DNA of 64,000 bases. It comes from Streptomyces sp. CA-278952 (GTDB taxonomy: Bacteria > Actinomycetota > Actinomycetes > Streptomycetales > Streptomycetaceae). A program made the position numbers and the translations under genes. Each line of letters opens with the position of its first letter. The stretch's first letter is position 1. Under the pieces are notes generated by a model, which was not told the DNA's origin, made no database searches, and saw nothing but the letters and a program-made list of their open reading frames with translations. The stretch is taken from positions 6,076,001-6,140,000 of the forward strand of contig NZ_CP112880.1 of assembly GCF_028747205.1 (NCBI RefSeq). Direction: 5' to 3'. This document shows positions 1 to 64,000 of the stretch, piece after piece.

Positions 1-1
1 G

Positions 2-3000
2 GAGGGCTATCTGCTCAGCGGCTCGACCCCGTCCTTCGGTTCCGGCCGGGTCTCCTACGTCCTCGGGCTGGAAGGCCCGACGATGTCCATCGACACGGCG
101 TGCTCGTCGGTCCTGGTCTCGATGCACCTCGCCGCGAACGCGGTGCGCAGCGGTGAGTGCTCCCTCGCACTCGCCGGCGGTGCGACGGTGATGGCACAGC
201 CCATTGGGTTCGTCGAGTTCTCCCGCCAGCGGACGCTCGCACCCGATGGACGGTCCAAGGCGTTCGCCGAGTCCGCGGACGGTACCGGCTGGTCGGAGGG
301 CGTCGGCCTGTTCATCCTGGAACGGCTGTCCGACGCCCGACGGAACGGGCACCCGGTGCTCGCCGTGCTCAAGGGCAGTGCGGTGAACTCCGACGGTGCG
401 TCCAACGGCCTGACCGCGCCCAACGGCCCCTCCCAGCAGCGGGTCATCCGGCAGGCGCTGGCCAACGCCGACCTGGCGCCGACCGAGGTGGACCTCGTGG
501 AGGCGCACGGGACCGGCACCCGGCTCGGCGACCCGATCGAGGCCGAGGCCCTGATGGCGACCTACGGCAGGGACCGGCCGGTGGACCGCCCGGTCTGGCT
601 GGGGTCGGTGAAGTCGAACATCGGACACACCCAGCACGCCGCCGGCGCGGGCGGGCTGATCAAGGCGGTCATGGCCATCCGGCACGGCCTGATGCCGAAG
701 ACCCTGCACGCGGAGGAGCCGACGTCCGCGGTCGACTGGTCCTCGGGTGCGATGCGGCTGCTGACCGAGACCCGCCCGTGGCCCGAGCTGAACCGGCCGC
801 GCCGGGCCGCGGTGTCCGCGTTCGGCATGAGCGGCACCAACGCGCACGTCATCCTGGAGCAGGCCCCCGACGAGCCCGCCGCCTCCCCTGCGGACAGTGG
901 GGCGTCCCTGCCGGCGGTGCCGTGGGTGCTGTCGGCCAAGACGCCGCAGGCGCTGCGCGCGCAGGCCACGCGGTTGTCGTCCCTGGTGGACTCCGACGCC
1001 GCCCCGGACCCGCTCGACATCGGGTTCTCCCTCGCGACCCGGTCGGTGTTCGATCACCGCGCGGTGCTCGTCACCGGCGATGCCGCACAGACCCTGGCCG
1101 GGCTGCGGGCGATCGCCGAGGACGAGGCGCCCGCGGCCCGGGACGGCCGGACCGCGTACCTGTTCACCGGCCGCTCCATGGAGGGACCGGACCCGGAGCT
1201 GTACGCGACCGCGCCGGTGTACGCGAAGGCCTTCGACGAGGTACTGGCCGAACTCGGCGGACAGAAGGACGGGTTGGTCCTCCTCGCCGCCGAGGTGGCG
1301 CTGTTCCGCCTGGTCGGGTCCTGGGGTGTCACGTTCGGCTGTGTCGCCGGAACCGGGGCCGGTGAGATCGCCGCCGCGTACGCCGCCGGGGCGCTCTCGC
1401 CGGCCGACGCGGCACGGCTGATGGCCGAGGACGGGCCCGACGTGACGTTCACCGAACCGCGGATACCGGTGCTGTCGCTGCGCACCGGCCGGCCGGTCAC
1501 CGCCGGCGACCCGCTGGGGCTGCCCGGGTCGGAGGGGATCGCCGACGCCGAGCGGTGGATGCACGAACAGCGTGTGACCCGGTTCGCCGAGTCGGGCCCC
1601 GGGCGCGTACGCGAAGGGTCGGTGCTCCTGCGACGCGACGACCAGCCGGGCGTCCGCGCGGTCCTCGACGGTGTGGGCGGCCTGTTCGTCGCCGGCGCGG
1701 CCGTCGACTGGACTGCCGTGTTCGCCGGGACCGGCGCCGGCCGGACCGAGCTGCCCACCTATCCCTTCCAGCGCGACCGGTACTGGCTCGCCGCGTCGAC
1801 CGGCGACGGCGACTCCGTCCCCGACCCCGGCTCCGGGCACGCGCTGCTCGGCGCGGCCGTCGCGGTGGCGAGCCGGGACGAGCTGGTGTTCACCAGCCGC
1901 CTGTCGCTCACCACGCACCCCTGGCTGGCGGACCACGTCGTCTCCGGTGTGCCGGTGCTGCCCGGGTCCGCCCTGGTGGAGCTGGCGATCCGGGCCGGCG
2001 ACGCGACCGCCTGCCCGGTGCTGGACGAACTCACGATCACCGAGCCGCTCGTCCTGCCCGACCGGGCGGCCCTGCAGGTGCAGGTCGTGACCGGCGCGGC
2101 CGACGACACCGGGCGGCGGTCGGTCGGGATCTACAGCCGGCCCGCCGAGGGCCTGGGCGAGGACGCCTTGCACGGGATGTGGACCGTGCACGCCACCGGC
2201 GTGCTGGCCCCCGCCGCCGTCCCGCCGGAGACCGAGCCGGCCACCTGGCCCCCGACCGGAGCCTCGGCGGTGGACTGGGCGTACGAGGACCTCGCGGACG
2301 CGGGCCACGGTTACGGGCCGGTGTTCCAGGGCCTGGAGTCGGTGTTCCGCCGAGGGGAGGAACTGTTCGCCGAAGTCCGCCTCCCCGACGCGGCAGTCGC
2401 CGACCTCGGCAGGTTCGGGATCCACCCGGCCCTGCTGGAGGCCGCCGTGCAGCCGCTGTTCACCGGCCGCTCCGACACGGCACGGGACGGTTCGGTCCCG
2501 CAGCCGCTCAGCTGGGAGGCCATCACCCTGCACGCCGACGGGGCGACCGTCCTGCGCGTGCACCTCACCCCCGCCGGACGGGACACCTTCCGCCTCGACG
2601 TGACCGACGAGGCCGGGCTGCCGGTGCTGACCGGGTCGGTGGGCCTGGCCCCCGTACACCTGACGCCCAGGGGCGGCGCGGTGTCCGCCCCATCGGCCAC
2701 GGCTTCGCTGTTCGAACTCGGCTGGGCGCCTGTCGAGTCGGCGGACAGCGACGAGCCGGAGAGCCTGCTCGCTCTGCTCGGCGAGGGCGACGGCGCTCTC
2801 GCGGCCGTCGCGCCGCTGCGGTTCGGCGACGTCAAGGAGGCAGCGGCTTCCTACACGCCGTGGGACGTCCTGCTGTTTCGGCCGTCGGAGCCCGACCCCA
2901 CCGGCGACCAGGCTGCCGCCGTGCACCGGGCCGTCGAGGAGGCGCTCGGCGTCGCACAGTCCTGGCTCGCTCAGGAAGACCTCCCGGACAACCGCCTGGT

Positions 3001-4579
3001 CGTGGTGACCGGGGGAGCGATGGCCGTCGACGAGACCGACGACATCCGCGACCCGGCCGGCGCCGCCGTATGGGGTCTGCTGCGGTCCGCCCAGGCGGAG
3101 AACCCCGACCGGATCGTGCTGGTCGACCTGGACGACGACCCGGCCTCGGCCGAGCTGCTGTTCCTGGCCGCGCAGACCGGCGAGCCCCAACTCGCAGTCC
3201 GGGAAGGGCGCATGCTCGCGCCGCAGCTCGTGCCGTCGGCGGTACCTGCCGCGGCGGCGCCCGTACCGGCGGCGGGCGGCACCGTCCTCGTCACCGGCGC
3301 CGACGGGCAGCTGGGCGCGCTGTTCGCCCGGCACCTCGTCACCGCGTACGGCGTGGAACACGTGATGCTCGCAGAACCGCACGGGGCGGACTCGTCCGCC
3401 GGGCCGCTGCGGGACGAGCTGACCGCGCTCGGCGCGACGGTCACGGTGGTCACCTGCGACCTGGCCGACAGGGGCGCGGTCCGCGCGATGCTCGCGGGCA
3501 TCCCCGCCGCTCATCCGCTGACCGGCGTCGTGCACACCGAGAACGTCCTGGACGACGGCGTGTTCACGGGGCTCACCACCGAACGGGTCGCGAAGGTGCT
3601 GCGGCCCAAGGTGGACGGCGCGTGGCATCTGCACGAGCTGACCGCCGAGGCCCGGCCCGAGCTGTTCGTGCTGTTCTCGTCGGTCGTCGGCATGCTCGGC
3701 TCCCCGGGACAGGCCAACTTCGCCTCGGCGAACGCGTATCTGGACGCCCTGGCCACGCGTCGCCGGGCCGCGGGACTGCCCGCGGTGTCGCTCGCCTGGG
3801 GCCGGATGGTCGAAGGCGGACAGTCCGGCCTGCGGCTGATCGTCGAGGACGAGGCGACCGAGCTGTTCGACGCCGCGCTCGCAGGCGGGCACGCCGTCGT
3901 CGCTCCGGCACCGCTCGACCTGCCCGCCCTGCGCCGCGGCTCCGTGCCGGTGGCGGCGGTGCTGCGCGGACTGGTGCCGCGTGCCGAACGCCGCAAGGCC
4001 AGCGCCGACCTGCCGGTCGACCGGTTCGCGACGATGACCAGGACCGAGGCGGAGACGTACCTGCGTGACCTGGTACGCGCCGAGGCGGCCGCGATACTGG
4101 GCCACGCGACGCCGGAGAACCTCAAGTGGGAGGTCTCCTTCCGGGACTCCGGATTCGACTCGCTGTCCGCCGTCCAGTTCCGCAACCGGCTGGGTGAGGA
4201 AACGGGCCTCTCCCTGCCGACCACGCTTGTCTTCGACTACGCCTCGCCCGACGTGCTGGTCGACCACCTGATGGAGCGGCTCGACGTCACCGACGGCGTC
4301 AGCCGCCGCTCCGCACTGTCCGAACTGGACAAGCTGGAGGCGCTGCTGATGGCCGTCCCGGCCGACGAGCCGGCCGACGAAGGCGTCGGGCACCGGGAGA
4401 TCGCCGCCCGGCTGAATACCATCCTCACCCGCTGGAACAAGGCCAGGACCCCCGCACGGCCCGATGCGGCCACCGGTGAGACCGACCTGACCGCCGTGAT
4501 CGAGACCGCGACCGAGAACGAGGTCTTCGACTTCATCGACAGGGAGCTGGGCCGCTCCTCCGCCCACCCGAACCACTGA
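2..4579 (+). CDS. Type I polyketide synthase, 3' part: degenerate module KS-AT(dead)-DH-KR-ACP
   Basis: Partial gene; the reading frame is open from the window edge. The visible KS has its cysteine (DTACSS, codon near 101) and both histidine motifs ([15 protein letters not shown]). The AT remnant (about 1147-1710) is only about 188 residues, against about 310 in the terminal PKS of this window. Its GQGSQ-type motif is lost, GHSxG reads GTGAG (1348-1362, Ser to Gly) and the HAFH/YASH segment is absent, so it should be inactive. The DH keeps its histidine (HVVSGVPVLP) but the usual LLDAAL motif reads LLEAAV. The KR keeps its cofactor loop (TGADGQLG) and an LDD motif, but the catalytic tyrosine is Phe (GQANFASAN, codon 3719). 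The ACP has GFDSLS. The C-terminal helices (ELDKLEALL to FDFIDREL) look like a docking domain. Probably loaded by the separate AT at 37353-38675 (inference). Confidence 0.95.
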   Translation, partial: EGYLLSGSTPSFGSGRVSYVLGLEGPTMSIDTACSSVLVSMHLAANAVRSGECSLALAGGATVMAQPIGFVEFSRQRTLAPDGRSKAFAESADGTGWSEGVGLFILERLSDARRNGHPVLAVLKGSAVNSDGASNGLTAPNGPSQQRVIRQALANADLAPTEVDLVEAHGTGTRLGDPIEAEALMATYGRDRPVDRPVWLGSVKSNIGHTQHAAGAGGLIKAVMAIRHGLMPKTLHAEEPTSAVDWSSGAMRLLTETRPWPELNRPRRAAVSAFGMSGTNAHVILEQAPDEPAASPADSGASLPAVPWVLSAKTPQALRAQATRLSSLVDSDAAPDPLDIGFSLATRSVFDHRAVLVTGDAAQTLAGLRAIAEDEAPAARDGRTAYLFTGRSMEGPDPELYATAPVYAKAFDEVLAELGGQKDGLVLLAAEVALFRLVGSWGVTFGCVAGTGAGEIAAAYAAGALSPADAARLMAEDGPDVTFTEPRIPVLSLRTGRPVTAGDPLGLPGSEGIADAERWMHEQRVTRFAESGPGRVREGSVLLRRDDQPGVRAVLDGVGGLFVAGAAVDWTAVFAGTGAGRTELPTYPFQRDRYWLAASTGDGDSVPDPGSGHALLGAAVAVASRDELVFTSRLSLTTHPWLADHVVSGVPVLPGSALVELAIRAGDATACPVLDELTITEPLVLPDRAALQVQVVTGAADDTGRRSVGIYSRPAEGLGEDALHGMWTVHATGVLAPAAVPPETEPATWPPTGASAVDWAYEDLADAGHGYGPVFQGLESVFRRGEELFAEVRLPDAAVADLGRFGIHPALLEAAVQPLFTGRSDTARDGSVPQPLSWEAITLHADGATVLRVHLTPAGRDTFRLDVTDEAGLPVLTGSVGLAPVHLTPRGGAVSAPSATASLFELGWAPVESADSDEPESLLALLGEGDGALAAVAPLRFGDVKEAAASYTPWDVLLFRPSEPDPTGDQAAAVHRAVEEALGVAQSWLAQEDLPDNRLVVVTGGAMAVDETDDIRDPAGAAVWGLLRSAQAENPDRIVLVDLDDDPASAELLFLAAQTGEPQLAVREGRMLAPQLVPSAVPAAAAPVPAAGGTVLVTGADGQLGALFARHLVTAYGVEHVMLAEPHGADSSAGPLRDELTALGATVTVVTCDLADRGAVRAMLAGIPAAHPLTGVVHTENVLDDGVFTGLTTERVAKVLRPKVDGAWHLHELTAEARPELFVLFSSVVGMLGSPGQANFASANAYLDALATRRRAAGLPAVSLAWGRMVEGGQSGLRLIVEDEATELFDAALAGGHAVVAPAPLDLPALRRGSVPVAAVLRGLVPRAERRKASADLPVDRFATMTRTEAETYLRDLVRAEAAAILGHATPENLKWEVSFRDSGFDSLSAVQFRNRLGEETGLSLPTTLVFDYASPDVLVDHLMERLDVTDGVSRRSALSELDKLEALLMAVPADEPADEGVGHREIAARLNTILTRWNKARTPARPDAATGETDLTAVIETATENEVFDFIDRELGRSSAHPNH

Positions 4580-4598
4580 CCGCAGATATCAAGGAGAC

Positions 4599-7460
4599 AT
4601 GGTGAAAGAGCCCACCCGCTATGCCGAAGCCCTGCTGACCGGAGTGCTCGGCACGTTCGGGCTGGACGTGGACTACGTCCGGGCGGAGAAGAACTCCCTC
4701 TACTACCTGGACGACACCGGTGCCGAGGTGCCTGTCCTCGACCTGGTCGGGGGCTGGGGGTCCCTGATGCTCGGGCACAACCACCCCGAGATCGTGGCGT
4801 ACGCGAAGGAGTTGCTGGACGCGCGCTGGCCGGTCCACTCCCAGCACTCCGCGCACCCGGTCGCCGACCAGGTCGGCGCGGTGCTCAACGGGATACTCGG
4901 CCGGGAGTTCCCCGGTGCCGAGCCCTACTCGGTCACCTTCGCCAACAGCGGGGCGGAGGCCGTCGAAGCGGCGGTCAAGCACTGCGAGTTCGACCGTGCG
5001 CTGCGGATGAAGAGCCTGTTCGAGCAGATCGAGTGGAACGCCGATGTCGCGCTGAACGCGGTGCTCGACGGGTCCGCCGCGCTGCCGGACGACACGTCCG
5101 CGCTGCCCGGTGACACCGCGGCGCCGACTTCTGTCGAGGAGTTCGGCGCGCTGCTCGGTGCGGTGGCCGCGCACAACATCGCGCGGGCCGGCACCGCGCC
5201 GGTGTTCTTCGCGCTGGAGCGTGCCTTCCACGGCAAGCTGATCGGCAGCACCCAGTTCACCTACAACCCCGTGTTCCGGGCGGCGTTCACGTCGCTCGGC
5301 ATGGCGGTGAAGTTCGTGTCGCCGGACGACGCGACGGTGTTCGAGAACCTCGTCGCGGAGCAGCGCACCACCGTGCTCGACGTCGAGGTCGTGGACGGCA
5401 GGGTCACGCTCGTCGAGCGCGACTTCCCGGTCGTCGCCGGGCTGATCGTCGAGCCGATCCAGGGCGAGGGCGGGATCCACGAGCTGGACCCCGTGTTCGT
5501 CGCCCGGATCAGGGAGATCTGCGACGAGGTCGCGTGCCCGATCGTGGTCGACGAGATCCAGACCGGGATGGGCCGGACCGGGAAGTTCTTCGCGAGCGCC
5601 GACATCGGGCTGTTCGGCGACTACTACCTGCTGGGCAAGTCGCTCGGTGGCGGCATCGGCAAGACCTCCGCCCTGCTGATCCGCCAGTCGCGCTACCGTC
5701 CCGAGTTCGAGCTGGTGCACAGCTCGACCTTCGCCAAGGACGGCTTCTCGACGGCCATCGCCCTGCGGACCCTCGAACTGCTCGAAGCCGAGAACGGCGC
5801 GGCCTACGACCGGGCCGCCGAGCGCGGCGCACGCATCATCGGCATGCTGCGTGAGCTGGCCGAGACCTACCCCGACGTGGTGGCCGACGTGCGCGGCAAG
5901 GGGCTGCTCATCGGGCTGGACTTCGCCGACCAGTCCGACGCCGCCTCCCCGATCATCCGGGAGAAGGCGCGGGCGGGCCTGCTCGTCTTCCAGCTGGGCA
6001 GTTACCTCCAGCTGGTCCACCACATCCGCACCGGTCCGACCGCGAGCGTGCCGACCATGCTGCGGATCGAACCGTCGATCTACATCAGCGACGAGGAGAT
6101 CGAGCAGCTGCGGGCCGGCCTCACCAGCGTCTGCGAGATCCTGCGCAACCAGGACGCGCTGCCCCTGGTCCACCCGCTGACCGGCGCCGCGGAGGAGGAC
6201 CTGCCCCGCGCGGAGATCAGGAACTTCCGCCCGGAGGCGGCCGACGCCGCCGACGCGGCCGCGGCCGCCGACCGGAAGGCGGCGCTCGTCAGCTACCCGC
6301 TGACCCCGGACATGCTGCGGGAGATCGACCCGTCGCTCGCCGACCTGGACGACGACCGCCTGGTCGGCTACGCCCGGCGGTCCGTACTGCTCAACGACCT
6401 CCCGGCGTTCGCGCCGGTCAGGTTCGACTCGCCGCAGGGCACGTCGGTGGATCTCACCGTCTACCCGCTGCTGGTGACCCAGCAGCAGCTGCGGGAGTAC
6501 CGGGCCGCGGGCCAGACCTTCCTGATCGGCCTGGACCTCGACCGCCGGGTGCGGGCGGCGAAGGCGGACGGCAACGGCGTCGTCGGCCTCGGCTTCGGTC
6601 TCGGTGCGGTGAGCGACCACGGCAGCGGCCTGCGGGTCCCCGGCGTCTCGCTGACCGCGGGCAGCGCGCTGGCGGTGGGTTCGGCCCTGGCCGCCGTCGA
6701 GCACGCGGCGACCGAGCACTTCGGCGGGTTCGAGGGGCTGACGGTCGCGGTCGTCGGCGGTGGCGGACGCATCGGGTCGGCTCTGGGCGCGCTGAGTGCC
6801 GAGCGGGCCGCCAGGATCGTGCTGGTCGGCAGCGGCCGGGACGGTTCGGCGGACCGGCTCCGGGCCACGGAGCACCGGATCTACCAGGAGGCCTGGGCGC
6901 GGATCGCGGCCGGCGGAGAACTGACCGGCGTCGCGGCGGCGCTGTCGTCCGAGTCGCTCATCGCCGGCTGGCTGGCCGAGGGACGCTCCGGCGACGAGCC
7001 GAGCGGCGAGGCGATCGCGGCCTATCTCGGCGACGCCTACGACACCAATCCGTACGTTTTCGCCTCCGACGATCTGCTGTCGCTGCGAAACGCACAGGTG
7101 GTGTTCTCCGCGCATTCGAGTCCGGTTCCCGTTCTCGATGAAAAGTATCTCGCCGATGGCGCCGTAGTTGGCGATTTGTCCTTCTTCGCCGGCGGCGCCG
7201 AGGATTCTGCGGCAGCGTCTCGCGGTGATCTTCACTATGTTAGGGGCGGTATACTTTCAATGAGTAATGGCGGTATTCTGCCGCGTGGGTTCAGCCCTTC
7301 GCTGGCTGCGGGTGAATTGCTGGCGGGGATGGCTGAGACAGTCGCACTCGCAATGTCTGATTCTGGTGTTCCGAAGGCCGGTGGTCCTCTTACTCGCGAG
7401 CGAGTGGAAGCCGTTGTCGACCTCGCGAAGCATCACGGATTTGTGACGATTTCCCCCTGA
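4599..7460 (+). CDS. Class III PLP aminotransferase fused to an acyl-ACP reductase-like NAD(P) domain
   Basis: The 953-residue protein has two parts. Residues about 1-530 are a class III aminotransferase, with a GAEAVE substrate loop, IVVDEIQTGMGRTG, and the PLP lysine in LLGKSLGGG (K347). Residues about 575-953 resemble cyanobacterial acyl-ACP reductase (AAR), with a Rossmann motif VAVVGGGGRIGS and an ending AKHHGF that recalls AAR. AAR enzymes use a cysteine in a segment recalled as FACFAES; the aligned segment here is LAGMAET, so that cysteine appears to be Gly. The natural substrate is probably the aldehyde released by the thioester-reductase PKS: transamination to the amine, with the second domain perhaps reducing an imine (inference). 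An AAGGAG site at 4591-4596 sits two bases from ATG 4599, so GTG 4602 is an equally good start. The last about 400 bases have lower GC and rarer codons than the rest. The gene lies 19 bases after the PKS and is probably cotranscribed. Confidence 0.85.
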   Translation: MVKEPTRYAEALLTGVLGTFGLDVDYVRAEKNSLYYLDDTGAEVPVLDLVGGWGSLMLGHNHPEIVAYAKELLDARWPVHSQHSAHPVADQVGAVLNGILGREFPGAEPYSVTFANSGAEAVEAAVKHCEFDRALRMKSLFEQIEWNADVALNAVLDGSAALPDDTSALPGDTAAPTSVEEFGALLGAVAAHNIARAGTAPVFFALERAFHGKLIGSTQFTYNPVFRAAFTSLGMAVKFVSPDDATVFENLVAEQRTTVLDVEVVDGRVTLVERDFPVVAGLIVEPIQGEGGIHELDPVFVARIREICDEVACPIVVDEIQTGMGRTGKFFASADIGLFGDYYLLGKSLGGGIGKTSALLIRQSRYRPEFELVHSSTFAKDGFSTAIALRTLELLEAENGAAYDRAAERGARIIGMLRELAETYPDVVADVRGKGLLIGLDFADQSDAASPIIREKARAGLLVFQLGSYLQLVHHIRTGPTASVPTMLRIEPSIYISDEEIEQLRAGLTSVCEILRNQDALPLVHPLTGAAEEDLPRAEIRNFRPEAADAADAAAAADRKAALVSYPLTPDMLREIDPSLADLDDDRLVGYARRSVLLNDLPAFAPVRFDSPQGTSVDLTVYPLLVTQQQLREYRAAGQTFLIGLDLDRRVRAAKADGNGVVGLGFGLGAVSDHGSGLRVPGVSLTAGSALAVGSALAAVEHAATEHFGGFEGLTVAVVGGGGRIGSALGALSAERAARIVLVGSGRDGSADRLRATEHRIYQEAWARIAAGGELTGVAAALSSESLIAGWLAEGRSGDEPSGEAIAAYLGDAYDTNPYVFASDDLLSLRNAQVVFSAHSSPVPVLDEKYLADGAVVGDLSFFAGGAEDSAAASRGDLHYVRGGILSMSNGGILPRGFSPSLAAGELLAGMAETVALAMSDSGVPKAGGPLTRERVEAVVDLAKHHGFVTISP

Positions 7461-7530
7461 GGTACGAGGAACACACGTGTGCCGGGCCGTCGGCCGATGG
7501 CCCGGCCTGATCAGCAGAGAGGCAAGCGGT

Positions 7531-9036
7531 ATGTCAGAGTCAGCAGAATCCGAGTCGAAGGTGGCGGCGGAGGACACTTCCGACTTCCACTACGTCAACC
7601 GCTGGAAGATCCTGGCAGTGATCGGGATCGCCCAGTTAACGATCTTCCTCGACACGACGGTCGTCAATATCGCGCTGCCGTCGGCCCAGGCCGATCTCGG
7701 GTTCGGTGACGGTGACCGGCAGTGGGTCGTCACGGCCTACGCGCTGGCGTTCGGCAGTCTTCTGCTGCTCGGCGGCAGACTGGTCGACATCCTCGGCGCC
7801 AAGCGGTCTCTGATGGTCTCGATCATCGGCTTCGGTCTCACGTCGGTCCTGGGCGGCGCGGCCACCAGCTTCGCCATGCTGATCACGGCCCGCGCACTCC
7901 AGGGCGGCTTCGCCGCGCTCGTCGCTCCGGCGGCTCTGTCCTTCCTGCTGACCGCGTTCAAGGACCCGCAGGAACGGATCAAGGCGTTCGGTGTCTACGG
8001 TGCGCTGGGCAGTGGCGGTCTCGCTCTCGGCCTGATCCTCGGCGGTGCGCTGACCGACTGGCTGGACTGGCGCTGGTGCCTGTACATCAACGTGCTCTTC
8101 ACGGCACTCGTCTTCGTCGGCGCGATGCTGACGATGCAGAACCGCCAGGCCGGCGACCGTCCGAAGAAGCTGGACCTGCCCGGCACACTGACCGCCTCGA
8201 TCGGTCTGTTCTGCCTCGCCTACGGCCTTTCCAACGCCGATGACGGCGAGTGGGGCGGGATCGACGTGTGGGGTCTCCTCGTCGCGAGCGTGATCCTGCT
8301 GACCTCGTTCGTACTGCTGGAGCTCCGTACGCGGACGCCGCTGCTGCCCATACGGATCGTGCTGAACCGCAACCGGGGCTCCGCCTACCTGGCGATGTTC
8401 CTGCTGGGCGTCGGCCTGTTCGTGCAGTTCCTGTTCCTCACGTACTACCTCCAGCTCATCCTGGAGTTCTCGGCGATCAAGAGCGGCCTGGGCTTCCTGC
8501 CGATGATCGTGGGTATCGGTATCGGCGCGACCACGATCCCGCCGGCGCTGGAGCCGAAGCTCGGCTCCCGCATCCTGATCCCGGCCGGCCTCGTGCTGGC
8601 GGCGGTGGGGTCGTTCTGGCTCAGCCGTCTCACCGTGGACAGCTCGTACCTCAGCGGCATCATGGCTCCCTCCTTCATCGCCGGTATCGGCTTCGGCCTC
8701 GTGGTGTCCCTGGGCTCCGCGGTCGCGACGGTCGGAGTCGAGCCGCAGGACGCCGGAGCGGCGTCGGCGCTGGTCAACACCGTCCAGCAGGTGGGCGGTT
8801 CCATCGGTACCGCGCTTCTCAGCACCCTGGCCATCACCGCGGCTACCTCCTTCCTCGAAGGCAAGACGCCGTCGGCGGCCCTGGTGGCGGAGTCCGCGGT
8901 GGAGAGCTACACCACGGCGTTCTTCTGGGGCGCGGTGGTCTTCATGGCCGGAGCGATCGTCTGCGGCATGCTGTTCGACCGTCATGTGAAGGCTCAGAGC
9001 GATGCGGAGGACGGGGCCCCGCTGCCCGTCGTCTGA
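7531..9036 (+). CDS. MFS drug-export permease, DHA2-type (14 TM)
   Basis: This 501-residue inner-membrane transporter is probably the self-resistance exporter for the polyketide product. The N-terminus is hydrophilic, followed by the first membrane span with LDTTVVNIALPSAQADL, a hallmark of the DHA2 drug:H+ antiporter family, and a conserved GGRLVDILGAKR loop between helices 2 and 3. About fourteen hydrophobic segments can be counted. I chose ATG 7531 because GAGAGG (7517-7522) lies a normal distance upstream; a longer in-frame reading to 7477 has no ribosome site. Codon 36 is TTA (7636-7638), rare in Streptomyces, which points to bldA-dependent translation. It sits 70 bases after the aminotransferase gene on the same strand. 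Confidence 0.9.
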   Translation: MSESAESESKVAAEDTSDFHYVNRWKILAVIGIAQLTIFLDTTVVNIALPSAQADLGFGDGDRQWVVTAYALAFGSLLLLGGRLVDILGAKRSLMVSIIGFGLTSVLGGAATSFAMLITARALQGGFAALVAPAALSFLLTAFKDPQERIKAFGVYGALGSGGLALGLILGGALTDWLDWRWCLYINVLFTALVFVGAMLTMQNRQAGDRPKKLDLPGTLTASIGLFCLAYGLSNADDGEWGGIDVWGLLVASVILLTSFVLLELRTRTPLLPIRIVLNRNRGSAYLAMFLLGVGLFVQFLFLTYYLQLILEFSAIKSGLGFLPMIVGIGIGATTIPPALEPKLGSRILIPAGLVLAAVGSFWLSRLTVDSSYLSGIMAPSFIAGIGFGLVVSLGSAVATVGVEPQDAGAASALVNTVQQVGGSIGTALLSTLAITAATSFLEGKTPSAALVAESAVESYTTAFFWGAVVFMAGAIVCGMLFDRHVKAQSDAEDGAPLPVV

Positions 9037-9104
9037 CCCGTCAGGCCTGTTCAACCCGTTCGGCGCGGCCCCTGCTCGCAGGCCCGCCCGGCGGTGTCGC
9101 ACCG

Positions 9105-9159
9105 GAAACCGGCCGTCGCGCGGTACTTGGTCCCAAGTACCAGCGTGGCGGCCGGTTTC
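9105..9159. terminator. Long near-perfect inverted repeat between exporter and monooxygenase genes
   Basis: GAAACCGGCC (9105-9114) pairs with GGCCGGTTTC (9150-9159), and an inner GGTACTTGG (9122-9130) pairs with CCAAGTACC (9133-9141) around a two-base loop. The arms of about 26 bases differ by two mismatches and one bulge. It lies 68 bases after the exporter stop and 122 bases before the next start. A transcription terminator is most likely; no T-tract follows, and an operator role is possible. Confidence 0.65.
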
Positions 9160-9281
9160 TGTGTCCGCAGCGCTGGGAGCACCTGTGCCCGAGGCGATTG
9201 ACTGGCCCGTGAAACACGGTGCGGTGAGCCCTCCTCGGCAGTGAGGTCGGCCCGACGACCCACAATCCGAAGGAGCGTTCC

Positions 9282-10484
9282 GTGACAGCAGTGACCAATG
9301 AGCGGGCAGCGGAGACGGCCGGTCCGGCGGTCGACCCGGCGGAGCTTGTGGCACGTGCCCGTGAACTGGCACCCCTGATCCGCGAGCATGCGGTGAAGAC
9401 CGAGCAGGACCGCAGGCTCGCCGAAGAGGTCGTGGTCGCGCTGCGGGATGCGAAGTTCTTCCGTCTCTCGACACCGACCCGGTACGGCGGCTACGACTTG
9501 TCGCTGCCGGACCTGATAGCGATCGTCACCGAGGTGGGCAAAGCCTGCGGGTCCGCCGGCTGGAACCTGGCGATCGAGACCGCGTCCACCCGGTTCGCCC
9601 TGGACGGCCTGCCGGAGACGGCGATCGACGACATCTTCGAGGGCAACCCCGACGCGTTCGTGCTCTCCACGGCCAGCCTGACCACGACCAAGGCCCGGCG
9701 TGTCGAGGGCGGCTTCCGCATTAGCGGAACGTTCCCGTGGAGCTCGGGCTGTGAGATCGCGGACTGGGCGTGCATCCCCGGCGTGGTCATCCACGACGGT
9801 GACGAGCCCACCACGGACCTCGTGGGCGTCGCGGTGCCGCTGAGCGACCTGAAGATCGAGCGGACCTGGCACGCGGCGGGCCTGGCCGGCTCCGGCACCC
9901 ACACCTGTGTGGCGGAGGACGTCTTCGTCCCCGAGCGCCGGGGCCTGGTGTTCAGCTTCACCGACCTGAAGGGCGAGGAGGAGCGCGACAGCCAGCTCAC
10001 CCAGGGCAGTGCGCAGTCCCTGGCCGCGATCGTCGGCGCCGCCCAGGGCGCGGTCGAGGCCGCGCGCGAGCTGCTCGACAAGAGGCGGGGCATCAACTAC
10101 ACCATCTACGAGGCGGCCGTCGACGCGCCGTCGGTGCAGATGGCCTTCGCCGAGGGCGTCCACCTCATCGAGACCGCCGCCCTGCACCTGCGTGAGGTCG
10201 GCGCCACCCTCGACGGGATTCCGGAGACGACCCCGCTGCCCTGGATCGTGCGCGCGAACGCTCGCATGCACGAGAGGTCCGCCCAGGAGAAGGCGCGGGC
10301 CGGCGTGGAGAAGCTCATCGACGCGGTCGGGGCCAGCGGCTTCTCCCTGTCCAACCCGCTGCAGCGCCTGTGGCGTGACATCGCGGTGATGAGCCGGCAC
10401 ACCTCGCTCAACGGCCCGGCCATTCTTGAGGACTACAGCCGTGCGGTTCTGGACATTCACCCGTCGGTGACCCTGCTGTACTGA
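9282..10484 (+). CDS. Flavin-dependent monooxygenase of acyl-CoA dehydrogenase fold (group D, HsaA/KijD3-like)
   Basis: The 400-residue protein has the acyl-CoA dehydrogenase architecture: N-terminal helices (LAPLIREHAVKTEQDRRL), a central beta domain with GTFPWSSGCEIADW and GLAGSGTHTCVAEDVFVP, and a C-terminal helical bundle. In this family the pattern fits two-component hydroxylases and N-oxygenases such as HsaA or KijD3, rather than true dehydrogenases. In the pathway it could hydroxylate carbon or oxidise the amine nitrogen made by the upstream aminotransferase (inference). No flavin reductase partner is visible in the window. The GTG start is supported by AGGAG at 9271-9275, six bases upstream. 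It has its own upstream region of 245 bases and a hairpin after its stop. Confidence 0.85.
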   Translation: MTAVTNERAAETAGPAVDPAELVARARELAPLIREHAVKTEQDRRLAEEVVVALRDAKFFRLSTPTRYGGYDLSLPDLIAIVTEVGKACGSAGWNLAIETASTRFALDGLPETAIDDIFEGNPDAFVLSTASLTTTKARRVEGGFRISGTFPWSSGCEIADWACIPGVVIHDGDEPTTDLVGVAVPLSDLKIERTWHAAGLAGSGTHTCVAEDVFVPERRGLVFSFTDLKGEEERDSQLTQGSAQSLAAIVGAAQGAVEAARELLDKRRGINYTIYEAAVDAPSVQMAFAEGVHLIETAALHLREVGATLDGIPETTPLPWIVRANARMHERSAQEKARAGVEKLIDAVGASGFSLSNPLQRLWRDIAVMSRHTSLNGPAILEDYSRAVLDIHPSVTLLY

Positions 10485-10495
10485 GATCCGGCAAT

Positions 10496-10523
10496 GGGCG
10501 GAACTCTCCGGGAAATTCCGCCC
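10496..10523. terminator. Hairpin after the monooxygenase gene
   Basis: GGGCGGAA (10496-10503) and TTCCGCCC (10516-10523) form a perfect eight-pair stem starting 12 bases after the monooxygenase stop codon. The remaining region up to the next PKS start (10524-10709) shows no other clear element and is less GC-rich than the genes; it presumably carries the promoter of the PKS pair. Confidence 0.55.
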
Positions 10524-10709
10524 GCCGTTTCTCGACGCGTCGGTAGTGCTCGGCGGCAAGAAAGCAAAACGCCGCCGGGTAATATCGGCGCGCCCTTTTG
10601 TTCTCGATTTCGGGAACCGGTCCTGACTGTCGCCGGTGACCAGATTCCCCGCCGAATTCTGGGCCCGAGAAACAAGCCGACCCGTCGGCACCCACGGTTC
10701 ACTGTGAAT

Positions 10710-24489
<13,780 letters not shown>

Positions 24490-24526
24490 GCCGTATCCGC
24501 CGGGCCTCGTGGCCCGACTGCCACAC

Positions 24527-24563
24527 CTGGTCCGTCGGGGCGTTCACCGCCCCGGCGGACCAG
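24527..24563. terminator. Terminator hairpin after the plus-strand PKS
   Basis: A 16-base arm (24527-24542) starting CTGGTCCG pairs with 24548-24563 ending CGGACCAG, with one G-T wobble and a five-base loop. It begins 38 bases after the PKS stop. The stretch 24564-24818 shows no gene I can support. Confidence 0.7.
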
Positions 24564-24818
24564 TGGCGTTACGGCCCCGGTGAACCGGGGGGAGTGCCGG
24601 GCAGTCCTCGGGGCGCGTCCGCCGGCGCGGGCGGTGCCGTCCGGCCTGCACGCCCTGCGGGGCGCGGCGGACCCCCGAGGAAGACCGGTCGCCGCGCGCC
24701 GGTCTCAGCGGGCCGGTCCGCGCTCCTCACGGTGCGTGGACGACCACTGCCCTTCCTCCGCCCGGCAAAGCATCCGTCGCGCCCCGTCCCGACCGTGCCG
24801 GGGCACCCCACACGGAAG

Positions 24819-24863
24819 AGCCGCCGGTCGCGGGGATCGTACTGATCCCCGCGACCGGCGGCT
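24819..24863. terminator. Strong bidirectional terminator between convergent PKS genes
   Basis: Perfect 20-base-pair stem: AGCCGCCGGTCGCGGGGATC (24819-24838) with its exact complement at 24844-24863 and a five-base loop, followed by TTT on the plus strand. It lies 32 bases from the terminal PKS stop codon and serves the minus-strand gene, and probably also the plus-strand operon. Confidence 0.85.
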
Positions 24864-24894
24864 TTCCGGGTCTCCGGCCGCTGCCGGACCGGTG

Positions 24895-27800
24895 CTAACC
24901 GAGCTTCCGCGGCGGCGGGAAGTAGCCGACGCCGGCGAAGAACTCCGTGTACGTCCCGAAGAGATCGGCGTCGATCTTCGGGCAGACGATGTCCGTTCCG
25001 GCCAGGGCGGCATCGGTCGCGCTGACGTCCATCTCCATGTAGAGAGCCTCGCCCGCGGTCATGTAGCTCCGGAAGATGTCGATCGTCGGGAAGAGCGCGT
25101 TGTCCCGATCGTTGCGGACCGTGGTGACGAACTCGTCCCAGGTCACCTCGTCCAGGACGTAACCCGACTCGCGCAGTCGCGACACCATCTCGGCGAAGCT
25201 GACCGGTACGGGATTGAAGAGATGGAAGGTCCGGCCGTTCGTCGTCCGGGACAGCTCCAGGACGGCCGCGCTGACATAGTCCACCGGCACCATCGGGAAG
25301 AGCGCGTTCGCGCCGGTCGGTACCGTACGGGCCTGCAGACTGCCCTTCAGGCTCAGCCAGACGAAGTCACGGGCCTGGCAGGCGCCGTTGGTCTGCGCTC
25401 CGGAGATGACGTCGGCGCGGTAGATGGAAACCGGCAGACCGCGCTCCTGGGCCAGCCCGATGATCTTCTCGGCGACCCACTTGCTCTGCCGGTAGCCGTT
25501 GGTCAGCTCCTCCGGCGGGCCGGTGGGGTCCTCCGGGGCCAGCCCGCCGCCACCGGGCGCGGGCCTGGCGAAGACGCCGGTGCTCGACACGTAGTGCAGG
25601 GGAACCGTCCGATGCAGTGCGGCGAGCCGGAGCGCCTCCTCGGTACCGGTCACGTTGGCTGCCTTGAGCGACTGGTAGGGGTGCAGCCAGTTGACCGTCG
25701 CACCCGCGTGGTACACGGCGTCGACGTCACGGGCGAGCCGGTCGAACCGCTCGGCGCCGAGGCCGAAGCGCGGTTCGGCGAGATCGCCGGCGACGACCGA
25801 CAGGCGGTCGGTGTCGATCTCGTCCCAGATGCCGTACCAGGTCAGGTTGGACCGCAGCCGGTCGAGCGCGGTCGACTCGTCCGAGCCCCGGACCAGGCAG
25901 TGCACCGTGGCATCGGTCGAGCGCATGAGGTCCCGGAGCAGGAAGGCGCCCACGAACCCGGTCGCCCCGGACAGGAACACCTGCCTCGGGTCGGCGACCA
26001 CGGTGGTGACGTCCGCGGCCGGGACCACGTCGTCCGCCAGCCGCACCTCGGCCGGGAAGTCCACGGTGGACCGCGTCGGGGACTCGGTCCGGCTGGAGAG
26101 CTCCGCGCGGAGGTGGGCGATCAGCGCCGCCGGGCTGGTGTGGTCGAACAGCAGGGTCGGCGGCAGGCGCAGCCCCGTCCTGCCCTCCAGCAGGTTGCGC
26201 AGTTCGACCGCCGTCAGCGAGTCGAAACCCAGCTCGGTGAAGACGGAGGTGGGGGTGATCCGGTCGGTGCCGCTGTGGCCGAGGATCGCCGCCACCGCGG
26301 TGCGCACCAGGTCGAGGAGAAGTTCCTCCTGGCCGGCGTCGTCGAGGAGGGCGAGGCGCTCCGCGAGCAGTCCGGTGTCCTCGGCCGTCGCGGCGACCAC
26401 ACGCCGGGCCGGCGTCCGCACCAGACCCCGCAGTACGGGCAGGGGCGGGCCGGGCTGGCGCCCGATCAGGGCGGTGTCGAGGTGCATGGGCACCGTCGTC
26501 GCGTGCGCGGCGCTGATCGCCGCGTCGAACAGCGCGCAGCCCTCGTGCGGTGCGATCGGTCGCAGGCCCGCCTGCGTCGCCCGGCTCCGGTCCACTTCGG
26601 ACAGCCGGGACGCCATGCCCCTCTCCTGTCCCCAGGCCGCCCAGGCGAGGGAGTCGGCGGGAAGGCCGTTCGCCCGGCGGTGCTGTGCGAGCGCGTCGAG
26701 GAAGTGGTTGGCCGCCGAGTAGTTGGCCTGCCCCGGGGACCCCACGACTCCGGCGACGGAGGAGAACAGGATGAAGAGGGTGAGGGGGTGGTTGCGGGTG
26801 AGGTCGTGGAGGTGCCAGGCGGCGTCGGCCTTGGGGCGGAGGACGGTGGTGAGGCGGTCGGGGGTGAGGGCGGTGATGATGCCGTCGTCGATGATGCCGG
26901 CGGTGTGGACGATGCCGGTGAGGGGGTGTTCTGGGGGGACGGTGTCGAGGAGGGCGGCGAGGGCGGTGCGGTCGGCGGCGTCGCAGGCGGTGATGCGGAC
27001 GGTGGCGCCCAGGGCGGTGAGTTCGGCCGCGAGTTCGGTGGCGCCGGGGGCGTTGTCGCCGCGTCGGCTGGTGAGCAGCAGGTGGCGTACGCCGTAGTCG
27101 GTGACCAGGTGCCGGGCGAACAGGGAGCCCAGCGCGCCGGTTCCGCCGGTGACCAGGACCGTGCCCTCGGCCGCCACCTCCGGCCGCACCACCTCCACCG
27201 GGCGGACCCGGGCCAGCCTGGGGGTGCTCGCTCGTCCGGCGCGCAGCGCGACCTGGTCGTGGCCGGACGCGATCGCGGCGGGCAGCTGCTCGGCGCTCGC
27301 CGGGCTGCCGTCCACGTCGATCAGCGAGATACGGCCGGGGTTCTCGACCTGGGCGGACCTGACCAGGCCCCACACCGGGGCCGAGCCGACCTCGACGTCC
27401 TCGCTGTCGTGGGTGGCGACGGCGTTGCGCGTCACCAGCACGAGCCGGGTGGTTCCGGACGCCAGGCTCTCCTGCACGAGTTCGAGCGCCCGTGCGGTGG
27501 TGCGGTGCGCCGTGTCCACGGGATCGCTGTCGCCTCCGGCCTCCGTGTCGAGCACGGCGACGAGGACGGCGCCGGCTGCGTCGATGACGCTCTCGACCCG
27601 GCGCGCGATGCCGGCCGGCATGTCGGTGCCGAGTGCGGTCCAGCCCTCGTGGGCGATGTCCCGCGGATCGGGGAGGACCACCGGCGGCCAGGCCACGTGG
27701 AACAGCGAGTCGTCCGTCGTGGTGCCGGGCTGCGGGGCGGGGGCCACCGGGCTCCGCCGCAGTGAGCGGACCTCGGCGACGGGTTCGCCGGTGTCGTCGG

Positions 27801-30800
27801 CCAGCCACACCCGGAACGTGTCCGGGCCCTGGGGCCGGATGGCGACCCGGAGCGCGCGCGGGCCGGAGGCGTACAGGTTGAAGCCGTGCCAGGACAGGCC
27901 GCTGTCGTACCCGGCGGTGAGCAGCGGCTGCAGCGCGGCGTCGAGCAGGGCGGGATGGATGCCGAAGGTGTCCGGGTCCGTGTCCTCGGGGAGCCGGACC
28001 TCGGCGAACAACGCCTCGTCCCGCTGCCAGAGCGCCCGCAGCCCGCGGAACACCGGGCCGTGGGCGTGGCCGCTCTCCGCGAGCCGGTCGTAGAAGCCGT
28101 CCGTCTCCACGGGTTCGGCGCCGGCCGGCGGCCAGTCGGCCAGGGAGACCTCGGGCGCCGGGGCCGACTCGGTGAGCAGGCCGGTGGCGTGGACGTCCCA
28201 CGGTAGGGCCGGGTCGTCCCGGTCGGGCCGTGAACCGATGGTGATCCGCCGGTAGCCGTCGTCCTCGTCGACCGCGCCCACGGTCACCTGTATCTGGATT
28301 CCGCCCCGGTCCGGAACGGTCAGCGGACGGTGGACCGTCAGACCGGCGATGCCGGAGCGGCCGGCCTCGTCGCCGGCCCGGACCGCCAGGTCGGCCAGGG
28401 CCGAGGAGGGCAGCGTCGCGACCTCGTCGATGCGGTGGTCGGCGAGCCAGGGGTGGGTGTGCAGGGACAGCCGGCCGGTGAAGACCGCGCCGTCGCCCCC
28501 GGCGAGTTCCATCGCATGCGAGAGCAGCGGATGGCCTGCTGCCGACAGGTTGAGCCCGGTGGTGCTGCGTCCGCCGGGGGAGGTGCCGTCCAGCCAGTAG
28601 GGCTGGTGTTGGAAGGGGTAGGTCGGCAGGTCGACCAGTGTGGCCCCGGTCCCGGTGAACACCCGCGCCCAGTCCACCCCGTGACCGGCCGCGTGGACCC
28701 GCGCCAACGCCGTCAACGCGGTCACCACCTGCGGCTGCTCCCGCCGCTGCACCGCCACGAACACCCCGTCCGCCACCACATGCGGACCCATCGCGCTCAG
28801 CACACCGTCCGGACCGACCTCCAGGAACGTGGTCACCCCCCGCTCCCGCAACCGCACCAGCTGATCCGCGAACCGCACCGGCTCCCGCACATGATCAACC
28901 CAATACCGCACCGAACACACATCCGCCACATCCGCCGCCATCTCCACCGACGGCTCACGGAACTCCACCGCCTCCAGCACCGCGGCGAACTCCTCCAGCA
29001 CCGGATCCATCAGCGGCGAGTGAAACGCATGGGACACCGACAGCCGGTTCGTCTTCACCCCCCGCCCGGCCAGCACCCCGACCACACCCCCGACCGCCGA
29101 CTCCGCACCCGAGACCACCACCGACGACGGACCGTTGACCGCCGCCAGACCGACCCTGTCCTCCAGCCCCACCAGCAACTCGGCGACCTCCGCCTCCCCG
29201 GCCCGGACCGCCACCATCGCCCCACCCGCGGGCAACGCCTGCATCAGCCGGCCCCGCGCCGCCACCACCCGGCACGCATCCCCCAGCGACCACACACCCG
29301 CCACATACGCCGCCGCCAGCTCACCGACCGAATGACCCGTCACACAGTCCGCCCCCACCCCCCACGACCGCACCAGACGAAACAACGCCACCTCCACCGC
29401 GAACAACGCCGGCTGCGTCCACCCCGTCTCATCCAGCCCCGCACCGGAGAACACCACCTCCCGCAACGAACCCGGCACCAGCCCGTCGAACCCCGCACAC
29501 ACCTCGTCGAACGCCTCCGCGAACACCGGGAACCCCTCATACAGCTCCCGGCCCATCCCCGCCCACTGCGCACCCTGACCGGTGAACAGCACACCCACAC
29601 GGCCCTCACCCGCCACACCCGACACCACACCACCGGCAGACCCACCGTCCGCCAACACCCGCAACCCCGCCACCAGCTCCTCACACCCCGAAGCCAGCAC
29701 CACACCACGATGCTCGAACACCGACCGCGACACCGCAGCCGACAACCCCACATCCAGCACACCCACACCACCAGCCGACACCACACCCGCCAGACGACCC
29801 GCAGCCTCCCGCAACGCCCCCGCCGAACGCCCCGACACCACCACCGGCACCACCGGAAGCGACACGGAAGCACCGGACTCGGATGCGGCATCCGTCCCGG
29901 CGGACTCGGCCGGCGCGGTCGCCGGTGCCTGCTCCAGGACGATGTGTGCGTTGGTTCCGCTGACGCCGAAGGAGGAGACCGCGGAGCGGCGGGGCCGGCC
30001 GGTCTCCGGCCAGGGCTGTTCCTCGGTGACCAGTTCGACCGCTCCCGCCGACCAGTCCACCGCGGGCGACGGCTCATCCACATGCAGCGTCCTGGGCACC
30101 ACACCGTGCCGCATCGCCATGACCATCTTGATCACACCGCCCACACCGGCAGCCGCCTGGGTGTGTCCGATGTTCGACTTCAGCGAACCCAGCAGCAGCG
30201 GGTGACCGTCCGGCCGGGACCGGCCGTACGTCGCCAGAAGTGCCTGCGCCTCGATCGGGTCGCCCAACGCGGTGCCCGTGCCGTGCGCCTCCACCACATC
30301 CACCTCGGCGGGGGACAGACCGGCGTTGGCCAGCGCCGAGCGGATGACCCGCTGCTGGGAAGGACCGCTGGGCGCGGTCAGCCCGTTGGACGCACCGTCG
30401 GAGTTCACCGCACTGCCCCGGACCAGACCCAGCACCGGCAGCCCGCGCTCCCGCGCCACCGACAACCGCGCCAGCACCAGCATCCCCACACCCTCGGAGA
30501 AACCGGTCCCGTCAGCCGCCGCCGCGAACGCCTTGCACCGACCGTCCACAGCCAACCCGCGCAGCCGCGAGAACTCCACGAAGCAGTCCGGTACGGGGAT
30601 GGCCATCGCCCCGCCGGCCAGCGCCAGCGAGCACTCGTCGTTGCGCAGCGCGTTCACGGCGTGGTGGATCGACACCAGCGACGCCGAGCACGCCGTGTCC
30701 ATGCTGACAGTCGGGCCCTCCAGGCCGAGAGCGTAGGAGATGCGGCCCGACGCGACGCTGGTCAGCATGCCGGTCATCGCGTAGCCCTCGATGCCCGTCG

Positions 30801-31317
30801 CCGTGGCACTGACGGTGGAGGCGTAGCCGGTGTACATCACGCCGACATACACGCCGGTGTCGCTGCCGCGCAGCGAGCGCGGGTCGATCCGCGCGTCTTC
30901 GATGGCCTCCCACGAGGTCTCCAGCAGCAGCCGCTGCTGCGGGTCCATCGCCAGTGCCTCGCGCGGCGAGATCCCGAAGAACCCCGCGTCGAAGCCCTTG
31001 ATGTCGCTGAGGAACCCGCCTTCACGCGCGTAGAACTTGCCGGCCGCGTCAGGGTCCGGGTCGTACAGGTTCTCGATGTCCCAGTCACGGTCGAGGGGGA
31101 AGCCGGTGATCGCGTCGACGCCGTCGGCGGCCACCTGCCACAGCTCGTCGGGCGTCGACACGTCACCGGGGTAGCGGCAGCTCATGCCCACGATGGCGAT
31201 GGGTTCGGACCGGCTCGACTCAAGTTCCTCGACCCGGTTCCGGGCCTTGTGCAGATCCGCGGTGACCCACTTGAGGTAGTCGAGGAGCTTCTCGTCCTTG
31301 TTCTGCTTGCCACTCAC
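24895..31317 (-). CDS. Terminal type I PKS: KS-AT-DH-KR-ACP-thioester reductase
   Basis: The protein has 2140 residues. It has an N-terminal docking coiled coil ([19 protein letters not shown]), KS with DTACSAS (about C207), AT with GHSVG (about 661) and HAFH (about 764), so malonyl-CoA. The DH has His (about 960), but the motif region reads [12 protein letters not shown], without the usual glycines; LLDAAL is kept. The KR has GTGALG, IDD and GQANYSAAN (Tyr about 1531), and the ACP has GFDSLT (about 1699). A C-terminal thioester reductase (about 1780-2140) has [15 protein letters not shown] and the YRQSK catalytic pair. It should release the chain as an aldehyde, which suits the aminotransferase in the same cluster. 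GTG 31317 overlaps the upstream regulator stop by four bases, so translation is coupled. Codon use shifts sharply inside the AT (about 28680-29860) and in part of the KR (about 26760-27090), suggesting recombination. Confidence 0.95.
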
Positions 31318-32705
31318 TTTGACACCGCCCGATTCGAGTGCTCCAGTCCCGTCCCGGGACCATGTGTGGTCAGTACCGATGAGCCGAGCCGCTCCGCCAG
31401 GTACAGGGCGAGATGCAGGCGCAGGCGGTCCTCGCGCAAGGAACGCCCGAGCAGTTGCTCCGCCTTCTTCACCCGGTACACGACGGTGTTCTTCGCGATG
31501 TGCAGATGCTTGGCGGTGACGGCGACGGCCCGTTCGTTGTCCAGCAGGCACCGCACGGTTTCCCGCAGGGCGGCCATGGATTTGTTGTCCTCGGCGAGCG
31601 CACCGAGCTCGCGGCGGACGAAGTCCGCGGTGGCCTCGGTGTCGTCGCCGAGCAGTATCACGAGTTCCAGATCGCCGTAGTCGTACAGCGTGGACGTTCC
31701 GCGCTCGGTCGAGCGGCTGACCCGCTCCGCGGTGATCGCCTGCTCGTGGGAGCGCTGGAAGCCGACCACCCCGTCACCGGGCAGCCCGGACGCGACATGG
31801 ATGTGCGCGGGCACGTCCACCGGTACGCCCGAGCGCCGCAGTTCGGCCGCGCGGTCGGTGGCGCGGCCGCCCCAGGCCCACAGGCGCCCCGGGCCCGCGG
31901 GCAGCAGCAGCATCGAGGAGCAGCCGACCTGGTCCAGCAGGCGCAGCGCCGTGGTCTCCAGTTCGCGGCTGCTGTCCGGGGTGATCTCGTCCTGCCACAG
32001 GACCAGCGCGACGTGGTGGAGCGTCAGGTCGTACCGCAGCTGGTTCAGCGCCTGCCGGGTGTCGACCGGTTTGTCCTTGAGAATCTCGGACACCAGCTCG
32101 AAGCGCTCGCCCACGGAGCCGGCGAACCAGCGGCTGCGTTCGGCGCTGAATTTTTCGGCCACGGCGGCGGAGAGGATCTCCATGCCTTCGAAGAGGTCGG
32201 CCGAGATGGTCCGCATCATGGCGAGCTGGTCGGCGGCGGGAATGATCGCGTTTCGGAATTCGAAAAGCTCCCGGGTGAAACTCGCATGCACTGCTCGAAC
32301 ATAGCGGAGCAGGAGATCGACCTTCGTGTTTACCGCTATGCGTTCACGGATGGCATTCGTGATTTCAGCGGAAAGCAGTTCGGTTATCTCTTTTACGCCG
32401 CCGAGTCGCAGGGCGATTCCGAGCGCTATGGCCTCGACCAGTCGTGTTTCACTGTAGGAATTCTGGTCGAAGCGGGCGAACGGCTCCCCGGCCAGCTCTG
32501 CCATTAACAGGTGACTTCTTTCGATCGCCCAACCGGCGGTACCCGCACCGGCTCGGAGAATTACTTCCTCGACGAGTTTCGGGGCCGTGGTCGGGGATTG
32601 AAGTACGGATGCGTCAGCTGGGTGCAGGTAATGCAGAAGCGAATACGTTGAATTGATCTGGGATGGTGCGGGAACGGTGACTCCAACTATCGGATAGCTT
32701 GTCAA
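31314..32705 (-). CDS. PucR-family transcriptional regulator (probable pathway regulator)
   Basis: The 463-residue protein has a C-terminal PucR-type helix-turn-helix ([19 protein letters not shown], followed by [12 protein letters not shown]) and the preceding GGDEF-like region typical of such activators ([16 protein letters not shown]). I chose the TTG start at 32705 because GGAGG (32717-32713) lies seven bases upstream and the protein before it looks non-coding; an open frame runs further to 32912. A TTA leucine codon at 32507-32505 suggests bldA-dependent translation. The N-terminal half is lower in GC than the rest of the cluster. The stop overlaps the start of the terminal PKS, coupling regulator and PKS. 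A 40-nt element shared with the AT/KAS III region lies 66-105 bases upstream of the start, suggesting autoregulation (inference). Confidence 0.85.
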
Positions 32706-32770
32706 CGAGTAGCCTCCGTACCGGAAAGCGAACGCGATGGCATGAGTTTGGCATGGGTTCTCTCGCGGCC

Positions 32771-32810
32771 GGTAATTTTCTGGTAACTGTGCCCTGTGGG
32801 CAGAATTACC
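32771..32810. promoter_or_regulatory. Composite operator-like element GGTAA-N6-GGTAA-N19-TTACC
   Basis: GGTAA at 32771 and again at 32782 (11 bases, one helical turn) is followed by TTACC at 32806-32810. The outer arms also form CCGGTAATT (32769-32777) and AATTACCGG (32804-32812). The same layout recurs on the minus strand at 38793-38754, including the 10-mer CTGGTAACTG. It sits just upstream of the PucR gene and is a candidate binding site for it. Confidence 0.7.
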
Positions 32811-33020
32811 GGTGGGTGGTATTCGTTCGCAACGCGGTGCGCCGACGCGGAACCATGCGCGTGCGGTTCGCCCGGTGGGCGGGATCGACACCGGAAAAAT
32901 GCTGAGAACCATCAGGGAAAGGGGCGTCTCGCACCGCGCGTGGGGAGGGGCCGTTCGGCACGTGCGGGATGGTGCACCAACCTGCCACGCGGGAAGCGGC
33001 GGGGGTGGGGCACGGCGTCT

Positions 33021-33058
33021 GCCGGGGGCGGGGCGGTGTGCGTCGCCCCGCCCCCGGC
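33021..33058. terminator. Terminator hairpin downstream of the thioesterase gene
   Basis: GCCGGGGGCGGGGCG (33021-33035) and CGCCCCGCCCCCGGC (33044-33058) make a perfect 15-base-pair stem with an eight-base loop, 50 bases beyond the thioesterase stop on the minus strand. It separates that gene from the PucR-PKS unit. The rest of 32813-33107 contains no gene I can support. Confidence 0.75.
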
Positions 33059-33107
33059 TTCCCGCTCCGAACCGACTCCGCCCGACCGGTGCGCGATCTC
33101 CCGGGCC

Positions 33108-33872
33108 CTACGGCGCAGTGGCGGGGCTGAGGGAGAGCTGGGTCGACATCGTACGGAGCAGGGCGTCGATGTGCTGGATCAGGTAGAAGTGGCCGCCGGG
33201 GAACACCCTGGCCGTGAAGCTCTTGGTGGTGTGCTGTCCCCAGAGCAGCACACGGTCCACGTCCGCCTTGGGGTCGTTGTCCCCGGTGAAGGCGGTCACC
33301 TGGCAGTTGAGCGCGGGCCCGGGCTCGTGCGCGTACGTTTCGACGGCCTGGTAGTCGCTGCGGATGGCCGGGAGGACCATGCCGAGCAGCTCGGGGTCGT
33401 CGAGGAACGAGGTGTCCGTGCCGCCCAGCGACTTGACCTCGTTCACGAGGTCTTTGTCGGCGGCGAGGTGCCAGCGGTCCGCGGTGCTGACCGGCGGGGC
33501 CATCCGTCCGGAGACGAACAGGTGGGCCGGGACTGTCCCGGCCGCCTCCAGGCGGCGCGCCACTTCGAACCCGATGAGCGCGCCCATGCTGTGCCCGAAG
33601 AGCGCGAGGGGCCTGTCGTTGTACGGAGCGAGCGCTTCCGCGATCCGGTCGGCGAGCAGGCCGACGTCGGGTATCAGCGGTTCGCGCCGTCGGTCCTGGC
33701 GGCCCGGGTACTGCACGGCCAGCACGTCGGCGCCGGGTGACAGCGCCTGGGCGACCGGGACGTAGAAAGTGGCCGAGCCGCCCGCGTGGGGCAGGCAGAC
33801 AAGGCGTACGGGGGCGTCGGGGGCGGGGCGGAAATTCCGCAGCCAGGGGGACTCACCGGGCAGAGTGCTCAT
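33108..33872 (-). CDS. Type II (editing) thioesterase
   Basis: The 254-residue alpha/beta hydrolase has LVCLPHAGGSATFY near the N-terminus, the nucleophile motif GHSMG (S95) and a late GGHFYL histidine, all typical of type II thioesterases such as RifR and TylO. These remove aberrant acyl groups from carrier proteins and raise polyketide yield. The ATG is preceded by GAGAGG eight bases upstream. Its presence supports the active status of the cluster. It runs in the same direction as the PucR-PKS unit but is separated from it by a strong hairpin. Confidence 0.92.
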   Translation of the reverse strand: MSTLPGESPWLRNFRPAPDAPVRLVCLPHAGGSATFYVPVAQALSPGADVLAVQYPGRQDRRREPLIPDVGLLADRIAEALAPYNDRPLALFGHSMGALIGFEVARRLEAAGTVPAHLFVSGRMAPPVSTADRWHLAADKDLVNEVKSLGGTDTSFLDDPELLGMVLPAIRSDYQAVETYAHEPGPALNCQVTAFTGDNDPKADVDRVLLWGQHTTKSFTARVFPGGHFYLIQHIDALLRTMSTQLSLSPATAP

Positions 33873-34888
33873 GAAGGGTGCCTCTCGGAGTATGTGAAGC
33901 AGAATCCAGAAAAAGTGACGGCGGGGCCGAGGCGATTCCTTATCTCCTTGTGCGAAGAATCAGGAGTGGCTCCACGGCGCACGGAGGGGTTTTGCCGATG
34001 GTGGTTTTCTCTCCCCCGACGAGTACCTCGACGACGAGGACCTCGCCCCCACTGAGTTCAAAGCCGCTCGACTCTCATCGGCTCGACAGCACCGACTCGC
34101 CATGGGGCGGCACAGGAATGGGACCATCGGCGGCCTGTTCTCGGACGCCGTCACCTCGCGGGATACGACGGGTCTGTGCCTTCCGGAGTTATCCCGGGAC
34201 AACATGGTACGTGGCGGAGCGCCTCCATGTGCGAGTGAATGGCCTCGGATGGGAAAGATTCACGCAGCTCTCCGCAGAATAATTGACGACAGGTGGGTAA
34301 CAAGTTCGCGAATCGGTGCTCGGGCATGTGCGATCGGGACGCGACCGAGTTCCCCGGGCCGTCGGACCGGACGGTGACCAAGATCGCTCGGCGCGGGGAT
34401 GGGAGCGGCCGCGGCCGCTCACCGGAGAGTGGGCGGCAACATTTGAGGTTCTGAGAAAAACCTCTGCCTTTCACGAAAGCAAGCGCTCGCCGGGCATGAT
34501 CTGCCGGTCCGTCCGCGCGGAGAAGGTGAACGTCACGATCATTCCACTCGACCGGACGGCGAAGACGGCCCGCCCGTCACGGGAGCGGTCCGCCCACGAT
34601 GGCGATCCGGCCACCCGACGCGGTCCTCGGACCGTGCGCGTGGCGGGAACCGCGCCCCGCCCGCACGTGGGGGCAGTCCCGATTGGGCCGAAAGAGGTGC
34701 CGTCGAGATCGTGCGTCAGTCGTTGAACCAGGCGAGGCGCACGTGACCGACCGCTGAGGGGAGGCCAGTTGATCTCGACCCGCACCGACAGGTCCGTGCG
34801 CTCCCGTCCGTCGCCGTGGGATCCGCCGTGCGTTTCGCCGTGCGGTGGACCGGTAGGGCGACGAGCCTCGCGAGAACGGCAGGGCCGA
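33873..34888. other. About 1 kb without a supportable gene; possible gene remnant
   Basis: No frame has a start, ribosome site and convincing protein. One plus-strand frame (about 33919-34377) is open and reads plausibly (GGFLSPDEYLDDEDLAPTEF near 34000-34060), but it has no start codon and recalls no family I know. GC is lower than in flanking genes and several short AT-rich stretches occur (for example near 34275). It may be a decayed gene plus promoter region of the thioesterase. Confidence 0.4.
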
Positions 34889-35569
34889 CTACCTCTTCAC
34901 GCGGTGAGGGTCCTGGCCGGGCCGGTCGGACCGGGGCGCCTTCGCCGTTCCCCTCACGCTGTCGTCGCCGAAGGCGGCGGCGAGCGCCTGGGCGATCAGG
35001 CCGGGCAGTTCGGGCCGGCCGTCCTCCTCCGTCCAGCGCACCAGCGCCGTGTGCATGGCGGCAAGACAGGCGCTGGCCACCACATGGGTGTGGAACAGCG
35101 TGTCGGGATCGGTGTCCTCGTCCGTGAGGGCGTCGGCGATCGCTTTCTGCAGGGCGTAGTGGTTGTCCAGGTGCTTCGCCCGCAGGGCCGGCGTCGCGAT
35201 CATGAGCCGGAGGAGGGCGAGGAGGAACTGCTTCTCCGCCGTCCCTTCGCGGCCGCGACCGCCGCCCGTCATCGCCTCGGCCCAGTCGATGAGCGCACCG
35301 CCGATACGGCTGACCTGGGACTCCTCGGCGGACGACGCGGCGATTCGCTCGGCGACGAGCCTGCCGTGCTGGTCGATGACCACAAGGTGTTCCTTGGTCG
35401 GGAAGTGCCGGTAGACGGTCATCGGCGACACGCCCGCGACGTCGGCGACATCGTTCACGGTCGTGGCGTCGTATCCGCGCTCGGTGAACAGCCGCACAGC
35501 GTGCGCTTGGATCGCACGCTGCGTCTCGACTCGGCGTTGAGCGCGCAAGGTTGAGTGTCTGTCAGTCAT
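34889..35569 (-). CDS. TetR-family transcriptional repressor
   Basis: The 226-residue protein has a typical N-terminal TetR helix-turn-helix (about residues 10-57: AVRLFTERGYDATTVNDVAD, then GVSPMTVYRHFPTKEHL) and a helical ligand domain. ATG 35569 is chosen because the domain starts soon after; the longer open frame runs through the intergenic palindrome. It is divergent from an SDR gene, and the 86-base gap holds a 41-base palindrome, the usual arrangement for a repressor controlling itself and its neighbour. Its ligand is unknown. Whether the pair belongs to the polyketide pathway cannot be told from sequence alone. Confidence 0.92.
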   Translation of the reverse strand: MTDRHSTLRAQRRVETQRAIQAHAVRLFTERGYDATTVNDVADVAGVSPMTVYRHFPTKEHLVVIDQHGRLVAERIAASSAEESQVSRIGGALIDWAEAMTGGGRGREGTAEKQFLLALLRLMIATPALRAKHLDNHYALQKAIADALTDEDTDPDTLFHTHVVASACLAAMHTALVRWTEEDGRPELPGLIAQALAAAFGDDSVRGTAKAPRSDRPGQDPHRVKR

Positions 35570-35584
35570 GTGGTAAACACTACC

Positions 35585-35625
35585 TTGTTGATAGTTACTA
35601 CCAATTTGGTAGTTGCTATCAACAA
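35585..35625. promoter_or_regulatory. 41-base palindromic operator between TetR and SDR genes
   Basis: The left arm TTGTTGATAGTTACTACCAA (35585-35604) matches the reverse complement of the right arm TTGGTAGTTGCTATCAACAA (35606-35625) at 18 of 20 positions around a single central base. Lying in the divergent promoter region, it is very likely the binding site of the adjacent TetR protein, long enough for two dimers. Confidence 0.85.
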
Positions 35626-35655
35626 TCTCGTGGTGAGCGGACTGAGAGGATTGTC

Positions 35656-36420
35656 GTGAGCGGTCTGGCGGACAGGACGGCCCTGGTGACCGGAGCATCG
35701 CGGGGCATCGGGCGGGCGATCGCGGTCCGGCTGGCGGTGGAAGGCGCGGCTGTCATCGTGCACTTCGGCAGAGACGAGGACGGTGCGACCGCGACGGTCG
35801 AGGAGATCGAACGGGCCGGCGGAACCGCGTGGAGCGTCCGCGCGCCGCTGGGCGAGGACGACGACGTCGAGACGCTCTTCAACGGGGTCGAATCGGGTCT
35901 CTCCGGGCGGCCTCTCGACATCCTCGTGAACAACGCGGCAGCCGCCCCCGCGGGACCGCTCGGAGTCACCACGCGCACGGAGTTCGACCACCTCTTCGCG
36001 GTGAATGTGCGCGCCCCGTACTTCATCATCCAGCGCGCACTGCCCCTGCTGCGCGACGGTGGCCGCATCGTCACGATGTCGTCCGTGGCGGCCCGGGTGG
36101 CCAATGCCGGCCAGACGTCCTTCGCCATGACCAAGGGGGCGGTCGAAACCATGAGTATGACGCTGGCGAACGAACTCGGGGCCCGGGGGATCACGGTGAA
36201 CGCGGTCGCTCCCGGCGTCACCAGGACGGCGACCAACGGGGCCGTCTTCGAAGAGCCGGGTCTGATCGAAAGCGTCACGGCGGCGACCGCGCTCGACCGG
36301 CTGGGCGGTCCCGACGACATCGCCGAGGTCGTCGCGTTCCTCGCCTCCGACGCCGCGCGCTGGATCACCGGTCAGGTCATCAACGCGAGCGGCGGCCTGT
36401 TCCTCGGTCCGCGCACCTGA
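35656..36420 (+). CDS. Short-chain dehydrogenase/reductase family protein, catalytic Tyr replaced by Phe
   Basis: The 254-residue protein has the classical SDR cofactor motif TGASRGIG, LVNNAAAAP, the serine region TMSSVAARV and a C-terminal INASGGLFLG. The catalytic YxxxK motif reads FAMTK (Phe codon at 36121-36123), so the hydroxyl used for proton transfer is absent. This suggests either a non-classical reaction or a protein that binds but does not reduce. GTG 35656 is chosen from the GAGAGGA site five bases before it. It is divergent from the TetR gene and probably repressed by it. The substrate is unknown. Confidence 0.88.
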   Translation: MSGLADRTALVTGASRGIGRAIAVRLAVEGAAVIVHFGRDEDGATATVEEIERAGGTAWSVRAPLGEDDDVETLFNGVESGLSGRPLDILVNNAAAAPAGPLGVTTRTEFDHLFAVNVRAPYFIIQRALPLLRDGGRIVTMSSVAARVANAGQTSFAMTKGAVETMSMTLANELGARGITVNAVAPGVTRTATNGAVFEEPGLIESVTAATALDRLGGPDDIAEVVAFLASDAARWITGQVINASGGLFLGPRT

Positions 36421-36552
36421 TCGCGTACTGCCTGCAAAGAATATGCCCATTCGTGGCAGGAGAAATGTGATTCGCCTCCGGCAAACCAAAGAAGTTGAAT
36501 GCTGGTACGATCGCTCCAAAGGTTTATCTGAAGAATTCGGGGACAACTCTGA

Positions 36553-37101
36553 ATGGTGGATCAAGAGCCCATGAGTAGTAACGAACAGATTCTTACGCTC
36601 GGTCCCGGCTGTTTCTGGTCCTTTGATGCCGTAGCGCGCCGAACGCCCGGAATCACGTCAAGTGTCGCGGGCTACGCAGGAGACGACGGCCCCCCGCCCG
36701 ACTATGCGGCCTACCAGCGCTCCGGGCACAACCCGCAGAAATTCGTCGAGGCCGTACAGGTGACGTTCCAGCCGGACGAGGTGTCCATCGAAGAGATACT
36801 CGTCCTGTTCTTCCAGAGTCACGATCCGACTACGCCGAACCAGAGCGGCGCGGATCGCGGCTCCATCTACCACTCGACGATCTTCTACTCCGACGAGCAC
36901 CAGCGGGCGGCCGCGGAGAAGATCATGGATCTGGTGCGGCAGAAGCTCGACGGCGACATCGTGACCGATGTACGGCCGTCCGGGCAGTTCATCGTGGCGG
37001 ACGCCGATCAGCAGGACTTCTACAACAAGCACCGCTACGAGCCCTACTGCCGGTCGGTCATCCAGCCGAAGCTCCGCACTCTGGGGCTGGAGGTCAACTG
37101 A
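36553..37101 (+). CDS. msrA: Peptide methionine sulfoxide reductase MsrA
   Basis: The 182-residue protein has the MsrA active site GCFW with the nucleophilic cysteine, the conserved GYAG, YHSTIFYSDEHQ and HRYEPYCRSVIQPK segments, and a possible resolving cysteine near the C-terminus. The acidic residue after GCFW is Asp (GCFWSFD), where family members usually have Glu. It reduces methionine-S-sulfoxide using thioredoxin in the cytoplasm. ATG 36571 is an alternative start. A role in the polyketide pathway is unclear; it may protect pathway enzymes from oxidation (inference). The upstream gap 36421-36552 is short and shows nothing firm. Confidence 0.9.
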   Translation: MVDQEPMSSNEQILTLGPGCFWSFDAVARRTPGITSSVAGYAGDDGPPPDYAAYQRSGHNPQKFVEAVQVTFQPDEVSIEEILVLFFQSHDPTTPNQSGADRGSIYHSTIFYSDEHQRAAAEKIMDLVRQKLDGDIVTDVRPSGQFIVADADQQDFYNKHRYEPYCRSVIQPKLRTLGLEVN

Positions 37102-37274
37102 CAAGCCTGCTTGTCCGGTCGGCCGACCCTGACGGACGAGAGTCGCTGCGATGTCCGGGGCAGCGATGAAACGCACTGCTCCAGGTTCGTGGCGGCGGTG
37201 GATCCGACGCTTGTGCGCGGGATAGGTCGCAAGGGCCGGGGCAGCGGAACGACCGAAAAGAGAATGACCGAAAA

Positions 37275-37312
37275 GAGCAGGCCCTGGCCGGCGCGTCGGC
37301 CAGGGCCTGCTC
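37275..37312. terminator. Bidirectional terminator between msrA and the free acyltransferase gene
   Basis: GAGCAGGCCCTGGCC (37275-37289) and GGCCAGGGCCTGCTC (37298-37312) form a perfect 15-base-pair stem with an eight-base loop between two convergent genes. Just before it a 12-base direct repeat GACCGAAAAGAG occurs twice. Confidence 0.85.
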
Positions 37313-37352
37313 GGTCTCGAATGTCCGTGGCGCCGCCGCGGACAGAGGGAAA

Positions 37353-38675
37353 TCACTCGAAGGCGGCCGTCCAGTCCACCGCGACTCCCTGCACATATGA
37401 TTCCGCCAGCGCGGCGAAGAACCGGCCCATTCCGCCGTCCTCATTGCGAAGGGTCGCCATCAGCACGGCCGAGCGGCCGAGTTCGTCGACGATGTCCTGC
37501 ATGCCGACGGTGAGTACCGGCTGCGCGCTGCACTCCACGAAGAGCGTGTGACCGTCCTCGGCCAGTGCACGGACGGCGTCGGCGAACCTGACCGTCTGGC
37601 GCAGGTTCCGGTACCAGTACTCGGCGTCCAGTTCATCGGTCTGTATGCGCTGTCCGGTCACCGTCGAGTAGAACGGCACGGTGCTGCGCACCGGCGTGGC
37701 TTCGGCCGCCAGGTCGAGCAGGGTGTCCCGCAGATCCTCGACGTGCGCCGAGTGCGCGGCGAAGTCCACGCCGGGCAGCCGCCAGCGCATCATCCGGGCC
37801 GCGGACAGCGCTGCACCGAACTCGGTCATCGCGGCCGTGTCGCCCGACACCGTGATGGTGGCCGGTCCGTTCACCGCGGCAACCGACAGGGCTCCGTCCC
37901 AGTCGGCCAGCATCGCGCGCACCTGCTCGCCCGGCGCGAGCACGGTGAGCATCTCGCCGCGGCCGCAGATCTTCATCAAGGCCTGGCTGCGCAGCGCGAC
38001 GATCCGGGCCGCGTCCTCCAGCGACAGCGCGCCGGCGACGTGCGCGGCCACGATCTCGCCCTGCGAATGGCCGACCGCGGCCGCCGGCTCGACACCGAAG
38101 GAACGCCACAGCCGGGCCAGCGACAGCATCATCGAGAACAGCACCGGCTGCACCACGTCCACGCGGTCCAGCGGCGGGCACCCGGGGACGCCCCGCAACA
38201 CGTCCTCCAGGGACCAGCTCACGTGCGGCGACAACGCCCGTTCGCAGTCACGGATCGACTCGGCGAACACGGCTGACGTGTCCAGCAGCTCCACCGCCAT
38301 GCCGACCCACTGGGTGCCCTGGCCGGGGAAGACGAACACCGGCCGGATGTCCCCTCGCACCTGCTTCGGCGCCCGCCCGCTGACCACGTTCGCCGCGCTC
38401 TGTCCCTCGGCGAGCGCACGCAGCCCGGCGAGCAGCTCCGTACGGTCGCGCCCCAGCACCACGGCCCGGTACTCGTTCGCCGCGCCGACCGCCACCAGTG
38501 ATCGGCCCACCTCGGCCACGTCGTCCAGGACGTTCCGCGCCGAGTCGGAATCGAGCCGGGCCAGCAGGCGGGAGGCCTGGGCGTGCAGGCCCGCCTCACT
38601 CCGCCCGGACAGCACCCACGGCACCGTGCCGGGTTCGGCGCCGACGGGAACGTCTTGTATGGCCGAATTGGTCAC
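37353..38675 (-). CDS. Free-standing acyltransferase excised from a modular PKS, probable trans-acting AT
   Basis: This 440-residue protein is a complete PKS AT with its upstream KS-AT linker (VPWVLSGRSEAGLHAQASRL) and little else; the post-AT linker stops at VDWTAAFE. It carries VFPGQGTQW, GHSQG (S204) and NGPATITVSG. The specificity motif that reads YASH in methylmalonyl and HAFH in malonyl ATs reads FAAH here (305-308). It looks like a domain cut out of a cis-AT module and is not close in pattern to discrete malonyl ATs of trans-AT systems. The leftmost PKS module has a dead AT, so loading that module is the likely job (inference). The GTG start is preceded by GAGGAG five bases upstream. 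It is divergent from the KAS III gene across a region with the composite operator. Confidence 0.9.
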   Translation of the reverse strand: MTNSAIQDVPVGAEPGTVPWVLSGRSEAGLHAQASRLLARLDSDSARNVLDDVAEVGRSLVAVGAANEYRAVVLGRDRTELLAGLRALAEGQSAANVVSGRAPKQVRGDIRPVFVFPGQGTQWVGMAVELLDTSAVFAESIRDCERALSPHVSWSLEDVLRGVPGCPPLDRVDVVQPVLFSMMLSLARLWRSFGVEPAAAVGHSQGEIVAAHVAGALSLEDAARIVALRSQALMKICGRGEMLTVLAPGEQVRAMLADWDGALSVAAVNGPATITVSGDTAAMTEFGAALSAARMMRWRLPGVDFAAHSAHVEDLRDTLLDLAAEATPVRSTVPFYSTVTGQRIQTDELDAEYWYRNLRQTVRFADAVRALAEDGHTLFVECSAQPVLTVGMQDIVDELGRSAVLMATLRNEDGGMGRFFAALAESYVQGVAVDWTAAFE

Positions 38676-38753
38676 GAGAACTCCTCATCACTGCCAATGA
38701 GTCGACTGCGATCGCAAGATATCCCGGGCTCGCGCCGCCTTCGCCCATCGTTC

Positions 38754-38793
38754 GGTAATCCACCCCGCAGAGCACGATTACCGGACAGTTACC
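38754..38793. promoter_or_regulatory. Second copy of the composite operator in the AT/KAS III divergent region
   Basis: On the minus strand the order is GGTAA-N6-GGTAA-N19-TTACC (38793 to 38754), the same spacing as the element at 32771-32810. The two copies also match at about 24 of 32 positions across the N19 core. It lies about 80 bases upstream of the AT start and far from the KAS III start. The rest of the 539-base gap (38676-39214) holds no gene I can support. Confidence 0.7.
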
Positions 38794-39214
38794 AGCTGTG
38801 GTCGAACGATGTGGAACAGTCCGTCTCCAGTCGTCTCGGTTTTCGGCAGAGAGACTGCTCGTCGTCCAGGTCCACTAGGTCGCGACAATTATCGATCCTG
38901 AGTTCTCATCCATCGCCTACCTCAATGTTCCAGTGGGTCCTGTGCCCCCGTGCCCCGAGAATCTCGCGTCATCGCAGTTCAAGGCGTCCTTCTGTGGTCA
39001 AGTGTCAGATCACCTTTCTCGCTGAACGTCCCATTCGGCGAACACCCGTGAGCTCCCCGAACTTTTCGTACTCGGCAGTTCTCGCATGGAGATCATCGGC
39101 ACCGGCGCTGCGGAGGAGCCGATGCCGGCGGAATGCGATCCGCCCGCCGCCGATTCGCAGTCCCGGTAAAGGAGAACGGCCGCATCGGTTTGCCGCAGGC
39201 CGTAAGGAGACGAG

Positions 39215-40351
39215 ATGAATCACCGAGATGACTGCCCGTGTGGGTGCGCCCTCGCATCCTGGGCGGTGAGCAGCCACGACGAGGCTGCTTCCGACGGGAT
39301 CGGCAGCCATCCTCCGGATACGGACGGGACGGCCCGGAGTGCGACGCCGACGGCACCGTTCCACCGGAATGCGGGAGGCGGGAAGACGGCCAACGGAATT
39401 CTGGGCTGCGGTGCGTATCTGCCCGAACGCGTCGTCGGCAGCGACGAGGCGGGCGCCTGGGCCGGTGTGACCGGTGAGTGGATCGAGACCAAGACCGGCA
39501 TTCGCGCCCGGCGGTACGCCCATCCGGACCAGGCCGCGTCCGATCTGGCGGAACAGGCCGCACACGAAGCGCTGCGCGACGCCGGTCTGAGCGCCGACCA
39601 GCTCTCTCTGATCGTTGTGGCCACCTCCACCCCCGACTCGCCCCAGCCGCCGACAGCCTGCCTGCTCCAGGACGGGATCGGAGCCCGTCATGCCGCGGCC
39701 TTCGACCTGAACGCCGTGTGCAGCGGCTTCGTCTACGCGGCGGAGGCGGCCAGTCGCATGGTGCCGCCCGGGGGGTTCGCGTTGGTCGTGGGCGTGGACA
39801 TCTACTCCCGGATCATCGATCCGGCCGACCGGCGCACCGTCTCGCTGTTCGGTGACGGCGCCGGAGCGGTGGTCGTCGGCCCCGTGCCGGAGGGGCGCGG
39901 AGTCATCGCCACCCACCTGGCCAGTTACGGCGATCACCACGACCTGATCAAGGTGCCTGCGGGCGGCAGCCGCATCCCCGCGTCCAAGGAGTCGCTGCAG
40001 GATGGACTGCACTACTTCACGATGAACGGCTACGGAGTGCGCACCTTCGTCAGGGACAGGCTGCCGGGCGCGGTGCACAGTCTTCTGGCGAACGCCGAGG
40101 TCGACCCGGCAGAGGTACGGCACTTCGTCCCGCACCAGGCGAACGGCCGGATGATCGACGAACTGCTGCCGGAGCTGGATCTGTCACAGGCCGTCGTCCA
40201 CCGCACGCTGGAGCAGTACGGCAACACCGGCGCGGCGTCCCTCCCTGTGACACTGGCCGCCGCACGCCAGGAGATCGCCCCCGGTGACCTTGTCCTGCTG
40301 GCCGGCTTCGGAGGAGGAATGAGCACAGGACTGATGCTCCTGCGGTGGTGA
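39215..40351 (+). CDS. KAS III (FabH)-like beta-ketoacyl synthase
   Basis: This 378-residue thiolase-fold enzyme has the complete Cys-His-Asn triad: C169 in AVCSGF, H307 in PHQAN, N337 in YGNTGAAS, plus GDGAGAVVV. It may condense an acyl-CoA with a malonyl-type unit, for a starter or special extender, or transfer an acyl group, as CerJ-type relatives do. Since a KSQ loading module is already present, a role in an unusual extender or in acylation is as likely as chain initiation. A strong AAGGAG site before ATG 39215 supports the long form, which carries about 58 extra N-terminal residues including CPCGC, unlike usual FabH proteins (about 320-340 residues). It is divergent from the free AT gene. 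Confidence 0.9.
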   Translation: MNHRDDCPCGCALASWAVSSHDEAASDGIGSHPPDTDGTARSATPTAPFHRNAGGGKTANGILGCGAYLPERVVGSDEAGAWAGVTGEWIETKTGIRARRYAHPDQAASDLAEQAAHEALRDAGLSADQLSLIVVATSTPDSPQPPTACLLQDGIGARHAAAFDLNAVCSGFVYAAEAASRMVPPGGFALVVGVDIYSRIIDPADRRTVSLFGDGAGAVVVGPVPEGRGVIATHLASYGDHHDLIKVPAGGSRIPASKESLQDGLHYFTMNGYGVRTFVRDRLPGAVHSLLANAEVDPAEVRHFVPHQANGRMIDELLPELDLSQAVVHRTLEQYGNTGAASLPVTLAAARQEIAPGDLVLLAGFGGGMSTGLMLLRW

Positions 40352-40379
40352 CCGGTGAGCGCGACGGTTGAGCCCAGGT

Positions 40380-40417
40380 GGTCCGGCAGCCCGACGGGGG
40401 GAACGGGCTGCCGGACC
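40380..40417. terminator. Terminator hairpin at the right edge of the cluster
   Basis: GGTCCGGCAGCCCG (40380-40393) and CGGGCTGCCGGACC (40404-40417) form a perfect 14-base-pair stem with a ten-base loop between convergent KAS III and nadE genes. I take this as the right border of the polyketide cluster. Confidence 0.85.
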
Positions 40418-40534
40418 GGTCGGGCCCCGTCACCGAGCAGAGGTCGGAGAAACGCCTCGGCGGCCTCCAGCCGGTCCGGCGCCCGAGGACAATGGCGGCC
40501 ACCGGACGCCCCCGGTAACCGCCCACCCACCCGG

Positions 40535-42289
40535 CTACGACGACTCGCGCCACCGGTTCGTGATCGGCAGCCGCCGGTCCTTCCCGAACCCCTTGGGCGA
40601 GATCTTCGTCCCCGGCGGATACTGCCGCCGCTTGTACTCGGCCGCGTCCACCATCCGCAGCGTCTTCGCCACCAACTCCGCGTCGAACCCGGCCGCCACG
40701 ATGGCGTCCAGACCCTGGTCCCGGTCGACGTACATCTCCAGGATCGCGTCCAGGACGTCGTAGTCCGGCAGCGAGTCCGTGTCGACCTGCCCCGGCCGCA
40801 GCTCCGCGCTCGGCGGCTTGGTGATCGAGGCCTCCGGGATCGGCGGGGTCTGCCCCCGCTCCTCGGCGGCCCGGTTCCGCCACTTCGCCAGCCGGAAGAC
40901 CGACGACTTGTAGACGTCCTTGATCGGCCCGTACGCGCCGACCGCGTCCCCGTACAGCGTGGAGTAGCCCACCGCCAGCTCGGACTTGTTGCCCGGCGCC
41001 AGCACGATCTGCCCCTCCTGGTTGGACAGGGCCATCAGCATCGTGCCGCGCAGCCGCGCCTGGAGGTTCTCCTCGGCGAGGCCGGTGAGCTGGAGCGACC
41101 CCATGTACGCGTCGAACATCGGCTCGATCGGCACCGTACGGAAGTTCAGCCCGGTCCGCCGCGCCAGCTCGGCCGCGTCGCCCTTGGAGTGGTCCGAGGA
41201 GTACTTCGACGGCATCGAGACGCCGTACACATGCTGTGCGCCGAGCGCGTCGCAGGCGATGGCCGCGCAGATCGCCGAGTCGATGCCACCGGAGAGCCCG
41301 ATCAGCACGCTGCTGAAACCGTTCTTCGCGGCGTACGCGCGCAGCCCGACGACCAGCGCGGAGTAGATCTCCTCCTCGTCGCCGAGCCGCTCCGCGTACC
41401 CGCCCGCCAGCTCCGGCTCGTACGCGTCCACGGGCCGGTCGGACAGCACTACATGGTCGATGCGCAGCCCGTCGTCCACCACACCGGAGGGCGCCACGGC
41501 CTCGGCGGCGGGCAGCTCCAGATCGAGGATGACGCTGCCCTCGGAGAACTGCGGGGCGCGGGCGACGACCTCGCCCTCCTTGTCGACGACGATCGAGTCG
41601 CCGTCGAAGACCAGCTCGTCCTGGCCGCCGATCATCGCCAGGTAGGCCGTCGTGCAGCCGGCCTCCCGGGCCCGCTTGCGGACCAGCTCCAGCCGGGTGT
41701 CGTCCTTGTCCCGCTCGTACGGCGAGGCGTTGATCGACAGCAGCAGCCCGGCCCCGGCGGACCGGGCGGCCGGAACGCGCCCGCCGTCCTGCCACAGGTC
41801 CTCGCAGATGGCGAGGGCCACGTCGATGCCGTGGATCCGGACGACGGGCATCGAGTCGCCCGGCACGAAGTACCGGAATTCGTCGAACACCCCGTAGTTC
41901 GGCAGGTGGTGCTTGGCGAAGTTGAGGGCGATGCCGCCGCGGTGCAGCACGGCGGCGGCGTTGCGCGGGGAGCCGGCGGGCTGCCCGTAGCGCGCCGCGG
42001 CGTGCTCGGAGCGGTCCAGGTAGCCGACGACGACCGGCAGTTCACCGAAGCCCTCCGCGTCGAGCCGGGCGGCCAGCGCGCGGAGCGCCTGACGCGAGGC
42101 CTCGACGAAGGACGACCGCAGGGCCAGGTCCTCGACGGGGTATCCGGTCAGCACCATCTCGGGGAACGCCACCAGGTGAGCGCCCTGCTCGGCGGCGTGC
42201 CGGGTCCAGTGGACGATCGCCTCAGCGTTGCCGGCGAGGTCGCCGACGGTGGAGTCGATCTGATTCAGTGCGAGGCGTAGTTGAGGCAC
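40535..42289 (-). CDS. nadE: Glutamine-dependent NAD+ synthetase
   Basis: The 584-residue protein joins an N-terminal nitrilase-type glutaminase domain (Glu in AFPEMVLTGYP, Lys in AKHHLPNYGVFDE, Cys in AICEDLW) to an NAD synthetase domain with the PP-loop LSGGIDSA. It converts deamido-NAD to NAD with glutamine and ATP. GTG 42289 (VPQLRLALNQID) is chosen over a longer frame to 42340, because the glutaminase fold begins there. This is a housekeeping gene and marks the return to core chromosome. Confidence 0.95.
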   Translation of the reverse strand: MPQLRLALNQIDSTVGDLAGNAEAIVHWTRHAAEQGAHLVAFPEMVLTGYPVEDLALRSSFVEASRQALRALAARLDAEGFGELPVVVGYLDRSEHAAARYGQPAGSPRNAAAVLHRGGIALNFAKHHLPNYGVFDEFRYFVPGDSMPVVRIHGIDVALAICEDLWQDGGRVPAARSAGAGLLLSINASPYERDKDDTRLELVRKRAREAGCTTAYLAMIGGQDELVFDGDSIVVDKEGEVVARAPQFSEGSVILDLELPAAEAVAPSGVVDDGLRIDHVVLSDRPVDAYEPELAGGYAERLGDEEEIYSALVVGLRAYAAKNGFSSVLIGLSGGIDSAICAAIACDALGAQHVYGVSMPSKYSSDHSKGDAAELARRTGLNFRTVPIEPMFDAYMGSLQLTGLAEENLQARLRGTMLMALSNQEGQIVLAPGNKSELAVGYSTLYGDAVGAYGPIKDVYKSSVFRLAKWRNRAAEERGQTPPIPEASITKPPSAELRPGQVDTDSLPDYDVLDAILEMYVDRDQGLDAIVAAGFDAELVAKTLRMVDAAEYKRRQYPPGTKISPKGFGKDRRLPITNRWRESS

Positions 42290-42410
42290 GGAGCCCAGTG
42301 TAATCGTCTTTCTGACGCGATGTCCCGGCGGGCCGGGCAAAATCTGCTCCGGCCCACCGAAACCGCAGGTCGAAGCGGCTATCAGCTCCGACCCGCCGAG
42401 GATCGCAGGG

Positions 42411-44033
42411 TCAGCCGCGATACCCGATGACCGTCATCATCCCCGCCTCCGCGTGGTAGACGTTGTGGCAGTGGACCATCCACAGCCCGGGGTTGTCGGC
42501 GTCGAACTCCACGGTCAGCGACCGGTGCGGCAGCACGATCGCGGTGTCCTTGCGGGCCCCGGCGGCGTTCCCGCCGAGCGCGAAGGTGTGCCCGTGCAGA
42601 TGGAGGGGGTGCCACATGGCCGTCCCGTTGTCGAAGACGACCCGCACCCGCTCGCCCGCCTCCACCGGCCGCCGCTGCTTCGCGCTGTACGGCTGACCGT
42701 CGAAGGCCCAGTCGTACTTCGCCATCCCGCCGGTGAGCCGGATCCGGATCGTCCGGTCCGGCGCGCGGGAGGGCAGCGCGACCGACGGGTCCGGAGCCAG
42801 CCGCCCCGCCTCCACCAGCTTCCCGTCCAGCTCCTTGGGCCGTACGGAGGCGGCGGGCGCCGCCCCGCTCCCGGTCCGCAGCACGGCCAGCGCCGACGCC
42901 TCCCTCTTCCCGGCCTTCTTCCCCTCGGCCAGCGCGGTCAGCGGGAAGACCCCGTCGCCGGCGGTGACGAGGACGTCGTACCGCTCGCCCATCCCCAGCA
43001 GCAGCGCGTCACCCGTGGTGTGCCGGACCGGGAACCCGTCGGTGTGCGTCACGGTCATCCGGTGCCCGCCGAGCGCGACCCGGAAGGCGGTGTCGCCACC
43101 GGCGTTGATGATCCGCAGCCGGATGCGGTCGCCGGGCCGCGCGGAGAAGGAGGACGGGTCCTGCGGCACCCGCCCGTTGACCAGGTAGTGCGGGTAGGCC
43201 ACATCACCGGCGTCCCCGCCGAGCAGTTCGCTGGTGGCCCCCATCATCATCCGCGAGGGCCCGTCACCGCTCCCGTCCGCCGTGTCCTTCCCGTCCCCCT
43301 TGTCCCCCTCGTCCTTCTCGCCCGACATGGTGTGCGCGCCGTGGTCCATCCCGCCGCCCATGCCCCCGGACAGCTCCTTGAGGACGGCGTCCGGAGTGGA
43401 CCCGTCCACCCCGTCGACCCAGTCGTCGAGGACGACGACCCACTCCCTGTCGTACGCCAACGGCTCCTTCGGGTCCTCGACGATCAGCGGCGCGTACAGC
43501 CCCCGGTCCTGCTGGACGCCGGAGTGCGGGTGGAACCAGTACGTCCCCGGGTGCGGGACGGCGAACCGGTAGGCGAAGTCGGCCCCCGGCGCGATGTCCC
43601 GCTGGGTCAGCCCGGGGACCCCGTCCATGTCGTTGCGCAGGGCGAGGCCGTGCCAGTGCAGGGAGGTGGGCTCCGGCAGATGGTTGGCGAGGGTCAGGGC
43701 GAGCGTGTCGCCGGCCGTCACCCGCACCTCGCGCCCGGGAAGCCGGTCCCCGTACGCCCAGGAGGCGACGGTCCGCCCGCCGCCGAGGTCGAGCCGGGCC
43801 CGGGTGGCGGTGAGGGAGACCTCGCGCACGGGGCCGGAGCCGCGCGCCGCCTCCGCCGCCTCGACTTCCTTGCCGCCGGGCGAGACGTACGTACCGGAGT
43901 CCTGCGCTCCGCCGGGGGAGTGGCCTCCGCCGTGATCGCCTCCGCCCCCGTCGGAACAGGCGGCGAGGGCTCCCGTACCGGCGACGGCGAGAGCGGCGCC
44001 GAGCACGGCGCGTCGAGTGGGTTGCGTGGGCAT
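42411..44033 (-). CDS. Multicopper oxidase (laccase / CueO-like), exported
   Basis: The 540-residue protein begins with a twin-arginine-like signal (TRRAVLGAALAVAGTGALAAC) whose end also fits a lipobox, so it may be a lipoprotein. The four copper motifs are present: HWHG, WFHPHSG, HPLHLHGHTF and HCHNVYHAEAGMM. A His/Met/Asp-rich insert (GGGMDHGAHTMSGEKDEGDK, about residues 235-255) recalls copper-resistance oxidases. It probably oxidises Cu(I) or phenolics outside the membrane. It stands with DUF6153, CBS, DUF305 and DUF3105 genes, a set suggesting copper handling. Confidence 0.93.
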   Translation of the reverse strand: MPTQPTRRAVLGAALAVAGTGALAACSDGGGGDHGGGHSPGGAQDSGTYVSPGGKEVEAAEAARGSGPVREVSLTATRARLDLGGGRTVASWAYGDRLPGREVRVTAGDTLALTLANHLPEPTSLHWHGLALRNDMDGVPGLTQRDIAPGADFAYRFAVPHPGTYWFHPHSGVQQDRGLYAPLIVEDPKEPLAYDREWVVVLDDWVDGVDGSTPDAVLKELSGGMGGGMDHGAHTMSGEKDEGDKGDGKDTADGSGDGPSRMMMGATSELLGGDAGDVAYPHYLVNGRVPQDPSSFSARPGDRIRLRIINAGGDTAFRVALGGHRMTVTHTDGFPVRHTTGDALLLGMGERYDVLVTAGDGVFPLTALAEGKKAGKREASALAVLRTGSGAAPAASVRPKELDGKLVEAGRLAPDPSVALPSRAPDRTIRIRLTGGMAKYDWAFDGQPYSAKQRRPVEAGERVRVVFDNGTAMWHPLHLHGHTFALGGNAAGARKDTAIVLPHRSLTVEFDADNPGLWMVHCHNVYHAEAGMMTVIGYRG

Positions 44034-44113
44034 GCCGAATACACCTCTGAAGAACTGAAGAACTGGAGGGCTGCTACTGCTGGAGAGAGAGAGCGGAGGT
44101 GAGACGCCCACTC

Positions 44114-44599
44114 CTAAATACGCAGCACCGAGACGCTGTCGAGCACCGATATCCGGGGCGGCGGAATCGGCCGCAGGGCCCGCAGCAGCCCCGCACCCAC
44201 CGGCGTACCGAGAGGTCGCCCGTCGGCGCGCAGCCCGAGCAGCCAGGAACCGAGGAGAGCGAGGCCCCAGGCGCCAAGGACGGCGAGGCAGACGGAGAGC
44301 GGATCCATGCCGCTCATGGGCGCGCCGGAGCCAGGAGAGTCGTGCGGCGACTGCCGGGACTGCTGGGGCTGCTGGGGCTGTTGGACCTCGGCGACGCCCG
44401 GAGCCGGGTCGAGACCTGCGGCCCGATCCTGGCCCGGGGCCTGGGCCAGGTGCTCGGCCATGGCGGCAGGCGGCGTCGACGAACCGCCGTGCTCCGCCGG
44501 ATGCCCGACCGTATGCATGGTGACGATGCCGAACAGCAGAGCGGCGAACAGCATCAGCTGCCCGTACGTCACGCTCCTGCTCCGCGTCCTGCCCGCCAT
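44114..44599 (-). CDS. DUF6153-like small membrane protein
   Basis: The 161-residue protein has an N-terminal membrane helix (YGQLMLFAALLFGIVTMHTV) followed by an HPAEHG histidine patch, a long Pro/Gln-rich linker and a second hydrophobic segment (VCLAVLGAWGLALLGSWLL). It resembles DUF6153 family proteins often found near copper genes in Streptomyces (from memory). Function unknown. ATG 44599 is chosen; the open frame runs on to 44668. Confidence 0.75.
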   Translation of the reverse strand: MAGRTRSRSVTYGQLMLFAALLFGIVTMHTVGHPAEHGGSSTPPAAMAEHLAQAPGQDRAAGLDPAPGVAEVQQPQQPQQSRQSPHDSPGSGAPMSGMDPLSVCLAVLGAWGLALLGSWLLGLRADGRPLGTPVGAGLLRALRPIPPPRISVLDSVSVLRI

Positions 44600-44720
44600 G
44601 CGGGCCACCCTACCCCTGGCGGGTATGCGGTCCGGGGCGGGGGCGGCCCGGCACCTTTCCCTCACCATTCCCTCACCCCGCCGGAGCGGGGTGGGCGCCG
44701 GGCCACCTTCGTACGGGCGC

Positions 44721-45146
44721 TCAGCTGCGGGAGTAGACCTTCTCCGCCCAGCCCGCGATCTGCTCCTCGGTGAGGTGCTGAGCGAGGTCGGCCTCGCTGA
44801 TCATGCCGACGAGCTTCTTGTTCTCGACGACGGGCAGCCGGCGGATGCGATGGGTCTGCATCTCCTCCAGGACCGCGTTCACATCGGCCTCCGCCTCGAT
44901 CCAGCGGGGCGTGCCCTGCGCGAGATCGCCCGCCGTGACCTTCGCCGGGTCGTGGCCCTTGGCCACACAGCCGACGACGATGTCGCGGTCGGTGATGATG
45001 CCGACCATCCGGTCGGAGTCACCGTTGGCGGACACCGGAAGCGCGCCCACGTTGTGCTCGCGCATCAGCTGCGCCGCACGGTCGAGCGTCTCGTGGGCCG
45101 GGATCCAGCGGGCCCCGCTGTGCATGATGTCTTTGGCGGTCGTCAT
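44721..45146 (-). CDS. CBS-domain pair protein
   Basis: The 141-residue protein is two tandem CBS domains (DIMHSGARWIPAHETLDRAA, and DLAQGTPRWIEAEADVNAVL in the second half) and little else. Such proteins bind adenosine nucleotides and act as small sensors. ATG 45146 follows a GGAGG site. The gap to the next gene (45147-45537) is mostly repeats. Confidence 0.9.
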   Translation of the reverse strand: MTTAKDIMHSGARWIPAHETLDRAAQLMREHNVGALPVSANGDSDRMVGIITDRDIVVGCVAKGHDPAKVTAGDLAQGTPRWIEAEADVNAVLEEMQTHRIRRLPVVENKKLVGMISEADLAQHLTEEQIAGWAEKVYSRS

Positions 45147-45338
45147 GGGGGATTTCCTCCTGCGTGCCGATGGCACTGCCGTACGGCCCCGAGCGCAACC
45201 CATCGTCACCGGCCCGCCGGGGCCGCGCGACCGCACATCACCCGTTCGGGTGCGCCGGCGCGAGGACGAAAGCTGACGCACCCGTCGTACGGGCCGCTGC
45301 CCCGGGCTCAGGACCGTCCGGGCCGAGGCCCGGACGAC

Positions 45339-45420
45339 GGGCTCCAGGGCTCCGGGCTCAGCTCCAGGGCTCCGGGCTCCAGGGCTCCGGGCTCCGGGCT
45401 TCGGGCTCTGGGCTTCGGGC
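45339..45420. repeat. Low-complexity tandem GGGCTCC / GGGCTTC repeats
   Basis: A 15-base unit close to CCAGGGCTCCGGGCT recurs several times with variants, passing into GGGCTTC and GGGCTCTGG steps. The region 45421-45537 beside it is C-rich and non-coding. Confidence 0.75.
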
Positions 45421-45537
45421 CGAGGCGCATCTCAGGGCCCCGGGCTCAGGTCCTCGCAGCCTCAGCCCCCCCGGAGCTCCAGGCCCCCCCCCAGGCCCGA
45501 CCCCCAGGCCGCAGGCCCCCAGCCCCCCGACCCCGAC

Positions 45538-46284
45538 TCAGGACCGAGGCGAGGCACCCCGATCGGCCAGCATGTCCCGCATCAGCCCCAGCTCGGACTG
45601 CTGGCCCTCGACCATGCCCCGGGCGAGCCGCTGCTCGGCCGGGACCGCGCACAGGGACGCACAGGCCTCGGCCATGTCGACGCCGCCCTTGTGGTGGTCC
45701 GTCATCAGCTGGAGGAAGAACACCTCGGCCTCCTCACCGTCGAGACGGCCGAGCCGCGCCAGCTCGGAGCGGCTCGCCATGCCGGGCATGAGCACCCCGT
45801 CCGCACCGGAACCCGCCCCGGCAACGCCCGAGCCGTGCCCGCCGTGCTCGTGCCCACCCGTACCGGCCATCCACGCCATGGGCTGCTCCCCGCCCGGGGC
45901 GACCTTCGGCAGCTCCCACAGGTCGAGCCAGCCCAGCAGCATGCCGCGCTGGTTGGCCTGGGTGTTGGCGATGTCGTAGGCGAGACGGCGTACGTCCTCG
46001 TCGTCCGTGCGGTCGCGGACGACGAACGACATCTCGACGGCCTGCTGATGGTGGACGGCCATGTCCCGGGCGAACCCGGCGTCGGCGGACGAGGCCTTCG
46101 GAACGCGAACAGACGCGCCCCCCGCTCCCGAGCCGTCCCCGTCGCCCCGCGCGGAGGCGACGGTGGCCGCCCCCGCGAAGAGCAGGGCGAGGGCCACGGC
46201 GGCACCGGCCGCCCGGCGGACGCGCCGGGTCTTCCGCCGCTCCGCGACGGCGTTGTCCTCGACTGTCCACTCCTCGGCCGTCAC
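45538..46284 (-). CDS. DUF305 family protein with N-terminal membrane anchor
   Basis: The 248-residue protein has a hydrophobic segment near residues 25-45 and then the DUF305 pattern: FARDMAVHHQQAVEMS and, later, MTDHHKGGVDMAEACASLC, with paired histidines likely to bind metal. A His/Gly patch (GTGGHEHGGHGSG) lies between the two halves. The GTG start overlaps the upstream DUF3105 stop by four bases, so the two genes are translationally coupled. Probably extracytoplasmic and copper-linked (inference). Confidence 0.9.
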   Translation of the reverse strand: MTAEEWTVEDNAVAERRKTRRVRRAAGAAVALALLFAGAATVASARGDGDGSGAGGASVRVPKASSADAGFARDMAVHHQQAVEMSFVVRDRTDDEDVRRLAYDIANTQANQRGMLLGWLDLWELPKVAPGGEQPMAWMAGTGGHEHGGHGSGVAGAGSGADGVLMPGMASRSELARLGRLDGEEAEVFFLQLMTDHHKGGVDMAEACASLCAVPAEQRLARGMVEGQQSELGLMRDMLADRGASPRS

Positions 46285-46973
46285 TGCGGCACCGTGGCCA
46301 GCCCGCCGGTGCAGGGTGCGCCGGGCTCGGGGGTCTGCGCGCCCTGGACGTACTGGGCGAGGAACTGGTCCACCCGCTTGTCCCCGGCGGAGTCGACGGC
46401 GACCTGCTTGCCCCAGGCGCTGAGCATGATCGCGCCCTCCTGACCGGCGTACGGGCTCATCAGCGTGAACGGGGTCTTCTTGACGCGCTCGGCCAGCGCG
46501 GCGACATCGGCGTCGGCGGCCTTGCCGTTGTAGGTGACCCAGACCGCGCCGTGCTCCAGGGAGTGCACGGCGTTGACGTCCGGGAGGGCCTTTTCGTATA
46601 CGTCGCCGTCGCAGTTCATCCAGGACTGGTTGTGGTCGCCGCCGACCGGAGGCTTCATCGGATAGTCCACCGAGCCCGCGACGTGCTCGCGGCCGAGCTT
46701 CGCCGCGTCCCAGGACTTCAGCCCCTCGATGGCCGCGCCCGTGGCGTTGCCGTGGGAGTCGCCGTGACCGCCGGGGTGCTTGCGGTCCTGGGCCGCCGAG
46801 GCGTCGTCGGACTTCTCGTTCGCCTCGGAGTTCTCCAGCAGCAGGTACGAGCCGAAGGCGACGAGACCGGCCACGACGGCAGCGCTCAGCCCTATGGCGA
46901 TGGCCCGGTTGCGGGTGGCGCGGGCGCGCGGGTCGGGGGCTTGGGGCTGGGGGGACCGGGTGTCGAAGCTCAT
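46281..46973 (-). CDS. DUF3105 family membrane-anchored protein
   Basis: The 230-residue protein has one N-terminal transmembrane helix (AIAIGLSAAVVAGLVAFGSY), a histidine-rich stretch (HPGGHGDSHG) and a DUF3105 domain with PPVGGDHNQSWMNCDGDVY and HSLEHGAVWVTYNG. Function unknown. ATG 46973 is chosen as the start; the frame upstream of it reads the tandem repeat and is not coding. Confidence 0.85.
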   Translation of the reverse strand: MSFDTRSPQPQAPDPRARATRNRAIAIGLSAAVVAGLVAFGSYLLLENSEANEKSDDASAAQDRKHPGGHGDSHGNATGAAIEGLKSWDAAKLGREHVAGSVDYPMKPPVGGDHNQSWMNCDGDVYEKALPDVNAVHSLEHGAVWVTYNGKAADADVAALAERVKKTPFTLMSPYAGQEGAIMLSAWGKQVAVDSAGDKRVDQFLAQYVQGAQTPEPGAPCTGGLATVPQ

Positions 46974-47045
46974 GTCGTCGAGTCCTTCTGCGAAGGGGCC
47001 GGGAGGAGGGGGACGGTCCGTGAACCGATGCGCGCGGACGGGCGG

Positions 47046-47105
47046 AAAACCGGACGGAGAACCGGACGGAGAACCGGACGGAGAACCGGACGGAGAACCG
47101 GGAGG
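47046..47105. repeat. Five 12-base tandem repeats (AGAACCGGACGG)
   Basis: Units at 47046, 47058, 47070, 47082 and 47094; the first and last are imperfect. They lie between the DUF3105 start and the divergent glnA2 gene. Copy number probably varies between strains. Confidence 0.9.
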
Positions 47106-47297
47106 GAAGCCAGGCGGAAAGCCGGCCACTGCTCGGCTGCCGCCCCCGTGCGCCACGGTCGCCGATCGTAGTGGGTGGCCGAGTGCTCTCTCTCACACCG
47201 TGTGCGTAATCTGGGGGAAATCCCGGGTCGCGATACTGAAGTGTCCCCCTACCCCGGGCGGTGGAGCACGGACCGTCTGAACTGCAAGGATGTGGCA

Positions 47298-48659
47298 ATG
47301 GACAAGCAGCAGGAATTCGTCCTCAGGACCCTTGAGGAGCGCGACATCCGCTTCGTGCGGCTGTGGTTCACCGACGTCCTCGGGTTCCTCAAGTCCGTCG
47401 CCGTGGCTCCGGCCGAGCTGGAGCAGGCGTTCGACGAGGGCATCGGCTTCGACGGCTCGGCGATCGAGGGTTTCGCCCGAGTGTACGAATCGGACATGAT
47501 CGCCAAGCCGGACCCGGGCACCTTCCAGATCCTGCCGTGGCGCGCGGAGGCCCCCGGCACCGCGCGGATGTTCTGCGACATCCTGATGCCGGACGGCTCC
47601 CCGTCCTTCGCGGACCCGCGCTACGTCCTCAAGCGCATCCTCGCCAAGACGTCCGACCTCGGCTTCACCTTCTACACGCACCCCGAGATCGAGTTCTTCC
47701 TGCTGAAGAACAAGCCGGTCGACGGCACCCGCCCGACCCCGGCGGACAGCTCGGGCTACTTCGACCACACGCCGCAGAACGTCGGCATGGACTTCCGCCG
47801 CCAGGCGATCACCATGCTCGAATCGATGGGCATCTCGGTCGAGTTCAGCCACCACGAGGGCGCCCCCGGCCAGCAGGAGATCGACCTGCGGTACGCGGAC
47901 GCGCTCTCCACGGCGGACAACATCATGACGTTCCGTCTGGTGATGAAGCAGGTGGCGCTGGAGCAGGGCGTGCAGGCCACGTTCATGCCGAAGCCGTTTT
48001 CCGAGTACCCGGGTTCGGGCATGCACACCCACCTCTCCCTCTTCGAGGGCGACCGCAACGCCTTCTACGAGTCGGGCGCGGAGTACCAGCTTTCCAAGGT
48101 GGGCCGCTCCTTCATCGCGGGCCTGCTGACGCACGCGGCGGAGATCTCGGCCGTCACCAACCAGTGGGTCAACTCCTACAAGCGCATCTGGGGCGGCTCC
48201 TCCCGCGCGGCCGGCGCGGGCGGCGAGGCCCCTTCGTACATCTGCTGGGGCCACAACAACCGCTCCGCCCTCATCCGCGTCCCGATGTACAAGCCCGGCA
48301 AGACCGGCTCGGCCCGCGTCGAGGTCCGCTCCATCGACTCCGGCGCCAACCCGTACCTCACCTACGCGGTCCTGCTCGCCGCGGGCCTCAAGGGCATCGA
48401 GGAAGGCTACGAACTCCCGGCCGGCGCCGACGACGATGTCTGGGCCCTCTCCGACGCCGAACGCCGGGCGATGGGCATCGAGCCGCTCCCGCAGAACCTG
48501 GGCGAGGCGATCTCGCTGATGGAGAAGAGCGAACTGGTCGCCGAGACGCTGGGCGAGCACGTCTTCGACTTCTTCCTCCGCAACAAGAAGCAGGAGTGGG
48601 AGGAGTACCGCAGCGAGGTCACGGCCTTCGAGCTGAAGAACCTGCTGCCGGTGCTGTAA
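47298..48659 (+). CDS. glnA2: Glutamine-synthetase-like GlnA2 (probable gamma-glutamylpolyamine synthetase)
   Basis: The 453-residue protein is a GSI-fold enzyme that lacks the adenylylation tyrosine segment of GlnA1. Its N-terminus MDKQQEFVLRTLEERDIRF matches my memory of actinobacterial GlnA2. Active-site blocks are present (GSAIEGF, HPEIEFFLL, HHEGAPGQQEID, SGMHTHLSL, NRSALIRVP, EVRSIDSGANPY). In S. coelicolor GlnA2 is described as a polyamine glutamylating enzyme. ATG 47298 has AAGGA seven bases upstream. The 3' end (CCTGCTGCCGGTGCTGTA) is repeated exactly 140 bases downstream. Confidence 0.9.
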   Translation: MDKQQEFVLRTLEERDIRFVRLWFTDVLGFLKSVAVAPAELEQAFDEGIGFDGSAIEGFARVYESDMIAKPDPGTFQILPWRAEAPGTARMFCDILMPDGSPSFADPRYVLKRILAKTSDLGFTFYTHPEIEFFLLKNKPVDGTRPTPADSSGYFDHTPQNVGMDFRRQAITMLESMGISVEFSHHEGAPGQQEIDLRYADALSTADNIMTFRLVMKQVALEQGVQATFMPKPFSEYPGSGMHTHLSLFEGDRNAFYESGAEYQLSKVGRSFIAGLLTHAAEISAVTNQWVNSYKRIWGGSSRAAGAGGEAPSYICWGHNNRSALIRVPMYKPGKTGSARVEVRSIDSGANPYLTYAVLLAAGLKGIEEGYELPAGADDDVWALSDAERRAMGIEPLPQNLGEAISLMEKSELVAETLGEHVFDFFLRNKKQEWEEYRSEVTAFELKNLLPVL

Positions 48660-48685
48660 CCGCAGGTCAGCAGTGCAGGGAACGT

Positions 48686-48732
48686 ACTGCGGGCGGGTCG
48701 CCTCGGTTGAACCGAGGGGACCCGCCCGCAGT
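48686..48732. terminator. Strong terminator after glnA2
   Basis: ACTGCGGGCGGGTC (48686-48699) plus CCTCGG (48701-48706) pair with CCGAGG (48712-48717) plus GACCCGCCCGCAGT (48719-48732), with one G-G mismatch and a five-base loop, 26 bases after the stop codon. The stretch 48733-48995 holds no gene I can support. Confidence 0.85.
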
Positions 48733-48995
48733 CATGAGCAACTCTGGTCGGTCCAGGGGCCGTCAGGCCCGGAGCTGGCGCCTGCTGCCGGTGCTGTAGT
48801 GGCGGTGCCAGGCGGGATTCCTCGCCCGGCACCGCGATCGGGCCGACAGATGCGGGATCGGGCCGCTGGATGCGGGCTCGGGGCGCGGGCCTTCGGCCTC
48901 GACGTGTTCTCCTGATGCCGGGCGGCCCGCCCTCTGCCTGCCCATCTGCCCGGATTCTGGTCCCGAGGTCGCGAGCGGGCGATACAGTCCGTGGC

Positions 48996-49292
48996 GTGGA
49001 CATACCCGACTGGTTCCTCTGGGCCGTTCTCGGCTTTGCCGTCTTGCAGGCGGCCGCTCTTGTCCGGATTGTTCGCCGGTTGCGCGAATCCGATCGCGCC
49101 GTGCGCTCCATGGCACGTCTCGAACTGCTGGACGCCGTCAGTACCTTGATGTTCATGACCGGCCTGGTGCTGAGTCTCGCAGTGGCGGCCTCCTGGGTCT
49201 GGCTCCTTCTCGCCGGCTTCGTCCTCATGATCGCCGTCTATGCCGTGAAGGGCCTTGCGCTCCTCCGCGCCCGTCGCCGCACTGTGGCCTGA
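48996..49292 (+). CDS. Small membrane protein of unknown function
   Basis: The 98-residue protein has an N-terminal hydrophobic helix (WFLWAVLGFAVLQAAALV) and two further spans in the second half (about TLMFMTGLVLSLAVAAS and WLLLAGFVLMIAVYAV). GTG 48996 is the first in-frame start with a normal protein after it. No family recognised. Confidence 0.65.
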   Translation: MDIPDWFLWAVLGFAVLQAAALVRIVRRLRESDRAVRSMARLELLDAVSTLMFMTGLVLSLAVAASWVWLLLAGFVLMIAVYAVKGLALLRARRRTVA

Positions 49293-49449
49293 CCCTCGGA
49301 AATGCTCAGGGATGGCATTTCGCGTCCGAACCCTTTGGCGACCCACCACAGGATCGACCGGTCCGGGGCGCGGTCGAGCCTGCGGTGGAAGGTGGCGGGC
49401 CGGATCTTCGCCATCCGGGGCGGGCGCGGGCCAGGCGTGGCCGGAAGGG

Positions 49450-49746
49450 CTAAACCGGCGGCGTACCCCGCGGTGATGGCGCCGGTGGCGGGTTCGGGAG
49501 GGGAGGGCCCGGGTTCGGCGGGGTCTTCGGGGGGCCGCTGCCGTGTTTGCCGTCGTTCAGGACCTTTCGGGGCGTCAGGCCGTAGATGCCGAACGGCGGG
49601 AAGAGGTCGACGCGTCGCGGGTAGTCGCCCTCCGCGCACTCTTCGCAGAGCAGGTCGCGGCCGGTGGGGGTATGGCGGGCGGCGGTGACCGGGGCGTTCC
49701 AGCACGCCTCGCAGTCGAGGACGTCCGTCATGGAGAGGGCGATCAT
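49450..49746 (-). CDS. Small Cys-rich (zinc-ribbon-like) protein
   Basis: The 98-residue protein has two CxxC pairs (DCEACW and LCEECAEGD), a zinc-ribbon arrangement, and a proline-rich tail. The ATG has GGGAGG five bases upstream. It sits in an accessory patch with a GntR regulator. Function unknown. Confidence 0.6.
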   Translation of the reverse strand: MIALSMTDVLDCEACWNAPVTAARHTPTGRDLLCEECAEGDYPRRVDLFPPFGIYGLTPRKVLNDGKHGSGPPKTPPNPGPPLPNPPPAPSPRGTPPV

Positions 49747-49961
49747 CCTGGCCTCCCGGGTGGTGCCGGTAACGCCTGGTGGGTCCTGCGCATCAGGTGC
49801 CTCCGTCTCTGGTGAGGGGGTGCTGGCAACCGACCCGGCCCGGCCGTTGTTCCGCCGAGGAGTGGACGGCCGGGGCCGGGCCGGATCAGGGGGTTCGCCC
49901 GGCCGTGCGCCGTCGGTCCGCCGTGGCCGCGGCCGTGCGTGCCGGCGCGCTGAACCGCGCC

Positions 49962-50339
49962 TCATCGGCGGGTCTCCCGCCAGACGCGGACGAGCTTCGT
50001 CGCGTCGGGGCAGATCGTGCCGGTCCGGCACGCGGCGCAGGTCATGGTGTGGCCGAGCAGGGCACGGTACGCCGTGTCCGGGGATTCGGTCGTGGTCACG
50101 TTCGCCTCTCTGCTGATCTCGGCCCACACGTATTCGGCGGTGCGGTTGAGCGTGTGGCCGTAGCGGTCCGCCGTGGCCAGGGCGGCCAGGACGGCCGAGT
50201 GCGCGGTCGCGCTCAACTCGGAGGGGAGATCGGCCTCGACGCGGAAGGTGTCCAGACCGGTGGTGACGCGCGGTTCGGTGCCCGTGGCGGCGGCGAGCAT
50301 GCCGGTCAGCGCCGCGACCCGCGCTTGTGCAGAGCGCAC
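49962..50339 (-). CDS. Hypothetical small protein
   Basis: The 125-residue protein is mostly helical in character (SATAHSAVLAALATADRYGH) and ends with a Cys motif (MTCAACRTGTICP). GGGGAGAA precedes the GTG start. It is divergent from the GntR gene over a 121-base region and may be controlled by it. Similar small proteins accompany GntR genes in Streptomyces (from memory). Confidence 0.6.
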   Translation of the reverse strand: MRSAQARVAALTGMLAAATGTEPRVTTGLDTFRVEADLPSELSATAHSAVLAALATADRYGHTLNRTAEYVWAEISREANVTTTESPDTAYRALLGHTMTCAACRTGTICPDATKLVRVWRETRR

Positions 50340-50377
50340 ACTTCTCCCCTGATGAACCGAATGTCACTCCATGTAAT

Positions 50378-50391
50378 GCTGAATATTCAGC
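50378..50391. promoter_or_regulatory. 14-base palindrome GCTGAATATTCAGC in the GntR divergent region
   Basis: Perfect dyad in an AT-rich patch between the two divergent starts. It is a candidate GntR operator, controlling both genes. Confidence 0.6.
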
Positions 50392-50460
50392 TTCAACCTG
50401 ATGGGTTAGCTTTGTCAACAGCGACGCCCCTATCGACGCCGAACACACGGAGCTGCTCAA

Positions 50461-51240
50461 ATGCCACGTGATACGCCGTACTTGCAGGTGGCGGATGCTC
50501 TGCGGGCTCGTATCCGGGCCGGTGAATGGGCAGTGGGGGACAAGCTGCCGTCCCGGGCCCGGTTCGCGGAGGAGTACGGCGTCGGTCAGTCCGTGGCGCA
50601 GCGGGCCATGGAGCGCCTGATCATCGAGGGCATCCTCGAAGGTCGCGCCGGCTCCGGCACCTACGTCCGCCGGGCCCGAGAGCGCCGGCGCATGGTCCGC
50701 TCGCGCCACCGTGAGCAGCGCGGCAACAGCCCCTTCGTCTCGGACATGAGCGAGCTCGACCACGAGGCCGACTGGGAGTGCACCAGCACGGCACGCGTTC
50801 CCGCGCCGGAGGACATCGCCGAACGGCTGGCGATCGATCCCGGCGACCTCTGCGTCGTGACCGACTACGAGTTCCTCGCCGACGGCCTGCCCGTACAACT
50901 CGCCAAGAGCTGGGAGCCGATGGCCATCACCGACGGCACCCCGATCCTGCTCCCCGAGATGGGTCCGCACGGCAAGATCGGCGTTGTGGAGCGGATGCGG
51001 TCGATCGGCGTGAACATCGCCACCGGCATCGAGCTTCCCCGCCCGGCCCGCGCCACGCGGGAACAGGCGAATCTGCTCGGGATCACCATCGGTGACCTGG
51101 TCATCGAGGTGGAGCGCACGTACTTCGACCGCGAGGGGCGCCCCGTGGAGACGGCCGACATCATCGTGCCGGACATCCGCTGGGAGATCGCCTACGAGAT
51201 CCGCGTCGACCAGCCGGACTCCGACCAGCCGGACTCCTGA
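50461..51240 (+). CDS. GntR-family (HutC/UTRA) transcriptional regulator
   Basis: The 259-residue protein has an N-terminal winged helix (YLQVADALRARIRAGEWAVG and LPSRARFAEEYGV, SGTYVRR) and a UTRA-type effector domain. It probably represses itself and the divergent small gene. The ATG follows a CGGAG site. GntR proteins of this kind are common in Streptomyces integrative elements; no integrase or att site is visible here. Confidence 0.9.
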   Translation: MPRDTPYLQVADALRARIRAGEWAVGDKLPSRARFAEEYGVGQSVAQRAMERLIIEGILEGRAGSGTYVRRARERRRMVRSRHREQRGNSPFVSDMSELDHEADWECTSTARVPAPEDIAERLAIDPGDLCVVTDYEFLADGLPVQLAKSWEPMAITDGTPILLPEMGPHGKIGVVERMRSIGVNIATGIELPRPARATREQANLLGITIGDLVIEVERTYFDREGRPVETADIIVPDIRWEIAYEIRVDQPDSDQPDS

Positions 51241-51303
51241 GGCGGGTGCCGAGGGGGCCGTGTCCCGCCGCGCCCGCCTCCTCAGGCCCTCGCTCTCTGC
51301 GGT

Positions 51304-51438
51304 TCAGGCCGTGATGACCGACGGCCCGGTGAACTCCGAGGCCAGCGCGTCCATCAGGAGTTCATCGCAGACCCCGCCGAGCCAGTAGCCCGCCTCAGTC
51401 GAGGACGCTTCTGTGGGTGCGGACGCCGGGGCCCGCAC
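51304..51438 (-). CDS. Possible 44-residue ORF downstream of the lasso precursor
   Basis: A GTG-started frame reads AGYWLGGVCDELLMDALASE in its middle. It begins inside the hairpin that follows the lasso-like precursor, has no ribosome site and could equally be a gene remnant. Recorded because it is the only open frame in the same direction directly after the precursor. Confidence 0.2.
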   Translation of the reverse strand: MRAPASAPTEASSTEAGYWLGGVCDELLMDALASEFTGPSVITA

Positions 51439-51444
51439 CCACAG
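51411..51444. terminator. Terminator hairpin right after the lasso-like precursor gene
   Basis: CTGTGGGTGCGG (51411-51422) and CCGCACCCACAG (51433-51444) form a perfect 12-base-pair stem with a ten-base loop, nine bases after the precursor stop on the minus strand. It implies that the precursor is transcribed alone, or that the hairpin limits read-through. Confidence 0.8.
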
Positions 51445-51452
51445 AGCAGGAA

Positions 51453-51587
51453 TTAGCTGTTGTAGGCGCGGCGCTTGTCCTCGCTCTGGCCGCCGCCCTG
51501 GCCCTCGGTGAGCACGGTCGCTTCACCGATCTCGACGGGGAGCAGGTCCATCTCGTCGGTGTGCTCCGTGGTCTGAAGCGGGTCCAT
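51453..51587 (-). CDS. Albusnodin-like lasso peptide precursor (orphan)
   Basis: This 44-residue gene has a strong AAGGAG site five bases before its ATG. Residues 1-28 read as a lasso leader: acidic, with LLPVEIGEATVLTE, a Thr at position -2 and Gly at +1, as in known precursors. The proposed core, G29-S44, is GQGGGQSEDKRRAYNS. Asp at core position 9 (or Glu at 8) could close the Gly1 isopeptide ring, and Lys10 would be the site acetylated in albusnodin. From memory the albusnodin core is the same except for a final Cys. No B-type protease, RRE protein, cyclase, acetyltransferase or dedicated transporter for it is seen in the window, so maturation genes, if present, lie elsewhere. It is flanked by a GntR regulator and an ATP-binding protein. 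Confidence 0.75.
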   Translation of the reverse strand: MDPLQTTEHTDEMDLLPVEIGEATVLTEGQGGGQSEDKRRAYNS

Positions 51588-51666
51588 GTTCTCTCCTTCT
51601 GGTTAAGGGACGGGTGACTTGGTGCCGGGTCGGACAGACCGGGTCGGACCCGGTGCAGGCGGCCCG

Positions 51667-52269
51667 TCAACCACCGCTGACGGCTGCCGGTTGTCCGGAC
51701 CTCGTACGGAAGAGGGGTCGGAAGGCGTTGCGGAACCGCTGGACGATGGCGTGCGGCGGGCCGAGACGGTCGAGGGCCCACCGTCGGCCCGTCTGCTCCC
51801 GGGGCAAGCTCAGCTCTGCCCAGACCCGCTTGCCCCGTACGGTGTTCTCGGCTCCGCAGGCGATCGACAGATGCTCGACCAGCACCATGCCTCGGCCGCT
51901 TTCGGAGTCAGGACTCGGGCAGCGGAGCCGGGGCAGGACTGGGGAGCTGTCGTGGACTTCGAGCAAGAGCCTGCTCTTGCCGAGATCCGCGCGCACGGTC
52001 ACGCTGAGCATGTCGCCGGTCCCGTGGGAGACGGCATTGGTGACCAGTTCCGAGACCACGGTGGTCATCGCCATGTGGCTGTCCTCGTCCTCGGGCAGGC
52101 GCCACGTGCTGACGAGTTCGACCAGCCGCCGACGGCTGATCGCCGCCGAGGCGCGGGCGCGGACCAAGAAGAAGCTTTGGCTGCTCACATGCCTCACGGA
52201 TAACCCTTCGTCTGAACATACGACCTGGACTCGAATGGGATGTCCGCCATCGGGAAAGGCTTGTTCCAT
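51667..52269 (-). CDS. HATPase (GHKL) anti-sigma-like ATP-binding protein
   Basis: The 200-residue protein has a GHKL-type ATPase fold: VVSELVTNAVSHG (N box) and SGRGMVLVEHLS (G box). Such small proteins in Streptomyces regulate sigma factors or partner XRE regulators. The start at 52269 is uncertain; the domain begins about 40 residues in. It is divergent from an XRE regulator gene and upstream of the lasso-like precursor on the same strand. Confidence 0.85.
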   Translation of the reverse strand: MEQAFPDGGHPIRVQVVCSDEGLSVRHVSSQSFFLVRARASAAISRRRLVELVSTWRLPEDEDSHMAMTTVVSELVTNAVSHGTGDMLSVTVRADLGKSRLLLEVHDSSPVLPRLRCPSPDSESGRGMVLVEHLSIACGAENTVRGKRVWAELSLPREQTGRRWALDRLGPPHAIVQRFRNAFRPLFRTRSGQPAAVSGG

Positions 52270-52415
52270 CCGGCCAGTACGTCGCCTGCTGGTGTTTACT
52301 CAACTCCGTTACGGGCTGCCGGTCGTGGGCCATCCGGTGGTGCAAATTTCTGCCGGGGGGCCGCTTTGGGGGGCCAGAATTCGACGTCGAATTTCCAGAA
52401 GCTTGAGGGACGGGC

Positions 52416-53693
52416 ATGATGGCACCGGATGGCATCGGGGCGCTGCTGAGGGGAAGCCGCGAAGCGGCTGGTCTGACGCGTGAGGAACAAGCGTCGGTGT
52501 TACAGGCTGCTCAGGGCGGGAAATGGTTCGACCCGGAGAACCTGAAGCGCTGGGAGACCGAACGACGTCTGCCCACACCGATGTGGCACGCGCTGTTGGC
52601 CGAGTGCTACGGCAGGTCCACGGAGGAAATCGTTCGTGCCGTTGTGGTCAGCCGACGCCATCGAAGGCTCCATCGGCTGATTGATCAAGAAAAGAGGGAG
52701 GAGGGCTCGGGAGTGGACCGACGGAAGTTCCTCGGCGTGGCAGCGGCGGTTACGGGAATGGCGGGAGTGCCGGACATCTCGGAGGCGCGGCAGGGGATCA
52801 ATGCGGGCCTGTTCGCCTCGGACGGTAGCGATCTCGCCTATCTGAACGGGGCATTCGAACGTCATCGCGGTGGATATCGGGGGCGTCCGCCCCATGAGGT
52901 GCTGGAGCAGATGAAAGTCGATCTCGACCTGCTGCGGGAGCTTCTCGGCCGCCCTCACCCGGCTGCGGTGCGCAAAGACCTGGCGCGCACGGCCGCTGGC
53001 ATCACCGGCTTGGTGGCTGTCATCCAGCATGATCGAGGCGAGCAGCGGGACGCGGTCGGCTGGTTCGCCACGGCCGAGCAGGCCGCTCGCGAATCCGGCG
53101 ATCGCCACATGCTCGCCTGGGTGCTCAGTCGGCACGCGATGGTGCCGCTGAACTACGGAGCCCCGAATGCCGCCGCTGCGATGGCCATGCGAGCGCGAGC
53201 CGAAGCCGGCCGGTCTCCGAGTGCTGCCGCTGCCTTGGCTGCGGCCGTGACCGCGAGGTCACTCGCCTCCGTCGGAGACCGGGAGGGAGCGCTGCGAGCG
53301 GTCGGTGACGCCCGCGCCACCGCGGCGCGACTCGATTCGGCGCAGGAGGCCGATACCTGGTTCGGCTACCCGCCGCAGAAGCACCACGTGCACCTTTCCC
53401 AGGCGTTCACGCTCATGGGGCGGACCCGCGAGGCGTATGCCGAGCAGGAGTCCGCACTCGCGCTCACCAAGGCTCCGTCCGTCATGACCCGCGCGCTGGT
53501 CGCCGTCGATCGCGCGGTCTGTGTCCGGGCGGACGGCGATCCGGCCACCGCGGCCGACCTCGCCCTCGATGTCTGGCGTCAGCTTCCCTCTGCCTACCGG
53601 GGCGGCTTGGTGCGCTCCCGGGTCGAGTCGTTGTGCCAGTCACTTCCCGGACGTACGGGGGACACGTTGCGCGAGGCACTGGCCAGCCGCTGA
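52416..53693 (+). CDS. XRE-family regulator with TPR-like C-terminal region
   Basis: The 425-residue protein has an N-terminal helix-turn-helix (IGALLRGSREAAGLTREEQA and LKRWETERRLPTP) and a long helical region with TPR-like repeats (for example AVGWFATAEQAARESGD). A twin-arginine-like string (DRRKFLGVAAAV) lies in the linker, but is not N-terminal. This class is common and usually paired with GHKL proteins as here. Target unknown. Confidence 0.85.
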   Translation: MMAPDGIGALLRGSREAAGLTREEQASVLQAAQGGKWFDPENLKRWETERRLPTPMWHALLAECYGRSTEEIVRAVVVSRRHRRLHRLIDQEKREEGSGVDRRKFLGVAAAVTGMAGVPDISEARQGINAGLFASDGSDLAYLNGAFERHRGGYRGRPPHEVLEQMKVDLDLLRELLGRPHPAAVRKDLARTAAGITGLVAVIQHDRGEQRDAVGWFATAEQAARESGDRHMLAWVLSRHAMVPLNYGAPNAAAAMAMRARAEAGRSPSAAAALAAAVTARSLASVGDREGALRAVGDARATAARLDSAQEADTWFGYPPQKHHVHLSQAFTLMGRTREAYAEQESALALTKAPSVMTRALVAVDRAVCVRADGDPATAADLALDVWRQLPSAYRGGLVRSRVESLCQSLPGRTGDTLREALASR

Positions 53694-53723
53694 CGCGTCA
53701 CGGAGAAGGCCAAAACCCCGCCC

Positions 53724-54335
53724 TCACGCGAACCCCCGCCCCATCTCGTCCAGAATCTCGTCGATCACCGCCGCCGGCTCCCGCGCCAGGTCCTCCTCGA
53801 TCCACATGCGCATCGCGATCCGCAGCGAGGAGAGGAAGCCCGCCGCCAGGACGATCGGGCGGACCGGGGCCGAAGCCGGGCCGGGGCGGGCGGCCACCGC
53901 TTCGGCCAGGTCGCGTTCCAGGGTGGCGTGGTTGGCCAACTGGCGGGCCAGCAGCGAGGGGTGACGCATCGCCAGCCGTGTGCGCACCGCCCACTCGCGC
54001 TCCGGGGGTGCCACGCGTTCCGCGAACTGGGCCACCGCCGCGCGCAGGGCCGGCCAGGCGGGTTCGTCGGCGGGGCGGCCCCTCACCGTACGGACCAGGG
54101 CCCTGATCTGCTGCTCCTCGCCGTAGAGGAGGGCGTCCTCCTTGTTGGTGAAGTAGTTGGAGAACGTCCTGCGGGAGATGCCGGCCGCGTCCGCCACCGC
54201 CTCGACCGTCACCTGGTCGAAGCCGTGCTCCACCGTCAGGCGCAGGGTCGCCTCGTGCACGGCCTGCCGGGTGGCTTCCTTCTTGCGTTCCCGGAGTCCC
54301 GGTCCCGGCCCCGGTCCTGCAGTGCTGCTGTCCAT
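53724..54335 (-). CDS. TetR-family regulator
   Basis: The 203-residue protein has a TetR helix-turn-helix (LRLTVEHGFDQVTVEAVADA and GISRRTFSNYFTNKEDALL). It is divergent from a DHA2 exporter gene, the usual arrangement for a repressor that senses an exported drug. The start is ATG 54335; the intergenic region carries an inverted repeat. Confidence 0.92.
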   Translation of the reverse strand: MDSSTAGPGPGPGLRERKKEATRQAVHEATLRLTVEHGFDQVTVEAVADAAGISRRTFSNYFTNKEDALLYGEEQQIRALVRTVRGRPADEPAWPALRAAVAQFAERVAPPEREWAVRTRLAMRHPSLLARQLANHATLERDLAEAVAARPGPASAPVRPIVLAAGFLSSLRIAMRMWIEEDLAREPAAVIDEILDEMGRGFA

Positions 54336-54359
54336 GGGGGCATTATCCCCCGGGTGCGT

Positions 54360-54383
54360 AATTGTTGCGCAGTGAGCAAAATT
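54360..54383. promoter_or_regulatory. Inverted repeat in the TetR/exporter intergenic region
   Basis: AATTGTTGC (54360-54368) and GCAAAATT (54376-54383) are inverted arms around seven bases. Position between divergent starts suggests the TetR operator. Confidence 0.6.
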
Positions 54384-54497
54384 GCCCAGTGTGCATGTAT
54401 GGTGAAGTCTTCTCCCTCCCGTACGGGCTTCCCGCGCAGCCGTCCGGCGCAGACGCCCCGTACGGGCCTCTCGTACGAACTTTTCCGGAGGTTGCGC

Positions 54498-56051
54498 GTG
54501 AGCGCAGCAGACACCGCCACCGCCCCGGCCGGGGCCCCCGCCGCCGCACCCATGGACCACCGGCACGTCCTGCGGGCCCTGAGCGGACTGCTCATCGTGC
54601 TGTTCGTGGCGATGATCAGCAGCACCGTGGTCTCGGTCGCGCTCCCGCAGATCATCGGGTCCCTCGACGGCACGCAGTCGCAGTACACCTGGGTCGTCAC
54701 CGCGACCCTGCTCGCCTCCACGGCGTCCACCCCGATCTGGGGCAAGCTCGCCGACCTGTTCGCCAAGAAGCTGCTGCTCCAGATAGCCATCGGGCTCTTC
54801 GTCGTCTCCTCCGTCGCCTGCGGATTCGCTCAGTCCACCGAGCAGTTGATCGCCTTCCGCGCCGTACAGGGGCTCGGCATGGGCGCGCTCCAGGTGCTCG
54901 TCCAGGTGATCATCGCCGCGATGATCAGCCCGAAGGAGCGCGGCCGCTACAACGGTTACCTCGGCGGTGTCATGGCCGTCGCCACCGTCGGCGGGCCGCT
55001 GCTCGGCGGGTTCATCACCGACGCCTCCTGGCTCGGCTGGCGCTGGTGCTTCTTCATCGCCGTGCCCTTCACGCTGGTCGCCTCCGTGATCCTCGCCCGT
55101 ACCCTGCACCTCGCCGAGGTCCGCAGGCCCGACACCAAGGTCGACTACCTCGGCGCGTCGCTGATCGCCGCCGGGGTCAGCCTCCTGCTCCTCTGGGTCA
55201 CCTTCGTCGGCACCGACTTCGACTGGATCTCCTGGCAGAGCGGCCTCATGGTCGGCGGAAGCGTGCTCATCCTCGGTGCGGCCGTTCTCGTCGAGACCCG
55301 GGTCAAGGAGCCCGTCGTCCCGGTGCACGTCGTCCGCCGCCGGGACCCCGCCCTCGCCATCGTCGCCAGCCTCGCCGTCGGCATGGCCATGTTCGGCGGC
55401 GCGGTCTTCCTCGGCCAGTACTTCCAGATCGGCCGGGGCTACTCACCCACCGAGGCCGGGCTGCTCACCATCCCGCTGATGGCCGGCGTACTCGTCTCCT
55501 CGACCGTCGCCGGACGCCTCGTGTCGAAGACCGGCAAGGTCAAGCCGTTCATCGTCGCGGGCGTGATCGTCCTCGCCCTCGGCTTCCTCGGGCTGTCCTT
55601 CATCGACCACCGGACCTCGCTCGTCCTGGTGTCGCTGGGGATGCTGGGCGTGGGCGTCGGGGTCGGCATGTCGATGCAGAACCTGGTGCTCGTCCTCCAG
55701 AACACCGTCCCGCTCAGCGAGATCGGCGCGGCCAGCGGGGCGATCACCTTCTTCCGCTCCCTCGGCGGCACCATGGGCGTCTCGGTGCTCGGCGCGGTCC
55801 TCGCCCACCAGGTCGCCACCAGGATCACCGACGGGCTGACGAAGCTCGGCGTCGACCCGGCCGCGTCCGGCTCCAGCGGCTCCACCCTCAACGTCGCCGC
55901 CATGCCGCCGCAGGTCCAGGACGTCGTCCGGGCCGCGTACGGGGAGGCCACCGGCCACATCTTCCTCATCTCGGCCGGCATCGCCGTGATCGGTGTGATC
56001 GCCTCCCTGTTCCTGACGCCCACCAAGCTGCGGGACAGCGTCGATCTGTAG
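54498..56051 (+). CDS. MFS multidrug exporter, DHA2 (14 TM) family
   Basis: The 517-residue permease has the DHA2 signature region (MISSTVVSVALPQIIGSLDG), GKLADLFAKKLLLQ in the loop between helices 2 and 3, and about fourteen hydrophobic segments. GTG 54498 is chosen from GGAGG at 54487-54491, six bases upstream. Probably derepressed by the ligand of the divergent TetR protein. It is not obviously linked to the polyketide cluster. Confidence 0.93.
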   Translation: MSAADTATAPAGAPAAAPMDHRHVLRALSGLLIVLFVAMISSTVVSVALPQIIGSLDGTQSQYTWVVTATLLASTASTPIWGKLADLFAKKLLLQIAIGLFVVSSVACGFAQSTEQLIAFRAVQGLGMGALQVLVQVIIAAMISPKERGRYNGYLGGVMAVATVGGPLLGGFITDASWLGWRWCFFIAVPFTLVASVILARTLHLAEVRRPDTKVDYLGASLIAAGVSLLLLWVTFVGTDFDWISWQSGLMVGGSVLILGAAVLVETRVKEPVVPVHVVRRRDPALAIVASLAVGMAMFGGAVFLGQYFQIGRGYSPTEAGLLTIPLMAGVLVSSTVAGRLVSKTGKVKPFIVAGVIVLALGFLGLSFIDHRTSLVLVSLGMLGVGVGVGMSMQNLVLVLQNTVPLSEIGAASGAITFFRSLGGTMGVSVLGAVLAHQVATRITDGLTKLGVDPAASGSSGSTLNVAAMPPQVQDVVRAAYGEATGHIFLISAGIAVIGVIASLFLTPTKLRDSVDL

Positions 56052-56088
56052 GGCGTCGATCTGTAGGACAGCGACCCCGGATCCGGGC

Positions 56089-56135
56089 CAACAGCCCGTT
56101 CTCGCGCCCCGTACGGGCGCCGGAGCGGGCTGTTG
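56089..56135. terminator. Terminator hairpin after the exporter gene
   Basis: CAACAGCCCG (56089-56098) and CGGGCTGTTG (56126-56135) are perfect outer arms, with an inner CGCGCCC / GGGCGCCG stem. It lies 37 bases after the stop. The stretch 56136-56319 contains a possible 28-residue ORF starting at GTG 56187, for which I have no support. Confidence 0.8.
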
Positions 56136-56319
56136 TAGTGTTACCACCCCCGTACGCCACGGGGATCGACGAGATCGACCGAGGAGGTGAGACCCATTAC
56201 CGCTGGATCAGGCTGGGTGCTCACCCCGCGCGATCGCGTCGTACGACCGGCAGCAGTCGACCGGACGGCATAAGTCGATCGCGGAGCGCCCATCGGTTTT
56301 CCCGAAAGGCTTCGCTCGT

Positions 56320-57177
56320 ATGCCGGTTCACCCATTGAGTTCCCTCTCCTCCACCGTCCTGGCCCTTCGCCGCGCCGGCTGTGTCTTCGCCGAGGACGAG
56401 GCCAGTCTCCTCCACGAGGCCGCCGCGTCCGTCGATGAGCTGTCCTCCCTCGTCGAGCGCCGCGCCGCCGGGCTGCCGCTCGAACACGTCCTGGGCTGGG
56501 CCGATTTCCACGGCCGCCGCTTCGCCGTGGACGCGGGCGTCTTCGTGCCCCGCCGCCGTACGGAGTTCCTGGTCGCGCAGGCCGCCGCCCTCGCGCCCCG
56601 CCGGGCCGTCGTCGTCGACCTCTGCTGCGGCTCCGGTGCGCTCGGCGTCGCCCTCGCCTCCGCTTCGGACGCGGCCGAACTGCACGCCTGCGACGTCGAA
56701 CCCGTCGCCGTGCGCTGCGCCCGGCGCAACGTCGGCGACCTGGGGCACGTCTACGAGGGCGACCTGTTCGCCCCGCTGCCCGCCACCTTGCGCGGCCGGG
56801 TCGACGTGCTGCTCGCCAACGTGCCGTACGTCCCCACCGGCGACGTCGAGCTGCTGCCCGCCGAGGCCCGCATCCATGAACCCCGCGTCGCCCTGGACGG
56901 GGGCGGCGACGGGCTCGACGTCATGCGCCGGGTCGCCGCCGAAGCGCCCCGGTGGCTCGCACCCGGCGGCAGCCTGCTCGTGGAGGCGAGCGAGCGGCAG
57001 CGGGACACGGCGGTCGAGGTCCTGCGCGCCGCCGGGCTGAGTCCCCGGGTCCTGGTCTCCGAGGAGTTGTACGCCACCGTCCTCGTCGGGACGGCCCCCG
57101 CCGGAGCAGCGGAACACCTGGGGTTTTCTCCGTGGGGGGACCCGGTCACCGCCCCGAATCCGCCGGCACAGGACTAG
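56320..57177 (+). CDS. PrmC/HemK-like SAM-dependent methyltransferase
   Basis: The 285-residue protein has PLEHVLGWADFHGRRF and VPRRRTEFLV near the N-terminus (HemK/PrmC-type) and a SAM-binding VVDLCCGSGALGVALA. The catalytic NPPY motif of glutamine N5-methyltransferases reads NVPY here (LLANVPYVPTG). True PrmC enzymes methylate release factors; the altered motif suggests a paralogue with a different substrate. A similar gene stands beside glnE in other Streptomyces (from memory). ATG 56320 has AAGG upstream. Confidence 0.85.
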   Translation: MPVHPLSSLSSTVLALRRAGCVFAEDEASLLHEAAASVDELSSLVERRAAGLPLEHVLGWADFHGRRFAVDAGVFVPRRRTEFLVAQAAALAPRRAVVVDLCCGSGALGVALASASDAAELHACDVEPVAVRCARRNVGDLGHVYEGDLFAPLPATLRGRVDVLLANVPYVPTGDVELLPAEARIHEPRVALDGGGDGLDVMRRVAAEAPRWLAPGGSLLVEASERQRDTAVEVLRAAGLSPRVLVSEELYATVLVGTAPAGAAEHLGFSPWGDPVTAPNPPAQD

Positions 57178-57263
57178 GCTCGGAGGGCCCCGGGGTGGCG
57201 ACGGAGCCGCGCCGGGGCGACGTACGGGGACACGGTTCGGTTCGGCTGGCGGGAGAGCACGGA

Positions 57264-60260
57264 ATGACGACGGCGCCGGGGCGCAGAAGCAGTACGTTCA
57301 CCAGGCTGCTGCGGCACGGATTCACCGACCCGTCCGCCGCGGACCAGCTCCTCAACCTGGACGCGCTGGCCTCCGTACGGTCCGATCCCGTCCTCCTGGA
57401 GGCGCTCGGGGCCACCGCCGACCCGGATCTGGCCCTGCGCGGCCTGGTCCGGATCGCCGAGGCCGAGACGGAGAGCGAGCGGCAGGTGCTGCTCGGCACC
57501 CTCGTCACCGCCAAGCCCCTGCGCGACCGGCTCCTCGGGGTCCTCGGCGCCTCGGAGGCGCTCGGCGACCACCTGGCCCGGCACCCCCGCGACTGGCAGG
57601 CGCTCGTCACGTACGAGGCGGTCGACCTGAACCCCGGGGTCGCCGAGTTCGAGCGAGGGCTCGCGGACGCCGTCGACCCGGACTCCCTGCGGGTCGCCTA
57701 CCGCCGGTGTCTGCTCACCCTCGCCGCCCGGGACGTGTGCGGGACCACCGACCTGGCGCAGACCGCCGCCGAACTGGCCGACCTCGCCACCGCCACCCTG
57801 CGCGCCGCTCTCGCCATCGCCCGGACGGCCGCACCCGAGGACGCGGCCCGGTGCCGGCTCGCCGTCGTCGCGATGGGCAAGTGCGGCGGGCGCGAGCTGA
57901 ACTACGTCTCCGACGTCGACGTGATCTTCGTCGGGGAGGCGCGCGACGGGGCGGACGAGACCGAAGCCATGCAGGCCGCCACCCGGCTGGCCGCCCACAT
58001 GATGAGGATCTGCTCCGAGACCACCGCCGAGGGCACCATCTGGGAGGTCGACGCCAACCTCCGTCCCGAGGGCCGCAACGGGCCGCTCGTGCGCACCCTC
58101 AGCTCCCACCTCGCCTACTACCAGCGCTGGGCCAAGACCTGGGAGTTCCAGGCCCTGCTGAAGGCCCGCGCGGTGGCCGGCGACCCCGGGCTGGGCGCGG
58201 AGTACGTCGAGGCGGTGTCGCCGCTCGTCTGGGGGGCCGCCGACCGGGAGAACTTCGTGCCCGACGTGCAGAAGATGCGCCGCCGTGTCGTCGACAACAT
58301 CCCCGCCGACCGGATCGAGCGGGAGCTGAAGCTCGGCCCCGGCGGACTGCGCGACGTCGAGTTCGCGGTGCAGCTCCTCCAGCTGGTGCACGGGCGCAGC
58401 GACGCCTCCCTGCACAGCGGCTCCACCCTCGAGGCGCTGCGGGCGCTCGCCGAGGGCGGGTACGTGGGGCGCGCGGACGCCGCCCAGCTCGACGAGGCGT
58501 ACCGCTTCCTGCGCTCCATGGAGCACCGCATCCAGCTCTACCGGCTGCGCCGCACCCACCTCGTCCCCGAGGACGAGGCGGACCTGCGGCGGCTCGGCCG
58601 GTCGCTCGGGATGCGCACCGACCCGGTGACCGAGCTGAACAAGGCGTGGAAGCGGCACGCCTCCGTCGTACGGCGGCTGCACGAGAAGATCTTCTACCGG
58701 CCGCTGCTGGACGCCGTCGCCCAGCTGGCCCCCGCCGAGTCCCGGCTCAGCGCGAAGGCCGCCGCGATCCGCCTGGAGGCCCTCGGGTACGCCGACCCGG
58801 CGGCCGCCCTGCGGCACCTGGAGGCCCTCTCCTCCGGGGTCTCCCGCAAGGCCGCCATCCAGCGCACCCTGCTGCCGGTGCTGCTCGGCTGGTTCGCGGA
58901 CTCCGCCGACCCGGACGCCGGGCTCCTCGGCTTCCGCAAGGTGTCCGACGCGCTCGGCAAGACCCCGTGGTATCTGCGGCTCCTGCGTGACGAGGGCGCC
59001 GCAGCGGAGAACCTCGCCCGGGTCCTCTCCGCGGGCCGCCTCGCCCCGGACCTGCTGATGCGGGCCCCGGAGGCGGTGGCGATCCTCGGCGACCCGGAGG
59101 GGCTCACGCCCCGCACCCGGGCCCACCTGGAGCAGGAGGTGCTGGCCGCGGTGGGGCGTGCCGGGGACGCGGAGTCGGCCGTCGCGGTGGTGCGGGGGGT
59201 GCGCCGCCGCGAGCTGTTCCGTACGACGGCCGCCGATCTCATCGGCTCGTACGGCACCGAGGACAACCCCGCCGAGCAGGATCACGGGGCCCTCGTCGAC
59301 CGCGTCGGCTCGGCCGTCAGCGACCTCAACGCCGTCACCGTCGCGGGTGCGCTGCGGGCCGCCGTCCGCGCGCAGTGGGGCGACACCCTGCCGACCCGGT
59401 TCGCCGTCATCGGCATGGGCCGCTTCGGCGGGCACGAGCTGAGTTACGGCTCCGACGCCGACGTCCTCTTCGTCCACCGGCCGCGCGAGGGCGTGAGCGA
59501 CGAGGAGGCGGCCCGGGCCGCCAACACGGTCATCGGAGAGATGCGTCGGCTGCTTCAGCTGCCGACCGCCGATCCGCCACTGCTGATCGACGCCGACCTG
59601 CGCCCGGAGGGCAAGAGCGGGCCGCTGGTCCGCACGCTGAAGTCGTACGAGGCCTACTACCGGCGCTGGTCGCTGGCCTGGGAGAGTCAGGCGCTGCTGC
59701 GGGCCGAGCCGGTGGCGGGCGACGAGGAGCTGGGGCGCGACTTCATCGAGCTGGTCGATCCGCTGCGGTATCCGGTGGAAGGGCTCGGCGAGGACGCCGT
59801 ACGGGAGATCCGCAGGCTCAAGGCGCGGATGGAGTCCGAACGGATGCCGCGCGGCGCGGACCCCACGCTCCACATGAAGCTGGGGCGGGGCGGGCTGAGC
59901 GACGTCGAGTGGACCGTGCAGCTGATGCAGCTGCAGCACGGGTGGGCGGAGCCGGGGCTGCGTACGACGCGTACGCGTGAGGCGCTGGCCGCCGCGTGTG
60001 CGGCGCGGCTGATTCCGGCGGATGACGCGCAGACGCTGGACGAGGCGTGGGTCCTGGCGACGCGGGTCCGCAACGCGGTGATGCTGGTGCGGGGGCGGCC
60101 GGGCGACACGTTTCCGTCCGACCCGCGGGAGGTGGCGGCGGTCGGGCGGTACCTGGGGTACGAGCCGGGGCATGTCGGGGACATGTTGGACGACTACCGG
60201 CGGATTACGCGGCGGGCGCGGGCGGTGGTGGAGGAGCGGTTCTACGGGGCGGCGTCCTGA
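57264..60260 (+). CDS. glnE: Bifunctional glutamine synthetase adenylyltransferase/deadenylylase
   Basis: The 998-residue protein has two tandem nucleotidyltransferase domains, visible from paired motifs: VAMGKCGGRELNYVSDVDV in the N-terminal half and IGMGRFGGHELSYGSDADV in the C-terminal half. It adds and removes AMP on GlnA1 in response to nitrogen status. Start ATG 57264 follows GGGAGAG. Its position next to glnA2 follows the conserved actinobacterial nitrogen locus. Confidence 0.95.
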   Translation: MTTAPGRRSSTFTRLLRHGFTDPSAADQLLNLDALASVRSDPVLLEALGATADPDLALRGLVRIAEAETESERQVLLGTLVTAKPLRDRLLGVLGASEALGDHLARHPRDWQALVTYEAVDLNPGVAEFERGLADAVDPDSLRVAYRRCLLTLAARDVCGTTDLAQTAAELADLATATLRAALAIARTAAPEDAARCRLAVVAMGKCGGRELNYVSDVDVIFVGEARDGADETEAMQAATRLAAHMMRICSETTAEGTIWEVDANLRPEGRNGPLVRTLSSHLAYYQRWAKTWEFQALLKARAVAGDPGLGAEYVEAVSPLVWGAADRENFVPDVQKMRRRVVDNIPADRIERELKLGPGGLRDVEFAVQLLQLVHGRSDASLHSGSTLEALRALAEGGYVGRADAAQLDEAYRFLRSMEHRIQLYRLRRTHLVPEDEADLRRLGRSLGMRTDPVTELNKAWKRHASVVRRLHEKIFYRPLLDAVAQLAPAESRLSAKAAAIRLEALGYADPAAALRHLEALSSGVSRKAAIQRTLLPVLLGWFADSADPDAGLLGFRKVSDALGKTPWYLRLLRDEGAAAENLARVLSAGRLAPDLLMRAPEAVAILGDPEGLTPRTRAHLEQEVLAAVGRAGDAESAVAVVRGVRRRELFRTTAADLIGSYGTEDNPAEQDHGALVDRVGSAVSDLNAVTVAGALRAAVRAQWGDTLPTRFAVIGMGRFGGHELSYGSDADVLFVHRPREGVSDEEAARAANTVIGEMRRLLQLPTADPPLLIDADLRPEGKSGPLVRTLKSYEAYYRRWSLAWESQALLRAEPVAGDEELGRDFIELVDPLRYPVEGLGEDAVREIRRLKARMESERMPRGADPTLHMKLGRGGLSDVEWTVQLMQLQHGWAEPGLRTTRTREALAAACAARLIPADDAQTLDEAWVLATRVRNAVMLVRGRPGDTFPSDPREVAAVGRYLGYEPGHVGDMLDDYRRITRRARAVVEERFYGAAS

Positions 60261-60319
60261 GGGCGTGCTCCCGGGGCTCGGCCCCGGGGCCTCTCGGGGC
60301 TCCGCCCCGGGCCCCGCTC

Positions 60320-60481
60320 CTCAAGCGCCGGAGGGGCTGGAGAAGACGTCCTCAAGCGCCGGACGGGCTGGATGCGGGGCTCCGCCCCGGACCCCGCTCC
60401 TCAAACGCCGGAGGGGCTGGGAAAGATGTCCTCAAGCGCCGGACGGCTGGAAAGGACGTCCTCAAGCGCCGGACGGGCTGG
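60320..60481. repeat. Five copies of a 21-base intergenic repeat CTCAAGCGCCGGAGGGGCTG
   Basis: Copies start at 60320, 60351, 60400, 60431 and 60461 with one or two changes each. A GGGGCTCCGCCCCGG block precedes two of them (near 60295 and 60376). This is a typical Streptomyces repetitive intergenic element, filling the 246-base gap between glnE and the next gene. Confidence 0.85.
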
Positions 60482-60506
60482 AAATGGTCTGGTCCGGCGC
60501 TACGCG

Positions 60507-61505
60507 CTACGCGCTACGCGAGCCCGCCGTCTGCGGTGCGGGCTCCGGGTCCGGCTCCGATGCCGGGCGGGGGAGTCTGGTCCGCAGGCCGGTCAGGCGG
60601 CTCTTGCCGGCCGGCACCCACTTCGGCAGGCGGTGCGGCAGTGAGCCGTACCAGACGCGGGAGACCGCGTAGCCGAACGCGAGGCAGGCCATGCCGCCCA
60701 CCGCGTCCAGCCAGAAGTGGTTGGCGGTGGCCACGATGACGACCAGGGTGAGCGTCGGGTAGAGCAGGCCCAGGATGCGGGCCCAGGGCGCCGAGGCCAG
60801 GGCGAAGATCGTCAGGCCGCACCAGAGCGACCAGCCGATGTGCATCGACGGCATCGCCGCGTACTGGTTCGACATGTTCTTGAAGTTGCCCGAGGCCATC
60901 GAGCCCCACGTCTCGTGCAGGAGCACGGTGTCGATGAAGTTCGCGCCGTTCATCAGACGGGGTGGCGCCAGCGGGTAGAGGTAGTAGCCGAGCAGGGCCA
61001 CGCCCGTCGTCGCGAAGAGGACCAGCCGCGTCGCCGCGTAACGGCCCGGGTGGCGGCGGAACAGCCAGACGAGGACGCCGATGGTCACGATGAAGTGCAG
61101 TGTCGCGTAGTAGTAGTTCATCGACACGATCAGCCATGTCACGGAATTGACCGCGTGATTGACCGTTTCCTCGAAGGCGAGACCCAGCGACTTCTCCGCC
61201 GCCCAGATCCAGTCCGCGTTGCGCAGCGCCTGGGCCTTCTGCTCCGGAACGGCATTGCGCACGAGCGAATACAGCCAGTAACTGACCGCGATGAGCAGGA
61301 TCTCGAACCAGAGCCGGGGGCGGCGGGGCATCCGCAGGGAGTGGAGCCGGGCGAGCAGTCGGCCGGTCTTCCCGGAAGCCGGGGGAGTGATGGACGCGGT
61401 GGCGGCTTCGGGGACCGCTTGGGCCGCGATGGGTGAAGGATCGGCCGTCGACCGGCCTTCGTGCGTGGTCACCTGTGTTTCACCCATAGGCAGAGAGTCT
61501 TCCAT
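60507..61505 (-). CDS. PAP2-superfamily membrane phosphatase-like protein
   Basis: The 332-residue protein has about six membrane segments (for example LWFEILLIAVSYWLYSLV) and the PAP2-like signature AAMPSMHIGWS with a later ATANHFWLDAVGG. The expected substrate is a lipid phosphate or similar; some members are inositolphosphotransferase-like. ATG 61505 has AGGGGA seven bases upstream. It lies between glnE and malR. Confidence 0.88.
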   Translation of the reverse strand: MEDSLPMGETQVTTHEGRSTADPSPIAAQAVPEAATASITPPASGKTGRLLARLHSLRMPRRPRLWFEILLIAVSYWLYSLVRNAVPEQKAQALRNADWIWAAEKSLGLAFEETVNHAVNSVTWLIVSMNYYYATLHFIVTIGVLVWLFRRHPGRYAATRLVLFATTGVALLGYYLYPLAPPRLMNGANFIDTVLLHETWGSMASGNFKNMSNQYAAMPSMHIGWSLWCGLTIFALASAPWARILGLLYPTLTLVVIVATANHFWLDAVGGMACLAFGYAVSRVWYGSLPHRLPKWVPAGKSRLTGLRTRLPRPASEPDPEPAPQTAGSRSA

Positions 61506-61563
61506 AGTGATTCCCCTGCCCCCGATCATCCTCCGGTCGGGTTCCGGTCGCACATTCTGCTTC

Positions 61564-62607
61564 TCAAGGACGAGAGGGCGACCCTGAGCCGCCTGCGGGG
61601 CCCGAGGCCGTCGAGCCGCGAACCACCAGCTCGGGCATGAAGACGAACTCGCTGTGCGGTGCGGGGGTTCCGCCGATCTCCTCCAGGAGCGTGCGGACGG
61701 CGGCCTGGCCCATCGCCGTCACCGGCTGCCGGATCGTCGTCAGCGGCGGGTCCGTGAACGCTATGAGCGGCGAGTCGTCATAGCCCACGACCGAGAGATC
61801 GCGCGGCACATCCTTGGAAAGCCGGCGGGCCGCCCGGATCGCCCCGAGCGCCATCATGTCGCTCGCGCACACGACCGCCGTGCAGCCGCGCTCCATCAGG
61901 GCGGAGGCGGCGGCCTGGCCGCCCTCCAGCGTGTACAGGGAGTGCTGGATCAACTCCTCCACCTCGTCCGGTGCGAGGCCGAGCTGCTCCCGCATCGTCG
62001 CGTGGAAGCCCTCGATCTTGCGGAGCACCGGCACGAAGCGCTTGGGACCGACCGCCAGGCCGATACGGGTGTGGCCGAGCGCCACCAGATGCGTCACCGC
62101 GAGGCGCATCGCCGCCCGGTCGTCCGGGGAGATGAACGGCGCCTGCACCTTGGCGGAGAAGCCGTTCACCAGGACGAACGGGACTCCCTGGCCGCGCAGT
62201 TGCTCGTAGCGCTGCATATCGGCGGAGGTGTCCGCGTGCAGCCCGGAGACGAAGATGATGCCGGAAACGCCCCGGTCCACCAGCATTTCGGTGAGTTCGT
62301 CCTCGGTGGAGCCGCCGGGGGTCTGGGTCGCGAGCACCGGGGTGTAGCCCTGCCGGGTCAGCGCCTGGCCGATGACCTGCGCCAGCGCCGGGAAGATCGG
62401 GTTCTCCAGCTCCGGGGTGATCAGGCCGACCAGTCCCGCGCTGCGCCTGCGCAGCCGCACCGGGCGTTCGTACCCCAGCACGTCGAGCGCCGCGAGGACG
62501 GATTCGCGGGTGGTCGCCGCGACTCCGGGCTTGCCGTTCAGGACCCGGCTGACCGTTGCTTCGCTGACCCCCGCCTGAGTTGCGATATCGGCAAGCCGTG
62601 CGGTCAT
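61564..62607 (-). CDS. malR: LacI-family maltose-operon repressor
   Basis: The 347-residue protein has the LacI helix-turn-helix (RLADIATQAGVSEATVSRVL) and a periplasmic-binding-protein-like core (ISPDDRAAMRLAVTHLVALG). It is divergent from the maltose-binding protein gene and matches the known malR/malE arrangement of Streptomyces. It represses maltose uptake in the absence of maltodextrin. Confidence 0.9.
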   Translation of the reverse strand: MTARLADIATQAGVSEATVSRVLNGKPGVAATTRESVLAALDVLGYERPVRLRRRSAGLVGLITPELENPIFPALAQVIGQALTRQGYTPVLATQTPGGSTEDELTEMLVDRGVSGIIFVSGLHADTSADMQRYEQLRGQGVPFVLVNGFSAKVQAPFISPDDRAAMRLAVTHLVALGHTRIGLAVGPKRFVPVLRKIEGFHATMREQLGLAPDEVEELIQHSLYTLEGGQAAASALMERGCTAVVCASDMMALGAIRAARRLSKDVPRDLSVVGYDDSPLIAFTDPPLTTIRQPVTAMGQAAVRTLLEEIGGTPAPHSEFVFMPELVVRGSTASGPAGGSGSPSRP

Positions 62608-62694
62608 GGGATGGGACTGTACCGGGCCCGTGTCGGATTGCCCACCGTGCGCGAGGTGGTGCGGAGGAGGGTGGCGGAGGGTTCTCCGGCAACG

Positions 62695-62871
62695 CCTTGC
62701 AAGGACTTGCGGCCCCGGATCGCGGGCTGCGGTCGGATCGTCGCACTGCGGATATGCCGTGTCCCACCTGCCCCTGCCAGGGATGAGTGGCTCTCGTCAA
62801 GGGGCTTGACGGCAACCTTGAGGACACGCGAATGTAACGATCACCAAGCCTTGCAGAAATCTTCCGCAAGG
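62695..62871. promoter_or_regulatory. MalR operator region between malR and malE
   Basis: CCTTGCAAGG (62695-62704) is a perfect ten-base palindrome. CCTTGC (62849-62854) and GCAAGG (62866-62871) form a second dyad with an 11-base spacer. The repeated TTGCAAG half-sites are what a LacI-type repressor would bind. The rest of the 346-base gap holds no gene I can support. Confidence 0.7.
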
Positions 62872-62953
62872 TCTTTCGGTCGTCTTTCATCCTTGTTACG
62901 TTCACGTCGACCCGGCGCCGCGACGGAGCGGTACGGCAGTTGAAGGAGTTCAG

Positions 62954-64000
62954 ATGCGACGTGGCATAACGGCCACCGCCCTGGTCGCGGCCCTGGCGCT
63001 CGCGGCGACCGCCTGTGGCAGCGACGAGAAGTCCGGCGGCGGCAAGAGCTCGGGCGAGCTCTCCGGCACGGTGACCTGGTGGGACACCTCCAGCGTCGGC
63101 AGCGAGGACAAGGTCTTCAAGAAGCTGGCCGAGGGCTTCGAGAAGAAGCACCCGAAGGTCGACGTCAAGTACGTCAACGTGCCCTTCGGCGAGGCGCAGA
63201 ACAAGTTCAAGAACGCCGCCCAGGCCGGCGACGGCGCCCCCGACGTGATCCGCTCCGAGGTCGCCTGGACGCCGGACTTCGCCAACCTCGGCTACCTGGC
63301 CCCGCTGGACGGTACCCCCGCCCTGAAGAACCAGGACGACTTCCTCAAGCAGGCCGTCGCGTCCACCAAGTACGAGGACAAGACGTACGCCGTCCCGCAG
63401 GTCATCGACTCCATGGGCGTCTTCTACAACAAGAAGCTGTTCAAGGAGGCCGGCGTCGAGGCGCCCGCCAACCTGGACGACCTCAAGACCGTGGCCGAGA
63501 AGATCAAGGACAAGACCGGCAAGACCGGCCTCTACCTCCGCGGCGACGACCCGTACTACTTCCTCTCCTTCCTCTACGGCGAGGGCGGCGACATGGTCGA
63601 CGCCTCCTCCAAGAGCGTCACCATCGACAAGCCCGAGGGCGTCAAGGCGTTCGAGGCGGTCAAGGCCCTGGTCGACGACGGCACCGCGAAGACGGATGCC
63701 TCGGACGGCTGGGAGAACATGATGCAGTCGTTCAAGAACGGCGACGTCGCGATGATGATCAACGGCCCCTGGGCCGTCGCTGACACCCTGACCGGCAGTG
63801 AGTTCACGGACAAGGACAACCTGGGCGTCGCCCCGGTCCCGGCCGGATCCGCCGCCCAGGGCGCCCCGCAGGGCGGCCACAACCTGGCCGTCTACGCCGG
63901 CTCCAAGAACCTCGACGCCTCCTACGCCTTCGTCGAGTACATGACCTCCGTGGACAGCCAGGCCACCGCCGCAGGCGAGCTGAACCTGCTGCCCACCCGC
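62954..64000 (+). CDS. malE: Maltose/maltodextrin ABC transporter substrate-binding lipoprotein (5' part)
   Basis: Partial; the frame is still open at the window end after about 349 residues. The N-terminus is a lipoprotein signal (LVAALALAATACG) with the lipobox cysteine at residue 21. The body reads as a family 1 solute-binding protein (GTVTWWDTSS, INGPWAVADTL). AAGGAG precedes the ATG. It is the first gene of the maltose operon, repressed by MalR. Confidence 0.92.
   Translation, partial: MRRGITATALVAALALAATACGSDEKSGGGKSSGELSGTVTWWDTSSVGSEDKVFKKLAEGFEKKHPKVDVKYVNVPFGEAQNKFKNAAQAGDGAPDVIRSEVAWTPDFANLGYLAPLDGTPALKNQDDFLKQAVASTKYEDKTYAVPQVIDSMGVFYNKKLFKEAGVEAPANLDDLKTVAEKIKDKTGKTGLYLRGDDPYYFLSFLYGEGGDMVDASSKSVTIDKPEGVKAFEAVKALVDDGTAKTDASDGWENMMQSFKNGDVAMMINGPWAVADTLTGSEFTDKDNLGVAPVPAGSAAQGAPQGGHNLAVYAGSKNLDASYAFVEYMTSVDSQATAAGELNLLPTR

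Follow-up and report, generated by a model that had tools for sequence, protein, structure and literature searches.

An orphan albusnodin-family lasso peptide precursor gene in Streptomyces sp. CA-278952 as the probable relic of a cluster deprived of its maturation genes

The closest described system to the gene considered here is the albusnodin cluster of Streptomyces albus DSM 41398 (albA, albB, albC, albT), whose precursor belongs to the same family. Two reviews give Lys10, a residue also found in the core described below, as the site of acetylation and place an acetyltransferase gene in the cluster (PMC9266682, PMC8498205). They describe the acetyltransferase as needed, or probably needed, to make albusnodin, which is reported there not to have been obtained without albT (PMC9266682, PMC8498205), and one of them mentions a C-terminal Cys in the peptide (PMC9266682). 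Among the titles listed in a literature search, none looked to be on point for orphan precursors of lasso peptides. The present gene lies in a 64,000-nucleotide stretch of the Streptomyces sp. CA-278952 chromosome (NZ_CP112880.1, positions 6,076,001 to 6,140,000), hereafter the window, and had been predicted to be an orphan encoding an albusnodin-like lasso peptide.

The precursor gene occupies 51453-51587 of the window, the interval originally predicted, and lies on the minus strand, which the prediction had not specified. It comprises 44 codons and a stop, with an AAGGAG 5' of the ATG, and its minus-strand translation (51587-51453), MDPLQTTEHTDEMDLLPVEIGEATVLTEGQGGGQSEDKRRAYNS, divides as anticipated into a leader of 28 residues (1-28) with Thr at position -2 and a 16-residue core (29-44), GQGGGQSEDKRRAYNS. 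The plus-strand reading of the same interval is stop-free, yet carries nothing of the precursor. In a profile search the peptide scored 72 bits (E 3.8e-20) against the NCBIfam family NF033525, "albusnodin family lasso peptide", for which the cut-off is 30 bits, and a protein search returned 33 related proteins at E <= 0.01 (34 candidates), the nearest of which, P0003, stands at 93%; the assignment to the albusnodin-like lasso precursors is thus borne out by profile and relatives alike. Thr at -2, Gly1, an acidic ring residue at 8/9 and Lys10, which we take to be albusnodin-family features, are all present in the window precursor and conserved in the alignment of it with the 33 proteins. In this alignment Thr at -2 is found in 34 of 34 rows and M1, G21, L26, T27, E28, G29, Q30, G31, S35-R40, Y42 and N43 are invariant, a degree of conservation that is overstated by a search preferring sequences with short words common to the query. 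Homology of the core to other lasso precursors, on which the original prediction had staked itself, is evident from the same first 15 core residues, GQGGGQSEDKRRAYN, in 26 of the 34 rows. The identical 16-mer ending in Ser occurs in 5 of 34 rows, that of the window included, whereas the family consensus has Cys at this position. We assume that the albusnodin core differs from that of the window in the last residue only, its first 15 residues being the same. Such a difference would fit both the consensus Cys and the C-terminal Cys mentioned in one review (PMC9266682). As judged from sequence, the window gene is a real albusnodin-family precursor, the resemblance being far beyond chance.

Upstream of the precursor lies an ATP-binding regulator gene (51667-52269, minus strand) with a weak RsbA-like match (31.2 bits, cut-off 210), followed by a divergent NsdA-family regulator gene (52416-53693, plus strand; 130.7 bits, cut-off 75). 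Both have counterparts beside the intact precursor-cyclase-B2-GNAT cluster of Streptomyces sp. SM11 (L013, NZ_NEUE01000009.1), that of the ATP-binding gene being likewise upstream of the cluster and that of the NsdA-family gene sharing 90.6% amino-acid identity. The other flank of the site is formed by a GntR-type regulator gene (50461-51240, plus strand), which matches no family over its cut-off and is kept in relatives with and without the cluster. In a tblastn search with the precursor, cyclase, B2 and GNAT proteins of a plasmid relative (L006, NZ_CP134205.1), the only match beside the precursor was to GNAT residues 152-180, at 51396-51310 on the same strand; neither an NF033561 cyclase nor a B2 protein gene was matched at the window locus. 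In place of a complete GNAT (albT) gene there is only its C-terminal part from residue 152 to the end (51304-51396, minus strand; stop codon 51306-51304), in a frame different from that of the precursor and 93% identical to the L013 GNAT over residues 152-180. The absence of any nearby acetyltransferase noted in the original prediction therefore has to be amended, since the tail of such a gene is present at 51396-51304.

The window and L013 are collinear on both sides of a single gap: window 52900-51397 aligns with L013 6687-8191 (86.5% over 1,508 aligned positions) and window 51396-50401 with L013 11199-12181 (89.8% over 998 aligned positions). Both BLAST blocks stop at the junction 51396/51397, 56 bp past the precursor stop codon, where L013 8192-11198 (3,007 bp) is absent; in L013 this segment holds the likely cyclase start (8207), the cyclase and B2 genes in full, and the first 151 codons of the GNAT gene. 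Inspection of the junction by eye revealed no clear microhomology of at least 3 bp. The possibility that the precursor arrived here on its own was rejected, because the GNAT tail stands in the correct place and order.

Between the precursor and the junction is a hairpin (51410-51445, minus strand; arms 51410-51427 and 51428-51445) that is collinear with L013. In intact clusters the hairpin sits between precursor and cyclase, where it may cause more precursor than enzyme to be made. Over 27 loci, among them the window, the first 75 bases past the precursor stop gave folding energies of -24 to -54 kcal/mol (no shuffled control), and a long hairpin was judged by eye to be present in 25, the exceptions being L007 and L028. 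The terminator of the original prediction is thus a real inverted repeat, but it does not indicate orphan status because a hairpin in the same place is shared by most related clusters, intact ones included.

The maturation genes are missing, the tail of one of them is left over, and an intact relative is collinear on both sides of the gap. We consider it very likely that the window gene is a relic of a complete albusnodin-type cluster whose maturation genes were deleted in one event of about 3 kb, and that its peptide probably goes unmatured. A complete cluster (precursor, hairpin, cyclase, B2 and GNAT) would once have stood between the NsdA-like/ATP-binding regulator pair and the GntR-type gene. 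A single deletion, beginning shortly before the cyclase start and ending at GNAT codon 152, would then have taken the maturation genes and spared the precursor gene, which is still intact, together with the tail of the GNAT. The precursor peptide is perhaps still transcribed and translated; with its cognate cyclase, protease and acetyltransferase gone it would probably not be turned into a lasso and be degraded, which, like the single-event loss itself, is a reading of the DNA, in this case of one genome of this species.

The strain genome is a single contig of 8,211,675 bases, rated 100% complete, and carries a single albusnodin-family precursor, the next match, at 4,917,418 (L012), being at chance level (E 0.28). 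In the genome-wide search for an albusnodin-type cyclase and GNAT that had been proposed along with the prediction, the best cyclase reached 226.6 bits to NF033561, short of the cut-off of 300, where the L013 cyclase scores 739 bits, and a second GNAT of the albusnodin type was not found. Eighteen GNAT matches were obtained at E <= 1, of which the best is the window tail (47.5 bits); the other 17 are weaker, at most 39% identity and 25.1 bits, and the runner-up combines 25.1 bits with 27% identity. With no cyclase or B2 match at the locus and no over-cut-off cyclase or second GNAT in the genome, the gene is indeed the orphan it was thought to be. The original prediction had left open whether it is processed by enzymes elsewhere or is a relic; the GNAT tail and the 3,007-bp gap speak strongly for the latter, and no enzyme over the cut-off was found for the former.

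Maturation in trans could nevertheless be envisaged through the lasso enzymes at 7.267 or 3.498 Mb or a lone cyclase-like protein at 4.257 Mb, given that the precursor is intact, that two further cyclase and B2 loci exist, and that the cyclases are distantly related to the albusnodin cyclase. PF13471 (B2) matches the genome twice, at 7.268 and 3.498 Mb, in each case adjoining an Asn_synthase-type cyclase, and these cyclases score 227 and 211 bits to NF033561, below the cut-off of 300. Each locus has beside it a candidate precursor of a different kind: MNGIYEPPMLQEIGDFDELTKCLGVGSCTDFVGCGYAVVCFW, presumably siamycin-like, at the 7.267-Mb locus, and MKPQKKAYVKPSLFKQGDFSKKTAGYFYGSYKEYWVRRIS, which ends an 84-codon frame whose start was chosen by us, at the 3.498-Mb locus. 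The lasso precursor of the 7.267-Mb locus, at 7,265,700-7,265,828 (L010 8700-8828), has a Cys-rich core, CLGVGSCTDFVGCGYAVVCFW, and stands ahead of the cyclase and B2 genes. The lone cyclase-like protein (4,257,166-4,259,205; L005 757-2796) scores 204 bits to NF033561 and has no B2-family match nearby. It is a core gene, being found in 39 of 41 Streptomyces genomes searched (E <= 1e-60), and it is hardly the partner of the precursor because the precursor family is rare, occurring in 21 of 392 genomes. The two other loci were likewise set aside as partners in view of their own candidate precursors of other kinds. All three cyclases lie under the cut-off of 300 and are about 30-35% identical to the L006 cyclase, and no albT-type GNAT is left in the genome. 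Maturation of the window precursor by any of them is very unlikely because neither a cyclase over the cut-off nor a second such GNAT was found in the genome and because the reviews report no product without albT (PMC9266682, PMC8498205).

What relatives carry at the same chromosomal site ranges from an intact cluster through a lone GNAT or a damaged one to nothing clearly recognisable. A 1,840-base site query found some match in 388 of 392 genomes, many of them weak and probably to paralogues of the GntR-type gene, and the comparison was made on 15 of the best-matching genomes (L115-L129), with protein matches taken at >40% identity and E <= 0.01. An open albusnodin-type GNAT frame (L115 3731-4267; 91% identity across residues 1-179) is found by itself between the flanks of G056 (L115), and the 12 kb surrounding it gave no match to precursor, cyclase or B2. 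G005 (L116) has a GNAT frame with an internal loss and a frame shift. No GNAT was found in L117-L124. In L117-L122 no more than about 90 bp separate the flank bearing the GntR-type gene from the flank that starts at window 53.6-53.7 kb (in our reading a TetR gene and an MFS transporter gene), and the cluster and the two regulators are absent. About 270 bp separate the flanks in L123 and about 2.8 kb of other DNA in L124, and in L125-L129 the matches are confined to the surroundings of the GntR-type gene. Short matches covering 21 residues of the cyclase in L117, 22 of B2 in L124 and 23 of the precursor (48%) in L116, the last falling inside the conserved flank, were judged to be chance. BLAST matches in L117, L118 and L124 extending as far as window 51360-51365 received no clear support from alignment as faint GNAT traces. 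In a 12-row tree of the far flank, from which L017 was left out and in which L013, filling only 17% of the columns, has no supported place, the window forms a group with G066 and G174 (support 100/99), as does G056 with G005 (100/99). By these comparisons the site appears to have held the cluster in several lineages and either lost it in several or exchanged it, neither course being favoured by the tree. Since G066 and G174, the closest relatives in the flanking tree, are without the cluster, the island may have come in by horizontal transfer, perhaps in an already broken state.

Decay of clusters with this core is not confined to the window. A locus was counted as complete when most of the cyclase, of the B2 protein and of the GNAT was matched by open frames. 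Of the 27 loci with the SEDKRR core that we compared (the window, L006, L007, L013-L034, L061 and L064), 24 could be judged, of which 19 are complete and 5, including the window, are broken, single frame shifts among the latter being explicable by errors in draft sequence. Not judged were L017 and L028, where the contig ends inside the cluster, and L033, with a run of N within the GNAT gene. All 27 loci were found through the precursor, so that loci devoid of one, the existence of which is shown by G056 and G005, are uncounted; the count also leaves out G435 and four of six plasmid matches. Among 20 further loci, 12 (L065-L076) were dropped before counting, as no precursor with this core was matched, and L057-L060, L062 and L063 were dropped as duplicates of the contigs of L015, L022, L028, L033, L024 and L026, respectively (600 mid-contig bases identical). 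The other broken loci are L031, with the cyclase start fused to the GNAT tail and no B2; L034, with the cyclase present in part only; L026, with an internal gap in the cyclase; and L064, with the GNAT split across frames and a shorter cyclase match. L031 (7989-8591) is a second relic, its precursor having an altered core, GQGCGQSEDKRRAYNC, and preceding the fused frame. In L034 (8001-9200), from Amycolatopsis rubida, the precursor is followed by a partial cyclase (residues 66-293), with no GNAT match. In L017 (8001-8909), from S. sindenensis, the precursor is frame shifted in the leader and the cyclase match ends at residue 235 near the contig end, for which draft errors are a possible cause.

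Divergence between the window and L013 bears on the age of the deletion. The GntR-type gene shows pS 0.20 and pN 0.032, and the ATP-binding gene, with pS 0.25 and pN 0.17, is therefore a fast-changing gene. In the 87 bases of the GNAT tail 3 changes are silent and 2 are replacements (pS 0.136, pN 0.031). Compared with the GNAT of L115, the tail shows 7 silent and 9 replacement changes, and the same part of the intact L013 gene shows 6 and 9. Since the dead tail looks no less conserved than a living gene, the deletion is likely to be young relative to the split from SM11, small as these numbers are. Precursor codons 1-15 carry 3 silent and 6 replacement changes, and codons 16-44 match L013 base for base, the chance of zero silent change being about 0.01 at pS 0.20. 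This is at most a hint that the precursor is still selected, and as the tail is also little changed, recency can explain both alike.

That albusnodin precursors in general outlive their enzymes through a retained use, as substrates in trans or in neighbouring cells, with the window, L031 and L034 as separate cases, has only a slim chance of being right. It is highly improbable that the bare precursor of the window is kept for a function of its own, as a signal or as a substrate for enzyme-bearing neighbours: the unchanged codons 16-44 and the precursors without a full enzyme set in L031 and L034 would be in keeping with such a function, but the L031 core is itself altered (GQGCGQ), reverse remnants with GNAT and no precursor also occur, and the GNAT tail is likewise preserved without evident use. 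An assembly error that conceals an intact cluster is scarcely credible, for although the evidence comes from a single assembly, this is one 8.21 Mb contig rated 100% complete, the stretch is without a run of N, neither an over-cut-off cyclase nor an additional GNAT piece lies elsewhere in it, and a similar loss is seen in L031.

A young relic of a deleted cluster is thus the reading we prefer, and the apparent orphan lasso gene is explained by a visible deletion scar. The site as a whole forms a small natural decay series, comprising complete cluster, precursor only, GNAT only, broken GNAT and absence, and cautions that genome mining by precursor only would score a dead cluster as a new product. 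Were the peptide made after all, enzymes acting in trans would have to mature it, and this in a family of lasso peptides presumed to need acetylation. What the window lacks relative to the albusnodin cluster is the cyclase gene, the B2 gene and the greater part of the GNAT gene. The SM11 locus has the same flanking NsdA-like, ATP-binding and GntR-type genes and the same 16-residue core, but retains the 3,007 bp in which cyclase, B2 and GNAT are encoded. The relic of Streptomyces sp. A1277 (L031) resembles the window in having kept the precursor and GNAT tail and lost B2 and most of the cyclase, but its deletion is a different one, which joined the start of the cyclase in frame to the GNAT tail, and its core has GQGCGQ. 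Set against these systems, the window gene is a member of the precursor family that, as a biosynthetic system, lacks what the family has and most likely no longer yields a lasso peptide.
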